Below the pieces are notes generated by a model. The model did no database searches and had not been told where the DNA came from. It was given only the letters and a program-made list of their open reading frames with translations. Both the position numbers and the translations under genes were made by a program. Positions 1 to 56,052 of a stretch of DNA of 56,052 bases are shown here, piece after piece; positions within the stretch are counted from its first letter, which is position 1, and each line of letters opens with the position of its first letter. This DNA is from Burkholderiaceae bacterium (GTDB lineage: Bacteria; Pseudomonadota; Gammaproteobacteria; Burkholderiales; Burkholderiaceae_E). Where the stretch lies: the NCBI GenBank assembly GCA_024637395.1, contig JAGXFG010000118.1, positions 1 to 56,052 on the forward strand, given 5' to 3'.

Positions 1-669
1 GAAGCACGGCGGCGCATAGACGACCAGGCAATGCTCGATCGCCACCGGCCGATCGTCTTCAGCACCCTGGTCGATGTCGCCATCAACGAGGTACTGCGAG
101 GCGCCCACGCCCGCTTTCTTGACCTGTTCGCGACTTTCGTCGAGCCGCTGGAGCAGGAATTGATGGTTCTCTCCAGCCATACCATCGGCCAGTCGCACAC
201 TCTGGTCAACAGCGAAAGCTACGACGATCGGATGCGGGCGATCAACTTTTCGCTGAGCCACGACGACGGACAGTCGGACGCCGACCTGGCGTCGGCCCAG
301 ATGATCCTGGTGGGTGTGTCGCGCAGCGGCAAGACCCCGACCACGCTGTACCTGGCAATGCAGTACGGGATTCGCTCGGCCAACTATCCGCTGATCCCGG
401 AAGATTTCGAGCGCCGCCGGCTGCCGGAAACGCTCTACAAGTACAAGTCCAAGCTCTTCGGGCTGACGATCACTCCGGAAAGGCTCTCGGAGGTCCGTAA
501 TGAGCGCCGCCCGGGCAGCGTCTACGCTACGCTCGAAAACTGCCGGCACGAGATCTCCGCGGCCGAGGCAATGATGCGCCGCGAGGGCATCAAGTGGCTT
601 TCCTCGACCCACAAGTCGATCGAGGAAATCGCCACCACGATCTTGCAGGAACTGAACCTGCGCCCCTGA
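1..669 (+). CDS. ppsR: Phosphoenolpyruvate synthase regulatory protein (PpsR, DUF299), 5' partial
   Basis: Bifunctional Ser/Thr kinase and Pi-dependent pyrophosphorylase of the DUF299 family, which switches PEP synthase off and on by ADP-dependent phosphorylation and dephosphorylation. The reading frame is open from base 1, and the in-frame residues before the first Met (EARRRIDDQA) match the family, so the gene begins left of the window. About 222 residues of a usual 270-280 are visible. The P-loop-like GVSRSGKTPT motif, the SLYLAMQ/ANYPLI-type segment and the C-terminal STxxSIEEIAT motif are all present. It converges on the nucleoside transporter operon. Identity is firm from motif order; ppsA itself is not in view. 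Confidence 0.93.
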   Translation, partial: EARRRIDDQAMLDRHRPIVFSTLVDVAINEVLRGAHARFLDLFATFVEPLEQELMVLSSHTIGQSHTLVNSESYDDRMRAINFSLSHDDGQSDADLASAQMILVGVSRSGKTPTTLYLAMQYGIRSANYPLIPEDFERRRLPETLYKYKSKLFGLTITPERLSEVRNERRPGSVYATLENCRHEISAAEAMMRREGIKWLSSTHKSIEEIATTILQELNLRP

Positions 670-704
670 GGCGCGCGGCAGCACGGCCGCCCATCCCGGC
701 ACCC

Positions 705-733
705 AAAAAAAGAGCGCCGCAAAGCGGCGCTCT
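705..733 (-). terminator. Intrinsic terminator of the nucleoside ABC transporter operon
   Basis: A perfect 10-bp inverted repeat (AGAGCGCCGC / GCGGCGCTCT) with an AAA loop lies at 711-733. On the minus strand it runs straight into about seven T residues (705-711). It sits about 43 bases past the stop of the BMP lipoprotein gene. A smaller GCCCC-TTCA-GGGGC hairpin at 749-762 lies between the two. There is no T-tract on the plus side, so it should stop only minus-strand transcription. Confidence 0.9.
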
Positions 734-775
734 CCTGATGCCGGATGAGCCCCTTCAGGGGCCCGCCCGATCTTC

Positions 776-1933
776 TCAGTTGCTCGAGGGAAGCTTGCCC
801 TCGACGCCCTTGACATAGAAGTTGATGCCGCTGAGGAACTTGTCGTCGGCGATCTGGTCGTTCTCAAGCACCGTCTTGCCGTCGGAGCCCACGATCGGAC
901 CCTTCCAGATCGCGTAGCTGCCGTCCTTCAGTCCGGCCTTGACCTTCTCCACCGCTTCCTTGGTCTCGGCTGGCACGGCGTCGGAAATCGAAACGATGTC
1001 GATCGCCCCTTCCTTGACACCCCACCAGTTGTGCTGGTTGCCGGTCCAGGTGCCATTGAGCGCCTCACCGACCGCCTTGATGTAATAAGGGCTCCAGTTG
1101 ATGACTGCCGAGGCCAGATGCGCCTTCGGACCGTAAGCGGTCATGTCGGAGTCCCAACCGAAAGCGTACTTGCCGTTCTTCTCGGCGGTCTGCAGCACGG
1201 CGGACGAGTCGGTGTTCTGCATCAGAACGTCGGCGCCGCCGTTGATCAGCGACTGCGCAGCCTCGGTTTCCTTGGGCGGGTTGAACCACTCGTTCACCCA
1301 CACGACCTTGGTCGTGATCTTGGGATTGAAGCTTTGCGCGCCCAGGGTGAAGGCATTGATGTTCCGGATGACCTCGGGAATGGGGATCGAGCCCACCACG
1401 CCCAGCACATTGGTCTTGGTCATCTTGCCGGCGATCACGCCGGCCATGTAAGCGCCCTCGTAGGTGCGCGAGTCATAGGTGCGCATGTTATCGGCCTGCT
1501 TGTAGCCGGTGGCATGCTCGAACTTCACCTCCTTGTTGTCCGCGGCAACCTTGAGCATCGGCTCCATATAGCCAAAGGTGGTGCCGAAGATCAGCTTGTT
1601 GCCCTGCCCGACCATGTCGCGGAAGACGCGTTCGGCGTCGGCCGCTTCGGGCACTTTCTCGACAAAGCTGGTCACGACCTTGTCGCCGAATTCATTCTCG
1701 ACCGCCTTGCGGGCGTTGTCATGCGCAAAAGTCCAGCCACCGTCGCCGACCGGGCCGACATAGGCAAAAGCAACTTTCAGCGGCTCAGCCTTGGGCGCTG
1801 CGGCCTCAGCGGGCGCCGGAGCCTCGGCGGTCTTGGGCTCTTCCTTTTTGCCGCAGCCGGCAATAGCCAGCGCGAGCACGGCTGGTGCGAGGGCTGCGTA
1901 GCGCAGCAGCGAACGCTTGGACGAGGCAGTCAT
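776..1933 (-). CDS. BMP-family ABC transporter substrate-binding lipoprotein (purine nucleoside type)
   Basis: Periplasmic binding lipoprotein of the BMP/PnrA/Med family, expected to capture nucleosides or related ligands for the adjacent importer. The start at 1933 is chosen because AGGAGA lies six bases upstream on the minus strand. It gives a 385-residue protein with a lipoprotein signal peptide and lipobox (LAIAGC, Cys27). An Ala/Pro/Glu-rich linker (about 33-50) follows, then the BMP domain beginning KVAFAYVGPVGDGGWTFAHD. The longer upstream open frame is only the shadow of the permease gene. It is last in the operon ATPase-permease-permease-binding protein and is followed by a strong terminator. 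The ligand is inferred from family; some homologues bind other small molecules. Confidence 0.92.
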   Translation of the reverse strand: MTASSKRSLLRYAALAPAVLALAIAGCGKKEEPKTAEAPAPAEAAAPKAEPLKVAFAYVGPVGDGGWTFAHDNARKAVENEFGDKVVTSFVEKVPEAADAERVFRDMVGQGNKLIFGTTFGYMEPMLKVAADNKEVKFEHATGYKQADNMRTYDSRTYEGAYMAGVIAGKMTKTNVLGVVGSIPIPEVIRNINAFTLGAQSFNPKITTKVVWVNEWFNPPKETEAAQSLINGGADVLMQNTDSSAVLQTAEKNGKYAFGWDSDMTAYGPKAHLASAVINWSPYYIKAVGEALNGTWTGNQHNWWGVKEGAIDIVSISDAVPAETKEAVEKVKAGLKDGSYAIWKGPIVGSDGKTVLENDQIADDKFLSGINFYVKGVEGKLPSSN

Positions 1934-1986
1934 TTCTTCTCCTGTTGGTGGGATTCGGTAGTCAAGCAACTGCTGATTATCGAACA

Positions 1987-2910
1987 TCAGTTGCCGGGGT
2001 AAAAGGGTTTTCCGAGAGACGCTGGCATGTTGACGCGAATAAACGTTGGATTGCGTGAAATCAGCACCAGCACCGCAATCGTCGAGAGGTAGGGAAGCAT
2101 GGACAACAGCTGGCTGGAAACCTGCACACCAATCCCCTGCAGGTAGAACTGGAACATCGTAACCCCGCCGAACAGGTACGCGCCAAGCAGCACCCGGCGC
2201 GGGCGCCAGGTGGCAAAGGTCGTCAAGGCCAACGCAATCCAGCCCCGTCCGCCGGTCATCGATTCCACCCACAGCGGGGTGTAGACCACCGAGATATAGG
2301 CACCTGCCAGGCCGCACAGGGCCCCGCCAGTCATCACCGCAAGAAGTCGGATACGGCGCACCGGGTAACCCAGCGCATGGGCCGATTCGGGAGATTCGCC
2401 GACCGCGCGCAGCACCAGCCCCGGGCGCGAGCGGTACAGGAACCAGACCATGCCCAGTGCCAACGCGATGGCGAGGTAAACCATCGGGTGCTGGCGAAAG
2501 AGCGCCGGCCCCAGCAGCGGAATGTCGCCGAGCAGGGGTATCTGGAACTGTGGCCGCGGCGGCAGGGCCTTGCCCACGTAGCCCAGTCCCACAAAGGCTG
2601 AGAAACCGCCGCCAAACAGGCTCAGCGCCAGCCCGGTGGCGTACTGGTTGGTATTGAGCCAGATCACGAGCCAGCCGAACACCGCCGCCACCAACGCGCC
2701 GACCAGCGCGGCGGCCAGGAAGGCCAGTGTATCGCTGCCGGTGTGCAGGGCCACCGCAAAGCCCGCAATCGCGCAGATCAGCAACATTCCCTCGGCGCCG
2801 AGATTGAGGATCCCAGCGCGTTCGTTGGCCAGCAGCCCGAGTGATGCCAGCGCCAGCGGCGTACCGGCGTTGAGGGTGGCAGCAATCAGCAGCGCGATTT
2901 CCAGCATCAT
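1987..2910 (-). CDS. ABC transporter permease, nucleoside/simple-sugar type (NupQ/YufQ-like)
   Basis: Inner-membrane permease of the BPD_transp_2 family, about 307 residues and largely hydrophobic. It carries the family segment LLANERAGILNLGAEGMLL near the N-terminus and the GESPESAHALGY coupling-type loop in the middle (about 170-185). The start at 2910 overlaps the TGA of the preceding permease by one base (TGATG), which indicates translational coupling. An in-frame extension to 2952 would add 14 polar residues and lie inside the neighbour, so I reject it. It pairs with the permease at 2910-3974 to form the membrane channel of the importer. Confidence 0.9.
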   Translation of the reverse strand: MMLEIALLIAATLNAGTPLALASLGLLANERAGILNLGAEGMLLICAIAGFAVALHTGSDTLAFLAAALVGALVAAVFGWLVIWLNTNQYATGLALSLFGGGFSAFVGLGYVGKALPPRPQFQIPLLGDIPLLGPALFRQHPMVYLAIALALGMVWFLYRSRPGLVLRAVGESPESAHALGYPVRRIRLLAVMTGGALCGLAGAYISVVYTPLWVESMTGGRGWIALALTTFATWRPRRVLLGAYLFGGVTMFQFYLQGIGVQVSSQLLSMLPYLSTIAVLVLISRNPTFIRVNMPASLGKPFYPGN

Positions 2911-3974
2911 CAACGAGTCCAGCGAATCCGGTAACGAATCAGGGTGTCGCACCCCAGCAGGGTGATCAGCAGCAGCCCCTGGAAAACTCCGGTAAGCGCA
3001 TTCGGCAGTCCCAGCCGCGATTGCGCAAGCTCCCCGCCAATGAGCATCATCGACAGCAGAAATCCCGCAAAGACACAGCCGATCGGGAGCAGGCGCCCGA
3101 CAAAGGCGACGATGATCGCCGTAAACCCATAACCCGGCGAGACATGGAGCGTCAGTTGCCCCAGCGGTCCGGCGACCTCCATCGCCCCGGCCAGGCCCGC
3201 GGTCGCGCCGCTCACCAGCATCGAGACCCAGAGCGCACGGCGAGCGGCAAACCCGGCGTAGCGGGCGGCGTCCGGCGCCATCCCTCCGACCTGCAACTGG
3301 AAGCCTACGTAAGTGCGGAACATGAACACCCAGACCACCCCAACCGCGGCCAACGCGACCAGAAATCCGACGTGCAGCCGTGAGGAAGCAACTATGAGCG
3401 GAAGCAGGGTCTCGGGCGCAAACATCCTGGTCTGCGGAAAGTTATAGCCTTGCGGATCCTTCCACGGACCAAACACCAGGTAGCTGAGCAGCAGCTGGGC
3501 GACGTAAACCAGCATCAGGCTGACCAGGATCTCGTTGGCGTGAAAGCGGTCTCGCAGCAGAGCCGTGATCGATGCCCACAGCATGCCGCCGAGAATTCCG
3601 CAGATCATGATCGGCAGGACCACCCAGCGGCCCAGATCACCGGCGCCGACCGTGGTCACGTAGAGCGCCATCCCACCGGCAGCCATCGCCCCGGCCAGCA
3701 GCTGCCCCTCGGCGCCGATATTCCAGACATTGGAGCGATAGCACACCGACAGCCCGATCGCACACAGGATCAGGGGGGTCGCCTTGATCGCCAGCTCGGT
3801 CAACGAGTAGACGCTGCTCAGGGGCTCATAGAAGAACATCCGCAATCCCGCCACCGGGTCCTTGCCCAGCACCACAAACAACAGGGTGCCGAGCACCACG
3901 GTCAGCGCCAGCGCAATCAGTGGCGAGGCGAACGCCATCGGGCGCGAGAGCTTCGGCCGGGGTTCAAGCCGCAT
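2910..3974 (-). CDS. ABC transporter permease, nucleoside/simple-sugar type (NupP/YufP-like)
   Basis: First permease of the importer, 354 residues, BPD_transp_2 family. A short basic N-terminus precedes a membrane helix (about 13-36). The conserved stretch SVCYRSNVWNIGAEGQLLAGA (about 76-96) and a later GMAPDAARYAGF loop are typical of subunits that pair with BMP-family receptors. Its ATG overlaps the 3' end of the ATPase gene by 11 bases and its stop overlaps the next permease by one base, so the three genes read as one coupled transcript. Confidence 0.9.
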   Translation of the reverse strand: MRLEPRPKLSRPMAFASPLIALALTVVLGTLLFVVLGKDPVAGLRMFFYEPLSSVYSLTELAIKATPLILCAIGLSVCYRSNVWNIGAEGQLLAGAMAAGGMALYVTTVGAGDLGRWVVLPIMICGILGGMLWASITALLRDRFHANEILVSLMLVYVAQLLLSYLVFGPWKDPQGYNFPQTRMFAPETLLPLIVASSRLHVGFLVALAAVGVVWVFMFRTYVGFQLQVGGMAPDAARYAGFAARRALWVSMLVSGATAGLAGAMEVAGPLGQLTLHVSPGYGFTAIIVAFVGRLLPIGCVFAGFLLSMMLIGGELAQSRLGLPNALTGVFQGLLLITLLGCDTLIRYRIRWTR

Positions 3975-5502
3975 GGGTTTCTCCCCCGGTTGCCGCGCCC
4001 GGCCAAAGCCCGCTCATCCACTGGCCGATGGTCTCGACATTGGCCTCCGCAATCGGAATCGACGGCGACAGTCGCCCGCCGGCGATCACCACCAACCGGT
4101 CACTGATTTCGAAGAGCTCGTCGAGTTCCTCGGAAACCACCAGCACGGCACAACCGTTGCCCCGCAAAGCCAGCAGTTCGGCGCGAATCTGTGCCGCGGC
4201 GCCGACGTCCACCCCCCAGGTCGGCTGGGAAACGATCAACGCGCGGGGCTCGGCATCGATTTCGCGGCCGACGATGAATTTCTGCAGATTGCCGCCCGAG
4301 AGGCTCATCGCCGCAGATTGGGAACCATCGGCCTTGACGGCGAACCGGCCAATCAGCGAGCGCGCCAGCTCTGCCACCGCGCCCAGCCCGATCCAGCCGC
4401 GCTTGATCAGCGCCCGGCGCCGGCCGCGATCATGCAGGCGGGTAAGCAGGACGTTCTGGGCCAGCGACATCCCGGGAACAGCGCCGCGACCGAGGCGCTC
4501 CTCGGGAACGAAATGCAGTCCAAGCCGGCGCCGGCGGCGCGGCCCGAGCCGTCCGATCGGATTGCCGAACAGCCTGATCGCCGAATCTTCGGCATGCAGA
4601 TCCTCGCCCGAGAGCGCCGCCAGCAATTCCCGCTGGCCATTACCGGAGACGCCGGCAATTCCCACAATCTCGCCGCTGCGCACCTGCAGATCGATGTCGC
4701 GCAAGGCCGTGCCAAAACGGTCCTGCTGAGGCAAGCTCAGTGCGCGAACCTCGATTACCACCGCGCCGGGAGTCACCGCCTCGTGGCGCAGGCGGGGCGG
4801 ATCGGCACCGATCATCAAACGCGACAGACTGGCGTTGGTTTCGAGCGCCGGATCTACTTCGCCGGTCACGCGACCGGCGCGCAGGATGGTGCAGTTGTGG
4901 CACAGGCGCCGAATCTCGTCGAGCTTGTGACTGATATAGAGAATGCTGCAGCCCGTTGCGGCCAGTTTCCGCAGGGTATCGAACAGCCGATCCACCGCCT
5001 GGGGCGTCAGCACCGAGGTCGGTTCGTCGAGGATCAGCAGACTCGGATCGGTGAGCAGCGCCCGCACGATCTCGACCCGCTGGCGCTGGCCGACCGCCAG
5101 GGTGTGGACCGGCCGGTCAGGATCGATTTCCAGGCCATACTGGCCGCCGACCGCGCTGATGCGTTCGGCTACCGCGGCCAGGCTGACGGTGCTCTCCAGC
5201 CCAAGCCAGACGTTTTCTGCGACCGTCAGGGTCTCGAACAGCGAGAAGTTCTGGAACACCATCGAGATGCCGAGCGCACGCGCGTCATGCGGGGAGCGAA
5301 TCTCCACCGCTGCGCCATTCCACAGGATCGTACCGGCGTCCGCACGAACCGCGCCGTAGATGATCTTCATCAGGGTCGACTTGCCGGCGCCGTTCTCGCC
5401 GAGCACGGCGTGAATCTCCCCGGACTGCAAGCGCAGGTCAACATCGTCGCAGGCGACGACACCTGGGTAGTGCTTGCTGATGCCGCGTAGTTCCAGTCGC
5501 AC
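3964..5502 (-). CDS. ABC transporter ATP-binding protein with two nucleotide-binding domains (NupO/YufO-like)
   Basis: Double-ABC ATPase energising the nucleoside-type importer, 512 residues, starting with GTG. The first domain has Walker A GENGAGKST (35-43), a signature region VGQRQRVEI (about 136-144) and Walker B LLILDEPTS (about 156-164). The second domain has a degenerate P-loop (GVSGNGQREL, about 282), signature SLSGGNLQKF (about 398) and a Walker-B-like region with SQPT in place of DEPT (about 418). This asymmetry is normal for the simple-sugar/nucleoside subfamily, in which only the first site is fully canonical. It is the first gene of the operon; no clear sigma-70 promoter is visible in the 53 bases upstream. 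Confidence 0.92.
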   Translation of the reverse strand: MRLELRGISKHYPGVVACDDVDLRLQSGEIHAVLGENGAGKSTLMKIIYGAVRADAGTILWNGAAVEIRSPHDARALGISMVFQNFSLFETLTVAENVWLGLESTVSLAAVAERISAVGGQYGLEIDPDRPVHTLAVGQRQRVEIVRALLTDPSLLILDEPTSVLTPQAVDRLFDTLRKLAATGCSILYISHKLDEIRRLCHNCTILRAGRVTGEVDPALETNASLSRLMIGADPPRLRHEAVTPGAVVIEVRALSLPQQDRFGTALRDIDLQVRSGEIVGIAGVSGNGQRELLAALSGEDLHAEDSAIRLFGNPIGRLGPRRRRRLGLHFVPEERLGRGAVPGMSLAQNVLLTRLHDRGRRRALIKRGWIGLGAVAELARSLIGRFAVKADGSQSAAMSLSGGNLQKFIVGREIDAEPRALIVSQPTWGVDVGAAAQIRAELLALRGNGCAVLVVSEELDELFEISDRLVVIAGGRLSPSIPIAEANVETIGQWMSGLWPGAATGGETHAA

Positions 5503-5555
5503 GTTATTCGCCCGCTTACCTCAGGCCGGTGTTAGTCAGCGCAGAGTGCAGCACT

Positions 5556-6371
5556 TTACACGACCTCGCTGCGCGCGGCTGTGCTCTGCCCGGCGCTGCG
5601 GCGCTGGCGCAATTGCTCGTAGAGTGCCACCGCGGCCGCGGTGGCGACATTCAGTGATTCGACGGCGCCGGCGTGGGGGATCGACACCGCCCGCGACTGC
5701 GGCAGCGCCATGAGCTCGTCGGCAAGACCAGCTCCTTCGTTGCCCAGCAACCAGATGGCCGGGCCCAGCAGGTCGGCATCGTAGAGGCACTGCGCATCGT
5801 CAGCGCGCAACCCCAGTAGTTGAACCCGTGCGCGCTCGCGCAGGACAGCCACCGGCACCGCTTCGTAGATCTGCAGGTGGAAGTGCGCGCCCATGCCGGC
5901 GCGCATCACCTTGGGCGACCAGGCCGGAGTGGCCTCGGGCGACAACAACACCATGGTCACCCCGACCGCCGCGCAAGTGCGCAGGATGGTGCCAAGATTG
6001 CCCGGGTCCTGGATCCGGTCGAGATAGACCGCGTCGGATCCGATCGCCGCGGGCAACTCCGGCACTGGCACATCGATCACGGCCAGCGGCCCATTGCCGT
6101 GCCCAACCTGGCTGGCCCGCTCGAACAAGGGGTCGGCCAGCACCGTCGGGGGGCGGCCAAGGCGCGCGATCAGTGCGGCGTGTTCGGCCAGCGCCAAGGC
6201 ACGCTCGGGAACGAAGAGGTTCCGCAACTCGCCGTAGCGATCGAGATAGGACTCGATCAGGTGGATGCCCTCGATCACGGTCTGGCCGCTGCGACGCCGC
6301 TCGCGGGCCGAGCCGCCGAGCCGAAGCAGGCTGCGGTAGTGGTCGTTGGCGGCCGAACGGATCGCGCTCAC
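5556..6371 (-). CDS. TrmH/SpoU-family RNA 2'-O-methyltransferase
   Basis: SPOUT-superfamily methyltransferase that methylates a ribose 2'-OH in rRNA or tRNA; the target cannot be told from sequence. The three family motifs are present: [15 protein letters not shown] (about 111-125), LLGNEGAGL (about 204-212) and [19 protein letters not shown] (about 230-248). An N-terminal substrate-binding domain begins [17 protein letters not shown]. The start is GTG at 6371, which overlaps the rnhB stop as GTGA; the longer open frame upstream runs inside rnhB. The protein is 271 residues. It is the last gene of the long minus-strand envelope block. Confidence 0.88.
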
Positions 6372-7000
6372 GGCGCATCTTCCCCGCTCGCCCGGGCGGC
6401 AGCGCGCACCGGCGCAAAACTCATCCGGTGCTCGACGCACGGCCCGTGCTCGGCCAGCCTGCTCAGGTGCAATTGACTCGGATAGCCCTTGTGGCCATCG
6501 AATCCGTATATCGGAAAGCGCAGGTGCAATTCGCGCAGACATTGGTCGCGCGCGGTCTTGGCGAGGATCGAGGCTGCCGAAATCGCCGGTTCCAATGCGT
6601 CGCCACGCACCAGCGTCTCGACCCGGCAATCGAGGCGCGGAGCCTGATTGCCGTCGACCCTAGCCAGCACCGGCCTGACCGTCAGAGCTTCAACGGCACG
6701 GCGCATGGCCAGCATGGTCGCCTGGAGAATGTTGATCTGGTCGATCTCGGCCGCGCTGGCACTGGCGATCGACCAGGCAATGGCACGCTCACGGATGAGC
6801 AAGGCGAGTTGCTCGCGCCGCCGCGGCGACAGGGTCTTGGAATCGCGCAAGCCCTCGACCGGGCGCGCCGGATCGAGGATCACTGCCGCCGCGTACACCG
6901 GACCCGCCAGCGGTCCCCGGCCGGCTTCGTCAACGCCACAAACGAGCGGCTCGTCGAACGGCAATTGTTCCGTCCGGGTTACGCGCCACGGCTCAGACAT
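6368..7000 (-). CDS. rnhB: Ribonuclease HII
   Basis: Cytoplasmic RNase HII removes ribonucleotides misincorporated into DNA and RNA from RNA/DNA hybrids. At 210 residues it is the usual length. It carries [15 protein letters not shown] near the N-terminus (D24, E25), DSK at 53-55, VDG with D116, and [20 protein letters not shown] (D134 onward), which supply the four acidic metal ligands. It overlaps the 3' end of lpxB by eight bases and the methyltransferase start by four. The lpxB-rnhB order is common in proteobacteria. Confidence 0.96.
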
Positions 7001-8150
7001 CGGCTACTTCCATGATCAGTTCGGCGGCGCGCTCGGCACAGCCGCGGCGCAGCTGCTCGTGAAGTAGCGTGAAGCGCTCGACCAGGCGCCGGCGGAGTGC
7101 ATCATCGTCGAGTTGCGCCAGCAACGCCGCGCCCATGGCAGCCGGCTCGACCGCTGTCTGGATGAACTCCGGCACCACCGCCTGCGCGCAGAGGATGTTG
7201 GGCAGGCCGATGTGGGGCAGGTATGCCATCCGGCGCATGATCTGGTAGTTGCTCCGGGCCAGGCGGTAGGCGATCACCATCGGCTTCTTGAACAGTGCGG
7301 CTTCCAGTGTCGCCGTGCCGCTGGCGACCAGGGCCGCATCGCAGGCTTCGAGCACGGTGTGCGAGCCTCCGGAAGTGACCCGCAAGCGCAAGCTCTCGGG
7401 CAGGCGCGCGGCCCGCACCCGCGCCACGATCCGGTCATAGTGGGCGGTGGAAGCAGCCGGCAGCACGAACTCGCACTCCGGCCGGCGTTCGTGAATCCAC
7501 GCAGCGGTCGCCAGGAATGGCCCCAACAGGTACTTCAGCTCGGAGGGTCTACTTCCGGGCAGCAAGGCCAGCACCGCGACGTCATCTTTGAGACCGAGTT
7601 CGGCGCGCGCGCGCTGCGGGTCCGGAGTCAGGGGAATGACATCGGCCATCGGGTGTCCGACGAAGGTCGCCGGAATGCCGGCCTCCCGGTAGATTTCCTG
7701 TTCGTGCGGGAACACCAGCAGCATATGGTCAACCGCATCCCTGATCTGCCCGAGCCGCCCCCGCCGCCAGGCCCACACCGAGGGGCTGATGAAATGCACC
7801 ACCGGGATCGAATCCCGGCGCAGTCTCGCCTCGATCGCCAAATTGAAGTCGGGCGCGTCGATCCCCAGAAAGCAATCCGGTCGCCAGGCGCGAACCCGGG
7901 CGACCAGGTCCTCGCGCATCCGGTGCAGCCGCGGATATTCGCGCAAGACCTCGACGTAGCCGCTCACCGACAATGCCGAAATGTCCCACCACCGCTCGAG
8001 GCCGACATCGGCCATCGCCGGACCGCCGATTCCGGCACTGTGCATCGCACCGGCATGCCTGCCCAGCGCCGCGAGCACTGAAGCGCCCAGCAAGTCGCCG
8101 GACTTCTCGCCGGCCACTGCCGCGAGCGACAGGACCGGACCGCCGGCCAT
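6993..8150 (-). CDS. lpxB: Lipid-A-disaccharide synthase
   Basis: GT19 glycosyltransferase at the inner membrane. It condenses UDP-2,3-diacylglucosamine with lipid X to form the lipid A disaccharide. The 385-residue product has the family landmarks [11 protein letters not shown] near the N-terminus, [29 protein letters not shown] and [10 protein letters not shown]. The ATG at 8150 overlaps the lpxA stop by one base (TGATG); the in-frame extension to 8573 is inside lpxA. The AGEASGD-type motif carries Lys in place of Ala or Thr, which is probably neutral. Confidence 0.96.
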
Positions 8151-8938
8151 CAGCGCACGATCCCTCTGGTAACCCCATCGAGGAAATCGACCAGCAACCC
8201 CAAATCCGGGGCCATTTGCGGGTCGAGCGTGGCGCTGTCGCGCAGTTCCTTGCGGGCCTGATCCAGCGTCAGCCCGGACTTGTAGATGGTCCGGTACGCG
8301 CGCCGCAGCGCCTGGATCCGCTCGGCCGAGTAGCCCCGCCGGCGCAGCCCCTCGGTGTTGATGCCGTGCGCCTCGGCGCTGTTGCCCGAAACCATCACAA
8401 ATGGCGGGATATCGTGGAGCACGACACTGCCCACTGCGCTCATCGCGTGGGCGCCAATCTTGCAGAACTGGTGCACGCCGGTGTAGCCGCCGAGGATGAC
8501 CCAGTCGCCGATCTCGACATGTCCGGCGAGGTTGGTGGTGTTGGCCAGAACCGTGTGGCTGCCCACCTGGCAATCGTGGGCCACGTGAACGTAGGCCATG
8601 ATCCAGTTGTCGTCGGCCACGCGCGTCGTCCCGCCGCCATGGGCGGTGCCGCGGTTGATGGTGACGAACTCGCGAACCGTGTTGCTGTCACCGATCTGCA
8701 GCAGGGTCGGTTCGTTGGCGTATTTCTTGTCCTGCGGCGCCGCCCCGATCGAGCAGAAGGGGAAGAAGCGATTGTCCCGGCCGATGGTGACCGGGCCTTC
8801 GATGACGCAGTGGGCTCCGATGCTGGTTTGCGGCCCGACACGCACCCCGGCACCGATCACGGCGTACGGACCGACGCTGACCGAGGAATCGAGTTCGGCG
8901 CGCGAATCGATGATCGCGCTGTCGTGGATCAGACTCAT
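8150..8938 (-). CDS. lpxA: UDP-N-acetylglucosamine acyltransferase
   Basis: First enzyme of lipid A synthesis, transferring a 3-hydroxyacyl chain from ACP to UDP-GlcNAc. At 262 residues it is standard length. It has an N-terminal left-handed beta-helix of hexapeptide repeats (about 1-190) and a helical C-terminal domain. The catalytic His lies in VHVAHDCQVG (His121, matching E. coli His125). INTEGLRRRGYS (about 205-216) begins the C-terminal domain. It lies six bases after fabZ and is coupled to lpxB. Acyl-chain preference cannot be read safely from sequence alone. Confidence 0.97.
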   Translation of the reverse strand: MSLIHDSAIIDSRAELDSSVSVGPYAVIGAGVRVGPQTSIGAHCVIEGPVTIGRDNRFFPFCSIGAAPQDKKYANEPTLLQIGDSNTVREFVTINRGTAHGGGTTRVADDNWIMAYVHVAHDCQVGSHTVLANTTNLAGHVEIGDWVILGGYTGVHQFCKIGAHAMSAVGSVVLHDIPPFVMVSGNSAEAHGINTEGLRRRGYSAERIQALRRAYRTIYKSGLTLDQARKELRDSATLDPQMAPDLGLLVDFLDGVTRGIVR

Positions 8939-8944
8939 GCGGTG

Positions 8945-9424
8945 CTACTCCGGCGACTGGCTGGCAGGAGCCGCTTCCGGGGAAATTTCGCGCAAGGTGC
9001 ACATCAGTTCGGCCTCTGCGGCGAGGGCACCATCGACCAGGGCGCGTCCGGCATATTTCCAGATCGAACGTGACATGCGCACGATTTCGACCTCGAGCCG
9101 CAACTGGTCGCCGGGCATCACCGGGCGCTTGAAGCGCGCGTGGTCAATGCCGACGAAGTAATAGACCGAGCGGTCGTCGGAACGCCGCCCCATGGTCTGG
9201 AACGACAGGATACCCGCCGCCTGGGCCAGGGCTTCGATCTGAAGCACGCCGGGCATGACCGGGTGATGAGGGAAATGGCCCTGGAAAAAAGGTTCGTTGA
9301 TGGTGACGTTCTTGAGCGCCACGATCCGCTTGCCCTTTTCGAGTTCAAGAACCCGATCGACCAGCAGAAACGGATAGCGATGCGGCAGGTGCTCGAGCAC
9401 CTCGTGGATGTCGAGAATGCTCAT
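8945..9424 (-). CDS. fabZ: 3-hydroxyacyl-[acyl-carrier-protein] dehydratase FabZ
   Basis: Hot-dog-fold dehydratase of type II fatty acid synthesis, removing water from 3-hydroxyacyl-ACP. It competes with LpxA and LpxD for the same acyl-ACP pool, which explains its place here. It has 159 residues, with [13 protein letters not shown] at the N-terminus. The active-site His is in [16 protein letters not shown] and the Glu in IEALAQAAG. The ATG overlaps the lpxD stop (ATGA) and a GGAG ribosome-binding site lies seven bases upstream, inside lpxD. Confidence 0.97.
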
Positions 9425-10479
9425 TTATTCTCCTTGGTCAGTCGTTCCAGCTCTCGCAGGCGCTGGCGCATCTGCGGCAACTGCCGCACCAGTACTCCGG
9501 ATTTTTCCCAATCGCGGTTCTCGAGCAACGGGAAGACTCCGGTATAAAAACCCGGCTTGCTGATCGAGCTCATCACCAGACTCATCGCCGAGATCACCAC
9601 ATCATCACAGATTTCGAGATGCCCGAGAATTCCCGCTCCGCCCCCGATCATGCAACGCTCGCCGATCCGGGCGCTGCCGGCCACGCCGACGCAGCCGGCG
9701 AGCGCCGAGTGGGCGCCGATGCGAACGTTATGGGCGATCTGGATCAGATTGTCGAGTTTGCAGCCATCGCCGATGACCGTGTCGTCGAGCGCCCCCCTAT
9801 CGATCGCGCAGTTGGCGCCAATTTCGACCTCATCACCGATGACGACCCCGCCCAACTGCGGGATCTTCAGCCAGCGGCCGCTTTCACGCGCAAATCCAAA
9901 GCCGTCCGATCCAATCACCGTTCCGGAATGAATGATCGCGGCGCGTCCGATCACGCAATCGCCGTAAATGGTCACGTTGGCAGCGATCCGCGAACCTGGG
10001 CCGATGATCGCCCCGGCGCCGACCACGACGCCCGGACCAATTGCGCTGCCCTCCCCGATCTCGGCACCATCCTCGATGACCGCCCGTGCGCCCACCGCCA
10101 CCCCGCCGCCCAACCTGGCGCCGGAGGCGACCGTCGCCGCCGGGTGAATCCCGCCAGAGTGGCCCCGATCGCCAGGCAGCTGGCTCTCGAACCACCGTGC
10201 CGCCTTGGCAAAGGCCAGGTATGGGTCGGCGACGATCAGGGGTTGGGACGTAGCAGGAAGGCTGGCCGCCAGAGCTTCGGTGACCAGCACCGCGCTGGCG
10301 CAAGATTGCCCGGCCAGTGCCCCGTAGCGGGAGTCGTTCAGGAAACTCAGGTCTCCAGGCTGCGCGGATTCAAGACTGGCCAGGCGGCTTATCCGGATTT
10401 CCTGGCTGCCGCGGGTGACCCTGACGCCGAGCAATTCAGCGATCTGGGCCAGGGTAACGGGCCGTTCGAGCCTGCGCAC
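9421..10479 (-). CDS. lpxD: UDP-3-O-(3-hydroxyacyl)glucosamine N-acyltransferase
   Basis: Third enzyme of lipid A synthesis, adding the N-linked 3-hydroxyacyl chain. It has 352 residues: an N-terminal uridine-binding domain (about 1-100, [11 protein letters not shown] and SFLNDSRY), a left-handed beta-helix with many V/I-G hexapeptides (about 105-300), and a C-terminal helix rich in charged residues. The catalytic His is in the IAHNVRIG segment. The start is GTG at 10479, 19 bases after skp. The order skp-lpxD-fabZ-lpxA-lpxB is the canonical one. Confidence 0.96.
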
Positions 10480-10498
10480 GTTGGACGGCCCCGTAAGC

Positions 10499-11002
10499 CT
10501 ACTTCGTGTTGACGAGCGCCTTGAGGACCTTGTCGGTCAGGTCGACACGGGGGCTCGCAAAGACAACATCCTGGAATACGAAGTCGAACTTTTCCTGGTC
10601 GGCGATCTGGCGAATCGCACGGTTCGCCTTCTCGATCACGTTCGCCAGTTCCTCGTTGCGACGCTGGTTGAGATCCTCGCGGAACTCCCGCTGCTTGCGC
10701 TGCAGGTCCTTCTCGAGATCAGAAAATTCGCGCTGGCGGCGCTGGCGATCGGTTTCAGAAAGCACCGTGGCCTCGCGGTCGAGTCGCTCACCGAGCGTTT
10801 TCAGCCGCGCGGTCATCTCCTGCAATTCCTTGTCGCGTTTGCTGAATTCCTGTTCGAGGCGCTGCTGCGAAGCCTTCGCCGGCGCCGCCTCGCGCAGGAT
10901 CCTTTCCGTATTCACATAGCCCAGCCGGAGCCCGTCCTGGGCCAACACCGGCAGCGCCAACGCAACCAAAGCGACACCCAGCCATTTAGAGACATGCTTC
11001 AT
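10499..11002 (-). CDS. skp: Periplasmic chaperone Skp/OmpH family
   Basis: Trimeric periplasmic holdase that escorts unfolded outer-membrane proteins to the BAM complex. The 167-residue product has a signal peptide ending LPVLA (about 1-21). LRLGYVNTERILREA follows, then a long, highly charged coiled-coil region (about 40-130, rich in Gln, Arg and Glu), and a C-terminal return strand. I prefer the ATG at 11002 because GAGG sits eight bases upstream; an ATG at 11011 in the same frame has no spaced ribosome-binding site. It lies between bamA and lpxD, which fits its role. Confidence 0.94.
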   Translation of the reverse strand: MKHVSKWLGVALVALALPVLAQDGLRLGYVNTERILREAAPAKASQQRLEQEFSKRDKELQEMTARLKTLGERLDREATVLSETDRQRRQREFSDLEKDLQRKQREFREDLNQRRNEELANVIEKANRAIRQIADQEKFDFVFQDVVFASPRVDLTDKVLKALVNTK

Positions 11003-11091
11003 TGGTTCCATCCTCAACGAGCGCACTGCAATGGGCGGATTGTCGCACAAGGGTTGGCGAGCGCGTCATCGATCCGCCTCAAATCGATACC

Positions 11092-13452
11092 TCAGAACCC
11101 GGTGCCAACCTGGAACTGGAGACGTTGCACCCGATCCTCGGGCTTGCGCCTCAGCGGAAAGCCATAACTGAATTTCATCGGTCCGATCGGCGAAATCCAG
11201 GTCAGACCAAATCCGGCCGAATAGCGCAATTCAGACAGCTCGATTGCGCCCACCGGAAACACGTTGCCGGCATCGAAGAAAAAGAAACTGCGGAAGCTAC
11301 GATCGTTGCCGCTGCCAAAAATCGGCAGGCTGACCTCGGCGCTGCCAATCATCTTGGTCTGTCCGCCCAGGGGCGTGTTCGCCACCGGATCGACTCCCGG
11401 CCCGAGCGAACTGGTCTCATAGCCACGCACCGAGCCGATCCCGCCAGCGTAGTAGTTCTTGAAGGTCGGGTACTGGGTGCTGCCGAATGCCCTGCCGTAG
11501 CCAAAGTCGCCGAACAGTCCCAGCGTAACGTCCTTGGTCAGCGGCTGGTACCACTGGTGCTGGTAGCCCAGGCGGTAGTAGCGCAGATCGCCCACCGGCA
11601 GGGTTACTTCCAGCGTCGCTACCTGGAAGCGGCCACGATTGGGCATGATGGGGCTGTCGCGCTGGTCACGGCTCCAGGAAAGGTTACCGAGCAGCGAGTT
11701 CGACGAAGCTCCGTATCCCGGTTCCAGCAGCTCGCCGGTGACCGGGTCATAGACACCATTTACGTACTGGATGTAGCGCTCCGGCGCATTCGGTCCGAGG
11801 TCCACCCGGCTGTTCTCGGCGGTGACTCCCATCGACACCCGGTCAACCTCGGTGTAGGGGATTCCGAACCTCATTCCGAAGCCGGTCGTCCGCAGCTGGT
11901 AATCGCCCAGCGAAAGTTCGTTGCCGTCGAAGGTCCGGGTATAGAGCTCCACCGTGCGGCTGACGCCATCGGCGGTGTAGTACGGATCGGTGTAGGACAG
12001 CGCCAGGGTGCGGGAAACCCGGCTGGTATTCACGGTAAGCGCAAACGCCTTGCCAGTGCCGAGGAAGTTCTGCTGGTTGATCGAGGCCGACAGGATCAGC
12101 TTGTCGGCGGTCGAAAACCCGAAACCAAGGCTCAGGTTGCCGGTGCGCTGCTCGGTAACCGTGACGCTGAGGTCAACCTGGTCGGAAGCTCCCGGCACCG
12201 GAGTCGGCTCGACTCGCACGTCGGTGAAGTATCCCAGCCGTTCCACCCTGACCCGCGAGAGGCGAATCTTTTCAGCGTCGTACCAGGCGTTCTCGTACTG
12301 CCGCAACTCCCGCCTGATGACGACGTCGCGGGTAGTGATGTTGCCGCTGATGTTGATGCGCCGCACGTAGACCCGCGGACCGGGATCGACGACCAGCTGG
12401 AAGGCGACCTCGCGCTTGTCGCGGTCGATGTTGGGCACCGTCGAGATGTTCGCGAACGCGTAGCCCAATTCTCCGAGCCGATCGGTCATTCGCTTGGTCG
12501 AATCGTTGAGCTTGCCACCCGAGTAGGTGTCGCCGGGCTTCATGGTGAACAGCGCCTTGAGTTCCGGCTCACGCCCGAGCAGATCGCCGCCCAGGGTGAC
12601 ACCCGCGAAGCGGAAGATTTCTCCCTCCTTCACGACCAGGGTGAGGTGCACGTCCTCCTTGCCGGGAGAGATCGACACCTGGGTCGACTCGATCGAGAAT
12701 TCCAGATAGCCGCGGTCGAGATAATACGAGCGCAGCGTCTCGATATCGGCCGCGAGCTTTTCGCGGGCGTACTGATCGTTCTTCGTATACCAGGACAACC
12801 AGGTCGGCGTCGACAGCGACATCTGGTTGAGCAATTCCTTTTCGCTGAACGCCCGGTTACCGACAATGCTGATATCGGTGATTCGTGCCGTCTCGCCCTC
12901 GTCCACCGCCAGCACCAGACCGACCCGGTTGCGCGGCAGCGGGGTCACGGTCGTGGTAATGCGCACCGCATACTTGCCCCGCGACAGATACTGGCGCTTG
13001 AGCTCCTGCTCGGAACGCTCGAGCAGCCCGCGATCGAAGATCCGCGCCTCTCCCAGCCCGCTGTCGCGCAGTACCTTGATCACGGCCTCGCGCTCGAACT
13101 CCTTGGTTCCGGTGACGTCGACCGAGGCGATCGCCGGGCGCTCCTCCACATAGACCACCAGCACGGTACCGTCGACCTCCAGGCGCACATCCCTGAAGAA
13201 GCCGGTTGCGAACAGGGCGCGCACCGCTTCGTCGGACTGCTCCTGGGTGAAACGCTCTCCCACCTTGACCGGCAGGTAGTTGAAGACCGTCCCCGGCTCG
13301 GTCCGCTGGGCGCCTTCGATGCGAATGTCACTGACCGTAAAAGGCTCAAACGCCCAGGCCGCATGCATCATCATCAGTGCCGTGAGCACGGCCACCAGCG
13401 GTTTGATTGCGAAGCGCAGCGCGCCACGCGGATATGGTCTGGATAGTGTCAT
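11092..13452 (-). CDS. bamA: Outer membrane protein assembly factor BamA
   Basis: Omp85-family core of the BAM machine that folds beta-barrels into the outer membrane. The product of about 786 residues has a signal peptide ending HAAWA (about 34). Five POTRA domains follow (about 35-435, starting FTVSDIRIEG), then a 16-strand barrel with the lid-loop VRGY motif (about 675-678). The C-terminus ends in Phe (VGTGF), the expected beta-signal. The start at 13452 lies seven bases after rseP; an extension to 13482 runs into rseP. The 89-base gap to skp shows nothing striking. Confidence 0.97.
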   Translation of the reverse strand: MTLSRPYPRGALRFAIKPLVAVLTALMMMHAAWAFEPFTVSDIRIEGAQRTEPGTVFNYLPVKVGERFTQEQSDEAVRALFATGFFRDVRLEVDGTVLVVYVEERPAIASVDVTGTKEFEREAVIKVLRDSGLGEARIFDRGLLERSEQELKRQYLSRGKYAVRITTTVTPLPRNRVGLVLAVDEGETARITDISIVGNRAFSEKELLNQMSLSTPTWLSWYTKNDQYAREKLAADIETLRSYYLDRGYLEFSIESTQVSISPGKEDVHLTLVVKEGEIFRFAGVTLGGDLLGREPELKALFTMKPGDTYSGGKLNDSTKRMTDRLGELGYAFANISTVPNIDRDKREVAFQLVVDPGPRVYVRRINISGNITTRDVVIRRELRQYENAWYDAEKIRLSRVRVERLGYFTDVRVEPTPVPGASDQVDLSVTVTEQRTGNLSLGFGFSTADKLILSASINQQNFLGTGKAFALTVNTSRVSRTLALSYTDPYYTADGVSRTVELYTRTFDGNELSLGDYQLRTTGFGMRFGIPYTEVDRVSMGVTAENSRVDLGPNAPERYIQYVNGVYDPVTGELLEPGYGASSNSLLGNLSWSRDQRDSPIMPNRGRFQVATLEVTLPVGDLRYYRLGYQHQWYQPLTKDVTLGLFGDFGYGRAFGSTQYPTFKNYYAGGIGSVRGYETSSLGPGVDPVANTPLGGQTKMIGSAEVSLPIFGSGNDRSFRSFFFFDAGNVFPVGAIELSELRYSAGFGLTWISPIGPMKFSYGFPLRRKPEDRVQRLQFQVGTGF

Positions 13453-13459
13453 CGGTGGT

Positions 13460-14815
13460 TCAGGGCCCGAGCAGGCGGACAAAGTCGTTGAACAGGGCCA
13501 CGGTCATCAAAAGTACGATGAAGCCGACTCCGGCCTTCTGCGTGATCTCGATAAAGCGCTCCGAAAGCGGTCGCCGCCGGAGCCCTTCGAGTGCGTAATA
13601 TACCAAATGCCCCCCGTCGAGAACCGGGACCGGCAGCAGATTGAGGACCCCGAGGCTGATGCTGACCAGCGCCAGGAAATTGGCGTAGGCCTGCCAGCCA
13701 ATGCGGGCGGTACGTCCGGCCAGACCGGCGATCGTGACCGGCCCGCTGAGGTTACGCATCGACAACTCGCCCACGATCATCTTGCCAAACATGCGCAGCG
13801 AGAACCAGGACATCTCCCAAGTCTTGCGGGCGCCCTCGCCAACTGCCGCCAGCGGACCATAGCGCACGGTCTGCATCAACAGCCGTTCCTGCAAGACGGC
13901 GCCGATCCGGCCAACCTGCTCACTGGCGGCACCGGCTGGCTCAGCTGCGAGCGTGTCGACCGGAACCGCAATCGTCAGCTCGGCGCCCTGGCGCAGAACC
14001 CGAAATTCGAGCACTTGCCCGGCATTGGCACGCACCAATTCGACCAGGTCCCGGCTACCCGTTGCACTGCGGCCATTGATCGCCAGCACCTCGTCGCCTT
14101 CCTGCAACCCCGCGCGCTGGGCGGCTGCCTGGGGCGTGAGCGGACCGAGGATGACCCTGCCGGGCGCCAGCTCGAGACCCAGAGTCGGCAGGAAATTGCG
14201 TTCGGCCTCATCCTCGGGCAAGTCGCCCAGCGCCATGGTCAGGGTGCGGCGTGCACCGCCGCGTTGGACCTCCAGGTCCACCTGGCCGTGCTCCAGGACC
14301 GGTTCGATCAGACGCAGCCGCAATTCGTGCCAGGAGGCGATCGGGCTCCCGTCAACGCCGACAATCCGGTCGAAGGCTTCCAGTCCGGCCTTGGCCGCGG
14401 CACTCGCTGCCGGCGGTGCTCCGACTACCGGCGCGGGCTCCTCGGTGCCGACGAACCCGAGCAGCGCGTATAGCGCGATCGCCAGCAGAAAATTTGCTGC
14501 CGGCCCGGCAATTACCACGAACGAACGCGCCCACAGCGACTGGCGGTTAAAGGCCCGCCCCAGATCGGCGGGGTCGATCGTTTCCGTCTGGTCGCGCTCG
14601 TCGAGCATCTTGACGTAGCCGCCGAGCGGCACGGCCCCGATCGCCCACTCGGTCCGGTCGGCGCCAACCCGCCAGCGCAGGAGCGGCTTGCCAAACCCGA
14701 TCGAGAACCGCAGCACCTTGACCCCACAGCGCCGCGCCGCCAGGTAGTGCCCCAATTCGTGAACGAAGATCAGCAGCGTCAGCGCCACCAGAAATGCGAT
14801 GATCGTTCCCACCAT
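13460..14815 (-). CDS. rseP: RIP metalloprotease RseP (site-2 protease)
   Basis: Inner-membrane zinc protease that cleaves anti-sigma factors and leftover signal peptides within the membrane. It has 451 residues. The zinc motif HELGH is at 19-23 in the first membrane helix. Two PDZ-like domains follow in the periplasm (around 115-190 and 210-300). The third zinc ligand is in PVPVLDGGHLVYY near the C-terminus. It starts two bases after the dxr stop. Its position between dxr and bamA matches the conserved cluster and fits envelope-stress control of BAM function. Confidence 0.96.
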   Translation of the reverse strand: MVGTIIAFLVALTLLIFVHELGHYLAARRCGVKVLRFSIGFGKPLLRWRVGADRTEWAIGAVPLGGYVKMLDERDQTETIDPADLGRAFNRQSLWARSFVVIAGPAANFLLAIALYALLGFVGTEEPAPVVGAPPAASAAAKAGLEAFDRIVGVDGSPIASWHELRLRLIEPVLEHGQVDLEVQRGGARRTLTMALGDLPEDEAERNFLPTLGLELAPGRVILGPLTPQAAAQRAGLQEGDEVLAINGRSATGSRDLVELVRANAGQVLEFRVLRQGAELTIAVPVDTLAAEPAGAASEQVGRIGAVLQERLLMQTVRYGPLAAVGEGARKTWEMSWFSLRMFGKMIVGELSMRNLSGPVTIAGLAGRTARIGWQAYANFLALVSISLGVLNLLPVPVLDGGHLVYYALEGLRRRPLSERFIEITQKAGVGFIVLLMTVALFNDFVRLLGP

Positions 14816-14817
14816 GC

Positions 14818-16023
14818 TCAGTGGCCCCTTTCCATAACCAGTTGTTCGGCCAGGGCGCGGGCCTCGGCGTCGAGTTCGAGCACCGCGCCAATACTGGCGC
14901 CAGCGGCGCCCTGGCCAATCCGGGCCAGAACCTCGGCATTGAGTGCGTCGATCGCGGTGAAACCGATCCTTCCCGACAGGAATGCCGCCACCGCGATCTC
15001 ATTGGCCGCATTGAGCATGCACGGCGCCCGCCCGCCGGCGCCGAGCACCTCGAGCGCCAGGCGCAGGCAGGGGAAACGCTCCAGGTCCGGATCCTCGAAG
15101 GAGAGCGTACTGATCTTGGCCAGTGACAACGGCTCGACGCCGCTGGCGATGCGCTGCGGATGGGCTAGCGCGTGCGCGATCGGGGTGCGCATGTCGGGAT
15201 TGCCAAGTTGGGCGAGCATCGAACCGTCATCATATTCGACCAGCGAGTGCACGATGCTTTGTGGATGGACCAGCACCTCCAGTGAAGATGCCGCGACTCC
15301 AAAGAGGTAGTGTGCCTCGATAAGCTCCAGCCCTTTGTTCATCATGGTTGCTGAGTCGACCGAGATCTTGCGCCCCATCGACCAGTTGGGATGGGCGCAG
15401 GCTTGCTCGGGAGTGACTGTGGACATCTGCGCCCGGGTCAGGCGCAGGAACGGGCCACCGGAAGCAGTGAGCAGTATGCGCCGGACGCCGAGCCCGACGC
15501 GGCCACCAGGAGGCAGGCACTGGAATACGGCATTGTGTTCACTGTCGATCGGCAACACCTCCGCCTTGCCGTCGCTGCAGGCGGCGCCAAACACCTCGCC
15601 CGCCATCACCAGCGCTTCCTTGTTGGCCAGCAGAATCCGCTTGCCGGCCCGGGCGGCGGCCAGCGTTGGCTCGAGACCCGCGGCGCCGACAATCGCAGCC
15701 ATTACGGTGTCGACCTGGGGATCGGTGGCAGCCCGCTCGAGGGCCTGGCGATCACAACCGATCTCGATCGGATGCGTAACCCCCAGAGCCGCCAGCGCGG
15801 TCCGCAGCTGCGCGACCGCCGCGGAGTCGGCGACCACCACCTGGCGCGGCGCAAACCGCGCGCACTGGCGCGCCAGCAGATCGATCTGGCGGTGTCCGGT
15901 GAGCGCGAAGACCCGGTAGCGCTCGGGGTGCAAGGCGATCACTTCCAGGGTGCTGCGGCCGATCGATCCGGTCGCGCCGAGCACGGTTACCCACTGCAGC
16001 CCGCCGGCGGTTGTGGCGGTCAT
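14818..16023 (-). CDS. dxr: 1-deoxy-D-xylulose 5-phosphate reductoisomerase
   Basis: Second enzyme of the MEP isoprenoid pathway, converting DXP to MEP with NADPH. It has 401 residues. The NADPH loop is [11 protein letters not shown] (14-24). The metal and substrate region includes [14 protein letters not shown], and the catalytic loop is [20 protein letters not shown]. The ATG overlaps the cdsA stop as ATGA. It supplies isoprenoid precursors used by the neighbouring undecaprenyl diphosphate synthase. Confidence 0.97.
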
Positions 16024-16841
16024 CGCAGCAGGGCCTGGAGCAGGATTACGGCGGGCATGGTCGGTATCAGGGCGTCCACCCGGTCGAGCACTCCGCCGTG
16101 GCCGGGCAGGATCAGGCCGCTGTCCTTGACCCCGGCACGGCGTTTGAGCAGCGATTCATGGAGGTCGCCCACCACCGACAGGCCGGCGAGCCCCACCAGC
16201 ACCACGACCGCCGGCGCGACCCCCAGCCGGGAAACCAGCAGGCCGGGCAGGGTCGCGTCAAACCCCGGCATGGTGGCGGCCAGCACCCCCAGCCCGGCTA
16301 CCGCCAGAGCCCCGCCGATTGCCCCCTCCCAGCTCTTGCCCGGGCTGATCGATGGCGCCAGTTTGCGCCGTCCAAACGCACGGCCGAAAAAATAGGCCCC
16401 GATATCGGCAATCCAGACTATCGCCATCGCGACGAAGAGCGCGACACCGCCCTGGAGGCGCAACTCCAGCAACGAACTCCAGCAGGCGAGCAGCAGGAGG
16501 AATGCCACCGGCCAGCCACCGCTGCCAATCTTCTGTCCGGCAAGACGCAAGGGCGCGACCCCGAGCCACCAGAGGACGGCGGCGGCAGCCAGGACAGTAC
16601 TGGCGAGCGGCGCCGGAGCAAGCCCGAAGACGGCGAGCCAGCCCAGCGCCAGGACAGTGAAGGCGGCTGCCGCCCACAGCCGGGCGCCGCGCGCCTGTCC
16701 GATCAGCCCGCCCCATTCGTGCAGGGCGACCGCCACGGCCGCGATCGTGAGCAAGGCCCACGCCAGCGGGGGTAGAACGAAAATTGCCGGGGCAAAAACT
16801 GCCAGCAGCACCAGCGCGGTCAGGATCCGCGTGTGCAACAT
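16020..16841 (-). CDS. cdsA: Phosphatidate cytidylyltransferase (CDP-diglyceride synthase)
   Basis: Integral membrane enzyme making CDP-diacylglycerol for phospholipid synthesis. It has 273 residues and about eight hydrophobic segments. The C-terminal family signature is clear: [20 protein letters not shown] followed by [14 protein letters not shown], with the acidic residues that bind metal. The [12 protein letters not shown] motif precedes it. The start overlaps the uppS stop by one base and the stop overlaps the dxr start by four. Confidence 0.95.
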
Positions 16842-17602
16842 CAGCCGGCCGCAAGCTGGGCGCTGGTGCGCCCGAAGCGGCGCTCGCGCCGGCGATACGA
16901 TTCGAAGGCTGCCTCAAGCGCCGCTTCGTCGAAATCGGGCCAGAACGTATCGGTGAAATAGAGCTCCGTGTAAGCCAGATGCCAGAGCAGGAAGTTGCTG
17001 ATCCGCTGCTCACCGCCGGTGCGAATGAACAATTCCGGTTCAGGCGCATCACCAATCGCAAGATAGGGGGCAAAATCCGCCTCCCCGATGCTCTCGGGGG
17101 CAGCGGCGAGCTCCGGCCTTTCGCGCAGCATGCGCCTGAGCGCCTGCATCAAGTCCCAGCGCCCACCATAGTTGACCGCGATGGTGAGGGTCATGCCGGT
17201 GTTGCCGGCGGTGCGCTCCTGGGAGCTGGCGATCAACTTCTGCAGGTGGGCGTCGAACGCGGTCAGATCTCCGATCATGCACAACCGGATGTTGTTGCGG
17301 TGGAGCTTGTCGACTTCCTTGGAGAGCGCGTTCAGGAACAGCTTCATAAGCACCGAGACCTCTTCGGCCGGCCGGCGCCAATTCTCGGAACTGAAGGCAA
17401 ACAGGGTCAGGTACTCGACGCCGCGACGCGCACAGGCCTCGACCGTCGTGCGCACCGCCTCGACCCCGCGAGCATGTCCCGCCACCCGCGGCAACAGCCG
17501 CCTGGTAGCCCAGCGCCCGTTGCCGTCAAGAATGATCGCGACGTGACGCGGCACTGCCCCGGTCGGGGTAATTGCGGTGGTCGTGCTGACGTACTCGGCC
17601 AT
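16841..17602 (-). CDS. uppS: Undecaprenyl diphosphate synthase (cis-prenyltransferase)
   Basis: Makes the C55 carrier lipid for peptidoglycan and O-antigen. About 253 residues. It has [13 protein letters not shown] near the N-terminus with the catalytic Asp, FSSENWRRP in the middle, and [19 protein letters not shown] toward the end. I chose the ATG at 17602, five bases after frr. A TTG at 17611 in the same frame overlaps the frr stop (TTGA) and is a possible coupled start, since neither site has a strong ribosome-binding site. Confidence 0.95.
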
Positions 17603-17607
17603 CTTGG

Positions 17608-18168
17608 TCAAACCGTCAGGATTTCCTGTTCCTTGGCCGCCAGAACCTTGTCGACTTCAGCGACGAACCGGTCGGTGATCTTCTGGACGTCGTCCTGCCA
17701 ACGCCGCTCGTCGTCCTCCGAGATTTCCTTGTCCTTGAGCATCCTCTTGAGGTGCTCGATGGCGTCACGGCGCACATTGCGCACTGCCACCTTGGTGTGC
17801 TCGCCCTCGTTGCGGGCGACCTTGGTCAACTCGCGCCGGCGCTCCTCCGACAGGGACGGCAGCGGCACCCTGATCAGTTCCCCCATCGTCGAAGGATTCA
17901 GCCCCAGGTCGGATTCCCTGATGGCCCGGTCGACGACTCCGACCATCTTCTTCTCCCAGGGCGAGACCCCCAGGGTGCGGGCATCGATCACGGTGACATT
18001 GGCGACCTGGCTGATCGGCACGCTCGAACCGTAGTAGTCGACGTGGACATGGTCCAGCAACCCCGGAACGGCACGGCCGGTGCGAATCTTGCTCAGGCTG
18101 GCGTGCAGTGCCTCGAGCGACTTCTCCATCTTGTCTTCGGCAACCTGGTAAATCGTATCTGCACTCAT
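17608..18168 (-). CDS. frr: Ribosome recycling factor
   Basis: Splits post-termination ribosomes together with EF-G. The 186-residue length is exact for the family. The sequence includes [44 protein letters not shown] and a VRNVRRDA segment. GGAGAA lies eight bases upstream of the ATG. It follows pyrH by 35 bases, in the conserved rpsB-tsf-pyrH-frr order. Confidence 0.98.
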
Positions 18169-18203
18169 GTTTTCTCCTTCTTGCGCTTTGGCTCTCCGGT
18201 TGT

Positions 18204-18959
18204 TCAGAGATGGACCAGGGTGCCTTCATCCTCTCCGGTAATCACCCGGAACAAAGCATTCTCGTTGCGAATCGAAAAGACCTTGACTGGCAGGCCCTGA
18301 TCACGGCACAGCGCCAGGGCGGTAGCGTCCATCACGCGCAAGTTGCGGCTGATCGCATCGTCGAAACTGATTCGGGAATAGCGCGTGGCGGTCGGATCCT
18401 TCTTGGGATCGGCCGAATATACGCCGTCGACCATGGTCGCCTTGAGCACGATCTCGGCACCAACCTCGGCGCCGCGCAGCGCCGCCGCGGTGTCGGTCGT
18501 GAAAAACGGATTGCCGGTGCCGGCGGCAAATATGACCACCTTGTTCTCTTCAAGGTAGCGCAACGCCTTGGGACGGATGTAGGGCTCGACCACCTGCTCG
18601 ATCTTGAGCGCCGACTGCACCCGGGCCTCGACCCCGCCTTGGCGCAAGGCATCCTGCAGCGCGAGGGCGTTCATGACCGTCGCGAGCATTCCCATGTAGT
18701 CGGCGGTCGCGCGATCCATCGCCGCCGCCCCTGGCGCCACGCCCCGGAAAATGTTGCCGCCGCCAATCACTATCGCCAGCTGCACGCCCAGTCCACAGAC
18801 CTGGGCGATCTCGCGCACCATGCGCTCGATAGTGCCGCGATTGATGCCATAGCTGTCCGTTCCCATCAGGGCTTCGCCGGAAAGCTTGAGCAGCACGCGA
18901 CGGTAGACGCTGCGTGCTGGTGTGGAACGGACCTGCTCGAGTGCCGTTTCTGGGTTCAC
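18204..18959 (-). CDS. pyrH: UMP kinase
   Basis: Bacterial UMP kinase of the amino-acid kinase fold, making UDP for nucleotide and cell-wall synthesis. The N-terminal [11 protein letters not shown], the [11 protein letters not shown] loop, [18 protein letters not shown] and [12 protein letters not shown] are all diagnostic. I chose GTG at 18959 because GGAG lies five bases upstream; this gives 251 residues, slightly longer than the usual 240. The open frame continues upstream to 19196 but runs into tsf, so that part is rejected. Confidence 0.96.
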
Positions 18960-18988
18960 ATTCGCTCCGCTTAGCAATGCCGATGGAC

Positions 18989-19017
18989 GGAGCGCATTAT
19001 CCGCGCTTTTGCGCTCC
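18989..19017 (-). other. Nested hairpin in the tsf-pyrH intergenic gap
   Basis: GGAGCGC (18989-18995) can pair with GCGCTCC (19011-19017). Inside it a tighter GCGC-TTTT-GCGC hairpin (19003-19014) is an alternative. There is no T-tract on the minus side, so this is not an intrinsic terminator. It could be a processing or stability element between the highly expressed tsf and the moderately expressed pyrH. This is inference from shape only. Confidence 0.4.
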
Positions 19018-19038
19018 CCCGTTTTACTTCTGGCCGGA

Positions 19039-19926
19039 TCAGCGTCCAGCCGCGGCAGCCTGGGCGGCGACTTCGGCGGCGAAGTCGTTCTCCCGTTTGG
19101 CCAGGCCCTCACCCACCACGTAGAGGGTGAATGAACTGACCTTGGCTCCCTTGGACTTGAGCAACTGCTCAACGCTGAGCTTGTCGTCCTTGACAAAAGC
19201 CTGCCCCAGCAACGTCACTTCCTTAAGGTACTTCTGGACCGAGCCTTCGACCATTTTCGCGACGATCTCGGGCGGTTTGCCGGATTCCGCAGCCTTTTGC
19301 TGGGCGATCGAACGCTCGCGCTCGACATCGGCGGCCGACACCCCATCGGCAGTCACCGCCCGCGGCTTGCTCGCAGCGATCTGCATCGCCAGGTCACGAC
19401 CGAGTTCGTCGTCACCACCGACCAGGTCGACCGCGACCCCGATCTTGGCGCCGCCGTGGATGTACTGCGACAGTTCTCCCTCGGCCACGATCCGCTCGAA
19501 ACGCCGGATCGAGACATTCTCGCCAATCTTGCCGATCAGTGCCGTGCGCACCGCTTCGACGGAGTTGCCATCGATCTGCAGTGCCGACAAAGCGGCCGCG
19601 TCGGCCGGGTCGTTGCTGACGACCAGGTCGGCCAGTGCGGCGGCAAAGGCGATGAACTCGTCATTCTTCGCCACGAAGTCAGTCTCGCAGTTGAGTTCGA
19701 GGATTGCGCCGAGCTTGCGATCGGCAGCGATCTTGATCGCCACCACGCCCTCGGCCGTGATACGGCTGGCAGCCTTGCCAGCCTTGGTGCCCAGACGGAC
19801 TCGCAACAACTCCTCGGCGCGGTCCAGGTCGCCCTCGGCTTCCGTCAGCGCGCGCTTGCATTCCATCATCGGCGCATCGGTCTTCTCGCGCAGTTCCTTG
19901 ACCAGTGCCGCGGTTATTGCCGCCAT
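19039..19926 (-). CDS. tsf: Elongation factor Ts
   Basis: Nucleotide exchange factor for EF-Tu. It has 295 residues: an N-terminal UBA-like domain ([20 protein letters not shown], 7-26), the [12 protein letters not shown] contact motif and a coiled-coil/dimerisation region, ending in an Ala-rich tail. GGGAG lies seven bases before the ATG. It follows rpsB with a terminator-like hairpin between them, which would let the cell make S2 and EF-Ts at different levels. Confidence 0.98.
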
Positions 19927-19977
19927 GTTCGTATCTCCCAGAATGCTCTGGCCGCACCCCTGGCGCGACCAACTCGT

Positions 19978-20001
19978 AAAAAGGGGCTGTCACGCAGCCC
20001 C
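19978..20001 (-). terminator. Intrinsic terminator/attenuator between rpsB and tsf
   Basis: A 7-bp GC-rich stem GGGGCTG (19983-19989) / CAGCCCC (19995-20001) with a TCACG loop is followed, on the minus strand, by five T residues (19978-19982). It lies 35 bases past the rpsB stop and 51 bases before tsf. The short T-tract suggests partial read-through, so it is better called an attenuator than a full stop. Downstream genes may also have their own promoter, but I see no convincing one. Confidence 0.75.
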
Positions 20002-20036
20002 GGATGTTAAGCCCAGAGGCTGCTCGGCCCCGGTGC

Positions 20037-20783
20037 CTATTCCTCGCTGGCCTGGTCGACCTCGACGAACTCCTCGCCTTCGGTCTCGATCACCTCCTGG
20101 AGCGATGCCTGGCGACCTTCGAGGATCGCGTCGGCCGCCGCGCGGGCATAAAGACGAATGGCGCGGCCCGAGTCGTCGTTGCCCGGAATCACGTAGTCGA
20201 CCCCGTCAGGCGAGTGATTGGTATCGACCACGGCGACGATCGGGATTCCCAGCTTGCGCGCCTCGGTGGCCGCAATCTTGTGGAAACCGACGTCGATCAT
20301 GAAGATCGCGTCGGGCAACCCGCCCATGTTCTTGATCCCGCCGAGGCTCTTGTTGAGCTTGTCCATTTCGCGCTGGAAAACCAGCGATTCCTTCTTGGAC
20401 ATCCGCTCGGTGCCGTTGTCGGCCACGATCGCTTCCATGTCCAGCAGGCGCTTGATCGAGCCCTTGACGGTCTTGAAGTTGGTCAGCATGCCGCCGAGCC
20501 AGCGCTGGTCGACGTAAGGCATGCCGGCGCGCAGCGCCTCTTCGGCAATGACCTCCCGGGCCTGGCGCTTGGTACCGACGAAGAGCACCGTCCCGCGGTT
20601 GGCGGCAAGCTTGCCGATGAAATTCATCGCATCCTGGAAGCACGACAGCGTCTTCTCGAGATTGATGATGTGGATCTTGTTGCGATGGCCGTAGAGGTAG
20701 GGGGCCATCTTGGGGTTCCAGAAACGCGTCTGGTGGCCGAAATGGACACCCGCTTCCAGCATTTGCCGCATTGTTACGGACAT
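20037..20783 (-). CDS. rpsB: 30S ribosomal protein S2
   Basis: Small-subunit protein uS2. It has 248 residues beginning [20 protein letters not shown], with [22 protein letters not shown] and VDTNHSP blocks and an acidic C-terminal tail. The ATG at 20783 has AGGAG ten bases upstream; the frame stays open to 20999 but that part is the mRNA leader. It is the first gene of the long minus-strand block and is divergent from map. Confidence 0.98.
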
Positions 20784-20826
20784 TGTAGGTAAACTCCTGT
20801 CAGGGTTGGGACTGACGCACCACACT

Positions 20827-20849
20827 GCGCCGGAAAGACATCCCGGCGC
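20827..20849 (-). promoter_or_regulatory. Stem-loop in the rpsB 5' leader
   Basis: A perfect 7-bp stem GCGCCGG (20827-20833) / CCGGCGC (20843-20849) with a 9-base loop lies about 45 bases upstream of the rpsB start in its leader RNA. Ribosomal protein S2 operons in other proteobacteria have structured leaders used for feedback by S2, so this is a candidate autoregulatory element. No known consensus was matched; it rests on position and pairing only. Confidence 0.4.
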
Positions 20850-21031
20850 CAACCGCACAGCACCTGCACTACTCGGGACGAAGCACGCACCGGAACCAGC
20901 CGGCAAGATTCGCGCTCCTGACCTCAGGAACTGGCGGCACCCGTTGAGTACGGTGCGCGCTATTTCAACCGCCGCCGGATCGGAGAAACGGGCCACCAAA
21001 TGGAAAACCCCTACCCCCGGTACGCACGAGC

Positions 21032-21045
21032 GGTTAACCTATAAT
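21032..21045 (+). promoter_or_regulatory. Candidate map promoter: consensus -10 TATAAT preceded by palindrome GGTTAACC
   Basis: A perfect TATAAT occupies 21040-21045, six bases before the map ATG (21052). A perfect 8-bp palindrome GGTTAACC (21032-21039) abuts it. No good -35 is visible at 16-18 bp spacing. If this -10 is used, the transcript would begin at or next to the ATG. The same AT-rich patch, read on the minus strand, has a TTGATG (21063-21068) upstream and may also serve rpsB. Confidence 0.5.
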
Positions 21046-21051
21046 CTTACC

Positions 21052-21861
21052 ATGCCCATTACCATCAAGAAAGGCGACGAGATCGCCGCAATGCGCGTCG
21101 CCGGCCGGCTCGGGTCCGAAGTCCTCGACTTCATCACCCCCATGGTCGTCCCCGGGGTCACCACCGGCGAACTCGACCGCCTGTGCCACGACTACATGGT
21201 CGACGTCCAGGGCACGATTCCGGCGCCGTTGCACTACGCTCCCCCCGGTTATCCGCCCTACCCCAAATCGATCTGCACCTCGATCAACCAGCAGATCTGT
21301 CACGGCATTCCTGGCGATCGGGTGCTCAAGGACGGCGACATCGTCAATCTCGACATCACGGTGATCAAGGACGGGTTCCACGGCGACACCAGCCGGACCT
21401 TCCTGGTCGGGGAGGTCTCGATCGCTGCCCGTCACCTCACCGAGGTCACCTTCGAATGCATGTGGTTGGGCATCGACCAGGTTCGTCCCGGGGCTCGGGT
21501 CGGAGATATCGGCGCGGTTATCCAGCGCCATGCGCACGCCAACGGTTATTCGGTAGTGCACGAGTACTGCGGCCACGGCATCGGGCGCGAGTTCCACGAG
21601 GACCCGCAGATCATGCACTTCGGCACCGCGGGCACGGGAGTCAGCTTCGTACCCGGGATGATCTTCACCATCGAACCCATGATCAACGCCGGGCGCCGCC
21701 ACGTCCGGCAGCTGGGTGACGGTTGGACTATCGTCACGCGCGATCGCAGCCTCTCGGCCCAATGGGAACATACCGTGCTGGTCACCGAGACCGGCCATGA
21801 GGTGCTGACGGTCTCGGCCGGTTCGCGGCCCAGGCCATCGTCGCTGCCCGGCAACTCCTGA
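21052..21861 (+). CDS. map: Methionine aminopeptidase, type I
   Basis: Removes the N-terminal Met from new proteins. It has 269 residues. The metal-binding set is visible in IVNLDITVIKDGFHGDTSRTF (two Asp), YCGHGIGREFHEDP (His), MIFTIEPM (Glu) and SAQWEHTVLVT (Glu). The ATG at 21052 is the family start (MPITIKKGDEIAAMRVAG); open frame upstream to 20710 is not coding. There is no Shine-Dalgarno sequence, and a perfect -10 lies six bases upstream, so translation may be leaderless. The C-terminus carries about 15 extra residues rich in Arg, Pro and Ser. glnD follows after two bases. Confidence 0.96.
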   Translation: MPITIKKGDEIAAMRVAGRLGSEVLDFITPMVVPGVTTGELDRLCHDYMVDVQGTIPAPLHYAPPGYPPYPKSICTSINQQICHGIPGDRVLKDGDIVNLDITVIKDGFHGDTSRTFLVGEVSIAARHLTEVTFECMWLGIDQVRPGARVGDIGAVIQRHAHANGYSVVHEYCGHGIGREFHEDPQIMHFGTAGTGVSFVPGMIFTIEPMINAGRRHVRQLGDGWTIVTRDRSLSAQWEHTVLVTETGHEVLTVSAGSRPRPSSLPGNS

Positions 21862-21863
21862 AG

Positions 21864-24473
21864 GTGACCGCAGTGGGCACTGGTTCGACGCGGCCCCAGC
21901 CACCGGCAATCGAGTCCAGGCAGATCAGCGCCCTGCGCGACTCCTACCGCCAAGAGCGGGAGCGCCTGCTGGGCAGTCCGCGCACGGTGCCGGTTGCCCG
22001 CCTGATCGCGGCCCTGACGCGCAATGCCGACCGCACGCTCTGCGCCCTGTGGCGCGCGCAGCGGCTCCCGGCCGACGCGCTGCTGGTGGCGGTCGGGGGC
22101 TACGGCCGCCGCGACCTGTTCGCACAATCCGACGTCGATATCCTGATTGCCACCGCGACCGACCCGACCGGCGAGCTGGCCAGGCGGATCGAATCGTTCG
22201 TGGCTTCCTGCTGGGATATCGGGCTCGAGATAGCGCACAGCGTGCGCACTCTCGAGCAGTGTCTCAGCGAGGCGGAGGCCGACATCACGGTGCAGACCAG
22301 CCTGCTCGAGCGCCGGAGGCTGATCGGCAGCCCCAAGCTCTGGGCCGAGCTCGATCGCCGACTCTCGGAGGCCATGCGCCCGGCGGCATTCTTTACCGCC
22401 AAGCGCCTCGAACTGCGCCAGCGCCACGCCAAGTACGACGACACGCCCTACAGCCTGGAGCCGAATACCAAGGAAAGTCCCGGCGGGCTGCGCGACGTGC
22501 AGGTCATAGCCTGGACGGCGCGCGCCGCGGGACTGGGCACGACCTGGAGCGAACTGGCGGCCAACGGACTGATGACGGCGCGCGAAACCAGGCTGCTGCG
22601 CGACCGGGAGCGCACCCTGAAGGAGATCCGCCACGCCCTGCACCGCCTGGCTGGCCGGCGCGAGGATCGGCTGGTATTTGACCTGCAGACCACGGTGGCC
22701 CGCGAGCTCGGGTTTGTCGATGGCGACAGCCGGCGCGCGTCCGAGGAACTGATGCAGCGTTATTTCCTGGCGGCGAAGACGGTGACGCAGCTCAACACCA
22801 TCCTGATGCAGAACATCGCCGCCAAGCTCTTCGATGCGCCGGGAGCCGAACCAGAGCCGATCGACGATGAGTTCCGCAATCGCGGCGGGCTGCTCGAAGC
22901 CATCGATCCCGGAATCTTCGAACGCGATCCGCCGGCGATCCTGCGGGCATTCCTGACCATGCAGCGCCACTCCGATCTTTCCGGGATGGCCACTGAAACC
23001 CTGAGGGCCATGTGGCTCGCACGTGACCGCATCAACCCCGGTGGGCGCGCCAATGCGCAGAGCCGGGAGTTGTTCATGGAGATCCTGAAGCAGCCGCGCG
23101 GCATCACCCACGAACTGCGCCGGATGAACAAGTGGTCGATCCTGAGCCGCTGCATCGCCCCGTTCCGGCGCATTGTCGGGCGGATGCAGCACGATCTGTT
23201 TCACGTCTACACGGTCGACACCCACATCCTGATGGTGGTGCGCAACCTGCGCCGCTTCGCCATTGCCGAACATGCCCACGAGTATCCGTTCTGCAGCCAG
23301 CTGATGGCCCAGGTCGACAAGCATTGGGTGCTCTACCTGGGGGCTCTGTTCCACGACCTCGCCAAGGGTCGCGGTGGCGACCACTCGAAGCTGGGCATGG
23401 TCGACGCGCGGCATTTCTGCCGCGCCCATGAGATCGCCGAAGAAGATGCCGCGCTGATCGCCTTCCTGGTCGAACACCACCTGACGATGTCGGCAATCGC
23501 CCAGAAGCGCGATCTTGGGGACCCCGACGTGATCGCGGGATTTGCCCGCATCGTGGGCACCGTGGAGTGGCTCAACGCGCTCTATCTGCTCACCGTGGCC
23601 GACATTCGCGCCACGGGGCCGAAGGTCTGGAACTCCTGGAAGGGTCGCCTGCTCGAAGACCTCTATCACGCCACCCGCCGTGTGCTCGACGGCGAGAGCG
23701 ACATTCCTCCGGCCGACCGCCTCGACGCGCGGCGCCGCGAAACGGTGCGGGCGCTCAACCTCGGGGCGATCGCGCCGGCGCTCTACGAGCAGCTGTGGTC
23801 CAGGCTCGACATCGCCTACTTCATGCGCAACGACGCCCGTGACGTCGCCTGGCATACCCGCATGCTCTACCGCTACCCCGATACCCCCACCCCGATAGTG
23901 CGCGCCCGACTGGCGCCCGGCGGCGACGGTTTCCAGGTGGTGGTCTACATGCCCGACCAGAAGGATTTGTTTGCCCGGGTCTGCGGCTACTTCGACCGCA
24001 AGAACCTCTCGGTCATGGATGCCCGCATCCATACCACCGCGCACGGTTACGCGCTCGACAGCTTCCTGATCGTCGATCCCAACGGCGAGCGGCGCTACCG
24101 CGACATACTCTCGCTGGTCGAGGCCGAACTCACCGAATGCATCCAGCAGCAGGCGCCGCTGGCCGCGCCGGTGCAGGGCCGCATTTCGCGACGCTCACGC
24201 TACTTCCCGATCGTCCCGCAAGTGGACCTCCGGCCCGATGAGCAAGGCAAGCATTACCTCTTGTCGATCGTCGCTGGCGACCGCACCGGACTGCTCTACC
24301 GGATCGCCCGGGTCCTCGGCCTGCACGACGTCAACCTCTACACCGCGCGGGTGGCGACGCTCGGCGAACGCGCCGAGGACGTGTTCCTCGTTGACGGCGC
24401 CTCGCTCAGTGATCCGCGCGCCCAGTTGCGGCTCGAAACCGACTTGCTCGCGGCGCTCGAAACCGGCCACTAA
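21864..24473 (+). CDS. glnD: Bifunctional [protein-PII] uridylyltransferase / uridylyl-removing enzyme
   Basis: Primary glutamine sensor. It uridylylates PII under nitrogen limitation and deuridylylates it under nitrogen excess. 869 residues: nucleotidyltransferase domain with GGYGRRDLFAQSDVD (78-92); a PII-uridylyltransferase-associated region; HD domain with GALFHDLAKGRGGDHS (about 493-508); and two ACT domains (about 689-765 and 797-869) that bind glutamine. The start is GTG at 21864, with a second in-frame GTG at 21873 better spaced from the AAGG at 21861-21864. The true start may be the latter. It is coupled behind map and ends convergent with the methylthioinosine phosphorylase gene. 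Confidence 0.96.
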   Translation: MTAVGTGSTRPQPPAIESRQISALRDSYRQERERLLGSPRTVPVARLIAALTRNADRTLCALWRAQRLPADALLVAVGGYGRRDLFAQSDVDILIATATDPTGELARRIESFVASCWDIGLEIAHSVRTLEQCLSEAEADITVQTSLLERRRLIGSPKLWAELDRRLSEAMRPAAFFTAKRLELRQRHAKYDDTPYSLEPNTKESPGGLRDVQVIAWTARAAGLGTTWSELAANGLMTARETRLLRDRERTLKEIRHALHRLAGRREDRLVFDLQTTVARELGFVDGDSRRASEELMQRYFLAAKTVTQLNTILMQNIAAKLFDAPGAEPEPIDDEFRNRGGLLEAIDPGIFERDPPAILRAFLTMQRHSDLSGMATETLRAMWLARDRINPGGRANAQSRELFMEILKQPRGITHELRRMNKWSILSRCIAPFRRIVGRMQHDLFHVYTVDTHILMVVRNLRRFAIAEHAHEYPFCSQLMAQVDKHWVLYLGALFHDLAKGRGGDHSKLGMVDARHFCRAHEIAEEDAALIAFLVEHHLTMSAIAQKRDLGDPDVIAGFARIVGTVEWLNALYLLTVADIRATGPKVWNSWKGRLLEDLYHATRRVLDGESDIPPADRLDARRRETVRALNLGAIAPALYEQLWSRLDIAYFMRNDARDVAWHTRMLYRYPDTPTPIVRARLAPGGDGFQVVVYMPDQKDLFARVCGYFDRKNLSVMDARIHTTAHGYALDSFLIVDPNGERRYRDILSLVEAELTECIQQQAPLAAPVQGRISRRSRYFPIVPQVDLRPDEQGKHYLLSIVAGDRTGLLYRIARVLGLHDVNLYTARVATLGERAEDVFLVDGASLSDPRAQLRLETDLLAALETGH

Positions 24474-24502
24474 GCGGCACCCGCGCAGCACCCATCCGGG
24501 TA

Positions 24503-24526
24503 AAGCGCTCTTCGAGTCCAGCGCTT
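24503..24526. other. Inverted repeat between convergent glnD and phosphorylase genes
   Basis: AAGCGCT (24503-24509) and AGCGCTT (24520-24526) form a 7-bp stem with a 10-base loop that includes part of the minus-strand stop codon. There is no T-run on either side, so it is at best a weak two-way termination or RNA 3'-end stability element. Confidence 0.35.
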
Positions 24527-25256
24527 AGCGCAGGGCGCGCAGGACACCTCTCACCCGGCCAATCGCGCTTTCGAGCACGACCTGGATGTCGGCGAGCGAG
24601 ATCTGCCGGGCGCTATCACCGATTCCAGCCGCCGGGTTCGAGACCACTGCCAGGGTGGCGTACGCGATCCCCAGTTCCCGTGCCAGCGCGGCCTCCGGCA
24701 TCGCGGTCATTCCGACCACGTCGCAGCCGTCACCGGCCAGGCGCCGAATCTCGCCGGCGGTCTCGAGCCGGGGTCCCTGGGTACAGCCGTAGGTGCCGCC
24801 GACCAGCAATGTCTCGCCGATGCTCTGGGCCGCGGCGACCAGCCGATCACGCAAGGCGCCGTCGTAGGGCTCGGTGAAATCGATGTGGGTGACCGGCTTA
24901 TCCGGCCCCTCGAAGAAGGTACAGTGCCGGCGGTAGGTGTAATCGACGATCTGGTCGGGCAACAGCAACGTCCCCGCGGCCAGATCGGGACGGATCCCGC
25001 CAACGGTTGCCACCGAAACTGCGGCGGTCACTCCGGCTTCATCCAGGGCCCAGAGATTTGCCCGGTAGTTGATCTCGTGGGGGGCGATCGTATGGCCGTA
25101 GCCGTGCCGGGCCAAAAAGACGATCTCCTGCCCATCGATGCGCCCGAAACTAAGCGGACACGACGGATCGCCATAAGGAGTTCGCACCACCTGCCGGCGA
25201 CGGTCGACCATCTCGTCGAACATCGCCATACCGCTGCCACCAATTATTGCCAGCAT
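24525..25256 (-). CDS. S-methyl-5'-thioinosine phosphorylase (MTAP/PNP family)
   Basis: Trimeric purine phosphorylase of the MTAP/PNP family. It salvages the methylthio-nucleoside by-product of polyamine or homoserine-lactone synthesis. It has 243 residues: IIGGSG (4-9, phosphate loop), FLARHGYGHTIAPHEINYRAN, and CTQGPRLETAGEIRRL with GMTAMPEA (158-189). Asn207 in VVSNPAAG stands where 6-aminopurine-specific MTAPs usually have Asp. This favours a 6-oxopurine substrate, so methylthioinosine is inferred over methylthioadenosine. It follows ligA by five bases and ends the smc-zipA-ligA transcript. Confidence 0.85.
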   Translation of the reverse strand: MLAIIGGSGMAMFDEMVDRRRQVVRTPYGDPSCPLSFGRIDGQEIVFLARHGYGHTIAPHEINYRANLWALDEAGVTAAVSVATVGGIRPDLAAGTLLLPDQIVDYTYRRHCTFFEGPDKPVTHIDFTEPYDGALRDRLVAAAQSIGETLLVGGTYGCTQGPRLETAGEIRRLAGDGCDVVGMTAMPEAALARELGIAYATLAVVSNPAAGIGDSARQISLADIQVVLESAIGRVRGVLRALR

Positions 25257-25261
25257 CGCCG

Positions 25262-28447
<3,186 letters not shown>

Positions 28448-28451
<4 letters not shown>

Positions 28452-31400
28452 GCCGCGACCTCGGCCAGGTTTGCCGCCGAATCGAGGTCGACCGCAACGA
28501 TGCGCGATACGCCACGCTCCTGCATCGTCACTCCAATCAGTTGCTGGGCAAGTTCCATCGCCATCTTGTTGTGGGTAATAAAAAGGAACTGGGTCTCGCC
28601 CGCCATGGCGCGCACCATGTCACAGTAGCGCTGAGTGTTGGCTTCGTCCAGCGGTGCGTCGACCTCGTCGAGCAGGCAGAATGGCGCCGGATTGAGCTGG
28701 AACAGCGCGAACACCAGCGCGATCGCCGTCAGCGCCTTTTCGCCGCCCGAGAGGACGTGGATCGAAGTGTTGCGCTTGCCCGGAGGCTGCGCCATGACCT
28801 GGATGCCGGCGTCCAGGATCTCCTCGCCGGTCATCACCAGCCGGGCCTCGCCACCGCCAAAGAGTTGCGGGAAGAGCACGCCGAAATGGGAATTGACCGC
28901 ATCGTAGGTGCTCTGGAGCAGCGAGCGGGTCTCGCGATCGATACGTCGAATCGCGTCTTCTAGAGTGTTCATGGCCTCGCGCAGATCGGCCGACTGCGCC
29001 GCCAGGAAAGACTCGCGCTCCTGGGCCTGCGTCAGTTCATCGAGCGCCGCAAGGTTGACCGCGCCGAACCCGGCAATCTCGGCGGTGAGCCGATTTACCT
29101 CCCCCTGCAGCCACGACGGACGAGGCGACTGGGGGAATGCCGCGCGCAGCTCGAGCTCGGCGTCGGCATCGACCGAAGCCTCCAGGAGCTGTTCCTGGTA
29201 CTGCTCACGATTGAGGCGCGCGGCCTGTTCGCGCAGCCCCAGGTCAACCGAGCGCTGTCGCAGCGGCTCCTGTTCTTGCACAAGTCCAAGCCGCCGCTCC
29301 TCGGCCTCGCGCAATTCCACCGTCAAGCCATCGCTGGCCTCACGGGCAGCGGCCAGCGCGCGTTCGGTGTCGAGGCGCGCGGTCAGCGCTGCCTCGAGCG
29401 CCTGCTCCGCGGGCTGCGCCGAGAGCGCGGCGAGCTGAGCCTCGAGTGCCTGGAGTTGCCCGGATGCTTCATCCCGGCGCCGGTTGGCTTCCTCGATAGC
29501 GGCGCCGTGGCGGGTGATCGCGCCGCCGATCGAACGCACCGCAAACGAGGCCTCCTGGCTCTCGTTCTCGGCGGCACGCAGTTCCTCGCGGCGCCGCGCC
29601 AGTTCCTGTTCGGCGGCTTCGACCCGCTCGCGGGTTTCCTCCGCATGCTGCTGGCGGCCGCCGAATTCGCCGTCGAATTCGTCAAATCGCTGAGCCAGCT
29701 GGTCGGCGCTCGCCATCAGCCCGGCAATCGACTGTTCGGTCTCGCCCTGTTCGAGATCAACCCGGGCCCGCTCGCTGCGCGAGCGCTCATCTTCCTGCTC
29801 GAGACGCTGATACTCGAGACGCAGTGTCGCGGCGCCACGCACCGCCGCCGCATGAGCCTCGCGGGCACTGCTTTGGGCAGCCATTCGCTGGGCCGCGAGC
29901 GCCTCGACCCGCCCGGCCTGGCTGCGCGCCAGTTCGGCCAGGGTGCGCTGCTCCAGGGCCTCGCGCTCGAGCACTTCGAGCTCGTGGCGCCGGGCCAGCA
30001 CCCCCTCCTGATCGGAGTCGGGGGCATAGTATTGCAGCGAATCGCCGCCGATCAGGTCGCCTTCCCTGGTGACCAGGCGGGCGTTGGTAGCCAGATGCCC
30101 GCGCTGGGCAAGAGCAGCCTCGACATTCTCCGCGACGAATACCTGGTCGAGCCAGCCATCGACCAACTGGCGAACGGCGGGATCGTCGGTCTTGACCAGC
30201 GTCGCCAGCGCCGTGAACCCTTCCGGGGCTTGGCGCCCGGCGGCGGCGGCGCTGGGCGAGAAGAATGTCACCTTGGTGGGCGGGCGATCGCCGGCAAACC
30301 CGCCGCCATGCTCCAAGCGGCTCAGCTCGAGCGCGTTGATGCGCTCGCGCAGCACGGCCTCGACGGCGTTCTCCCAGCCTTCGACGATCACGATGCGCTG
30401 CCAGAGCCGGCGCAGCTTATCCAGCCCGTGACGGGCGAACCAAGGGCCGCCGCGCGCGTGGCTCTCGGCCTGCTCCTGCACCTGGCGCAGCGCCGCGTGC
30501 CGGGCCTGGACCTGAGCCAACCGGCCCTCGGCGTCGCGCAGCTCCTGCTGCGCCGGACTGCGCCCGGCGTCAGCCTGCTCCCAGAGGGACTGGGCCTCGC
30601 CCAGTTGCTCGTGGGCGTCGTGCTCGACCTGCTGCGCTTGCACAAGCGCCGCCCGCACCCGTTCGAGTTCGACCGGATCACCGCGCACCAGTTGCTCGGC
30701 CTCGATGCGCAGCCGTTGCTGGCGCTGGCGGATGCTATCGATGCTGGCCTCGGCGGCGTGCCGCCGCGCAGCGCACAGATCCAGTTCACGGCGCACCTCG
30801 GCAACAGCTGCCCGCGCCTCATCGTGACCCTGGCGCGCGACCCGCAGCGCTTCCACGCACTGCGGCAGTTCGCCGGCCAGGGTTGCCACCCGCTGGCCAC
30901 ATTGATCTTGCAGGAGTTGCGCTTCCCCCAGCTGAGCCTGCGCCTCGGCGCGCTCGCGCGTCCCGCCCTCGGCCTGCACCTGCGCCGCCTCGATCTGGCG
31001 GCCAAGCGCGGCAATCCGTTCCCGCAACTGCCCCGAAGTCTGCGAGACCAGCCGGATCTCGCCCTCGATCCTGCCGACTTCGGTATTGGCTTCGTAATAG
31101 CGACCCTGCGCCGCATGGACGGCATCGGTGCCCTCGTGGTGACGGACCCGGATGAGCTCGATTTCGCTCTCGAGCTGCCGCTGTGCCGCCACCTGGCCTT
31201 CAAGTGCGGTGGCCGCCTCGGCGACCATTCGGGCAACGCGTTCGTGCTCGAGCCCGGCGTCGTCGCGCCGCACCAGCCAGAGCATGCGCTGTTTGCGCTC
31301 GCGCTCCTCTTCGGCCTCGCGGTAACGCCGCGCCACTTCGGCCTGGCGCTGCAGGCGCTCGATCTGGCCGGTCAGTTCGCGCTCGATGTCGTCGACGCGG

Positions 31401-31975
31401 ACCAGGTTCTCGCGGGTATCTGCCAGCCGCGCCGCCGACTCGCGCCGCCGCTCCTTGTACTTCGATACTCCGGCCGCCTCTTCGAGGAAGATCCGCAATT
31501 CTTCGGGGCGGGCTTCAATGATCCGCGAGATCATCCCCTGGCCGATGATCGCGTAGGCGCGGGGACCAAGTCCGGTGCCGAGGAACATGTCGTGCACGTC
31601 GCGCCGGCGGACCGGCTGGTGGTTGATCTGGTAGCTCGACTGCCCGTCGCGGGTCAGCACCCGGCGCACCGAGATCTCGCCGTAAGCGGCCCAGCTGCCG
31701 CCGATCCGTCCGGACGAGTTGTCGAATACCAGTTCAACCGATGCCCGCGACGCCGGCCGCCGGTCGGACGCGCCGCTGAAAATCACGTCCTGCATCGACT
31801 CGCCGCGCAGTTCCGAGGCCTTGGACTCGCCCAGCACCCAGCGCACGGCGTCGATGATGTTCGACTTGCCGCAGCCGTTCGGCCCCACGACGCCCACCAG
31901 TTGACCCGGGACATCGAATGATGTCGGATCGACGAAGGACTTGAAGCCGGCGATCTTGATCTGTTTCAGTCGCAC
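28448..31975 (-). CDS. smc: Chromosome segregation protein SMC
   Basis: Condensin ATPase that loops and separates chromosomes. It has 1175 residues from a GTG at 31975, the normal SMC length; AGGG about nine bases upstream supports this start over the open frame to 32176. The N-terminal head has Walker A GPNGCGKSN (31-39) and the QGMISRIIEARPEE loop. Two long coiled coils rich in Glu/Arg/Ala/Gln flank a hinge (about 500-650, with SLQYYAPDSDQEG). The C-terminal head has signature LSGGEKALTAIAL (about 1075) and Walker B CLLDEVDAPLDE (about 1097). scpA and scpB are not in this window. Confidence 0.96.
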
Positions 31976-32107
31976 CGTAGTCGCCCTGAGCCATGGCCGA
32001 CCGGCCCGCCACGGCGTGGAAATGTGGATCCCGCCAGCGTGCCGCGGGACCAGGCCATCTTCCCCGCAAATGCAAAGAGCCGCACGAGCGGCCCCAGAGT
32101 CGACCCG

Positions 32108-32113
32108 TATAAT
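32108..32113. promoter_or_regulatory. Consensus TATAAT in the smc/queF divergent region
   Basis: The 248-base gap between smc and queF contains one perfect TATAAT (plus strand). Read on the minus strand the overlapping TATTAT has a CTGATG 16 bp upstream, a weak but plausible smc promoter. No -35 is evident for queF on the plus strand. A CGCCAC-CGGGGCC-GTGGCG hairpin (32171-32189) followed by AATTTATTGTT lies in the queF leader. Nothing resembling a preQ1 riboswitch was seen. The rest of the gap shows nothing notable. Confidence 0.4.
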
Positions 32114-32223
32114 AGCATTCGAGTCCAGACCATCAGGGTCCGCCGCCACCGCCACCCGCGCGCCACTGCGCGCCACCGGGGCCGTGGCGAATTTATTGTT
32201 CCCATCTGCCGAATCAGTCGACC

Positions 32224-32643
32224 ATGACCAGCCAGCCCAGCAAGATCATCGAGACCTTCCCGAACCCGAGTCCTGGGCGCGATTACTTCGTCCAAATCGA
32301 GGTTCCCGAATTCACCTGCCTGTGCCCGCTCACCGGCCAGCCCGACTTCGCCACCTTCCTGATCAGCTACGTTCCGGAGCAGCGCAACGTCGAACTGAAG
32401 GCTCTCAAACTATACATGTGGTCGTATCGAAATGAAGGAGTTTTTCACGAGGCGGTTACCAATCAGGTGGTCGACGACCTGATCGCGGCCCTTGATCCAC
32501 GCTTCCTGCGGGTCACGGCCAAGTGGTACGTGCGCGGCGGAATCTTCACCACCGTGGTGGCCGAACATCGTCAGGCCGGCTGGCAACCGGCGCCCGCCGT
32601 CGATGTCCCGCCGCAGGTTTCGCAAACCAGCACCAGAGGCTGA
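32224..32643 (+). CDS. queF: NADPH-dependent 7-cyano-7-deazaguanine reductase (QueF, unimodular type)
   Basis: Reduces preQ0 to preQ1 in queuosine tRNA modification. The 139-residue length and single T-fold domain mark the short (YkvM) type. The catalytic Cys34 and Asp41 lie in [10 protein letters not shown] (33-42). [16 protein letters not shown] (61-76) holds the substrate-binding and NADPH motif. The C-terminus has a short, probably disordered Gln/Pro/Ser tail. The ribosome-binding site is weak. It stands alone, divergent from smc; other queuosine genes are not in this window. Confidence 0.95.
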
Positions 32644-32656
32644 AAAAGCCCGTTCG

Positions 32657-32683
32657 CTGACAAATTATATTATACTATTCAGT
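32657..32683 (+). promoter_or_regulatory. AT-rich promoter-like stretch upstream of dapC
   Basis: A block of almost pure A/T (about 32662-32679, with overlapping TATATT and TATACT hexamers) stands out sharply from the surrounding GC-rich sequence. It ends about 20 bases before the dapC start. CTGACA at 32657-32662 resembles a -35, but its spacing to TATACT is only 8 bp, so the exact promoter is unresolved. It is likely the start of the dapC-dapD-pilU-dapE-prmB-yheS transcript. Confidence 0.5.
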
Positions 32684-32699
32684 AGGTTGCGAAGATATC

Positions 32700-33902
32700 T
32701 TGAACCCACGTCTGAAGTTGCTGCACCCCTACCCGTTTGAGCGATTGCGGGCTCTGCTGGCTACGGTGGTGCCCTCTGCGGAGCACCGAGCGATCAACCT
32801 GTCGCTGGGCGAACCACGTCACCCGACGCCGGCCGTGCTGCGCGAAGCACTGGCCGCCAACCTCGACGGGCTTTCGAACTATCCGCCCACGGCCGGCAGC
32901 GCAGCACTGCGCGGCGCCATCGCGGGCTGGCTGCAACGCCGTTACCGGCTGCCCGCGATCGACCCGCAGCACGAGGTATTACCGGTCAACGGCTCGCGCG
33001 AAGCGCTCTTCTCCTTCGCCCAGGCGGTGATCGATCCGACCGGCGACGCCCTGGTGGTCAGCCCCAATCCCTTCTATCAGATCTACGAGGGCGCGGCGTT
33101 GCTGGCCGGTGCCACACCCTACTTCGTCGAACAATCGGCGGCCAACGGCTTCCTGTGCAACTGGGCGGGCGTCCCGGCAGAGGTCTGGGCCCGAACCCAG
33201 TTGCTTTACCTGTGCTCGCCGGGCAATCCGACCGGTGCGGTGATGCCGCTGTCGCAATGGGCCGAGCTGCTGGAACTGCGGGAACGCCATGGCTTTGCGA
33301 TTGCGGCCGACGAGTGCTACTCGGAGATCTACTTCGATGAGGACAGCCCGCCACTGGGCGCCCTCGAGGCGGCGCACCAGCTTGGTGCCGGCAACCGCGG
33401 AATCGTGATGTTCTCGAGCCTGTCGAAGCGCTCCAATGCGCCCGGAATGCGCTCGGGTTTCGTTGCAGGCGACCCGGATCTGCTCGCGCCCTTCCTGCAC
33501 TACCGCACCTACCACGGCAGCGCGATGGGGCCGGTCATCCAGCACGCCTCGACTGCTGCCTGGAACGACGAGCAGCACGTCCGTGACAACCGTGCGCTGT
33601 ATCGCGCCAAATTCGCTGCGGTAACGCCGCTGGTGGCGAGCGTGCTCGAGACCTCGCGGCCCCAGGCCGGCTTCTACCTCTGGGCACGCGTCCCTGGTGA
33701 CGACGATGTCACCTACTGCCGCGAGCTCTACCGCCAATATAATGTGCTGACCCTCCCAGGAAGCCTGCTCGGTCGCCAGTGCGATGGCCACAATCCGGGC
33801 CAGGGCTATATCCGGATAGCGCTGGTCGACACGCTCGACAACTGTGTCGAAGCGGCGCAACGCATCGTCCAATTCCATTCCACCAACCAGACAACCAAAT
33901 GA
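32700..33902 (+). CDS. dapC: Succinyldiaminopimelate transaminase
   Basis: PLP-dependent class I aminotransferase of the lysine/meso-diaminopimelate pathway, acting on N-succinyl-L-2-amino-6-oxopimelate. 400 residues. [10 protein letters not shown] is at 35-44, [14 protein letters not shown] in the middle, and the Schiff-base Lys243 in [16 protein letters not shown]. The start is a TTG (codon read as fMet) giving [16 protein letters not shown], which matches the family start; the ribosome-binding site is weak. The call is strengthened by dapD overlapping the stop (ATGA) and dapE two genes on. Betaproteobacteria commonly use this enzyme rather than ArgD alone. Confidence 0.92.
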
Positions 33903-34720
33903 GCAACCTTAAAGACATCATCGAACAGGCCTGGGACAAGCGCTCGGGATTCGATTCCAGGAGCGCCCCTGGCGAGTTGCGCGAGGCCGTGGCCCACGTC
34001 ATTTCCGAGCTGGACGCCGGCCGGGTCCGGGTGGCCCAGAAGGTTGACGGCCAATGGACCGTCAATCAGTGGATCAAGAAGGCCGTGCTCCTGTCGTTCC
34101 GGCTCGATGACAACCAGCCGATGGGCGCCGGCGCCCTGCAGTACTACGACAAGGTGCCGACCAAGTTCGCCAGCTACAGCGCCCAGGACTTCGCCCAGGG
34201 TGGCTTTCGGGTAGTGCCACCGGCGGTCGCCCGCCGCGGCTCATTCATCGGGCGTAACGTCGTGCTGATGCCGTCCTATGTGAACATCGGTGCGTACGTT
34301 GACGAAGGCACCATGGTCGACACCTGGGCAACCGTGGGGTCGTGTGCCCAGATCGGGCGCAATGTTCACCTCTCGGGTGGGGTCGGTATCGGTGGTGTCC
34401 TGGAGCCGCTTCAGGCCAACCCGACGATCATCGAGGACAACTGTTTCATCGGCGCCCGCTCGGAAGTGGTCGAGGGGGTCATCGTCGAGGAGAATTCGGT
34501 GATTTCGATGGGCGTATTTCTCGGACAGAGCACGCGGATCTATGATCGGGCCACCGGCAAGGTCAGCTATGGCCGCATTCCGGCAGGCTCTGTGGTGGTT
34601 TCCGGCACCCTGCCGTCATCCGACGGTGCGGTGAATCTTTACTGTGCGGTGATCGTCAAGCGGGTCGACGCGCAAACCCGGTCCAAGACCGGAATCAACG
34701 AGTTGCTGCGAGGCGACTGA
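33899..34720 (+). CDS. dapD: 2,3,4,5-tetrahydropyridine-2,6-dicarboxylate N-succinyltransferase
   Basis: Succinyl-CoA-dependent acyltransferase that commits tetrahydrodipicolinate to the succinylase branch of lysine/DAP synthesis. It has 273 residues. An N-terminal helical domain (about 1-95) precedes a left-handed beta-helix with [20 protein letters not shown] and [14 protein letters not shown], the most conserved family segments. The ATG overlaps the dapC stop by four bases. The longer frame to 33779 is inside dapC. Confidence 0.97.
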
Positions 34721-34731
34721 GGAACGAAGCC

Positions 34732-36006
34732 ATGATGGACCGGATGCTGCAGTTGATGGCCGAACGCAAGGCGTCAGACCTGTTCCTCTCGCCCAACTCA
34801 CCGGTGATGGACAAGATCAACGGCGTGGTCGCCCCGGTCAGCGAGCAGCGGCTTACTTTCCAGCGGGTCAATGAGCTGATCAAGGAGATCATCTCCGAGG
34901 AAGAATGGGCGAGTTTCGAACGCGACAAGGAGCTGACCACCAGCCACGGCATTGCCGGGGTGGGGTCGTTCCGGGTCAACCTGTTCCGGCAGCGCGGTTC
35001 GACCAGTGTCGTGATCCGCTATATCCCGGGCGACATTCCAACCTCGGCATCACTCAACCTGCCGCCCTTTCTCAACGACCTGATCGTCGAGAAGCGTGGC
35101 CTGCTGCTGGTGGTCGGCGCGACGGGTTCGGGCAAGTCCACCACACTCGCTTCCCTGCTAAATTACCGCAACGCCGAGCGCGCCGGCCACATCCTCACCA
35201 TCGAGGATCCGATCGAATTCAATTTCCGGAATCAACGCTCGATCGTCAATCAGCGCCAGATCGGCACCGACACCGAGTCGCTCGATACGGCGTTGCGCTC
35301 TGCGATGAGGCAGGCGCCGGACTGCATCATGATCGGCGAGATCCGCGACCCCAGGACCATGTCGCAGGCGATCGCCTACGCCCAGTCCGGGCACCTGGTG
35401 GTGGCGACCATGCACGCCAACAACGCCTATCACGCCCTCAACCGGGTGGTCAGCTTCTACGCGCCGGAGAACCGCCACATCGTGCTGTCCGACCTTGCCG
35501 CCACGCTCAAGGCAATCGTCTCGCAGCGCCTGGTGCGCACGATCCAGGACACCAGGATGCCGGCGATCGAGGTGCTGCTGAATACCACCCACATCGCCGA
35601 ACTGATCGAGCACGGCCGGCTCACCGACATCAAGGAAGCGATGGAAAAGAGCATCGCGGCGGGCTCAGTAACATTCGAACAGGCGCTGGTTCGTCTGGTG
35701 ACCGAGCGCCGGATAACGCGTGACGAGGCGCTGCTGAACACCGACTCGCAGACCAACCTGCTATGGCTGCTGGAAAATGCTGATGGACAACCAGTTGACC
35801 AGCATGCCGGGCAGGCAAGCGATACCGCGTCTTTCGGCCCAATCTTCGAAGAGCGTTCGGGCGAACGAACAACGAGTGCTGGCGATGATTCCCGCACTGG
35901 CCCGCCGTCAGCCCCGGAGCCAAAGCCGGCCGCGCCGGCGGTCGGAGCCGGGGAGCAGCGCGATCCTTCATCACCGAATTTTTCCGATTTCCTGCTCAAC
36001 ATCTAA
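34732..36006 (+). CDS. PilU-type twitching motility / pilus retraction ATPase
   Basis: Hexameric secretion-type ATPase of the PilT/PilU family, which powers type IVa pilus retraction. 424 residues. Walker A GATGSGKST is at 129-137, the Asp box at LTIEDPIEF (about 155-163), Walker B at IMIGEIRD (about 199-206) and the His box at VVATMHANNAYHAL (about 222-235). The PilU-like HGRLTDIKEAMEKS segment replaces the AIRNLIRE motif typical of PilT, so PilU is favoured. The last 75 or so residues form a Pro/Ala/Ser/Glu-rich tail ending SDFLLNI. It lies 11 bases after dapD, inside the dap operon, far from any other pilus gene in view. Confidence 0.9.
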   Translation: MMDRMLQLMAERKASDLFLSPNSPVMDKINGVVAPVSEQRLTFQRVNELIKEIISEEEWASFERDKELTTSHGIAGVGSFRVNLFRQRGSTSVVIRYIPGDIPTSASLNLPPFLNDLIVEKRGLLLVVGATGSGKSTTLASLLNYRNAERAGHILTIEDPIEFNFRNQRSIVNQRQIGTDTESLDTALRSAMRQAPDCIMIGEIRDPRTMSQAIAYAQSGHLVVATMHANNAYHALNRVVSFYAPENRHIVLSDLAATLKAIVSQRLVRTIQDTRMPAIEVLLNTTHIAELIEHGRLTDIKEAMEKSIAAGSVTFEQALVRLVTERRITRDEALLNTDSQTNLLWLLENADGQPVDQHAGQASDTASFGPIFEERSGERTTSAGDDSRTGPPSAPEPKPAAPAVGAGEQRDPSSPNFSDFLLNI

Positions 36007-36075
36007 GATGAACGAGATCTGCGCAACCAGGGCCGCGAGCAGCTCACGCGGGTGCTACCCGGAGTGTCATCGGCC

Positions 36076-37227
36076 ATGAGCCAGGCGGTGATTGAACTGA
36101 CTGCGGAGCTGATCGGGCGCCGCTCGCTGACTCCCGACGACGCCGGCTGCCAGGAGCTGCTGCGCGCGCGCCTGGTGCCATTGGGGTTCGAATGCGAAGC
36201 CATCGCCAGTGGCGGGGTAACCAATCTTTGGGCGCTGCGACGCGGCACCGCCCCCGGACCGACCGTGGTCTTTGCCGGGCATACCGACGTGGTGCCGACC
36301 GGTCCGCTCGAGGAGTGGCTCTCTGACCCCTTTGTCGCGACCGAGCACAACGGCCGCCTCTATGGCCGCGGCGCTTCGGACATGAAGGCGTCGCTGGCGG
36401 CCTTTGTGGTTGCGCTCGAGGAACTGGCCGGCGACTGGCAGACAAACGCCAGCCAGCCAGTGGGCAGCGTCGGATTGCTGATCACCTCCGACGAGGAAGG
36501 CCCGGCTACCGACGGCACCGTCAAGGTGCTCGAGATATTGCGCGAACGCGGCCAGCGAATCGACTACTGCATCGTCGGCGAACCCACCTCGGTGCATACC
36601 CTGGGCGACACCATCAAGAACGGGCGCCGCGGGTCGCTCTCCGGACACCTGCGGGTCATTGGCCTGCAGGGTCATGTCGCCTATCCCCACCTCGCGCGCA
36701 ACCCGGTCCACGACCTGGCCCCGGCACTGGCCGAACTCGCTGCCACCAGCTGGGACGAAGGCAACGAATTCTTCCCTCCCACCACCTGGCAAGTCTCCAA
36801 CTTCCATGCCGGAACCGGAGCATTCAATGTCATCCCCGGTGAGGCGGTGGTCGATTTCAACTTCCGCTTCTCGACCGCCAGCACTGCCGAAGAACTACAA
36901 GAGCGGGTCACGACGATCCTGGAGCGGCACGAACTGTCGTACGAACTCGACTGGACCATCGGCGGCCTGCCTTTCCTCACCAAGCCGGGCCGGCTCTCGG
37001 ACGCGCTGGTCGCAGCGATTCGCGAGGAGACCGGGGTCGCAGCGGAGCTTTCGACTACCGGCGGAACTTCGGATGGCCGGTTCATCGCCAGTATCTGTCC
37101 GGAAGTGGTCGAATTCGGGCCTCCCAACGACACCATCCACAAAGTCAACGAGCACGTCGAGCTGAGCTTCCTGGGTCCGCTCAAGAACATCTACGCCCGC
37201 ACGCTGCGGACCCTGCTCACCCCATGA
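36076..37227 (+). CDS. dapE: Succinyl-diaminopimelate desuccinylase
   Basis: Di-zinc hydrolase releasing succinate from N-succinyl-LL-DAP. It has 383 residues. Metal ligands are visible in [11 protein letters not shown] (His69, Asp71), [10 protein letters not shown] (Asp102), [10 protein letters not shown] (Glu140/141) and the C-terminal [14 protein letters not shown] (His). A lid/dimerisation domain lies at about 180-295. I chose ATG 36076 ([20 protein letters not shown]) with GGAG 11 bases upstream. A GTG at 36052 would add eight residues. The stop overlaps prmB by four bases. Confidence 0.96.
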
Positions 37228-38195
37228 GCAGCCTGCATCAGCGGATTGTGCCCACCGGCGACGAGGGGCGTGCCGCGTTGGTCAGCGTGCGCGATCTGGT
37301 GCGCTACGCGACGAGCCGTTTTGAGGCCGCGCAGCTGTCTTTTGGCCACGGCAGCGCCGCGGCCTTCGACGAGGCGGTCTATCTGGTGCTGTGGTCATTG
37401 CACCTCCCACCCGATCGGCTCGAGCCGTTCTGGGACGCCCGGCTCACCGCGCCCGAGATCGGCGCGACCCTGGAACTGATCGAACGGCGCTGCACCGAGC
37501 GCGTGCCGGCCAGTTATCTGAGTGGCGAAGCGTGGCTGCGCGGCATGCGTTTCAAAACCGATGCGCGCGCCCTGGTGCCGCGCTCGCTGATCGCCGAGGC
37601 GCTCGACGAGAGCCTCGGACCATGGCTTGAGATCCATCATGAGGCGCCGCCGCAGTGGCCCGCACGAATCCTGGATCTTTGCACTGGTGGCGGCAGCATT
37701 GCCATCTTCTCCGCCGAGTGCTTTCCGCAGGCCGAGATCATCGCCTCCGACCAGTCGCCCACGGCCCTCGAATTGGCCGCCGAGAACCTGGCGCTGCACG
37801 GACTCGGGGCGCGGATCGCGCTCGTCCAGGGCGATCTCTACGAACCGCTCGGCGGGCAGCGTTTCGACCTGATCCTGTGCAACCCGCCCTACGTCAACGC
37901 GGCATCGATGGCCGCCCTGCCGCCGGAATTTCTCGCCGAGCCCCGCGCCGCGCTGGCCGGTGGCAGCGACGGGATGGACCTGGTGCGGCGCATTCTTGGC
38001 GGCGCCGCGCTTCATCTCGCGAGCGCTGGCCTCCTGCTGCTGGAAATCGGCCACGAGGCCGACCACTTCGAAGCGGCGTTTCCCGCCCTGGAGTTCTCCT
38101 ATCTGGAAGTCAGTGCCGGGGCGCGGATGCTGGTGCTGGTGACCAGCGCACAGATCACCGCAGCCATCGACCGCGCGCCGGGCTGCTTCGAGTGA
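37224..38195 (+). CDS. prmB: Ribosomal protein uL3 N5-glutamine methyltransferase
   Basis: SAM-dependent methyltransferase acting on a Gln of ribosomal protein L3 (HemK family). It has 323 residues. An N-terminal helical domain (about 1-115) includes [15 protein letters not shown]. The SAM motif [13 protein letters not shown] is at about 150-162. The catalytic NPPYV begins at Asn220. It is preceded by dapE and followed by the ABC-F gene with GTGA overlap. PrmC is the main alternative, but the length, N-terminus and context favour PrmB. Confidence 0.92.
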
Positions 38196-40099
38196 TCAGG
38201 ATGCGCGGTCTTGGTCTGTCGCTGGGCGGCAGACCGCTGCTCGAGAACGCCGACGCCGCGATCGCGCCGGGCGAGAACGTCGCCCTGATCGGTCCGAACG
38301 GCAGCGGCAAGACCACGCTGCTGAGGGTGCTGGCGGGAGAACTGGGCATCGACGCCGGCACGCTCGAACAGCCCTGCCGCGACGTGGTGCGTCTCGAGCA
38401 GTCGCCGCCGACTTCGCCCAATCCGGCCTGGCGCTACATCGTCGATACTGATCCGCAGCTGCGGGCAGCGCGCGCCCTGCTGGCGAGTTCCGAGGCCAGC
38501 GGCGAGGGCAATGCGATTGCGCTGGCTCACGATGCCTGGGAGCAGGCCGGCGGCCACCGTGCCGAAGCGCGCGCGCGGGAACTTCTTGCCGGACTGGGTT
38601 TCACTGATGCCGACGCGCTCGCGCCGGTCGACACGCTCTCGGGCGGATGGCGGATGCGCCTCAACCTGGCGCGCGCGCTGTTCGCCAGCAGCGACCTGCT
38701 GCTGCTCGACGAGCCCACCAATCACCTCGATCTCGACGCGATCCTGTGGCTCGAAAGATGGCTGGCGCGCTACGAAGGCACGGCGGTGATCGTGTCGCAC
38801 GACCGCGATTTTCTCGACCGGGTCGCCAAGGCCACCCTGTCGATCGAGGATCGGCGCCTGGTGCGCACCAGTGGCGGCTACAGCGACTGGGAACTGCAGC
38901 GCAGCCAAAGACTTGCGCAGGCCGAGCATCAGGGCCGGGTCGATGCGCTCAAGGTTGCCCACCTGCGCTCGTTCATCGATCGCTTCCGGGCGCAGGCAAC
39001 CAAGGCGCGCCAGGTGCAGAGCCGGATCAAGGCGCTCGAGCGCATCGCCCAGGTGGCGCCCTTGCGCGCCAAGAACGCGCTGGATCTCTCGCTTGCCGAA
39101 GCCGGCGACTGTCCCGATCCGATCGTATTCGCGGAGGACCTGAACGCCGGGTACGGCGACAAGGTAGTGGTCGGTAACGTCCGGATGACCGTCGAGCGCG
39201 GCGCGCGCATCGGGATCCTGGGCCGCAATGGCGCCGGCAAGACCACCCTGATCAGGACGCTGGTGGGCGAACTGCCACCGCTGGGTGGAAACCTGTACGT
39301 GTCGCGCTCGGTCCGGGTCGGATACTTTGCGCAGCAGGGTCTCGAGCGCCTGCGAAACGACGACAGCGCACTTGCCCATCTGCAGCGGGAAGCACCCGAC
39401 GAGCGCGAGGTAGTGCTGCGCGGCTTTCTGGGGCGATTCGGGCTAAGCGGCGAAGATGCCACCCGCGCGGTCGGTCCCATGTCGGGCGGCGAGAAGGCGC
39501 GCCTGGCGCTGGCGCTGCTGGCCTGGCACAAGCCCCAACTGCTGGTACTCGACGAACCGACCAACCATCTCGACGCCGACACCCGCGACGCGTTAACCGA
39601 TGCGCTGGCCGAGTTCGACGGCGCGCTGTTGCTGGTCTCACACGATCGTTATCTGCTGCGCGCCGCGGTCGACCGCTTCGTGATCGTGCGCGACGGCAAG
39701 GCCGAGCCATTCGAGGGCGATCTGGACCAGTACGCGGCGCTCTTGCAGGCCCGGGAAACTGGCGCCGGCCAGGGCGCCCTGCCAAACCAGGCCGAAGCTC
39801 CCACCTCGCGGCGCGCCGAACGCCGGGCAGCTGCCGAACAGCGCGCCGAGCGCTCGGCCCTCCTGCGGCCGCTGGAACGAGAGGTGAAACGGATCGAACG
39901 CGAACTCGAACGCGTGACTGCCGAACTGCGCGAACGCGAAGCCGCGCTGGCCGACCCGGCGTTATACGCCGATCCCCAACGCGCAGCCGAGTTGGGACGA
40001 GCCCGCAGCACGCTCGCGCAGTCGCACGATCGACTGGAACAGGCCTGGCTCGACGCCGTGGTGCAGCGCGACGGGCTCACCGGCGCGCTGGACGACTAG
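38192..40099 (+). CDS. ABC-F family ATPase, YheS type
   Basis: Cytosolic ABC-F protein with two nucleotide-binding domains and no membrane part; relatives act on stalled ribosomes. It has 635 residues, near the 637 of E. coli YheS. It has Walker A GPNGSGKTT (34-42), DTLSGGWRMRLN and LLLLDEPTNHLDLD in the first half, and GRNGAGKTT with MSGGEKARLALALL and LDEPTNHLDADTR in the second. A helical linker with SFIDRFRAQATKARQVQSR lies between them, and a charged C-terminal coiled coil spans about 550-635. The start is GTG at 38192 ([13 protein letters not shown]), overlapping the prmB stop. The longer frame upstream is a shadow of prmB. Confidence 0.92.
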   Translation: MIRMRGLGLSLGGRPLLENADAAIAPGENVALIGPNGSGKTTLLRVLAGELGIDAGTLEQPCRDVVRLEQSPPTSPNPAWRYIVDTDPQLRAARALLASSEASGEGNAIALAHDAWEQAGGHRAEARARELLAGLGFTDADALAPVDTLSGGWRMRLNLARALFASSDLLLLDEPTNHLDLDAILWLERWLARYEGTAVIVSHDRDFLDRVAKATLSIEDRRLVRTSGGYSDWELQRSQRLAQAEHQGRVDALKVAHLRSFIDRFRAQATKARQVQSRIKALERIAQVAPLRAKNALDLSLAEAGDCPDPIVFAEDLNAGYGDKVVVGNVRMTVERGARIGILGRNGAGKTTLIRTLVGELPPLGGNLYVSRSVRVGYFAQQGLERLRNDDSALAHLQREAPDEREVVLRGFLGRFGLSGEDATRAVGPMSGGEKARLALALLAWHKPQLLVLDEPTNHLDADTRDALTDALAEFDGALLLVSHDRYLLRAAVDRFVIVRDGKAEPFEGDLDQYAALLQARETGAGQGALPNQAEAPTSRRAERRAAAEQRAERSALLRPLEREVKRIERELERVTAELREREAALADPALYADPQRAAELGRARSTLAQSHDRLEQAWLDAVVQRDGLTGALDD

Positions 40100-40746
40100 C
40101 CGCGCGCGCGGCTCGCCATCAGGGCAGTGTTTTCCTTCCGGTCAGCGGTGACCTGCTGCACGGTCTCGCGTTCGCCGAGCAGCGCCATATATGGCTTGAG
40201 CGGCAGCGCCGCGAGAAGATCCTCGCCGTAGATTCGCTTGGTCGCCATGGTGATCACCGGCAGGTGGACCACTGCCACGCAATCGGCCAGCGTGAACCGA
40301 TCACCGGCGACATAGGGGGCGAACTTGGCGAGCCGCGCGAAGGCCGCGATGTTGCGCACCAGTTCCGGGCGGGCATCCTCGATCACCCTGGGGGCCGCGG
40401 TCTTGCCGAAGAATGCCTGCCCGTACAGTCGCCGCGCGACCAGTTCGAGATGCACGTCGAGATACCATGACAACTCGCGCACCTTGGCCGCGGCGTAAGG
40501 CTCGGCGGGCAGCAGCGGATGCTGCGGATAGGTGTCCTCGAGATACTCGAGAATCACCTGCGACTCACTCAGCGCGCCCTGCTCGGTCCTGATGAACGGT
40601 ACCTTGCCCAACGGGCTGCAGGCGAGCGTCGCCTCGTCCTTGGTGGCCCAGTTCAGTTCCTCGGTAAATTCGATCTGTTTCTCGAGCAGGGCCAGCTTGA
40701 CCTTGCAGTAATAGTTGCTCGCCGCGAAACCGACCAGTGTGATCAT
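40096..40746 (-). CDS. Glutathione S-transferase family protein
   Basis: Cytosolic GST-fold protein of 216 residues. It has a thioredoxin-like N-terminal domain (about 1-80: SNYYCKVKLALLEK, GKVPFIRTE, LSESQVILEYLED) and a helical C-terminal domain (about 90-216: AGDRFTLADCVAVVHLP). A Ser/Tyr/Cys cluster at 10-14 (SNYYC) is the likely glutathione-activating region. GGAGG precedes the ATG with good spacing. Its TAG stop shares the palindrome CTAG with the TAG of the convergent ABC-F gene. Substrate unknown. Confidence 0.85.
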   Translation of the reverse strand: MITLVGFAASNYYCKVKLALLEKQIEFTEELNWATKDEATLACSPLGKVPFIRTEQGALSESQVILEYLEDTYPQHPLLPAEPYAAAKVRELSWYLDVHLELVARRLYGQAFFGKTAAPRVIEDARPELVRNIAAFARLAKFAPYVAGDRFTLADCVAVVHLPVITMATKRIYGEDLLAALPLKPYMALLGERETVQQVTADRKENTALMASRARG

Positions 40747-40922
40747 CGTGCCCTCCTCGGCCCAAGGTACGTCGGACGGCGACCCGCGAGACGGGTCACT
40801 GCGCCCGGTTGGAGATGGTGTGACGTGGCCAGCAGTGTAGCGCAGCGCTGCATCGTGGTGCCTCGCATACAATTCCTGCCATACCCATTGCTCCCAACCC
40901 AGAAATTTCCGAGGTCAATACA

Positions 40923-42461
40923 ATGAGCACGCCCCAAGATTTCCCACGGATCGGTGTCGTCGGCGCCGGTGCCATGGGACGCGGTATCGCACAGCTGTTC
41001 GCCCAATCGGGCCACCAGATAGTTCTCTGGGACAGCCAGCCAGAGGCGACCACCGCCGCCCTGCAGGCGATCGGTTCGACCTTCGAGCGCCTCACCGAGA
41101 AGGGGCGGATGACGCCCGAAGAGGCGCAGGCAGCACGCGCGCGGATCTCGAGCATCGAGCGGCTGGAGGGGATGGCGAATTGCGACCTGGTGATCGAGGC
41201 GATCATCGAACGGCTCGATGCCAAGCGCCTGATCTTCGAGCGCCTCGAGGACATCACCGGGCCCGATGCAGTGCTGGCGACCAACACCTCGTCGCTGTCG
41301 GTAACCGCTATCGCCGCGGCCTGCAGCAGGCCGCAAAGGGTCGCCGGAATTCACTTCTTCAATCCGGTGCCGCTGATGAAGGTCGTCGAAGTCATCCGCG
41401 GAGTGCGCAGCGACGACAGCGTGATCGAACGACTGATCGCGCTGGTGCAGGCAAGCGGTCACCGGCCAGTGGTCGCGTCGGACACCCCGGGATTCCTTGT
41501 CAACCACGCTGGCCGCGGCTACGGCACCGAGGCCCTGAAGGCTCTCGGCGAGGGGGTCGCGGACGCAGTCACCATCGACCGGATCATGCGCGAACAGGTC
41601 AATTTCAATGGCAACGGCTTTCGCCTTGGTCCCTTCGAACTGCTCGACCTGACCGCGCTGGACGTCTCGCACCCGGTCATGGAGTCGATCTATCGCCAGT
41701 TCTACGACGAAGCGCGGTTTCGTCCCTCGGTGATCACCGCCCAGCGTCTGGCCGGTGGCCTGCTCGGGCGCAAGACCAAGGAAGGTTTTTACCGCTACGT
41801 CGACGGCAAGCAGGTGCTTGCCGAAGAGCCTCCGGTGCCACCGGCAGGCAGCCTGCCACCGGTCTGGATAAGCCCTGCCGGTGAGCGGAGCGCGGCCTTG
41901 GCCAAGACGGTCGCGGAGCTTGGCGCAACGCTCGAGAACGGCGCTCAGCCTTCTGCTCAGGCACTGATTCTGCTGGCGCCGCTGGGCGTCGATGCCACTG
42001 CCGCGGCCGCCGGCCTGGATGCCAGCCGCTGCGTGGCCATCGATACGCTGTTCGGCTACGCGGCCGGGTCCTGCAAGCGCCGGGTGCTGATGGCGACCCC
42101 GGCGACCAGGCCCGAGTTCGTGGCGGCGGCACGCAGCCTGTTTGCCGCCGACGGCGCGGCGGTTGACGTTCTGCGCGACAGTCCCGGATTCGTCGCCCAA
42201 AGGGTCGTCGCGATGATCGTCGCGATCGGCTGCGAAATCGCCCAGCAACGCATCGCCGAACCCGCCGACATCGATGCCGCGGTGCGGGCCGGACTGGGAT
42301 ACCCGGCCGGGCCCCTCGAGATGGGCGACCTGCTCGGCCCGGCGACGATCGTCGAGATCCTCGCGGGAATGCATGCCGTGACCGGCGATCAGCGCTATCG
42401 GCCATCGCAGTGGCTGCGCCGGCGCGCGCTGCTGGGCCTGACGCTGCACCATCAGGATTGA
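40923..42461 (+). CDS. 3-hydroxyacyl-CoA dehydrogenase
   Basis: NAD-dependent oxidation of 3-hydroxyacyl-CoA in beta-oxidation or aromatic (phenylacetyl-CoA) catabolism; PaaH-like. It has 512 residues. The Rossmann motif GAGAMGRG is at 14-21, the NAD-domain segment LVIEAIIERLDAK near 90, and catalytic IHFFNPVPLMKVVEVI around 140-156. The C-terminal dehydrogenase domain appears twice (about 190-285 and 415-505; the second has DSPGFVAQRVVAMI and GLGYPAGPLEMGD). GAGG lies eight bases before the ATG. A TACAAT at 40868-40873 may be the -10. It leads a tight run of four plus-strand genes. Confidence 0.92.
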   Translation: MSTPQDFPRIGVVGAGAMGRGIAQLFAQSGHQIVLWDSQPEATTAALQAIGSTFERLTEKGRMTPEEAQAARARISSIERLEGMANCDLVIEAIIERLDAKRLIFERLEDITGPDAVLATNTSSLSVTAIAAACSRPQRVAGIHFFNPVPLMKVVEVIRGVRSDDSVIERLIALVQASGHRPVVASDTPGFLVNHAGRGYGTEALKALGEGVADAVTIDRIMREQVNFNGNGFRLGPFELLDLTALDVSHPVMESIYRQFYDEARFRPSVITAQRLAGGLLGRKTKEGFYRYVDGKQVLAEEPPVPPAGSLPPVWISPAGERSAALAKTVAELGATLENGAQPSAQALILLAPLGVDATAAAAGLDASRCVAIDTLFGYAAGSCKRRVLMATPATRPEFVAAARSLFAADGAAVDVLRDSPGFVAQRVVAMIVAIGCEIAQQRIAEPADIDAAVRAGLGYPAGPLEMGDLLGPATIVEILAGMHAVTGDQRYRPSQWLRRRALLGLTLHHQD

Positions 42462-42469
42462 GCAGCGCA

Positions 42470-43186
42470 ATGAGTGCCAGCCCACCGCCAGCCACCCGCC
42501 GGCGCATCTATCTGATGCGCCACGGCAGCGTCACGTATTTCGACGCCAACGGCCAGCCCCGGGAACCGGACGGCGCGCCGCTCAACGAAACCGGCCGGCG
42601 CGAAGCCATGGCAGCCGGAGAACTGTTCGCCCGGGCCGGGGTGCACTTCGACCGCGTCATCGTGAGCGGCCTGGTGCGCACCGTCGAGACCGCCGAACTG
42701 GTGCTCGGGGAAATGGGCGCCGAGCGCCGCCTGGAGGTCTGGCCGGAGCTGGTCGAGATCAAGGGTGGCCAGCTCTCGAAGCTGCGCGACGACGAATTGC
42801 GCGATGCGTTCCTGGGCTCGCTCGAGGGCTGTCCAGATCCGGCGACGCGCTTCCTGGGCGGCGAATCGATGGGAGAACTGCTGGACCGGGTGATCCCCGC
42901 GATCGAACGGCTGCGCGCCAGCACTGACTGGGAAACCGTGCTGCTCGTCTTGCACGGCGGCGTCAATCGGGCGATCCTCTCTCATGCCCTGACCGGCGAG
43001 CATCGCCTGCTCGGGGGACTGCAACAGTCACCGGCGTGCGTCAGCGCGCTCGACGTCGGGGCCAATCCCCGCGACTGGGTGGTGCGCTATGTAAACCTGT
43101 TCGCCAGCGACTTGCTCCAGCGCCACGCGCGCCGGACAACGATGGAAGAACTGCTCGATCAGTATCTGGTAGGGAGAAGAAGATGA
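42470..43186 (+). CDS. Histidine phosphatase (phosphoglycerate mutase-like) family protein
   Basis: Branch-1 histidine phosphatase of 238 residues. The catalytic RHG is at 17-19 (YLMRHGS). The second Arg is in SGLVRTVETAE, the acid in ELVEIKGG, and the second His in LVLHGGVNRA. All catalytic residues are present, so an active phosphatase is expected. It begins nine bases after the dehydrogenase and its stop overlaps the kinase gene (ATGA). The substrate is unknown. The coupling to an APH-fold kinase suggests a phosphorylated small molecule rather than glycolytic phosphoglycerate. Confidence 0.85.
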   Translation: MSASPPPATRRRIYLMRHGSVTYFDANGQPREPDGAPLNETGRREAMAAGELFARAGVHFDRVIVSGLVRTVETAELVLGEMGAERRLEVWPELVEIKGGQLSKLRDDELRDAFLGSLEGCPDPATRFLGGESMGELLDRVIPAIERLRASTDWETVLLVLHGGVNRAILSHALTGEHRLLGGLQQSPACVSALDVGANPRDWVVRYVNLFASDLLQRHARRTTMEELLDQYLVGRRR

Positions 43187-44280
43187 GCCAGGGAAAGCCT
43201 GACGGCCCCAAGCAACAACCCAGCGCGGCAGCAGCTTTCGTGGGAACGATGCCGGTTTCCGATCGCCATCGGTTCGACGTCGCGGCGCTCGAGGCCTGGT
43301 TGCACGAGCATTTGCCCGGATTCAAGGGTCCGCTCAAAGTCGAGCAATTCCGCGGCGGCCAATCCAACCCGACCTACAAGCTGACGGCCCCGGAGCGCAG
43401 CTACGTGATGCGCACCAAGCCGGCTCCGGCCAGCCTGCTGCTGCCATCGGCGCACGCGGTCGAACGCGAATTCGCGGTCATGAAGGCATTGGCCGGCACC
43501 GGCGTGCCGGTTCCCGAGGTCTACTGCCTGTGCGAGGACGAGGCCGTGATCGGCCGCGCCTTCTTCCTGATGGAGCTGGTCGTCGGCCGGGTGCTCTGGG
43601 AGCAGTCGCTGCCCGGCATGACCAGGGCCGAGCGCCACGCCGTCTATGACGAAATGAACCGGGTGATTGCAGCCCTCCATTCCGTCGACCCGGCCGCCGT
43701 CGGCCTGGCCGAGTTCGGCAAGCCCGGCAACTACTTTGCGCGCCAGATTGCCCGCTGGAGCCGCCAATATCGCGCCTCCGAGACCGAGACCATCGAAGCG
43801 ATGGATGCCTTGATCGAATGGCTGCCGCAGCACATCCCGCCCGGCGAAGAGACGGCGATCGTTCACGGTGATTACCGGCTCGACAACCTGATTTTCGCTC
43901 CCGACGAGCCCCGCATTCTGGCGATTCTCGACTGGGAGCTCTCAACCCTCGGGCATCCGCTGGCAGACTTCTCGTACCACTGCATGGGCTACCACATCGC
44001 TCCCGGGGAATTCCGCGGCATCGGCGGGCTCGACCTGGCCGAACTGGGCATCCCCAGCGAGGAGGAGTACGTCGCGCGCTACTGCGAGCGCACTGGTCGC
44101 ACGGGCATCGACAACTGGGACTTCTATCTCGCCTACAACCTGTTCCGGCTCGCCGGCATCCTCCAGGGCATCATGCGCCGGGTGGTCGACGGTACTGCTT
44201 CCAGCCAGCAGGCCCGTGACGCCGGCCGCCGCGCCCGCCCGCTGGCGGAAATGGGCTGGGCCATCGCCCAGCGGGTCTGA
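43183..44280 (+). CDS. APH-fold phosphotransferase (ACAD10/11-N-like kinase)
   Basis: Aminoglycoside-phosphotransferase-fold small-molecule kinase of 365 residues. It shows the ACAD10/11-type signatures: FRGGQSNPTYKL (about 58-69, nucleotide loop), YVMRTKPAP with the ATP-binding Lys, catalytic HGDYRLDN with Asp230, and metal-binding LDWE with Asp250. Relatives phosphorylate the 4-hydroxyl of acyl-CoAs (LvaA in levulinate catabolism; human ACAD10/11), so antibiotic resistance is unlikely. The gene overlaps the phosphatase by four bases and follows a hydroxyacyl-CoA dehydrogenase. Hydroxyacyl-CoA kinase activity is an inference. Confidence 0.85.
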   Translation: MSQGKPDGPKQQPSAAAAFVGTMPVSDRHRFDVAALEAWLHEHLPGFKGPLKVEQFRGGQSNPTYKLTAPERSYVMRTKPAPASLLLPSAHAVEREFAVMKALAGTGVPVPEVYCLCEDEAVIGRAFFLMELVVGRVLWEQSLPGMTRAERHAVYDEMNRVIAALHSVDPAAVGLAEFGKPGNYFARQIARWSRQYRASETETIEAMDALIEWLPQHIPPGEETAIVHGDYRLDNLIFAPDEPRILAILDWELSTLGHPLADFSYHCMGYHIAPGEFRGIGGLDLAELGIPSEEEYVARYCERTGRTGIDNWDFYLAYNLFRLAGILQGIMRRVVDGTASSQQARDAGRRARPLAEMGWAIAQRV

Positions 44281-44297
44281 AAATCAAGGACTACGCA

Positions 44298-44993
44298 ATG
44301 ATCGACCTCTACACCTGGCCGACCCCCAACGGGCACAAGATCCACATCATGCTCGAGGAATGTGCCCTGCCCTACGCGATCCACGCGGTCGACATCGGGG
44401 CCGGCGAGCAGTTTGACCCCGAGTTCCTGGCGATCAGTCCGAACAACAAGATTCCCGCGATCGTCGACTCCGACGGACCGGGCGGCAAGCCGTTCACGCT
44501 GTTCGAATCGGGCGCCATCCTGCTCTACCTGGCGGGCAAGACCGGGCGGTTCCTGCCGCGTTCGGAGCGGGGCAAGTATCGGACCCTGGAGTGGTTGATG
44601 TTCCAGATGGGCGGATTCGGCCCGATGCTCGGACAGGCCCACCACTTCCGGATCTATGCCCCCGAACGCATCGAGTACGCCTATCAGCGCTACACCCGCG
44701 AAGCCGCGCGTCTCTATGGTGTCCTCGACCGGCGGTTGGCGGAAACCGGCGCATACATCGCCGGCGGGCAGTACACGATTGCCGACATGGCGCTGTGGCC
44801 CTGGGCGCGCTCGCATGCCAACCAGGGGATCGACTTCGCCGACTACCCGCAGGTCGGGCGCTGGTTCGAGAAAATCGGCGCGCGGCCCGCAGTCAAGCGG
44901 GCGGTCAAGGTGCTCGCCGAGCGGCGGCGGCCGTTGGTCGACGAACAGGCGAAAGCCAACCTGTTCGGCGGCGAGCAATACCTCCGGCGTTAA
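44298..44993 (+). CDS. Glutathione S-transferase, Nu-class / YfcG-like disulfide reductase
   Basis: 231-residue GST-fold protein. The N-terminal MIDLYTWPTPNGHKIHIMLEE and SPNNKIPAIVD match the YfcG/YghU group. In that group a Thr and Asn near the start hold glutathione disulfide, giving disulfide-bond reductase activity. The C-terminal helical domain has YIAGGQYTIADMALWPW. AAGGA precedes the ATG by nine bases. It is 17 bases after the kinase gene and is probably the last gene of the same transcript. It is a different subfamily from the GST at 40096-40746. Confidence 0.88.
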   Translation: MIDLYTWPTPNGHKIHIMLEECALPYAIHAVDIGAGEQFDPEFLAISPNNKIPAIVDSDGPGGKPFTLFESGAILLYLAGKTGRFLPRSERGKYRTLEWLMFQMGGFGPMLGQAHHFRIYAPERIEYAYQRYTREAARLYGVLDRRLAETGAYIAGGQYTIADMALWPWARSHANQGIDFADYPQVGRWFEKIGARPAVKRAVKVLAERRRPLVDEQAKANLFGGEQYLRR

Positions 44994-45014
44994 CCGGTCG
45001 GGAAGCGGCCAGGC

Positions 45015-45470
45015 TTACTGCAGCGGACTCTTGACCACCTTGGGAAGCGGAAACGAAAACACCTCGATCCCTTCTTCCTCGAGTTCGCTGCGGTCGGCAG
45101 CCGAGGCGACGCCACGAATTCCGCGGCTGGGCGACTCGTGATAGTGAATGCGGCGCGCTTCCTCCGCGAACCCCTCGCCAACGTCTTCGGTGTGCTCGAC
45201 GATGTGGCGCGCGACTCGCAGCCAGGCGGCCTGGGCGTCATGGGGATTGGCAACCGGTTCACCAGCGGGATGGCTGGCGGGAGCCGACGCTTCCGGGGAA
45301 TCCTTGGACAGGTTCAGGTGCGGCGCCGCCGGCAGCTTGCGAATGGTTTCGCTGCCGCAGATCGGGCACACCAGCAGCCCGGAGGCCAACTGGGTGTCAT
45401 ACTCATCGGCTGAGGCGAACCATCCTTCAAAGCGATGATCGTCCCCGCAACAGAGATTGAATACCTTCAT
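45015..45470 (-). CDS. DUF1178 family protein
   Basis: Short proteobacterial family of unknown function, 151 residues. The N-terminus MKVFNLCCGDDHRFEGWF and a CPICGSETIRKLPAAPH segment (about 35-51) give four Cys plus His and suggest a small zinc-ribbon-like domain. A Ser/Pro/Ala-rich linker (about 55-80) follows, then a conserved helical C-terminal part with VGEGFAEEARRIHYHE. AGGA lies six bases upstream of the ATG. It is divergent from selU and convergent with the GST gene. I cannot assign a function. Confidence 0.85.
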   Translation of the reverse strand: MKVFNLCCGDDHRFEGWFASADEYDTQLASGLLVCPICGSETIRKLPAAPHLNLSKDSPEASAPASHPAGEPVANPHDAQAAWLRVARHIVEHTEDVGEGFAEEARRIHYHESPSRGIRGVASAADRSELEEEGIEVFSFPLPKVVKSPLQ

Positions 45471-45628
45471 ACTTGTCCTGCACTCCAGCCCATGGTCAAC
45501 AACTACCCTCCCATTGTACGAGCAATCATTGACAAGACCACGATGAACTGCGGGGTTAGCGGGTATCGGGAGGCGGGAGCCGCTGTGCTCGCAGCCGCTG
45601 ATCGCAGCTACCGCGGGGCACCAGCGCG

Positions 45629-46741
45629 ATGAGCGCCCGGGAACCCCTGGTCGTCTCGATCGACGAGGCGCTCGAACGGCTGGGCAGTTTTGCCGCGGTG
45701 ATCGACGCCCGCAGTCCCGGCGAATATGCCGAGGATCATTTGCCGGGAGCCATCAACCTGCCAGTCCTCGACGATGCCCAGCGCGCCCAGGTCGGCACGA
45801 TCGACCGGCAGATTTCGGCCTTCGAGGCCCGCCGGATCGGCGCCGCAATGGTGTGCAGCAACATCGCGGGGATTCTGAGCGGTCTGCTGGCCGACAAGCC
45901 GCGGGAGTTCAACCCCCTGGTGTACTGCTGGCGCGGCGGGAACCGCTCCGGCGCACTGGCCACCGTCCTGGCCCGCACCGGCTGGCGGACCACCGTGCTC
46001 GAGGGCGGCTACCGCGCCTACCGGCGCCGGGTGCTGCAGGATCTGGCCACGCTGCCGGAGCAGTTCAATTACATCGTCGTGGCCGGGCGAACCGGTAGCG
46101 GCAAGAGCCAGATCCTGCGAGATGCGGGGCAGCTCGGCGCCCAGGTTCTTGACCTCGAGGAACTGGCCGAGCACCGCGGCTCGGTCCTCGGGCCGATTCC
46201 CGGCTGCCCGCAACCGAGCCAGAAAGCGTTCGAGAGCCGGATCTGGTCGGCCCTGCGGGCGATGGACCAGCGCCGGCCGGTGCTGGTGGAATCCGAGAGT
46301 CGCAAGGTTGGCCAATGCCATCTTCCGGATGCGCTCATGGCCCGGATGAGGGCGGCACCGTGTCGGGTGATCAGCGTTCCTCTTGAACTGCGGGTGGCGC
46401 TGCTGCGGCGTGAATACGCCCACTTCGTGGCCGACCCCGCTGCCCTGTGCGAACGTCTGGGACGCCTCAGCGACCTGCACTCAGGACCGGTGATGGCCCA
46501 CTGGCTGGAACTGGCGCAGAGCGGCGACTGGGACCGCCTGGTCGAATTGCTGCTGACCGAACACTATGACCCCGCCTACGACCGCTCGATGAAGCGCAAC
46601 TTCAGCACCCTGGCGACAGCACTCACCATCGAAGTGCCGCTGCCCGCCGCGGTTGCGGATCGACCGGGGGCGCTCGACGCGGCTCTGGCAAGCGCCGCCA
46701 GAGATCTGCTCGCCAGCATCACCGATCCGGCGGCGCCCTGA
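45629..46741 (+). CDS. selU: tRNA 2-selenouridine synthase
   Basis: Also called MnmH. It converts 2-thiouridine at the wobble position of some tRNAs to 2-selenouridine via a geranylated intermediate, using selenophosphate. It has 370 residues. The rhodanese domain (about 1-135) has active Cys100 in YCWRGGNRSG, and the P-loop GRTGSGKS is at 153-160. The remaining C-terminal half includes ESESRKVGQCHLP and SVPLELRVALLRREY. The dependence on selenophosphate implies a selD elsewhere; none is seen here. The 158-base upstream gap has a perfect TTGACA (45529-45534) but no matching -10. Confidence 0.94.
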   Translation: MSAREPLVVSIDEALERLGSFAAVIDARSPGEYAEDHLPGAINLPVLDDAQRAQVGTIDRQISAFEARRIGAAMVCSNIAGILSGLLADKPREFNPLVYCWRGGNRSGALATVLARTGWRTTVLEGGYRAYRRRVLQDLATLPEQFNYIVVAGRTGSGKSQILRDAGQLGAQVLDLEELAEHRGSVLGPIPGCPQPSQKAFESRIWSALRAMDQRRPVLVESESRKVGQCHLPDALMARMRAAPCRVISVPLELRVALLRREYAHFVADPAALCERLGRLSDLHSGPVMAHWLELAQSGDWDRLVELLLTEHYDPAYDRSMKRNFSTLATALTIEVPLPAAVADRPGALDAALASAARDLLASITDPAAP

Positions 46742-46782
46742 GGCGCCTCGCCGGGATGATCGGCGCAGCGCGCCGGAGGCCG

Positions 46783-48696
46783 CTACTGCTGGAGGCCGGA
46801 ATCGCCCTCTGATACTTTGGTGATGGTGACCTTGGAAGCCGCTTTCAGCGCTGCAAGGTAGTCCAGCAACGCCTGTCGTCCCCACAGCTGGTTGGCCTGC
46901 TGGCGGTACTGCGGGCGGCGCCGCGCGAGTTCGTCTTCGCTTGGCAGGGAAACCTTATCGATGCGCGCGACCACGTAACCAGCCGCGCCGGCGTCGATGC
47001 CGGCATATGCCGGCAGCGGTTTGGCGGGGACCAGCATGATCTGTTCAATCGCCTCGGGAGAGAAATCCCCCGGAGCTACCCGTGACACCGTCTTCGCGGC
47101 CCCAAAACCATCCGCAGCTGCCGGAGCGCCACGCAACTCGGCCAGCTTCTTCTGCCCGGCGGCGATAGCCATGCGACTGGCCTCACGCTCCACGTAGGCG
47201 GTGCGGATGCGGTCCCGGACGGCTTCGAACTTCGGGGTATTGGCCGGCCGATATTCGGCAATCCGTGCCGACACCAGTGTCCCGTTGCCAACGTCGATGG
47301 CCTCGGTATTGCGCCGGGTGCGCACCGAATCGATGGCAAACAGCGAGTCGATCACATTCTGGTTGCGCAGCGGTGAATCCTCTGCCAGCTTGTCCGATCC
47401 GGTTCGGGTCAGCCCGTCAAAACGCTTGATCTCGAGCTTGAAACGCTCGGCCGCCGGCTTCAGGCTGTCGGCCTGCTCATAGACCGTATTGGTGAAGCCC
47501 TCCGCCAGTTCGGCAAATTTCGCGCTGGCCTGCTGATTGCGGATCTCGGACTCGATCTGGGCGCGCACCTGCTCGAACGGCGGGACCGATCCACCCTTGA
47601 TCCCGGTCAGCTTGATCAGGTGGACACCGAATTCGGTTTCGACCGGAGCGCTGATTTCCCCTTCCTTCAACGCGAATGCGGCGTCCGCGAACTTCCTGGT
47701 CATCGTATCGCGGGTGAAGTAGCCGAGGTCGCCGCCCTGGGTTGCCGAGCCCGGATCCTGCGAGTTGGCCTTCGCCAGCGCCGCAAAATCCGCGCCTGCG
47801 CGCAGCTTGGCAAGCAGTTCATTGGCATTGGCCAGCGCCGCATCCCGGGTCATGTCCGGCCCGACCTGGATCAGGATGTGACTGGCCTGGCGTTCTTCCT
47901 TGGTGCCAAACCGGGCGCGGTTCTGCTCGTAGTACGCCAGAACCTCTTCGGGCTTGAGCACGATCTGCGCCGCCACCGCGGCGCGGCTGAGCACCAGGTA
48001 GTTGATGTCAGCGACTTCCGGCTCCAGGAATGAGTTCGCGTTGGTCTCGTAGTACTTGCGCAAATGGTCCTCTTGCGGCTTCACCTCGGCAGTGAAGTCC
48101 TGCGCCCGAAAGACCAGTTCCCGCACCTCGCGGCGCTGCTCATTGTCGACGATCAGACGTTCGAGCACCGCGCGGGGGATGAATTCGGTCTGGGAGATAG
48201 CTTGTGGCAGCACCTGCAAGGCGAGGTCGCGGCGCATTTCCGACTCGAATCCCAGCTCGCTCTTGCCTTGGGCGGAAAGCATTGCCCGGTAGCGCTCGGC
48301 GTCGAAGGTGCCGTCTTCGCGGCGCAGACCGGGAATCCCGGCGATGGCGCTGCGCAACTGGGTATCGGGAATGGCGATATGATCGGCGGCAGCCTTGCGC
48401 GCCAGCACCCGCTGAACCACCAGGCTGTCGACGATCTCGGCGCGCGCCTCGGGCGTTTCGAACAACCGCGGATCGAACTTCTCGCCCAGCACCTGGCGCA
48501 TGTTTTCGATCTGCCGGCGCTGCGCCAGCTCGTACTCCTGGCGCGTGACGGGCTCACCGTCGACCCGGGCAACCAGGCCCTCGTCGGAAAACAGCCGGTC
48601 GTAGCCGGAAATTCCGAAGAAAGCGAAAGCGGGGAAGATCAGCAACAACAGGAAACCCAGCAGGATCCGCTGATGTTTGCGAATCGATTCGAACAT
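46783..48696 (-). CDS. ppiD: Periplasmic peptidyl-prolyl isomerase PpiD (SurA-N plus parvulin domain)
   Basis: Membrane-anchored periplasmic chaperone acting near the Sec translocon. It has 637 residues: one N-terminal membrane helix (about 11-30), a SurA-N-like chaperone region (about 35-250), and a parvulin domain (about 265-365, [10 protein letters not shown] and [10 protein letters not shown], ending FGVHLIKL). A degenerate second PPIase-like region and C-terminal tail follow. GGAGAG lies about nine bases before the ATG. The open frame to 48849 crosses a terminator and is not coding. It is convergent with selU. Confidence 0.93.
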
Positions 48697-48757
48697 TGTG
48701 CTGCTCTCCTTTCCGCTCCGACGCCTGGAACCCCCGTTTAAGGCAGCACCGCGCCCG

Positions 48758-48810
48758 AAAAAAAAGGGGGAACTCGCGTTCGCCCTTGACATGTCGCGGA
48801 GGGAACCCCC
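48758..48810 (-). terminator. Terminator after the propionyl-CoA operon
   Basis: On the minus strand GGGGG (48806-48810) pairs with CCCCC (48766-48770). An inner CGCG/CGCG pair forms a stem with an internal loop, and eight T residues follow at once (48758-48765). It lies about 100 bases past the stop of the VOC gene and about 60 bases before ppiD. The stem is imperfect but the T8 run is strong. The rest of this 216-base gap shows no clear promoter. Confidence 0.6.
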
Positions 48811-48912
48811 GTCGCGAGGAAGTTTACAGCATCGCGCAGGTGCCCGCAAACCAACGCCCCACGTCGGCCGAGGCGGGAAAAGCGGCCTCCTGCCGGGTGC
48901 CCGCGCGAGCGT

Positions 48913-49425
48913 TCAACCCAGCGCCGCGACGACTTCCGGCGGAGCCTGCACCAGCTCGATCAGGACCCCCTCGCCGCTCACCGGAAACTCGTCGTTGCCG
49001 CGCGGATGGATGAAGCAGATGTCGTGGCCGGATGCGCCTGCCCGGATTCCGCCGGGCGCGAAGCGCACGCCGTTGGCGCTCATCCACGCCACCGCCGATC
49101 GCAGGTCGTCGACCCACAGCCCGACATGATTGAGCGGCGGCAGGTGCACGGCCGGCTTGCGCTCGGCGTCGAGGGGCTGCATCAAATCGACTTCGATCTC
49201 GTGCGGCCCGTTGCCCAGTGCACAGATGTCCTCGTCGACGTTCTCGCGTTCGGAAACGAAACTGCTCTTGATCTTCAACCCCAGGACGTCGACCCAGAGC
49301 GTGCGCAAGCGCCGCTTGTCGAGGCCGCCGAGGGCGATTTGCTGAATGCCGAGGATCCTGAATCCCCGCTCGCCCGGGGTGGCGCCGGACGAGCTTCCGG
49401 CAGCGCTGGTGGCAGGCTTGTTCAT
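48913..49425 (-). CDS. VOC-family protein, probable methylmalonyl-CoA epimerase
   Basis: Vicinal-oxygen-chelate protein of 170 residues in two beta-alpha-beta-beta-beta halves. Its place, 11 bases after the carboxylase alpha subunit and in the same operon as methylmalonyl-CoA mutase, points to (S)- to (R)-methylmalonyl-CoA epimerase. His100 ([10 protein letters not shown]) and Glu157 (LIELVQAP) match metal ligands. The usual first His (HIxIA) is Gln29 here (LGIQQIAL), so the metal site is altered. The N-terminal 20 residues are Ser/Ala/Gly-rich. A different VOC reaction remains possible. Confidence 0.75.
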
Positions 49426-49436
49426 CGCATCAATCC

Positions 49437-51509
49437 TCAGACGAAGCGCAGGATGGGCTGATCGACACTGAGGCTCTCCCCGCCCTTCGCGAGCACTTCG
49501 GCGACTGTGCCATCCTGGGTTGCGGTGAGGATGTTTTCCATCTTCATCGCCTCGATGACCGCCAGCCGGTCACCGGCCTGAACCGTCTGCCCGGCCTCGA
49601 CCGCGACCTCGGCCAGCAGACCTGGCATCGGCGAGAGCAGCAACTTGCTGGTGTCGGCCGGGGCCTTGAACTGCATCAGGCGATGCAATTCGGCGGCCCG
49701 CTCGGAGAGCACCATCGCGTCGATCTGGGTGCCGTTGTGCATCACGCGGCAGATCAGGGCACTCTTGGCCGTGCCGCGCTCGGCCTGGGCAACGAAGGGT
49801 TGTCCGTTGCAGATTCCGGTCATGCGAATGTCGTTCAGCTGCGAGCGGCATTCAATCCGATAGACCCGTTCGTGGACGGTCACCGTCGCCCGCCCCTCGG
49901 AACCCACGAAATCGTCGATCCGGACCGGATAGCGGAGATGATCGCCGTCGGCCTGGATCACCATCACCACGTAGGAGCTGTCGAGCTGCACCTCGTGGCC
50001 CGGCAGCTGGCCGCTGATGCCCTTGGCGCGCTCGCGGATCTTGCGCCGGATAAAGGCCGCCAGGGCGACCAGGAACAGCGGGTCGTCGTGCGGCACATCC
50101 TCGGACCTGAAGCCGCTCGGGTAGTGCTCGGGGATGAAACCGGTGTTGAAGTTCCCGGCCACGAAGTCAGGATGTGCCAGCAGTGCCGACTGGAACGGTA
50201 TGTTGCTGCTGATGCCCCGGATCACGAAGGCGTTGAGTGCCTCGCGCAAGCGGGTGATCGCGTCCTTGCGGTCGCGCCCGTGAACGATCAGCTTGGCGAT
50301 CATCGAGTCGTAGTACATCGGGATTTCGCCGCCCTCGTACACCCCGGTGTCGACCCGCACCCCGCCGACCGGCTGGCCATCGGGTCCCGGGGGCGGCATT
50401 GGCAGCGACGCCTCCAGCGTCTGGTCGGGCGGTTCGTAGCGCACCAGGCGCCCCACCGAAGGCAGGAAGTTGCGAAACGGGTCCTCGGCGTTGATCCGGC
50501 ATTCCATGGCCCAGCCATTGCGCGCGACCTGTTCCTGGGTCAGCGGCAGCTTCTCCCCGGCGGCCACCCTGATCATCAGTTCCACCAGGTCGAGACCGGT
50601 GATGCACTCGGTCACCGGATGTTCCACCTGGAGCCTGGTGTTCATCTCGAGGAAGTAAAAGCTCTGGTCCTTGCCGACCACGAATTCGACGGTACCGGCG
50701 CTCTGGTACTGGACCGCCTTCGCCAGCGCCACCGCCTGCTCGCCCATGGCCCGGCGCGTTTCCTCGCTGATGAAGGAACTGGGTGCCTCCTCGATGACCT
50801 TCTGGTGGCGGCGCTGGATCGAGCATTCGCGCTCCCACAGGTAGATACAGTTGCCGTGGGCGTCGCCCAGGACCTGGATCTCGATGTGGCGTGGCTCCTC
50901 GACGAACTTCTCGATGAAGACCCGGTCGTCACCGAAACTGTTGCGCGCCTCGTTGCGGCACGAGCTGAAGCCCTCGAAGGCTTCCTTGTCGTTGGCGGCC
51001 ACCCGCAGGCCCTTGCCGCCGCCACCGGCGCTGGCCTTGATCATCACCGGGTAGCCGATGTCGCGGGCGATTTCGACCGCCCGCTCGGGGGTCTCGATCG
51101 CATCCGGCCAGCCCGGTATGGTGCTGACGTTGGCTTCCTTGGCCAGTTTCTTGGACGCGATCTTGTCGCCCATGGCGCCAATCGAATGATGCTTGGGGCC
51201 GATGAAAACGATCCCTTGCTCCTCGAGCTGGCGCGCGAAATTCTCGTTCTCGGACAGAAAGCCGTAGCCCGGGTGGACGGCCTGCGCGCCGGTTTGCCGG
51301 CAGGCGGCGATGATCTTGTCCATGACCAGATAGGACTCGCGGCTCGGCGCCGGCCCGATGCATACCGCCTCGTCGGCAAGTTCCACGTGGCGGGCGTCGC
51401 GGTCGGCTTCCGAATACACGGCGACGGTGGCGATACCCATGCGTCGGGCACTAAGAATTACGCGGCAGGCGATTTCGCCCCGGTTGGCGATGAGAATCTT
51501 GTCGAACAT
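49437..51509 (-). CDS. pccA: Acetyl/propionyl-CoA carboxylase, biotin-containing alpha subunit
   Basis: ATP-dependent biotin carboxylase fused to a biotin carrier. It charges CO2 onto biotin for transfer by the beta subunit. It has 690 residues: biotin carboxylase domain (about 1-445: [44 protein letters not shown]), a linker beta-barrel domain (about 490-610), and a C-terminal biotinyl domain with EAMKMEN and biotin-Lys at about 656. The start at 51509 follows pccB by 20 bases; the upstream frame runs into pccB. Propionyl-CoA as substrate is inferred from the beta subunit and mutase genes. Confidence 0.92.
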
Positions 51510-51529
51510 GGTTTGATTTCCCCGAGGCC

Positions 51530-53062
51530 CTAGAGCGGAATGTTGCCGTGCTTGCGCCACGGATTTTCGATCTTCTTGTCGCTCAACATGGAGAGCGAGC
51601 GGCAGATGCGCTTGCGGGTTTCGTGCGGCTGGATCACGTCGTCGATGTAGCCGCGGCTGCCAGCCACGAACGGATTGGCAAAGCGCGCCTTGTATTCGGC
51701 CTCCCGGGCCGCCAGCTTCTCGGGGTCGTTCTTGTCTTCCCGAAAGATGATTTCCACTGCGCCCTTGGCACCCATCACCGCGATCTCGGCGCTCGGCCAG
51801 GCGAAGTTGACGTCACCGCGCAGGTGCTTGGACGACATCACGTCGTAGGCGCCACCGTAGGCCTTCCTGGTAATCACCGTGACCTTGGGCACCGTGCACT
51901 CGGCGTAGGCATAGAGCAGTTTGGCGCCGTGCTTGATGATCCCGCCGTATTCCTGCGAAGTGCCGGGCATGAACCCCGGCACGTCGACGAAGGTCAGCAC
52001 CGGAATGTTGAACGCGTCGCAAAAGCGCACGAAGCGCGCGGCCTTGATGCTGCTGCGAATATCCAGGCACCCGGCGAGCACCATCGGGTTGTTGGCCACC
52101 ACCCCCACGGTTCGGCCGGCCAGGCGGGCAAAGCCGATGACGATGTTCTTGGCGTAGTCCGGCTGCAGCTCGAAGAAATCGCCATCGTCGACGACCTTCA
52201 GGATCAGCTCCTTCATGTCGTATGACTTGTTGGGATTGTCCGGCACCAAGGTATCGAGCGACAGGTCCAGCCGGTCGGTGGGGTCTTCGCTGTCGCGGTA
52301 AGGCGGCTTTTCGCGGTTGGAGAGCGGCAGGTAGTTGAAGAATCGCCGCAGCAGCATCAGCGCCTCGACGTCGTTCTCGAAGGCCATGTCGGCGACCCCC
52401 GACTTGGTGGTGTGGGTCACCGCACCGCCCAGACCCTCGGCGCTGACTTCCTCGTGGGTGACGGTCTTGACCACCTCCGGCCCGGTCACGAACATGTAGG
52501 AGCTGTCCTTGACCATGAAAATGAAATCGGTCATTGCCGGCGAATAAACCGCCCCGCCGGCGCACGGCCCCATGATCAGGCTGATCTGCGGAATCACGCC
52601 CGAAGCCATCACATTGCGCTGGAAGACCTCGGCATAACCGCCCAGCGAGGCCACCCCTTCCTGGATGCGCGCGCCGCCCGAATCGTTCAGTCCGATGACC
52701 GGCGCACCGACTTTCATCGCCTGGTCCATGATCTTGCAGATCTTCTCGGCATGAGCCTCGGACAGGGCACCGCCAAAGACCGTGAAGTCCTGGCTGAAGA
52801 CGAACACCAGCCGGCCGTTGATCATCCCGTAGCCGGTAACGACGCCGTCGCCGGGAATCTTGTTGTCGGCCATCCCGAAGTCGTTGCAGCGGTGCTCGAC
52901 GAACATGTCCCATTCCTCGAACGTGCCTTCGTCGAGCAGCAGCAGGATGCGCTCCCGTGCGCTTAGCTTGCCCTTGGAGTGCTGCGCCTCGATGCGCTTC
53001 TCCCCGCCGCCCAGGCGCGCCAAAGCCCGTTTTCGTTCGAGCTCTTCAATGATGTCGTGCAC
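51530..53062 (-). CDS. pccB: Propionyl-CoA carboxylase beta subunit (carboxyltransferase)
   Basis: Transfers carboxyl from biotin to acyl-CoA. It has 510 residues in two crotonase-like halves, with [20 protein letters not shown] and [17 protein letters not shown] in the first and [22 protein letters not shown] in the second. In [14 protein letters not shown] the Asp after GGAY is the residue linked to propionyl- rather than acetyl-CoA preference in characterised enzymes. The start is GTG at 53062 with GAGGAG about nine bases upstream. It follows meaB after 54 bases. Confidence 0.94.
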
Positions 53063-53116
53063 GACGCAGTCTCCTCGTTGGTCTTCTGTCTGGTTGCGGC
53101 CTGCGCCGCGTTGTAC

Positions 53117-54136
53117 TCAATCCATTAGATCAAGCAGGCGCCGCGCGGCCACGGACGGCGCCAGGGTGCCGGCGCGAACCGCCGCGCTCAGCTCCGGCAA
53201 CGCGGCCCGAACCTGGGGATGGTCGCGAAAGCGCGCCTTCAAACCGGATTCGATCCGTTCCCACATCCAGCCGTGGTCCTGTTCGTGGCGGCGCGCCGCC
53301 AGTCTGCCACTGGCTTCCTGCGCCGCCCGGAACCTGGTCACCGCCTCCCATGATTCTTCCAGCCCCTGGCCATCGAGGGCGCTCACCAGCAGCACCGCGG
53401 GCTGCCAGGCGGCGCCGCTCGCGGCGGCTGCCGCCGGGGCACGGTAGCGGCCGAACATCCGCAGTGCCGCGGCAATTTCATCATGCGCGCGCTGCGCAGC
53501 GATCCGGTCCAGGTCGGTCTTGTTGATCAGGACCAGGTCGGCCAGCTCCATCACCCCCTTCTTGATCGCCTGCAGGTCGTCGCCGGCGTTCGGCAGGAGC
53601 ATCAGCAGGAAGATGTCCGTCATCCCGGCGACCGCAATTTCCGACTGCCCCACCCCGACGGTTTCGACGATCACGATGTCGTAACCGGCCGCCTCGCAGA
53701 CCCGGATGGTTTCGCGGGTCATCTCGGCGACCCCGCCTAGCGTACCGGAAGCCGGGCTGGGGCGGATAAAGGCTGCCTCGTGAACCGAGAGCCGATCCAT
53801 TCGGGTCTTGTCGCCGAGTATCGATCCCCCGCTGACGCTCGAGGACGGGTCGACGGCCAATACTGCCACCCGGTGGCCCTGACCAACCAGGAGCAGCCCC
53901 AGCGCCTCGATGAAGGTCGATTTGCCGACCCCAGGAACTCCCGAGATGCCCAGCCGCAGCGCCCGGCCGCTGGCCGGCAACAAGGCATTGAGCAAATCGT
54001 CGGCACGGGCGCGATGAGTCTCCAGTCGCGACTCGAGCAGCGTGATCATTTTCGCCAGCGCGCGCCGCTGCGGCGCGCCCGCCGGCCCCAGCAGGGCTGC
54101 GAGCAAGGCACTGTCGGCGGCGTTCATCGCGCTCAT
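53117..54136 (-). CDS. meaB: Methylmalonyl-CoA mutase-associated GTPase MeaB
   Basis: G3E-family GTPase that gates delivery of adenosylcobalamin to the mutase and guards it against inactivation. About 339 residues. The P-loop GVPGVGKST is at 66-74, the switch region DPSSSVSGGSILGDKTRM follows, then ETVGVGQSE, and LINKTD (NKxD). I chose the ATG at 54136; a GTG at 54142 and an ATG at 54127 are alternatives, and none has a clear ribosome-binding site. It lies 14 bases after the mutase gene, a textbook pairing. Confidence 0.94.
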   Translation of the reverse strand: MSAMNAADSALLAALLGPAGAPQRRALAKMITLLESRLETHRARADDLLNALLPASGRALRLGISGVPGVGKSTFIEALGLLLVGQGHRVAVLAVDPSSSVSGGSILGDKTRMDRLSVHEAAFIRPSPASGTLGGVAEMTRETIRVCEAAGYDIVIVETVGVGQSEIAVAGMTDIFLLMLLPNAGDDLQAIKKGVMELADLVLINKTDLDRIAAQRAHDEIAAALRMFGRYRAPAAAAASGAAWQPAVLLVSALDGQGLEESWEAVTRFRAAQEASGRLAARRHEQDHGWMWERIESGLKARFRDHPQVRAALPELSAAVRAGTLAPSVAARRLLDLMD

Positions 54137-54150
54137 CGGCACCGCTGCGC

Positions 54151-56052
54151 TCAGGTCCCGGCCAGCTGTTTATGGATCTGCGCGAGCACGTCGCGCGCCG
54201 ATTCGGTGATCGGCGTCCCCGGCCCGTAGATGCCCTTGACCCCGGCGCGCCTCAGGGCGTCGTAGTCGGGTCGGGGCACGACGCCACCGACGAACACCAC
54301 GATGTCCTCGCCGCCCTGCTTGCGCAGTTCCTCGATGACCTCTGGTACCAGCGTCTTGTGGCCCGCGGCCAGCGTTGACACCCCGAGCGCGTGGACGTCG
54401 TTTTCGATCGCCTGGCGCGCGCATTCCGCCGGGGTCTGGAACAGCGGTCCGATGTCGACGTCGAAGCCAAGGTCGGCAAATGCCGTGGCGACCACCTTCG
54501 CGCCCCGGTCGTGACCATCCTGGCCGAGCTTGGCCACCAGCACCCGCGGCCGCCGGCCGTGAGCCTGTGCGAAAGCCTCGATCTCCTCCTTCACGGCGGC
54601 CCACCCTTCACCCGATTCATAAGCAGCGGCATACACTCCGGTCACCTTGTGCGTATCGGCGCGATGGCGCCCCCAGGACTGCTCGAGCGCCGAGCTGACC
54701 TCACCCACGGTCGCGCGCAGCCGGATGGCCTTGACGCTGAGATCGAGCAGATTGCCGGTTCCGCTCGCCGCGCTCGCCTCCAGGGCCTGCAGCGCCGCCG
54801 CCACGCCGGCATTGTCGCGCGTTGCGCGCACCTGTGCGAGGCGCTCGATCTGGCTCTCGCGCACCTGCACGTTGTCGATCTCGCGGCTCGCGATCTCGTC
54901 TTCCTGCGCCAGGCGGTACTTGTTGACCCCCACGATGGTGTCGCGGCCCGAATCGATGCGCGCCTGCTTCTCGGCCGCGCTGGCCTCGATCTTGAGCTTG
55001 GCCCAGCCGGAATCGACCGCCTTGGTCATGCCGCCCATCGCCTCGACTTCCTCGATGATGGCCCAGGCCGCATCGGCCATGTCCTGGGTCAGCTTCTCCA
55101 TCATGTAGCTGCCCGCCCAGGGGTCGATCACGTTGGTGATGTGGGTCTCTTCCTGGACGATCAGCTGGGTGTTGCGGGCAATCCTGGAGCTGAACTCGGT
55201 CGGCAGCGCGATCGCCTCGTCGAAACTGTTGGTGTGCAGGCTCTGGGTGCCGCCAAAAACTGCCGCCATAGCCTCGACGGTGGTCCGGATGACGTTGTTG
55301 TAGGGATCCTGCGCGGTCAGGCTCCAGCCCGAAGTCTGGCAGTGGGCACGCAGCATCAGGCTCTTGGGACGACGCGCATTGAAGCCCTTCATGATCCGGC
55401 ACCAGAGCAGGCGCGCGGCGCGCAGCTTGGCGATCTCCAGATAGAAGTTCATGCCGATGCCCCAGAAGAAGCTCAGGCGGGGGGCAAAATCGTCGACATC
55501 CATGCCGCGGGCCAGTGCGGTCTTGACGTACTCCTTGCCGTCGGCCAGCGTGAAGGCCAGCTCCAGCGCCTGGTTAGCGCCCGCCTCCTGCATGTGATAA
55601 CCGGAGATCGAGATCGAGTTGAACTTCGGCATGTGCAGCGCGGTGTACTCGATGATGTCGGCGATGATGCGCATCGACGGTGCCGGCGGATAGATATAGG
55701 TGTTGCGAACCATGAACTCCTTGAGGATGTCGTACTGGATGGTCCCCGAGAGTTGCGCCTGCGTCACCCCCTGCTCCTCGGCCGCGACGATGTAGCCCGC
55801 CAGCACCGGCAACACCGCGCCGTTCATGGTCATCGAGACGCTGACCTGCTCGAGCGGGATGCCGTCGAACAGAATCTTCATGTCCTCGACCGAATCGATC
55901 GCCACCCCGGCCTTGCCGACGTCCCCGGTCACTCGCGGGTGGTCGCTGTCGTAGCCGCGGTGGGTCGCCAGGTCAAAGGCCACCGATACGCCCTGCCCCC
56001 CGGCGGCCAGCGCCTGGCGGTAGAAGGCATTGCTCTCCTCGGCGGTCGAGAA
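54151..56052 (-). CDS. Methylmalonyl-CoA mutase (adenosylcobalamin-dependent), 5' partial
   Basis: Interconverts (R)-methylmalonyl-CoA and succinyl-CoA. The frame is open to the last base of the window, and the residues there ([13 protein letters not shown], then [14 protein letters not shown]) belong to the family, so roughly 80-90 N-terminal residues lie outside. 633 residues are visible: the catalytic barrel ([43 protein letters not shown]) and the C-terminal cobalamin domain with DGHDRG, whose His is the lower cobalt ligand. It is a single-chain enzyme type (ScpA/MutB). Any promoter or cobalamin riboswitch would be outside the window. Confidence 0.96.

What the first reader, a model, noticed from the sequence alone, without database searches (positions are those of the whole stretch)
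40923..44993. Coupled phosphatase-kinase pair behind a hydroxyacyl-CoA dehydrogenase: candidate hydroxyacyl-CoA processing module
Four plus-strand genes (3-hydroxyacyl-CoA dehydrogenase, histidine phosphatase, ACAD10/11-N-like APH kinase, YfcG-like GST) are spaced 9, -4 and 17 bases apart. The kinase has intact HGDxxxxN and DWE motifs and the phosphatase has all its catalytic residues. Known relatives of this kinase phosphorylate 4-hydroxyacyl-CoAs (LvaA; ACAD10/11) and then work with an acyl-CoA dehydrogenase that eliminates phosphate. Here no acyl-CoA dehydrogenase is present and a phosphatase takes its place, which would be an unusual wiring. The function is inferred; the gene set and coupling are seen.
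Basis: partly seen in the sequence, partly recalled or inferred. Interest (0 to 1): 0.55.

Follow-up and report, generated by a model that had tools for sequence, protein, structure and literature searches.

The report
Phosphatase partner of a hydroxyacyl-CoA kinase
A bacterial gene cluster probably used to burn 4-hydroxy fatty acids carries, beside a kinase of known kind, an extra phosphatase that accompanies such kinases in distant bacteria and is fused to one in two species, so it probably resets or cleans up the kinase's product rather than replacing the next enzyme.

Summary
The four genes are real, tightly coupled and under purifying selection. The kinase is of the ACAD10/11-N type; a Burkholderia orthologue is published to phosphorylate 4-hydroxyacyl-CoA. 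The proposed 'unusual wiring' (phosphatase instead of acyl-CoA dehydrogenase) fails: outside the window's genus 30 of 31 genomes with the phosphatase-kinase pair also hold an LvaC-type dehydrogenase in the locus (the 31st contig ends too soon). The four genomes of the window's genus lack it there, but the own genome has one on contig C80, with the ACAD10/11-specific residues, between an SDR and an acyl-CoA ligase. The pathway is most likely split over two loci. The phosphatase is the interesting part: it lies by the kinase in 26 of 26 genomes with a high profile score, recurs in kinase clusters of Thermus, Azospirillum, Stutzerimonas and Acinetobacter, and is fused in frame to the kinase in two genomes of the same family. 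Best reading: it hydrolyses the phosphorylated intermediate, or its free acid, as overflow control or repair, a role once proposed and not found for ACAD10's phosphatase-like domain. This activity is inferred. One earlier paper noted such a phosphatase in one Pseudomonas cluster.

The parts
40923..42461 (+). 3-hydroxyacyl-CoA dehydrogenase, 512 aa (PaaH-like two-domain type; passes the general 3-hydroxyacyl-CoA dehydrogenase model NF006124, not the PaaH equivalog)
   Evidence: found near the kinase in many relatives
42470..43186 (+). histidine phosphatase (branch 1), 238 aa, no curated equivalog; catalytic R17 H18 R70 E96 H162
   Evidence: model mean pLDDT 80.9, closest PDB folds are small phosphatases
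43183..44280 (+). ACAD10/11-N-like APH-family kinase, 365 aa; its start overlaps the phosphatase stop (ATGA)
44298..44993 (+). YfcG-like glutathione S-transferase, 231 aa (NF010579 245.8 bits, below its cut-off of 332)

Best explanation
The locus is the kinase half of a split 4-hydroxyacyl-CoA catabolic pathway (chemistry of LvaA/LvaC and ACAD10/11). Inferred flow: a CoA ligase and an SDR (contig C80) make 4-hydroxyacyl-CoA from 4-hydroxy or 4-keto acids; the window's kinase phosphorylates the 4-hydroxyl; the LvaC-type dehydrogenase on C80 eliminates phosphate to give 2-enoyl-CoA; a hydratase (absent from this locus, present in the fuller operons of relatives) and the window's 3-hydroxyacyl-CoA dehydrogenase carry it into beta-oxidation. 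The histidine phosphatase is an additional, conserved partner of the kinase that most likely hydrolyses the kinase's product, or the free 4-phospho-acid left when its CoA is lost, back to the hydroxy form, so that CoA and phosphate are not trapped when the kinase outruns the dehydrogenase. Shown by computation: gene set, catalytic residues, co-occurrence, fusion, the unlinked dehydrogenase with its specific residues. Inferred: all substrates, the direction of flow, joint expression of the two loci, the phosphatase's role.
For: Kinase: E 1e-168 to PDB 3dxp, 8e-84 or better to ACAD11; D220, N225 and CoA-contacting R176 of ACAD11 map to D230, N235, R187. PMC11342911 (passages): the Burkholderia pseudomallei orthologues could replace ACAD10's kinase and ACAD domains on 4-hydroxyhexanoyl-CoA. 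Dehydrogenase: own genome C80:2264-3481, the only match at E <= 1e-60, with R626, HCMR and D753 equivalents of ACAD11, between SDR and AMP-dependent ligase. Genus g12 of the same family holds SDR, ligase, phosphatase, kinase and dehydrogenase at one locus (L123, L124). Pairing: 13 of 13 of the 61 relatives' genomes (own included) with an orthologue of at least 44% identity; 26 of 26 genomes with a profile score of at least 257 bits, once across a contig break (G001) and once with an LvaB-like gene between (G495); kinase clusters on records of Thermus (2), Azospirillum, Stutzerimonas, Acinetobacter; in-frame phosphatase-kinase fusion of about 600 aa in 2 of 3 genomes of genus g12. The own genome shows only one kinase of this family.
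Against: No activity was measured for any protein here, and joint expression of the two loci is assumed. G001 of the same genus has no C80-type dehydrogenase, only a 52% relative, though that has HCMR and the Asp. Many relatives run the kinase without the phosphatase: 70 of 80 named loci, 45 of them with a Crp-type regulator in its place, so it is not obligatory. Of 12 low-scoring family members none is beside a kinase; four are beside an LvaC-type dehydrogenase, eight beside neither, three of these with a kinase 7-9 kb away. The tree does not settle the origin of the C80 dehydrogenase (p-AU 0.31 for grouping with the operon clade).
Confidence: 0.6

Rival explanations
1. One reading: the phosphatase takes the place of the acyl-CoA dehydrogenase; kinase and phosphatase alone form a new hydroxyacyl-CoA processing cycle.
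For: No dehydrogenase lies in the locus in the window or, as far as their contigs run, in the three congeners; G001 has no C80-type dehydrogenase.
Against: 30 of 31 genomes with the pair outside the genus have an LvaC-type dehydrogenase in the locus, one undetermined; the own genome, G002 and G003 keep one elsewhere, and G001 has a more distant one with the same residues. Hydrolysis only undoes phosphorylation, it does not move the hydroxyl.
Confidence: 0.07
2. The phosphatase serves the pathway in another way: as a regulatory partner of the kinase, or as phosphatase of another metabolite.
For: ACAD10's haloacid-dehalogenase domain, in the same polypeptide part as the kinase, has negligible phosphatase activity and restrains the kinase (PMC11342911, passages). 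Eight family members lie beside neither kinase nor LvaC-type dehydrogenase. In genus g243 the phosphatase sits beside the dehydrogenase while the best kinase hit is elsewhere (4 of 4 genomes).
Against: The catalytic residues are invariant over 18 sequences, Thermus and Acinetobacter included, which a purely structural role would not need.
Confidence: 0.27
3. The locus is a decaying remnant of the ancestral operon after loss of the hydratase and the dehydrogenase.
For: Hydratase and dehydrogenase are missing from the locus in all four genomes of the genus, as far as the contigs run.
Against: dN/dS of 0.07-0.19 for the four genes; junctions are tight and the kinase start overlaps the phosphatase stop.
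Confidence: 0.06

Closest known systems
[quoted passage not shown]
   Same: Kinase, LvaC-type dehydrogenase, SDR and CoA ligase are all in the window's genome
   Different: Split over two loci; kinase of the ACAD10/11-N type; no LvaB-like DUF6285 found in the genome (that LvaB is DUF6285 is my reading of position and size); histidine phosphatase, 3-hydroxyacyl-CoA dehydrogenase and GST added. The lva gene functions are taken from passages of PMC6692424
lva-type cluster of Pseudomonas citronellolis LA18T
   Same: Histidine phosphatase gene beside an LvaA homologue, with LvaC and LvaD homologues; the authors suggested that it may remove phosphate from 4-phosphovaleryl-CoA (PMC6692424, passages)
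   Different: LvaA-proper kinase, one locus; the phosphatase was not tested there
Mammalian ACAD10 / ACAD11
   Same: Same kinase and dehydrogenase families; ACAD10 also has a phosphatase-like domain in its kinase part
   Different: ACAD10's is a haloacid-dehalogenase domain with an incomplete motif and negligible activity (PMC11342911, passages); here it is a histidine phosphatase with a complete site, separate or fused
PFK-2/FBPase-2 (kinase and histidine phosphatase setting one metabolite)
   Same: A small-molecule kinase joined to a branch-1 histidine phosphatase; FBPase-2 is among the sequence hits
   Different: Other kinase fold and substrate (recalled, from no call); analogy only

Membership tests
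ACAD10/11-N-type 4-hydroxyacyl-CoA kinase | Sequence membership and catalytic HGDxxxxN plus DWE | tested here: met
ACAD10/11-N-type 4-hydroxyacyl-CoA kinase | CoA-contacting arginines of ACAD11 (R86, R176) | tested here: inconclusive
   R176 maps to R187; R86 could not be placed with the same offset (both chains have Phe there; an Arg directly precedes the Glu in both)
ACAD10/11-N-type 4-hydroxyacyl-CoA kinase | Phosphorylation of 4-hydroxyacyl-CoA | not testable with these tools
   Published for a Burkholderia orthologue (PMC11342911, passages); not for this protein
LvaC/ACAD10-11-type dehydrogenase (own genome, contig C80) | HCMR motif, the Arg equivalent to R626, catalytic Asp | tested here: met
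lva operon | LvaA to LvaE in one locus | tested here: not met
   No dehydrogenase at the locus; SDR-ACAD-ligase on C80; no DUF6285 in the genome
Histidine phosphatase superfamily, branch 1 | Arg-His pair, second Arg, Glu, second His | tested here: met
Alpha-ribazole phosphatase CobC | Curated equivalog score | tested here: not met
   69.7 bits against a cut-off of 162.9
PaaH 3-hydroxyacyl-CoA dehydrogenase | Curated equivalog score | tested here: not met
   401.5 bits against 669.4; passes the general NF006124

The most novel reading that the evidence does not exclude
Kinase and histidine phosphatase form a dedicated switch on 4-phospho-acyl-CoA, found in at least two phyla with two kinase subfamilies and fused into one bifunctional protein in a Burkholderiales genus: a bacterial counterpart, with a working phosphatase, of the kinase plus inactive phosphatase-like domain of ACAD10.
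Probability: 0.35. Interest if true: 0.65.

Novelty: new variant of a known kind. Interest (0 to 1): 0.5.

Why it matters
The phosphatase-like domain of ACAD10 was expected to remove the phospho-intermediate and was found not to. A bacterial kinase that keeps an apparently intact phosphatase beside it, in two genomes within one polypeptide, makes the question testable: does 4-hydroxyacyl-CoA metabolism need a safety valve against trapped phospho-acyl-CoA? It may also matter for engineered levulinate and gamma-lactone pathways, where such a phosphatase could limit flux or protect the cell (inference).

Tried and rejected
Rejected: 'phosphatase replaces dehydrogenase' (see rivals). Rejected: the C80 dehydrogenase as a simply relocated copy of the family's operon enzyme: holding its three genus rows together with 13 family rows is rejected (p-AU 0.0055; the group was chosen after the tree was seen). 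Grouping with the whole operon clade is not rejected (p-AU 0.31), so its deeper origin is open. Rejected: decay (dN/dS). In the first all-against-all clustering phosphatase and kinase fell into one cluster; I took that for overlapping-frame noise, and only the equal open-frame lengths of G014 and G024 led me to the fusion. No other phosphatase-kinase pair in the loci checked by script is fused.

Led nowhere: promoter and terminator scans (0 and 2 sites, not more than in shuffles); NCBIfam gave no passing model for phosphatase or kinase; the 2017 lva paper is not held. One phosphatase that I put into profile A1 (Burkholderia cenocepacia, L153) has no kinase within 6 kb and may have drawn in some low-scoring hits.

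Limits: genome searches score only part of the first-look candidates (7 or 8 per genome), so absences are soft. Rows dropped before trees: hits under 55% (dehydrogenase) or 48% (kinase) identity to the queries or too short, then near-copies: 79 of 121 dehydrogenases and 98 of 135 kinases kept; trees are 'quick' ones. Some of the 80 named loci are cut by contig ends (marked), so their 'no phosphatase' or 'no dehydrogenase' may be a cut; the phosphatase of G375 lies about 1 kb from a contig end. Of 34 plasmid records with a phosphatase match I opened 6; two of these 'plasmids' are 3.2 and 4.0 Mb long and may be chromosomes. The wider phosphatase-kinase link and the fusion were not met in paper searches, of which I saw listings (at most 20 rows each) and which cover open-licence PMC papers only.
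Full report
WHAT IS THERE. The four genes are as described: 3-hydroxyacyl-CoA dehydrogenase 40923-42461, histidine phosphatase 42470-43186, kinase 43183-44280, GST 44298-44993. The junctions are 8 bases, an ATGA overlap and 17 bases. Pfam confirms the families; the 3-hydroxyacyl-CoA dehydrogenase passes the general model NF006124 and not PaaH; neither phosphatase nor kinase passes an NCBIfam cut-off. The genome is an assembly of 3.46 Mb in 131 contigs; its nearest named relatives by the kinase are metagenome-assembled 'Burkholderiaceae bacterium' genomes. dN/dS against congeners is 0.07-0.19 (the 3-hydroxyacyl-CoA dehydrogenase against one congener, the other three genes against two).

THE KINASE. 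Best solved relatives are 3dxp (E 1e-168) and ACAD11 (8v3v, 6e-85). Of the ACAD11 residues named in PMC12440821 (passages), D220, N225 and R176 map to D230, N235 and R187 of the window's kinase; R86 could not be placed. PMC11342911 (passages) reports that orthologues from Burkholderia pseudomallei could replace the kinase and dehydrogenase domains of ACAD10 on 4-hydroxyhexanoyl-CoA. A 4-hydroxyacyl-CoA kinase is therefore the strong default.

THE MISSING DEHYDROGENASE. Of 80 named loci fetched with the kinase, 56 have an LvaC-type dehydrogenase within 2.5 kb. The fullest order is 3-hydroxyacyl-CoA dehydrogenase, enoyl-CoA hydratase, phosphatase (or a Crp-type regulator), kinase, dehydrogenase, GST. 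Three of the 80 have the phosphatase but no dehydrogenase: L031, L032, L089, which by contig coordinates are G003, G002 and G001, the congeners of the window. The own genome has one dehydrogenase of this type at E <= 1e-60, on contig C80, 68% identical to that of L033. It has the R626, HCMR and catalytic-Asp equivalents and stands between an SDR and an AMP-dependent ligase. G002 and G003 have the same set (in G003 the SDR is about 6.5 kb off); G001 has only a 52% relative, which has HCMR and the Asp too. In genus g12 of the same family SDR (73-74%), ligase (62-63%), phosphatase, kinase and dehydrogenase form one locus (L123, L124), and in G057 ligase, dehydrogenase, kinase and SDR do (L150). 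The C80 enzyme groups with that of G057 (SH-aLRT 97); a simple move of the family's operon copy is rejected (p-AU 0.0055), a looser grouping with the whole operon clade is not (p-AU 0.31). The own genome shows one kinase of this family and one such dehydrogenase, as expected if they serve each other. No DUF6285 (LvaB-like) gene is found in it.

THE PHOSPHATASE. Among 61 genomes (own included) 14 have a match at E <= 1e-10; 13 of these are at least 44% identical and all 13 lie directly upstream of the kinase (in G001 the pair is cut by a contig end, with the last 38 residues left beside the kinase); the 14th is a 33% hit. In samples of 348 (phylum), 399 (order) and 370 (class) genomes, 8, 33 and 2 have a profile match at E <= 1e-35, 38 distinct genomes in all. 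All 38 have a kinase. The 26 with at least 257 bits all have phosphatase and kinase together (G001 as above; in G495 an LvaB-like gene lies between them). None of the 12 with at most 227 bits has it beside a kinase: four (genus g243) have it 30-113 bases from an LvaC-type dehydrogenase, eight beside neither, of which G882, G135 and G245 have a kinase 7-9 kb away. Together 35 distinct genomes hold the pair: 4 of the window's genus, 31 others. Of the 31, 30 have an LvaC-type dehydrogenase in the locus and in one (G732) the contig ends right after the kinase. Of the 30, 27 are within 200 bases of the kinase, G711 1.4 kb, G495 1.9 kb and G330 4.8 kb away; 29 have HCMR and the Asp, and that of G038 is cut by a contig end before the motif. 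Outside this order, five of six opened plasmid-collection records have phosphatase, kinase and dehydrogenase together: Thermus thermophilus, T. oshimai, Azospirillum ramasamyi, Stutzerimonas stutzeri, Acinetobacter baumannii; the sixth, Burkholderia cenocepacia, does not. Four of those kinases aligned here are only 18-25% identical to the window's, the phosphatases 23-46%, with the same catalytic residues: the association arose or survived with two kinase subfamilies. In G014 and G024 phosphatase and kinase are one open frame with about 600 aa from its likely ATG and no stop between; the one scanned, from G024, has both Pfam domains; the third genome of that genus has no match. The model of the window's phosphatase (mean pLDDT 80.9) is closest to small branch-1 phosphatases (alpha-ribazole phosphatase, glucosyl-3-phosphoglycerate phosphatase, phosphoserine phosphatase), which does not name a substrate.

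HOW IT MOST LIKELY WORKS. Kinase and dehydrogenase are expected to run the known route: 4-hydroxyacyl-CoA, 4-phospho form, 2-enoyl-CoA. A phosphatase on the same intermediate gives no net chemistry, so it would control or repair: it may return 4-phospho-acyl-CoA to the hydroxy form when the dehydrogenase is outrun, or clear the free 4-phospho-acid, which PMC11342911 found in cells beside the CoA form (passages). The same authors first expected such a role of ACAD10's haloacid-dehalogenase domain, saw negligible activity and concluded that it restrains the kinase. The bacterial arrangement would be the version with a working phosphatase. This role is inference.

WHAT IS KNOWN. PMC6692424 (passages) noted a histidine phosphatase gene next to the LvaA homologue of Pseudomonas citronellolis and suggested action on 4-phosphovaleryl-CoA, untested. 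So the pairing was seen once in print; its breadth, the fusion and the split pathway were not met in my paper searches.

AGAINST. 70 of 80 named kinase loci show no phosphatase and 45 have a Crp-type regulator there, so it is optional. No assay exists. Eight of 38 genomes have a family member beside neither kinase nor LvaC-type dehydrogenase. First-look limits and contig ends make absences soft.

VERDICT.

Noticed in passing
L069, L073, L081, L090, L096 (Roseateles, Paucibacter and a Burkholderiaceae MAG): Crp-type gene and kinase, then the GST, without the dehydrogenase at the locus: another lineage in which kinase and dehydrogenase are apart.
   Followed up: partly
L041-L094 (mostly Comamonadaceae): A Crp/Fnr-type regulator gene stands where the phosphatase stands, directly before the kinase, in 45 of 80 named loci.
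   Followed up: partly
L163, L167, L189, L190 (genus g243): Histidine phosphatase beside the LvaC-type dehydrogenase, while the best kinase hit lies elsewhere in the genome.
   Followed up: partly
L086 549-2664 and L095 8001-10129: Two kinases of this family in tandem (60-62% and 51% identical to the window's), with a dehydrogenase on the other strand some kb away.
   Followed up: no
L155 4578-6750 (Stutzerimonas plasmid): A DUF6285 (LvaB-like) gene lies between kinase and phosphatase; PMC6692424 reported no lvaB in the similar P. citronellolis cluster, where locus numbers skip at that place (but also at others).
   Followed up: no
L123 2258-4048 and L124 1704-3509: Acyl-CoA ligase directly upstream of the phosphatase-kinase fusion gene, so that SDR, ligase, fusion and dehydrogenase follow one another.
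   Followed up: yes
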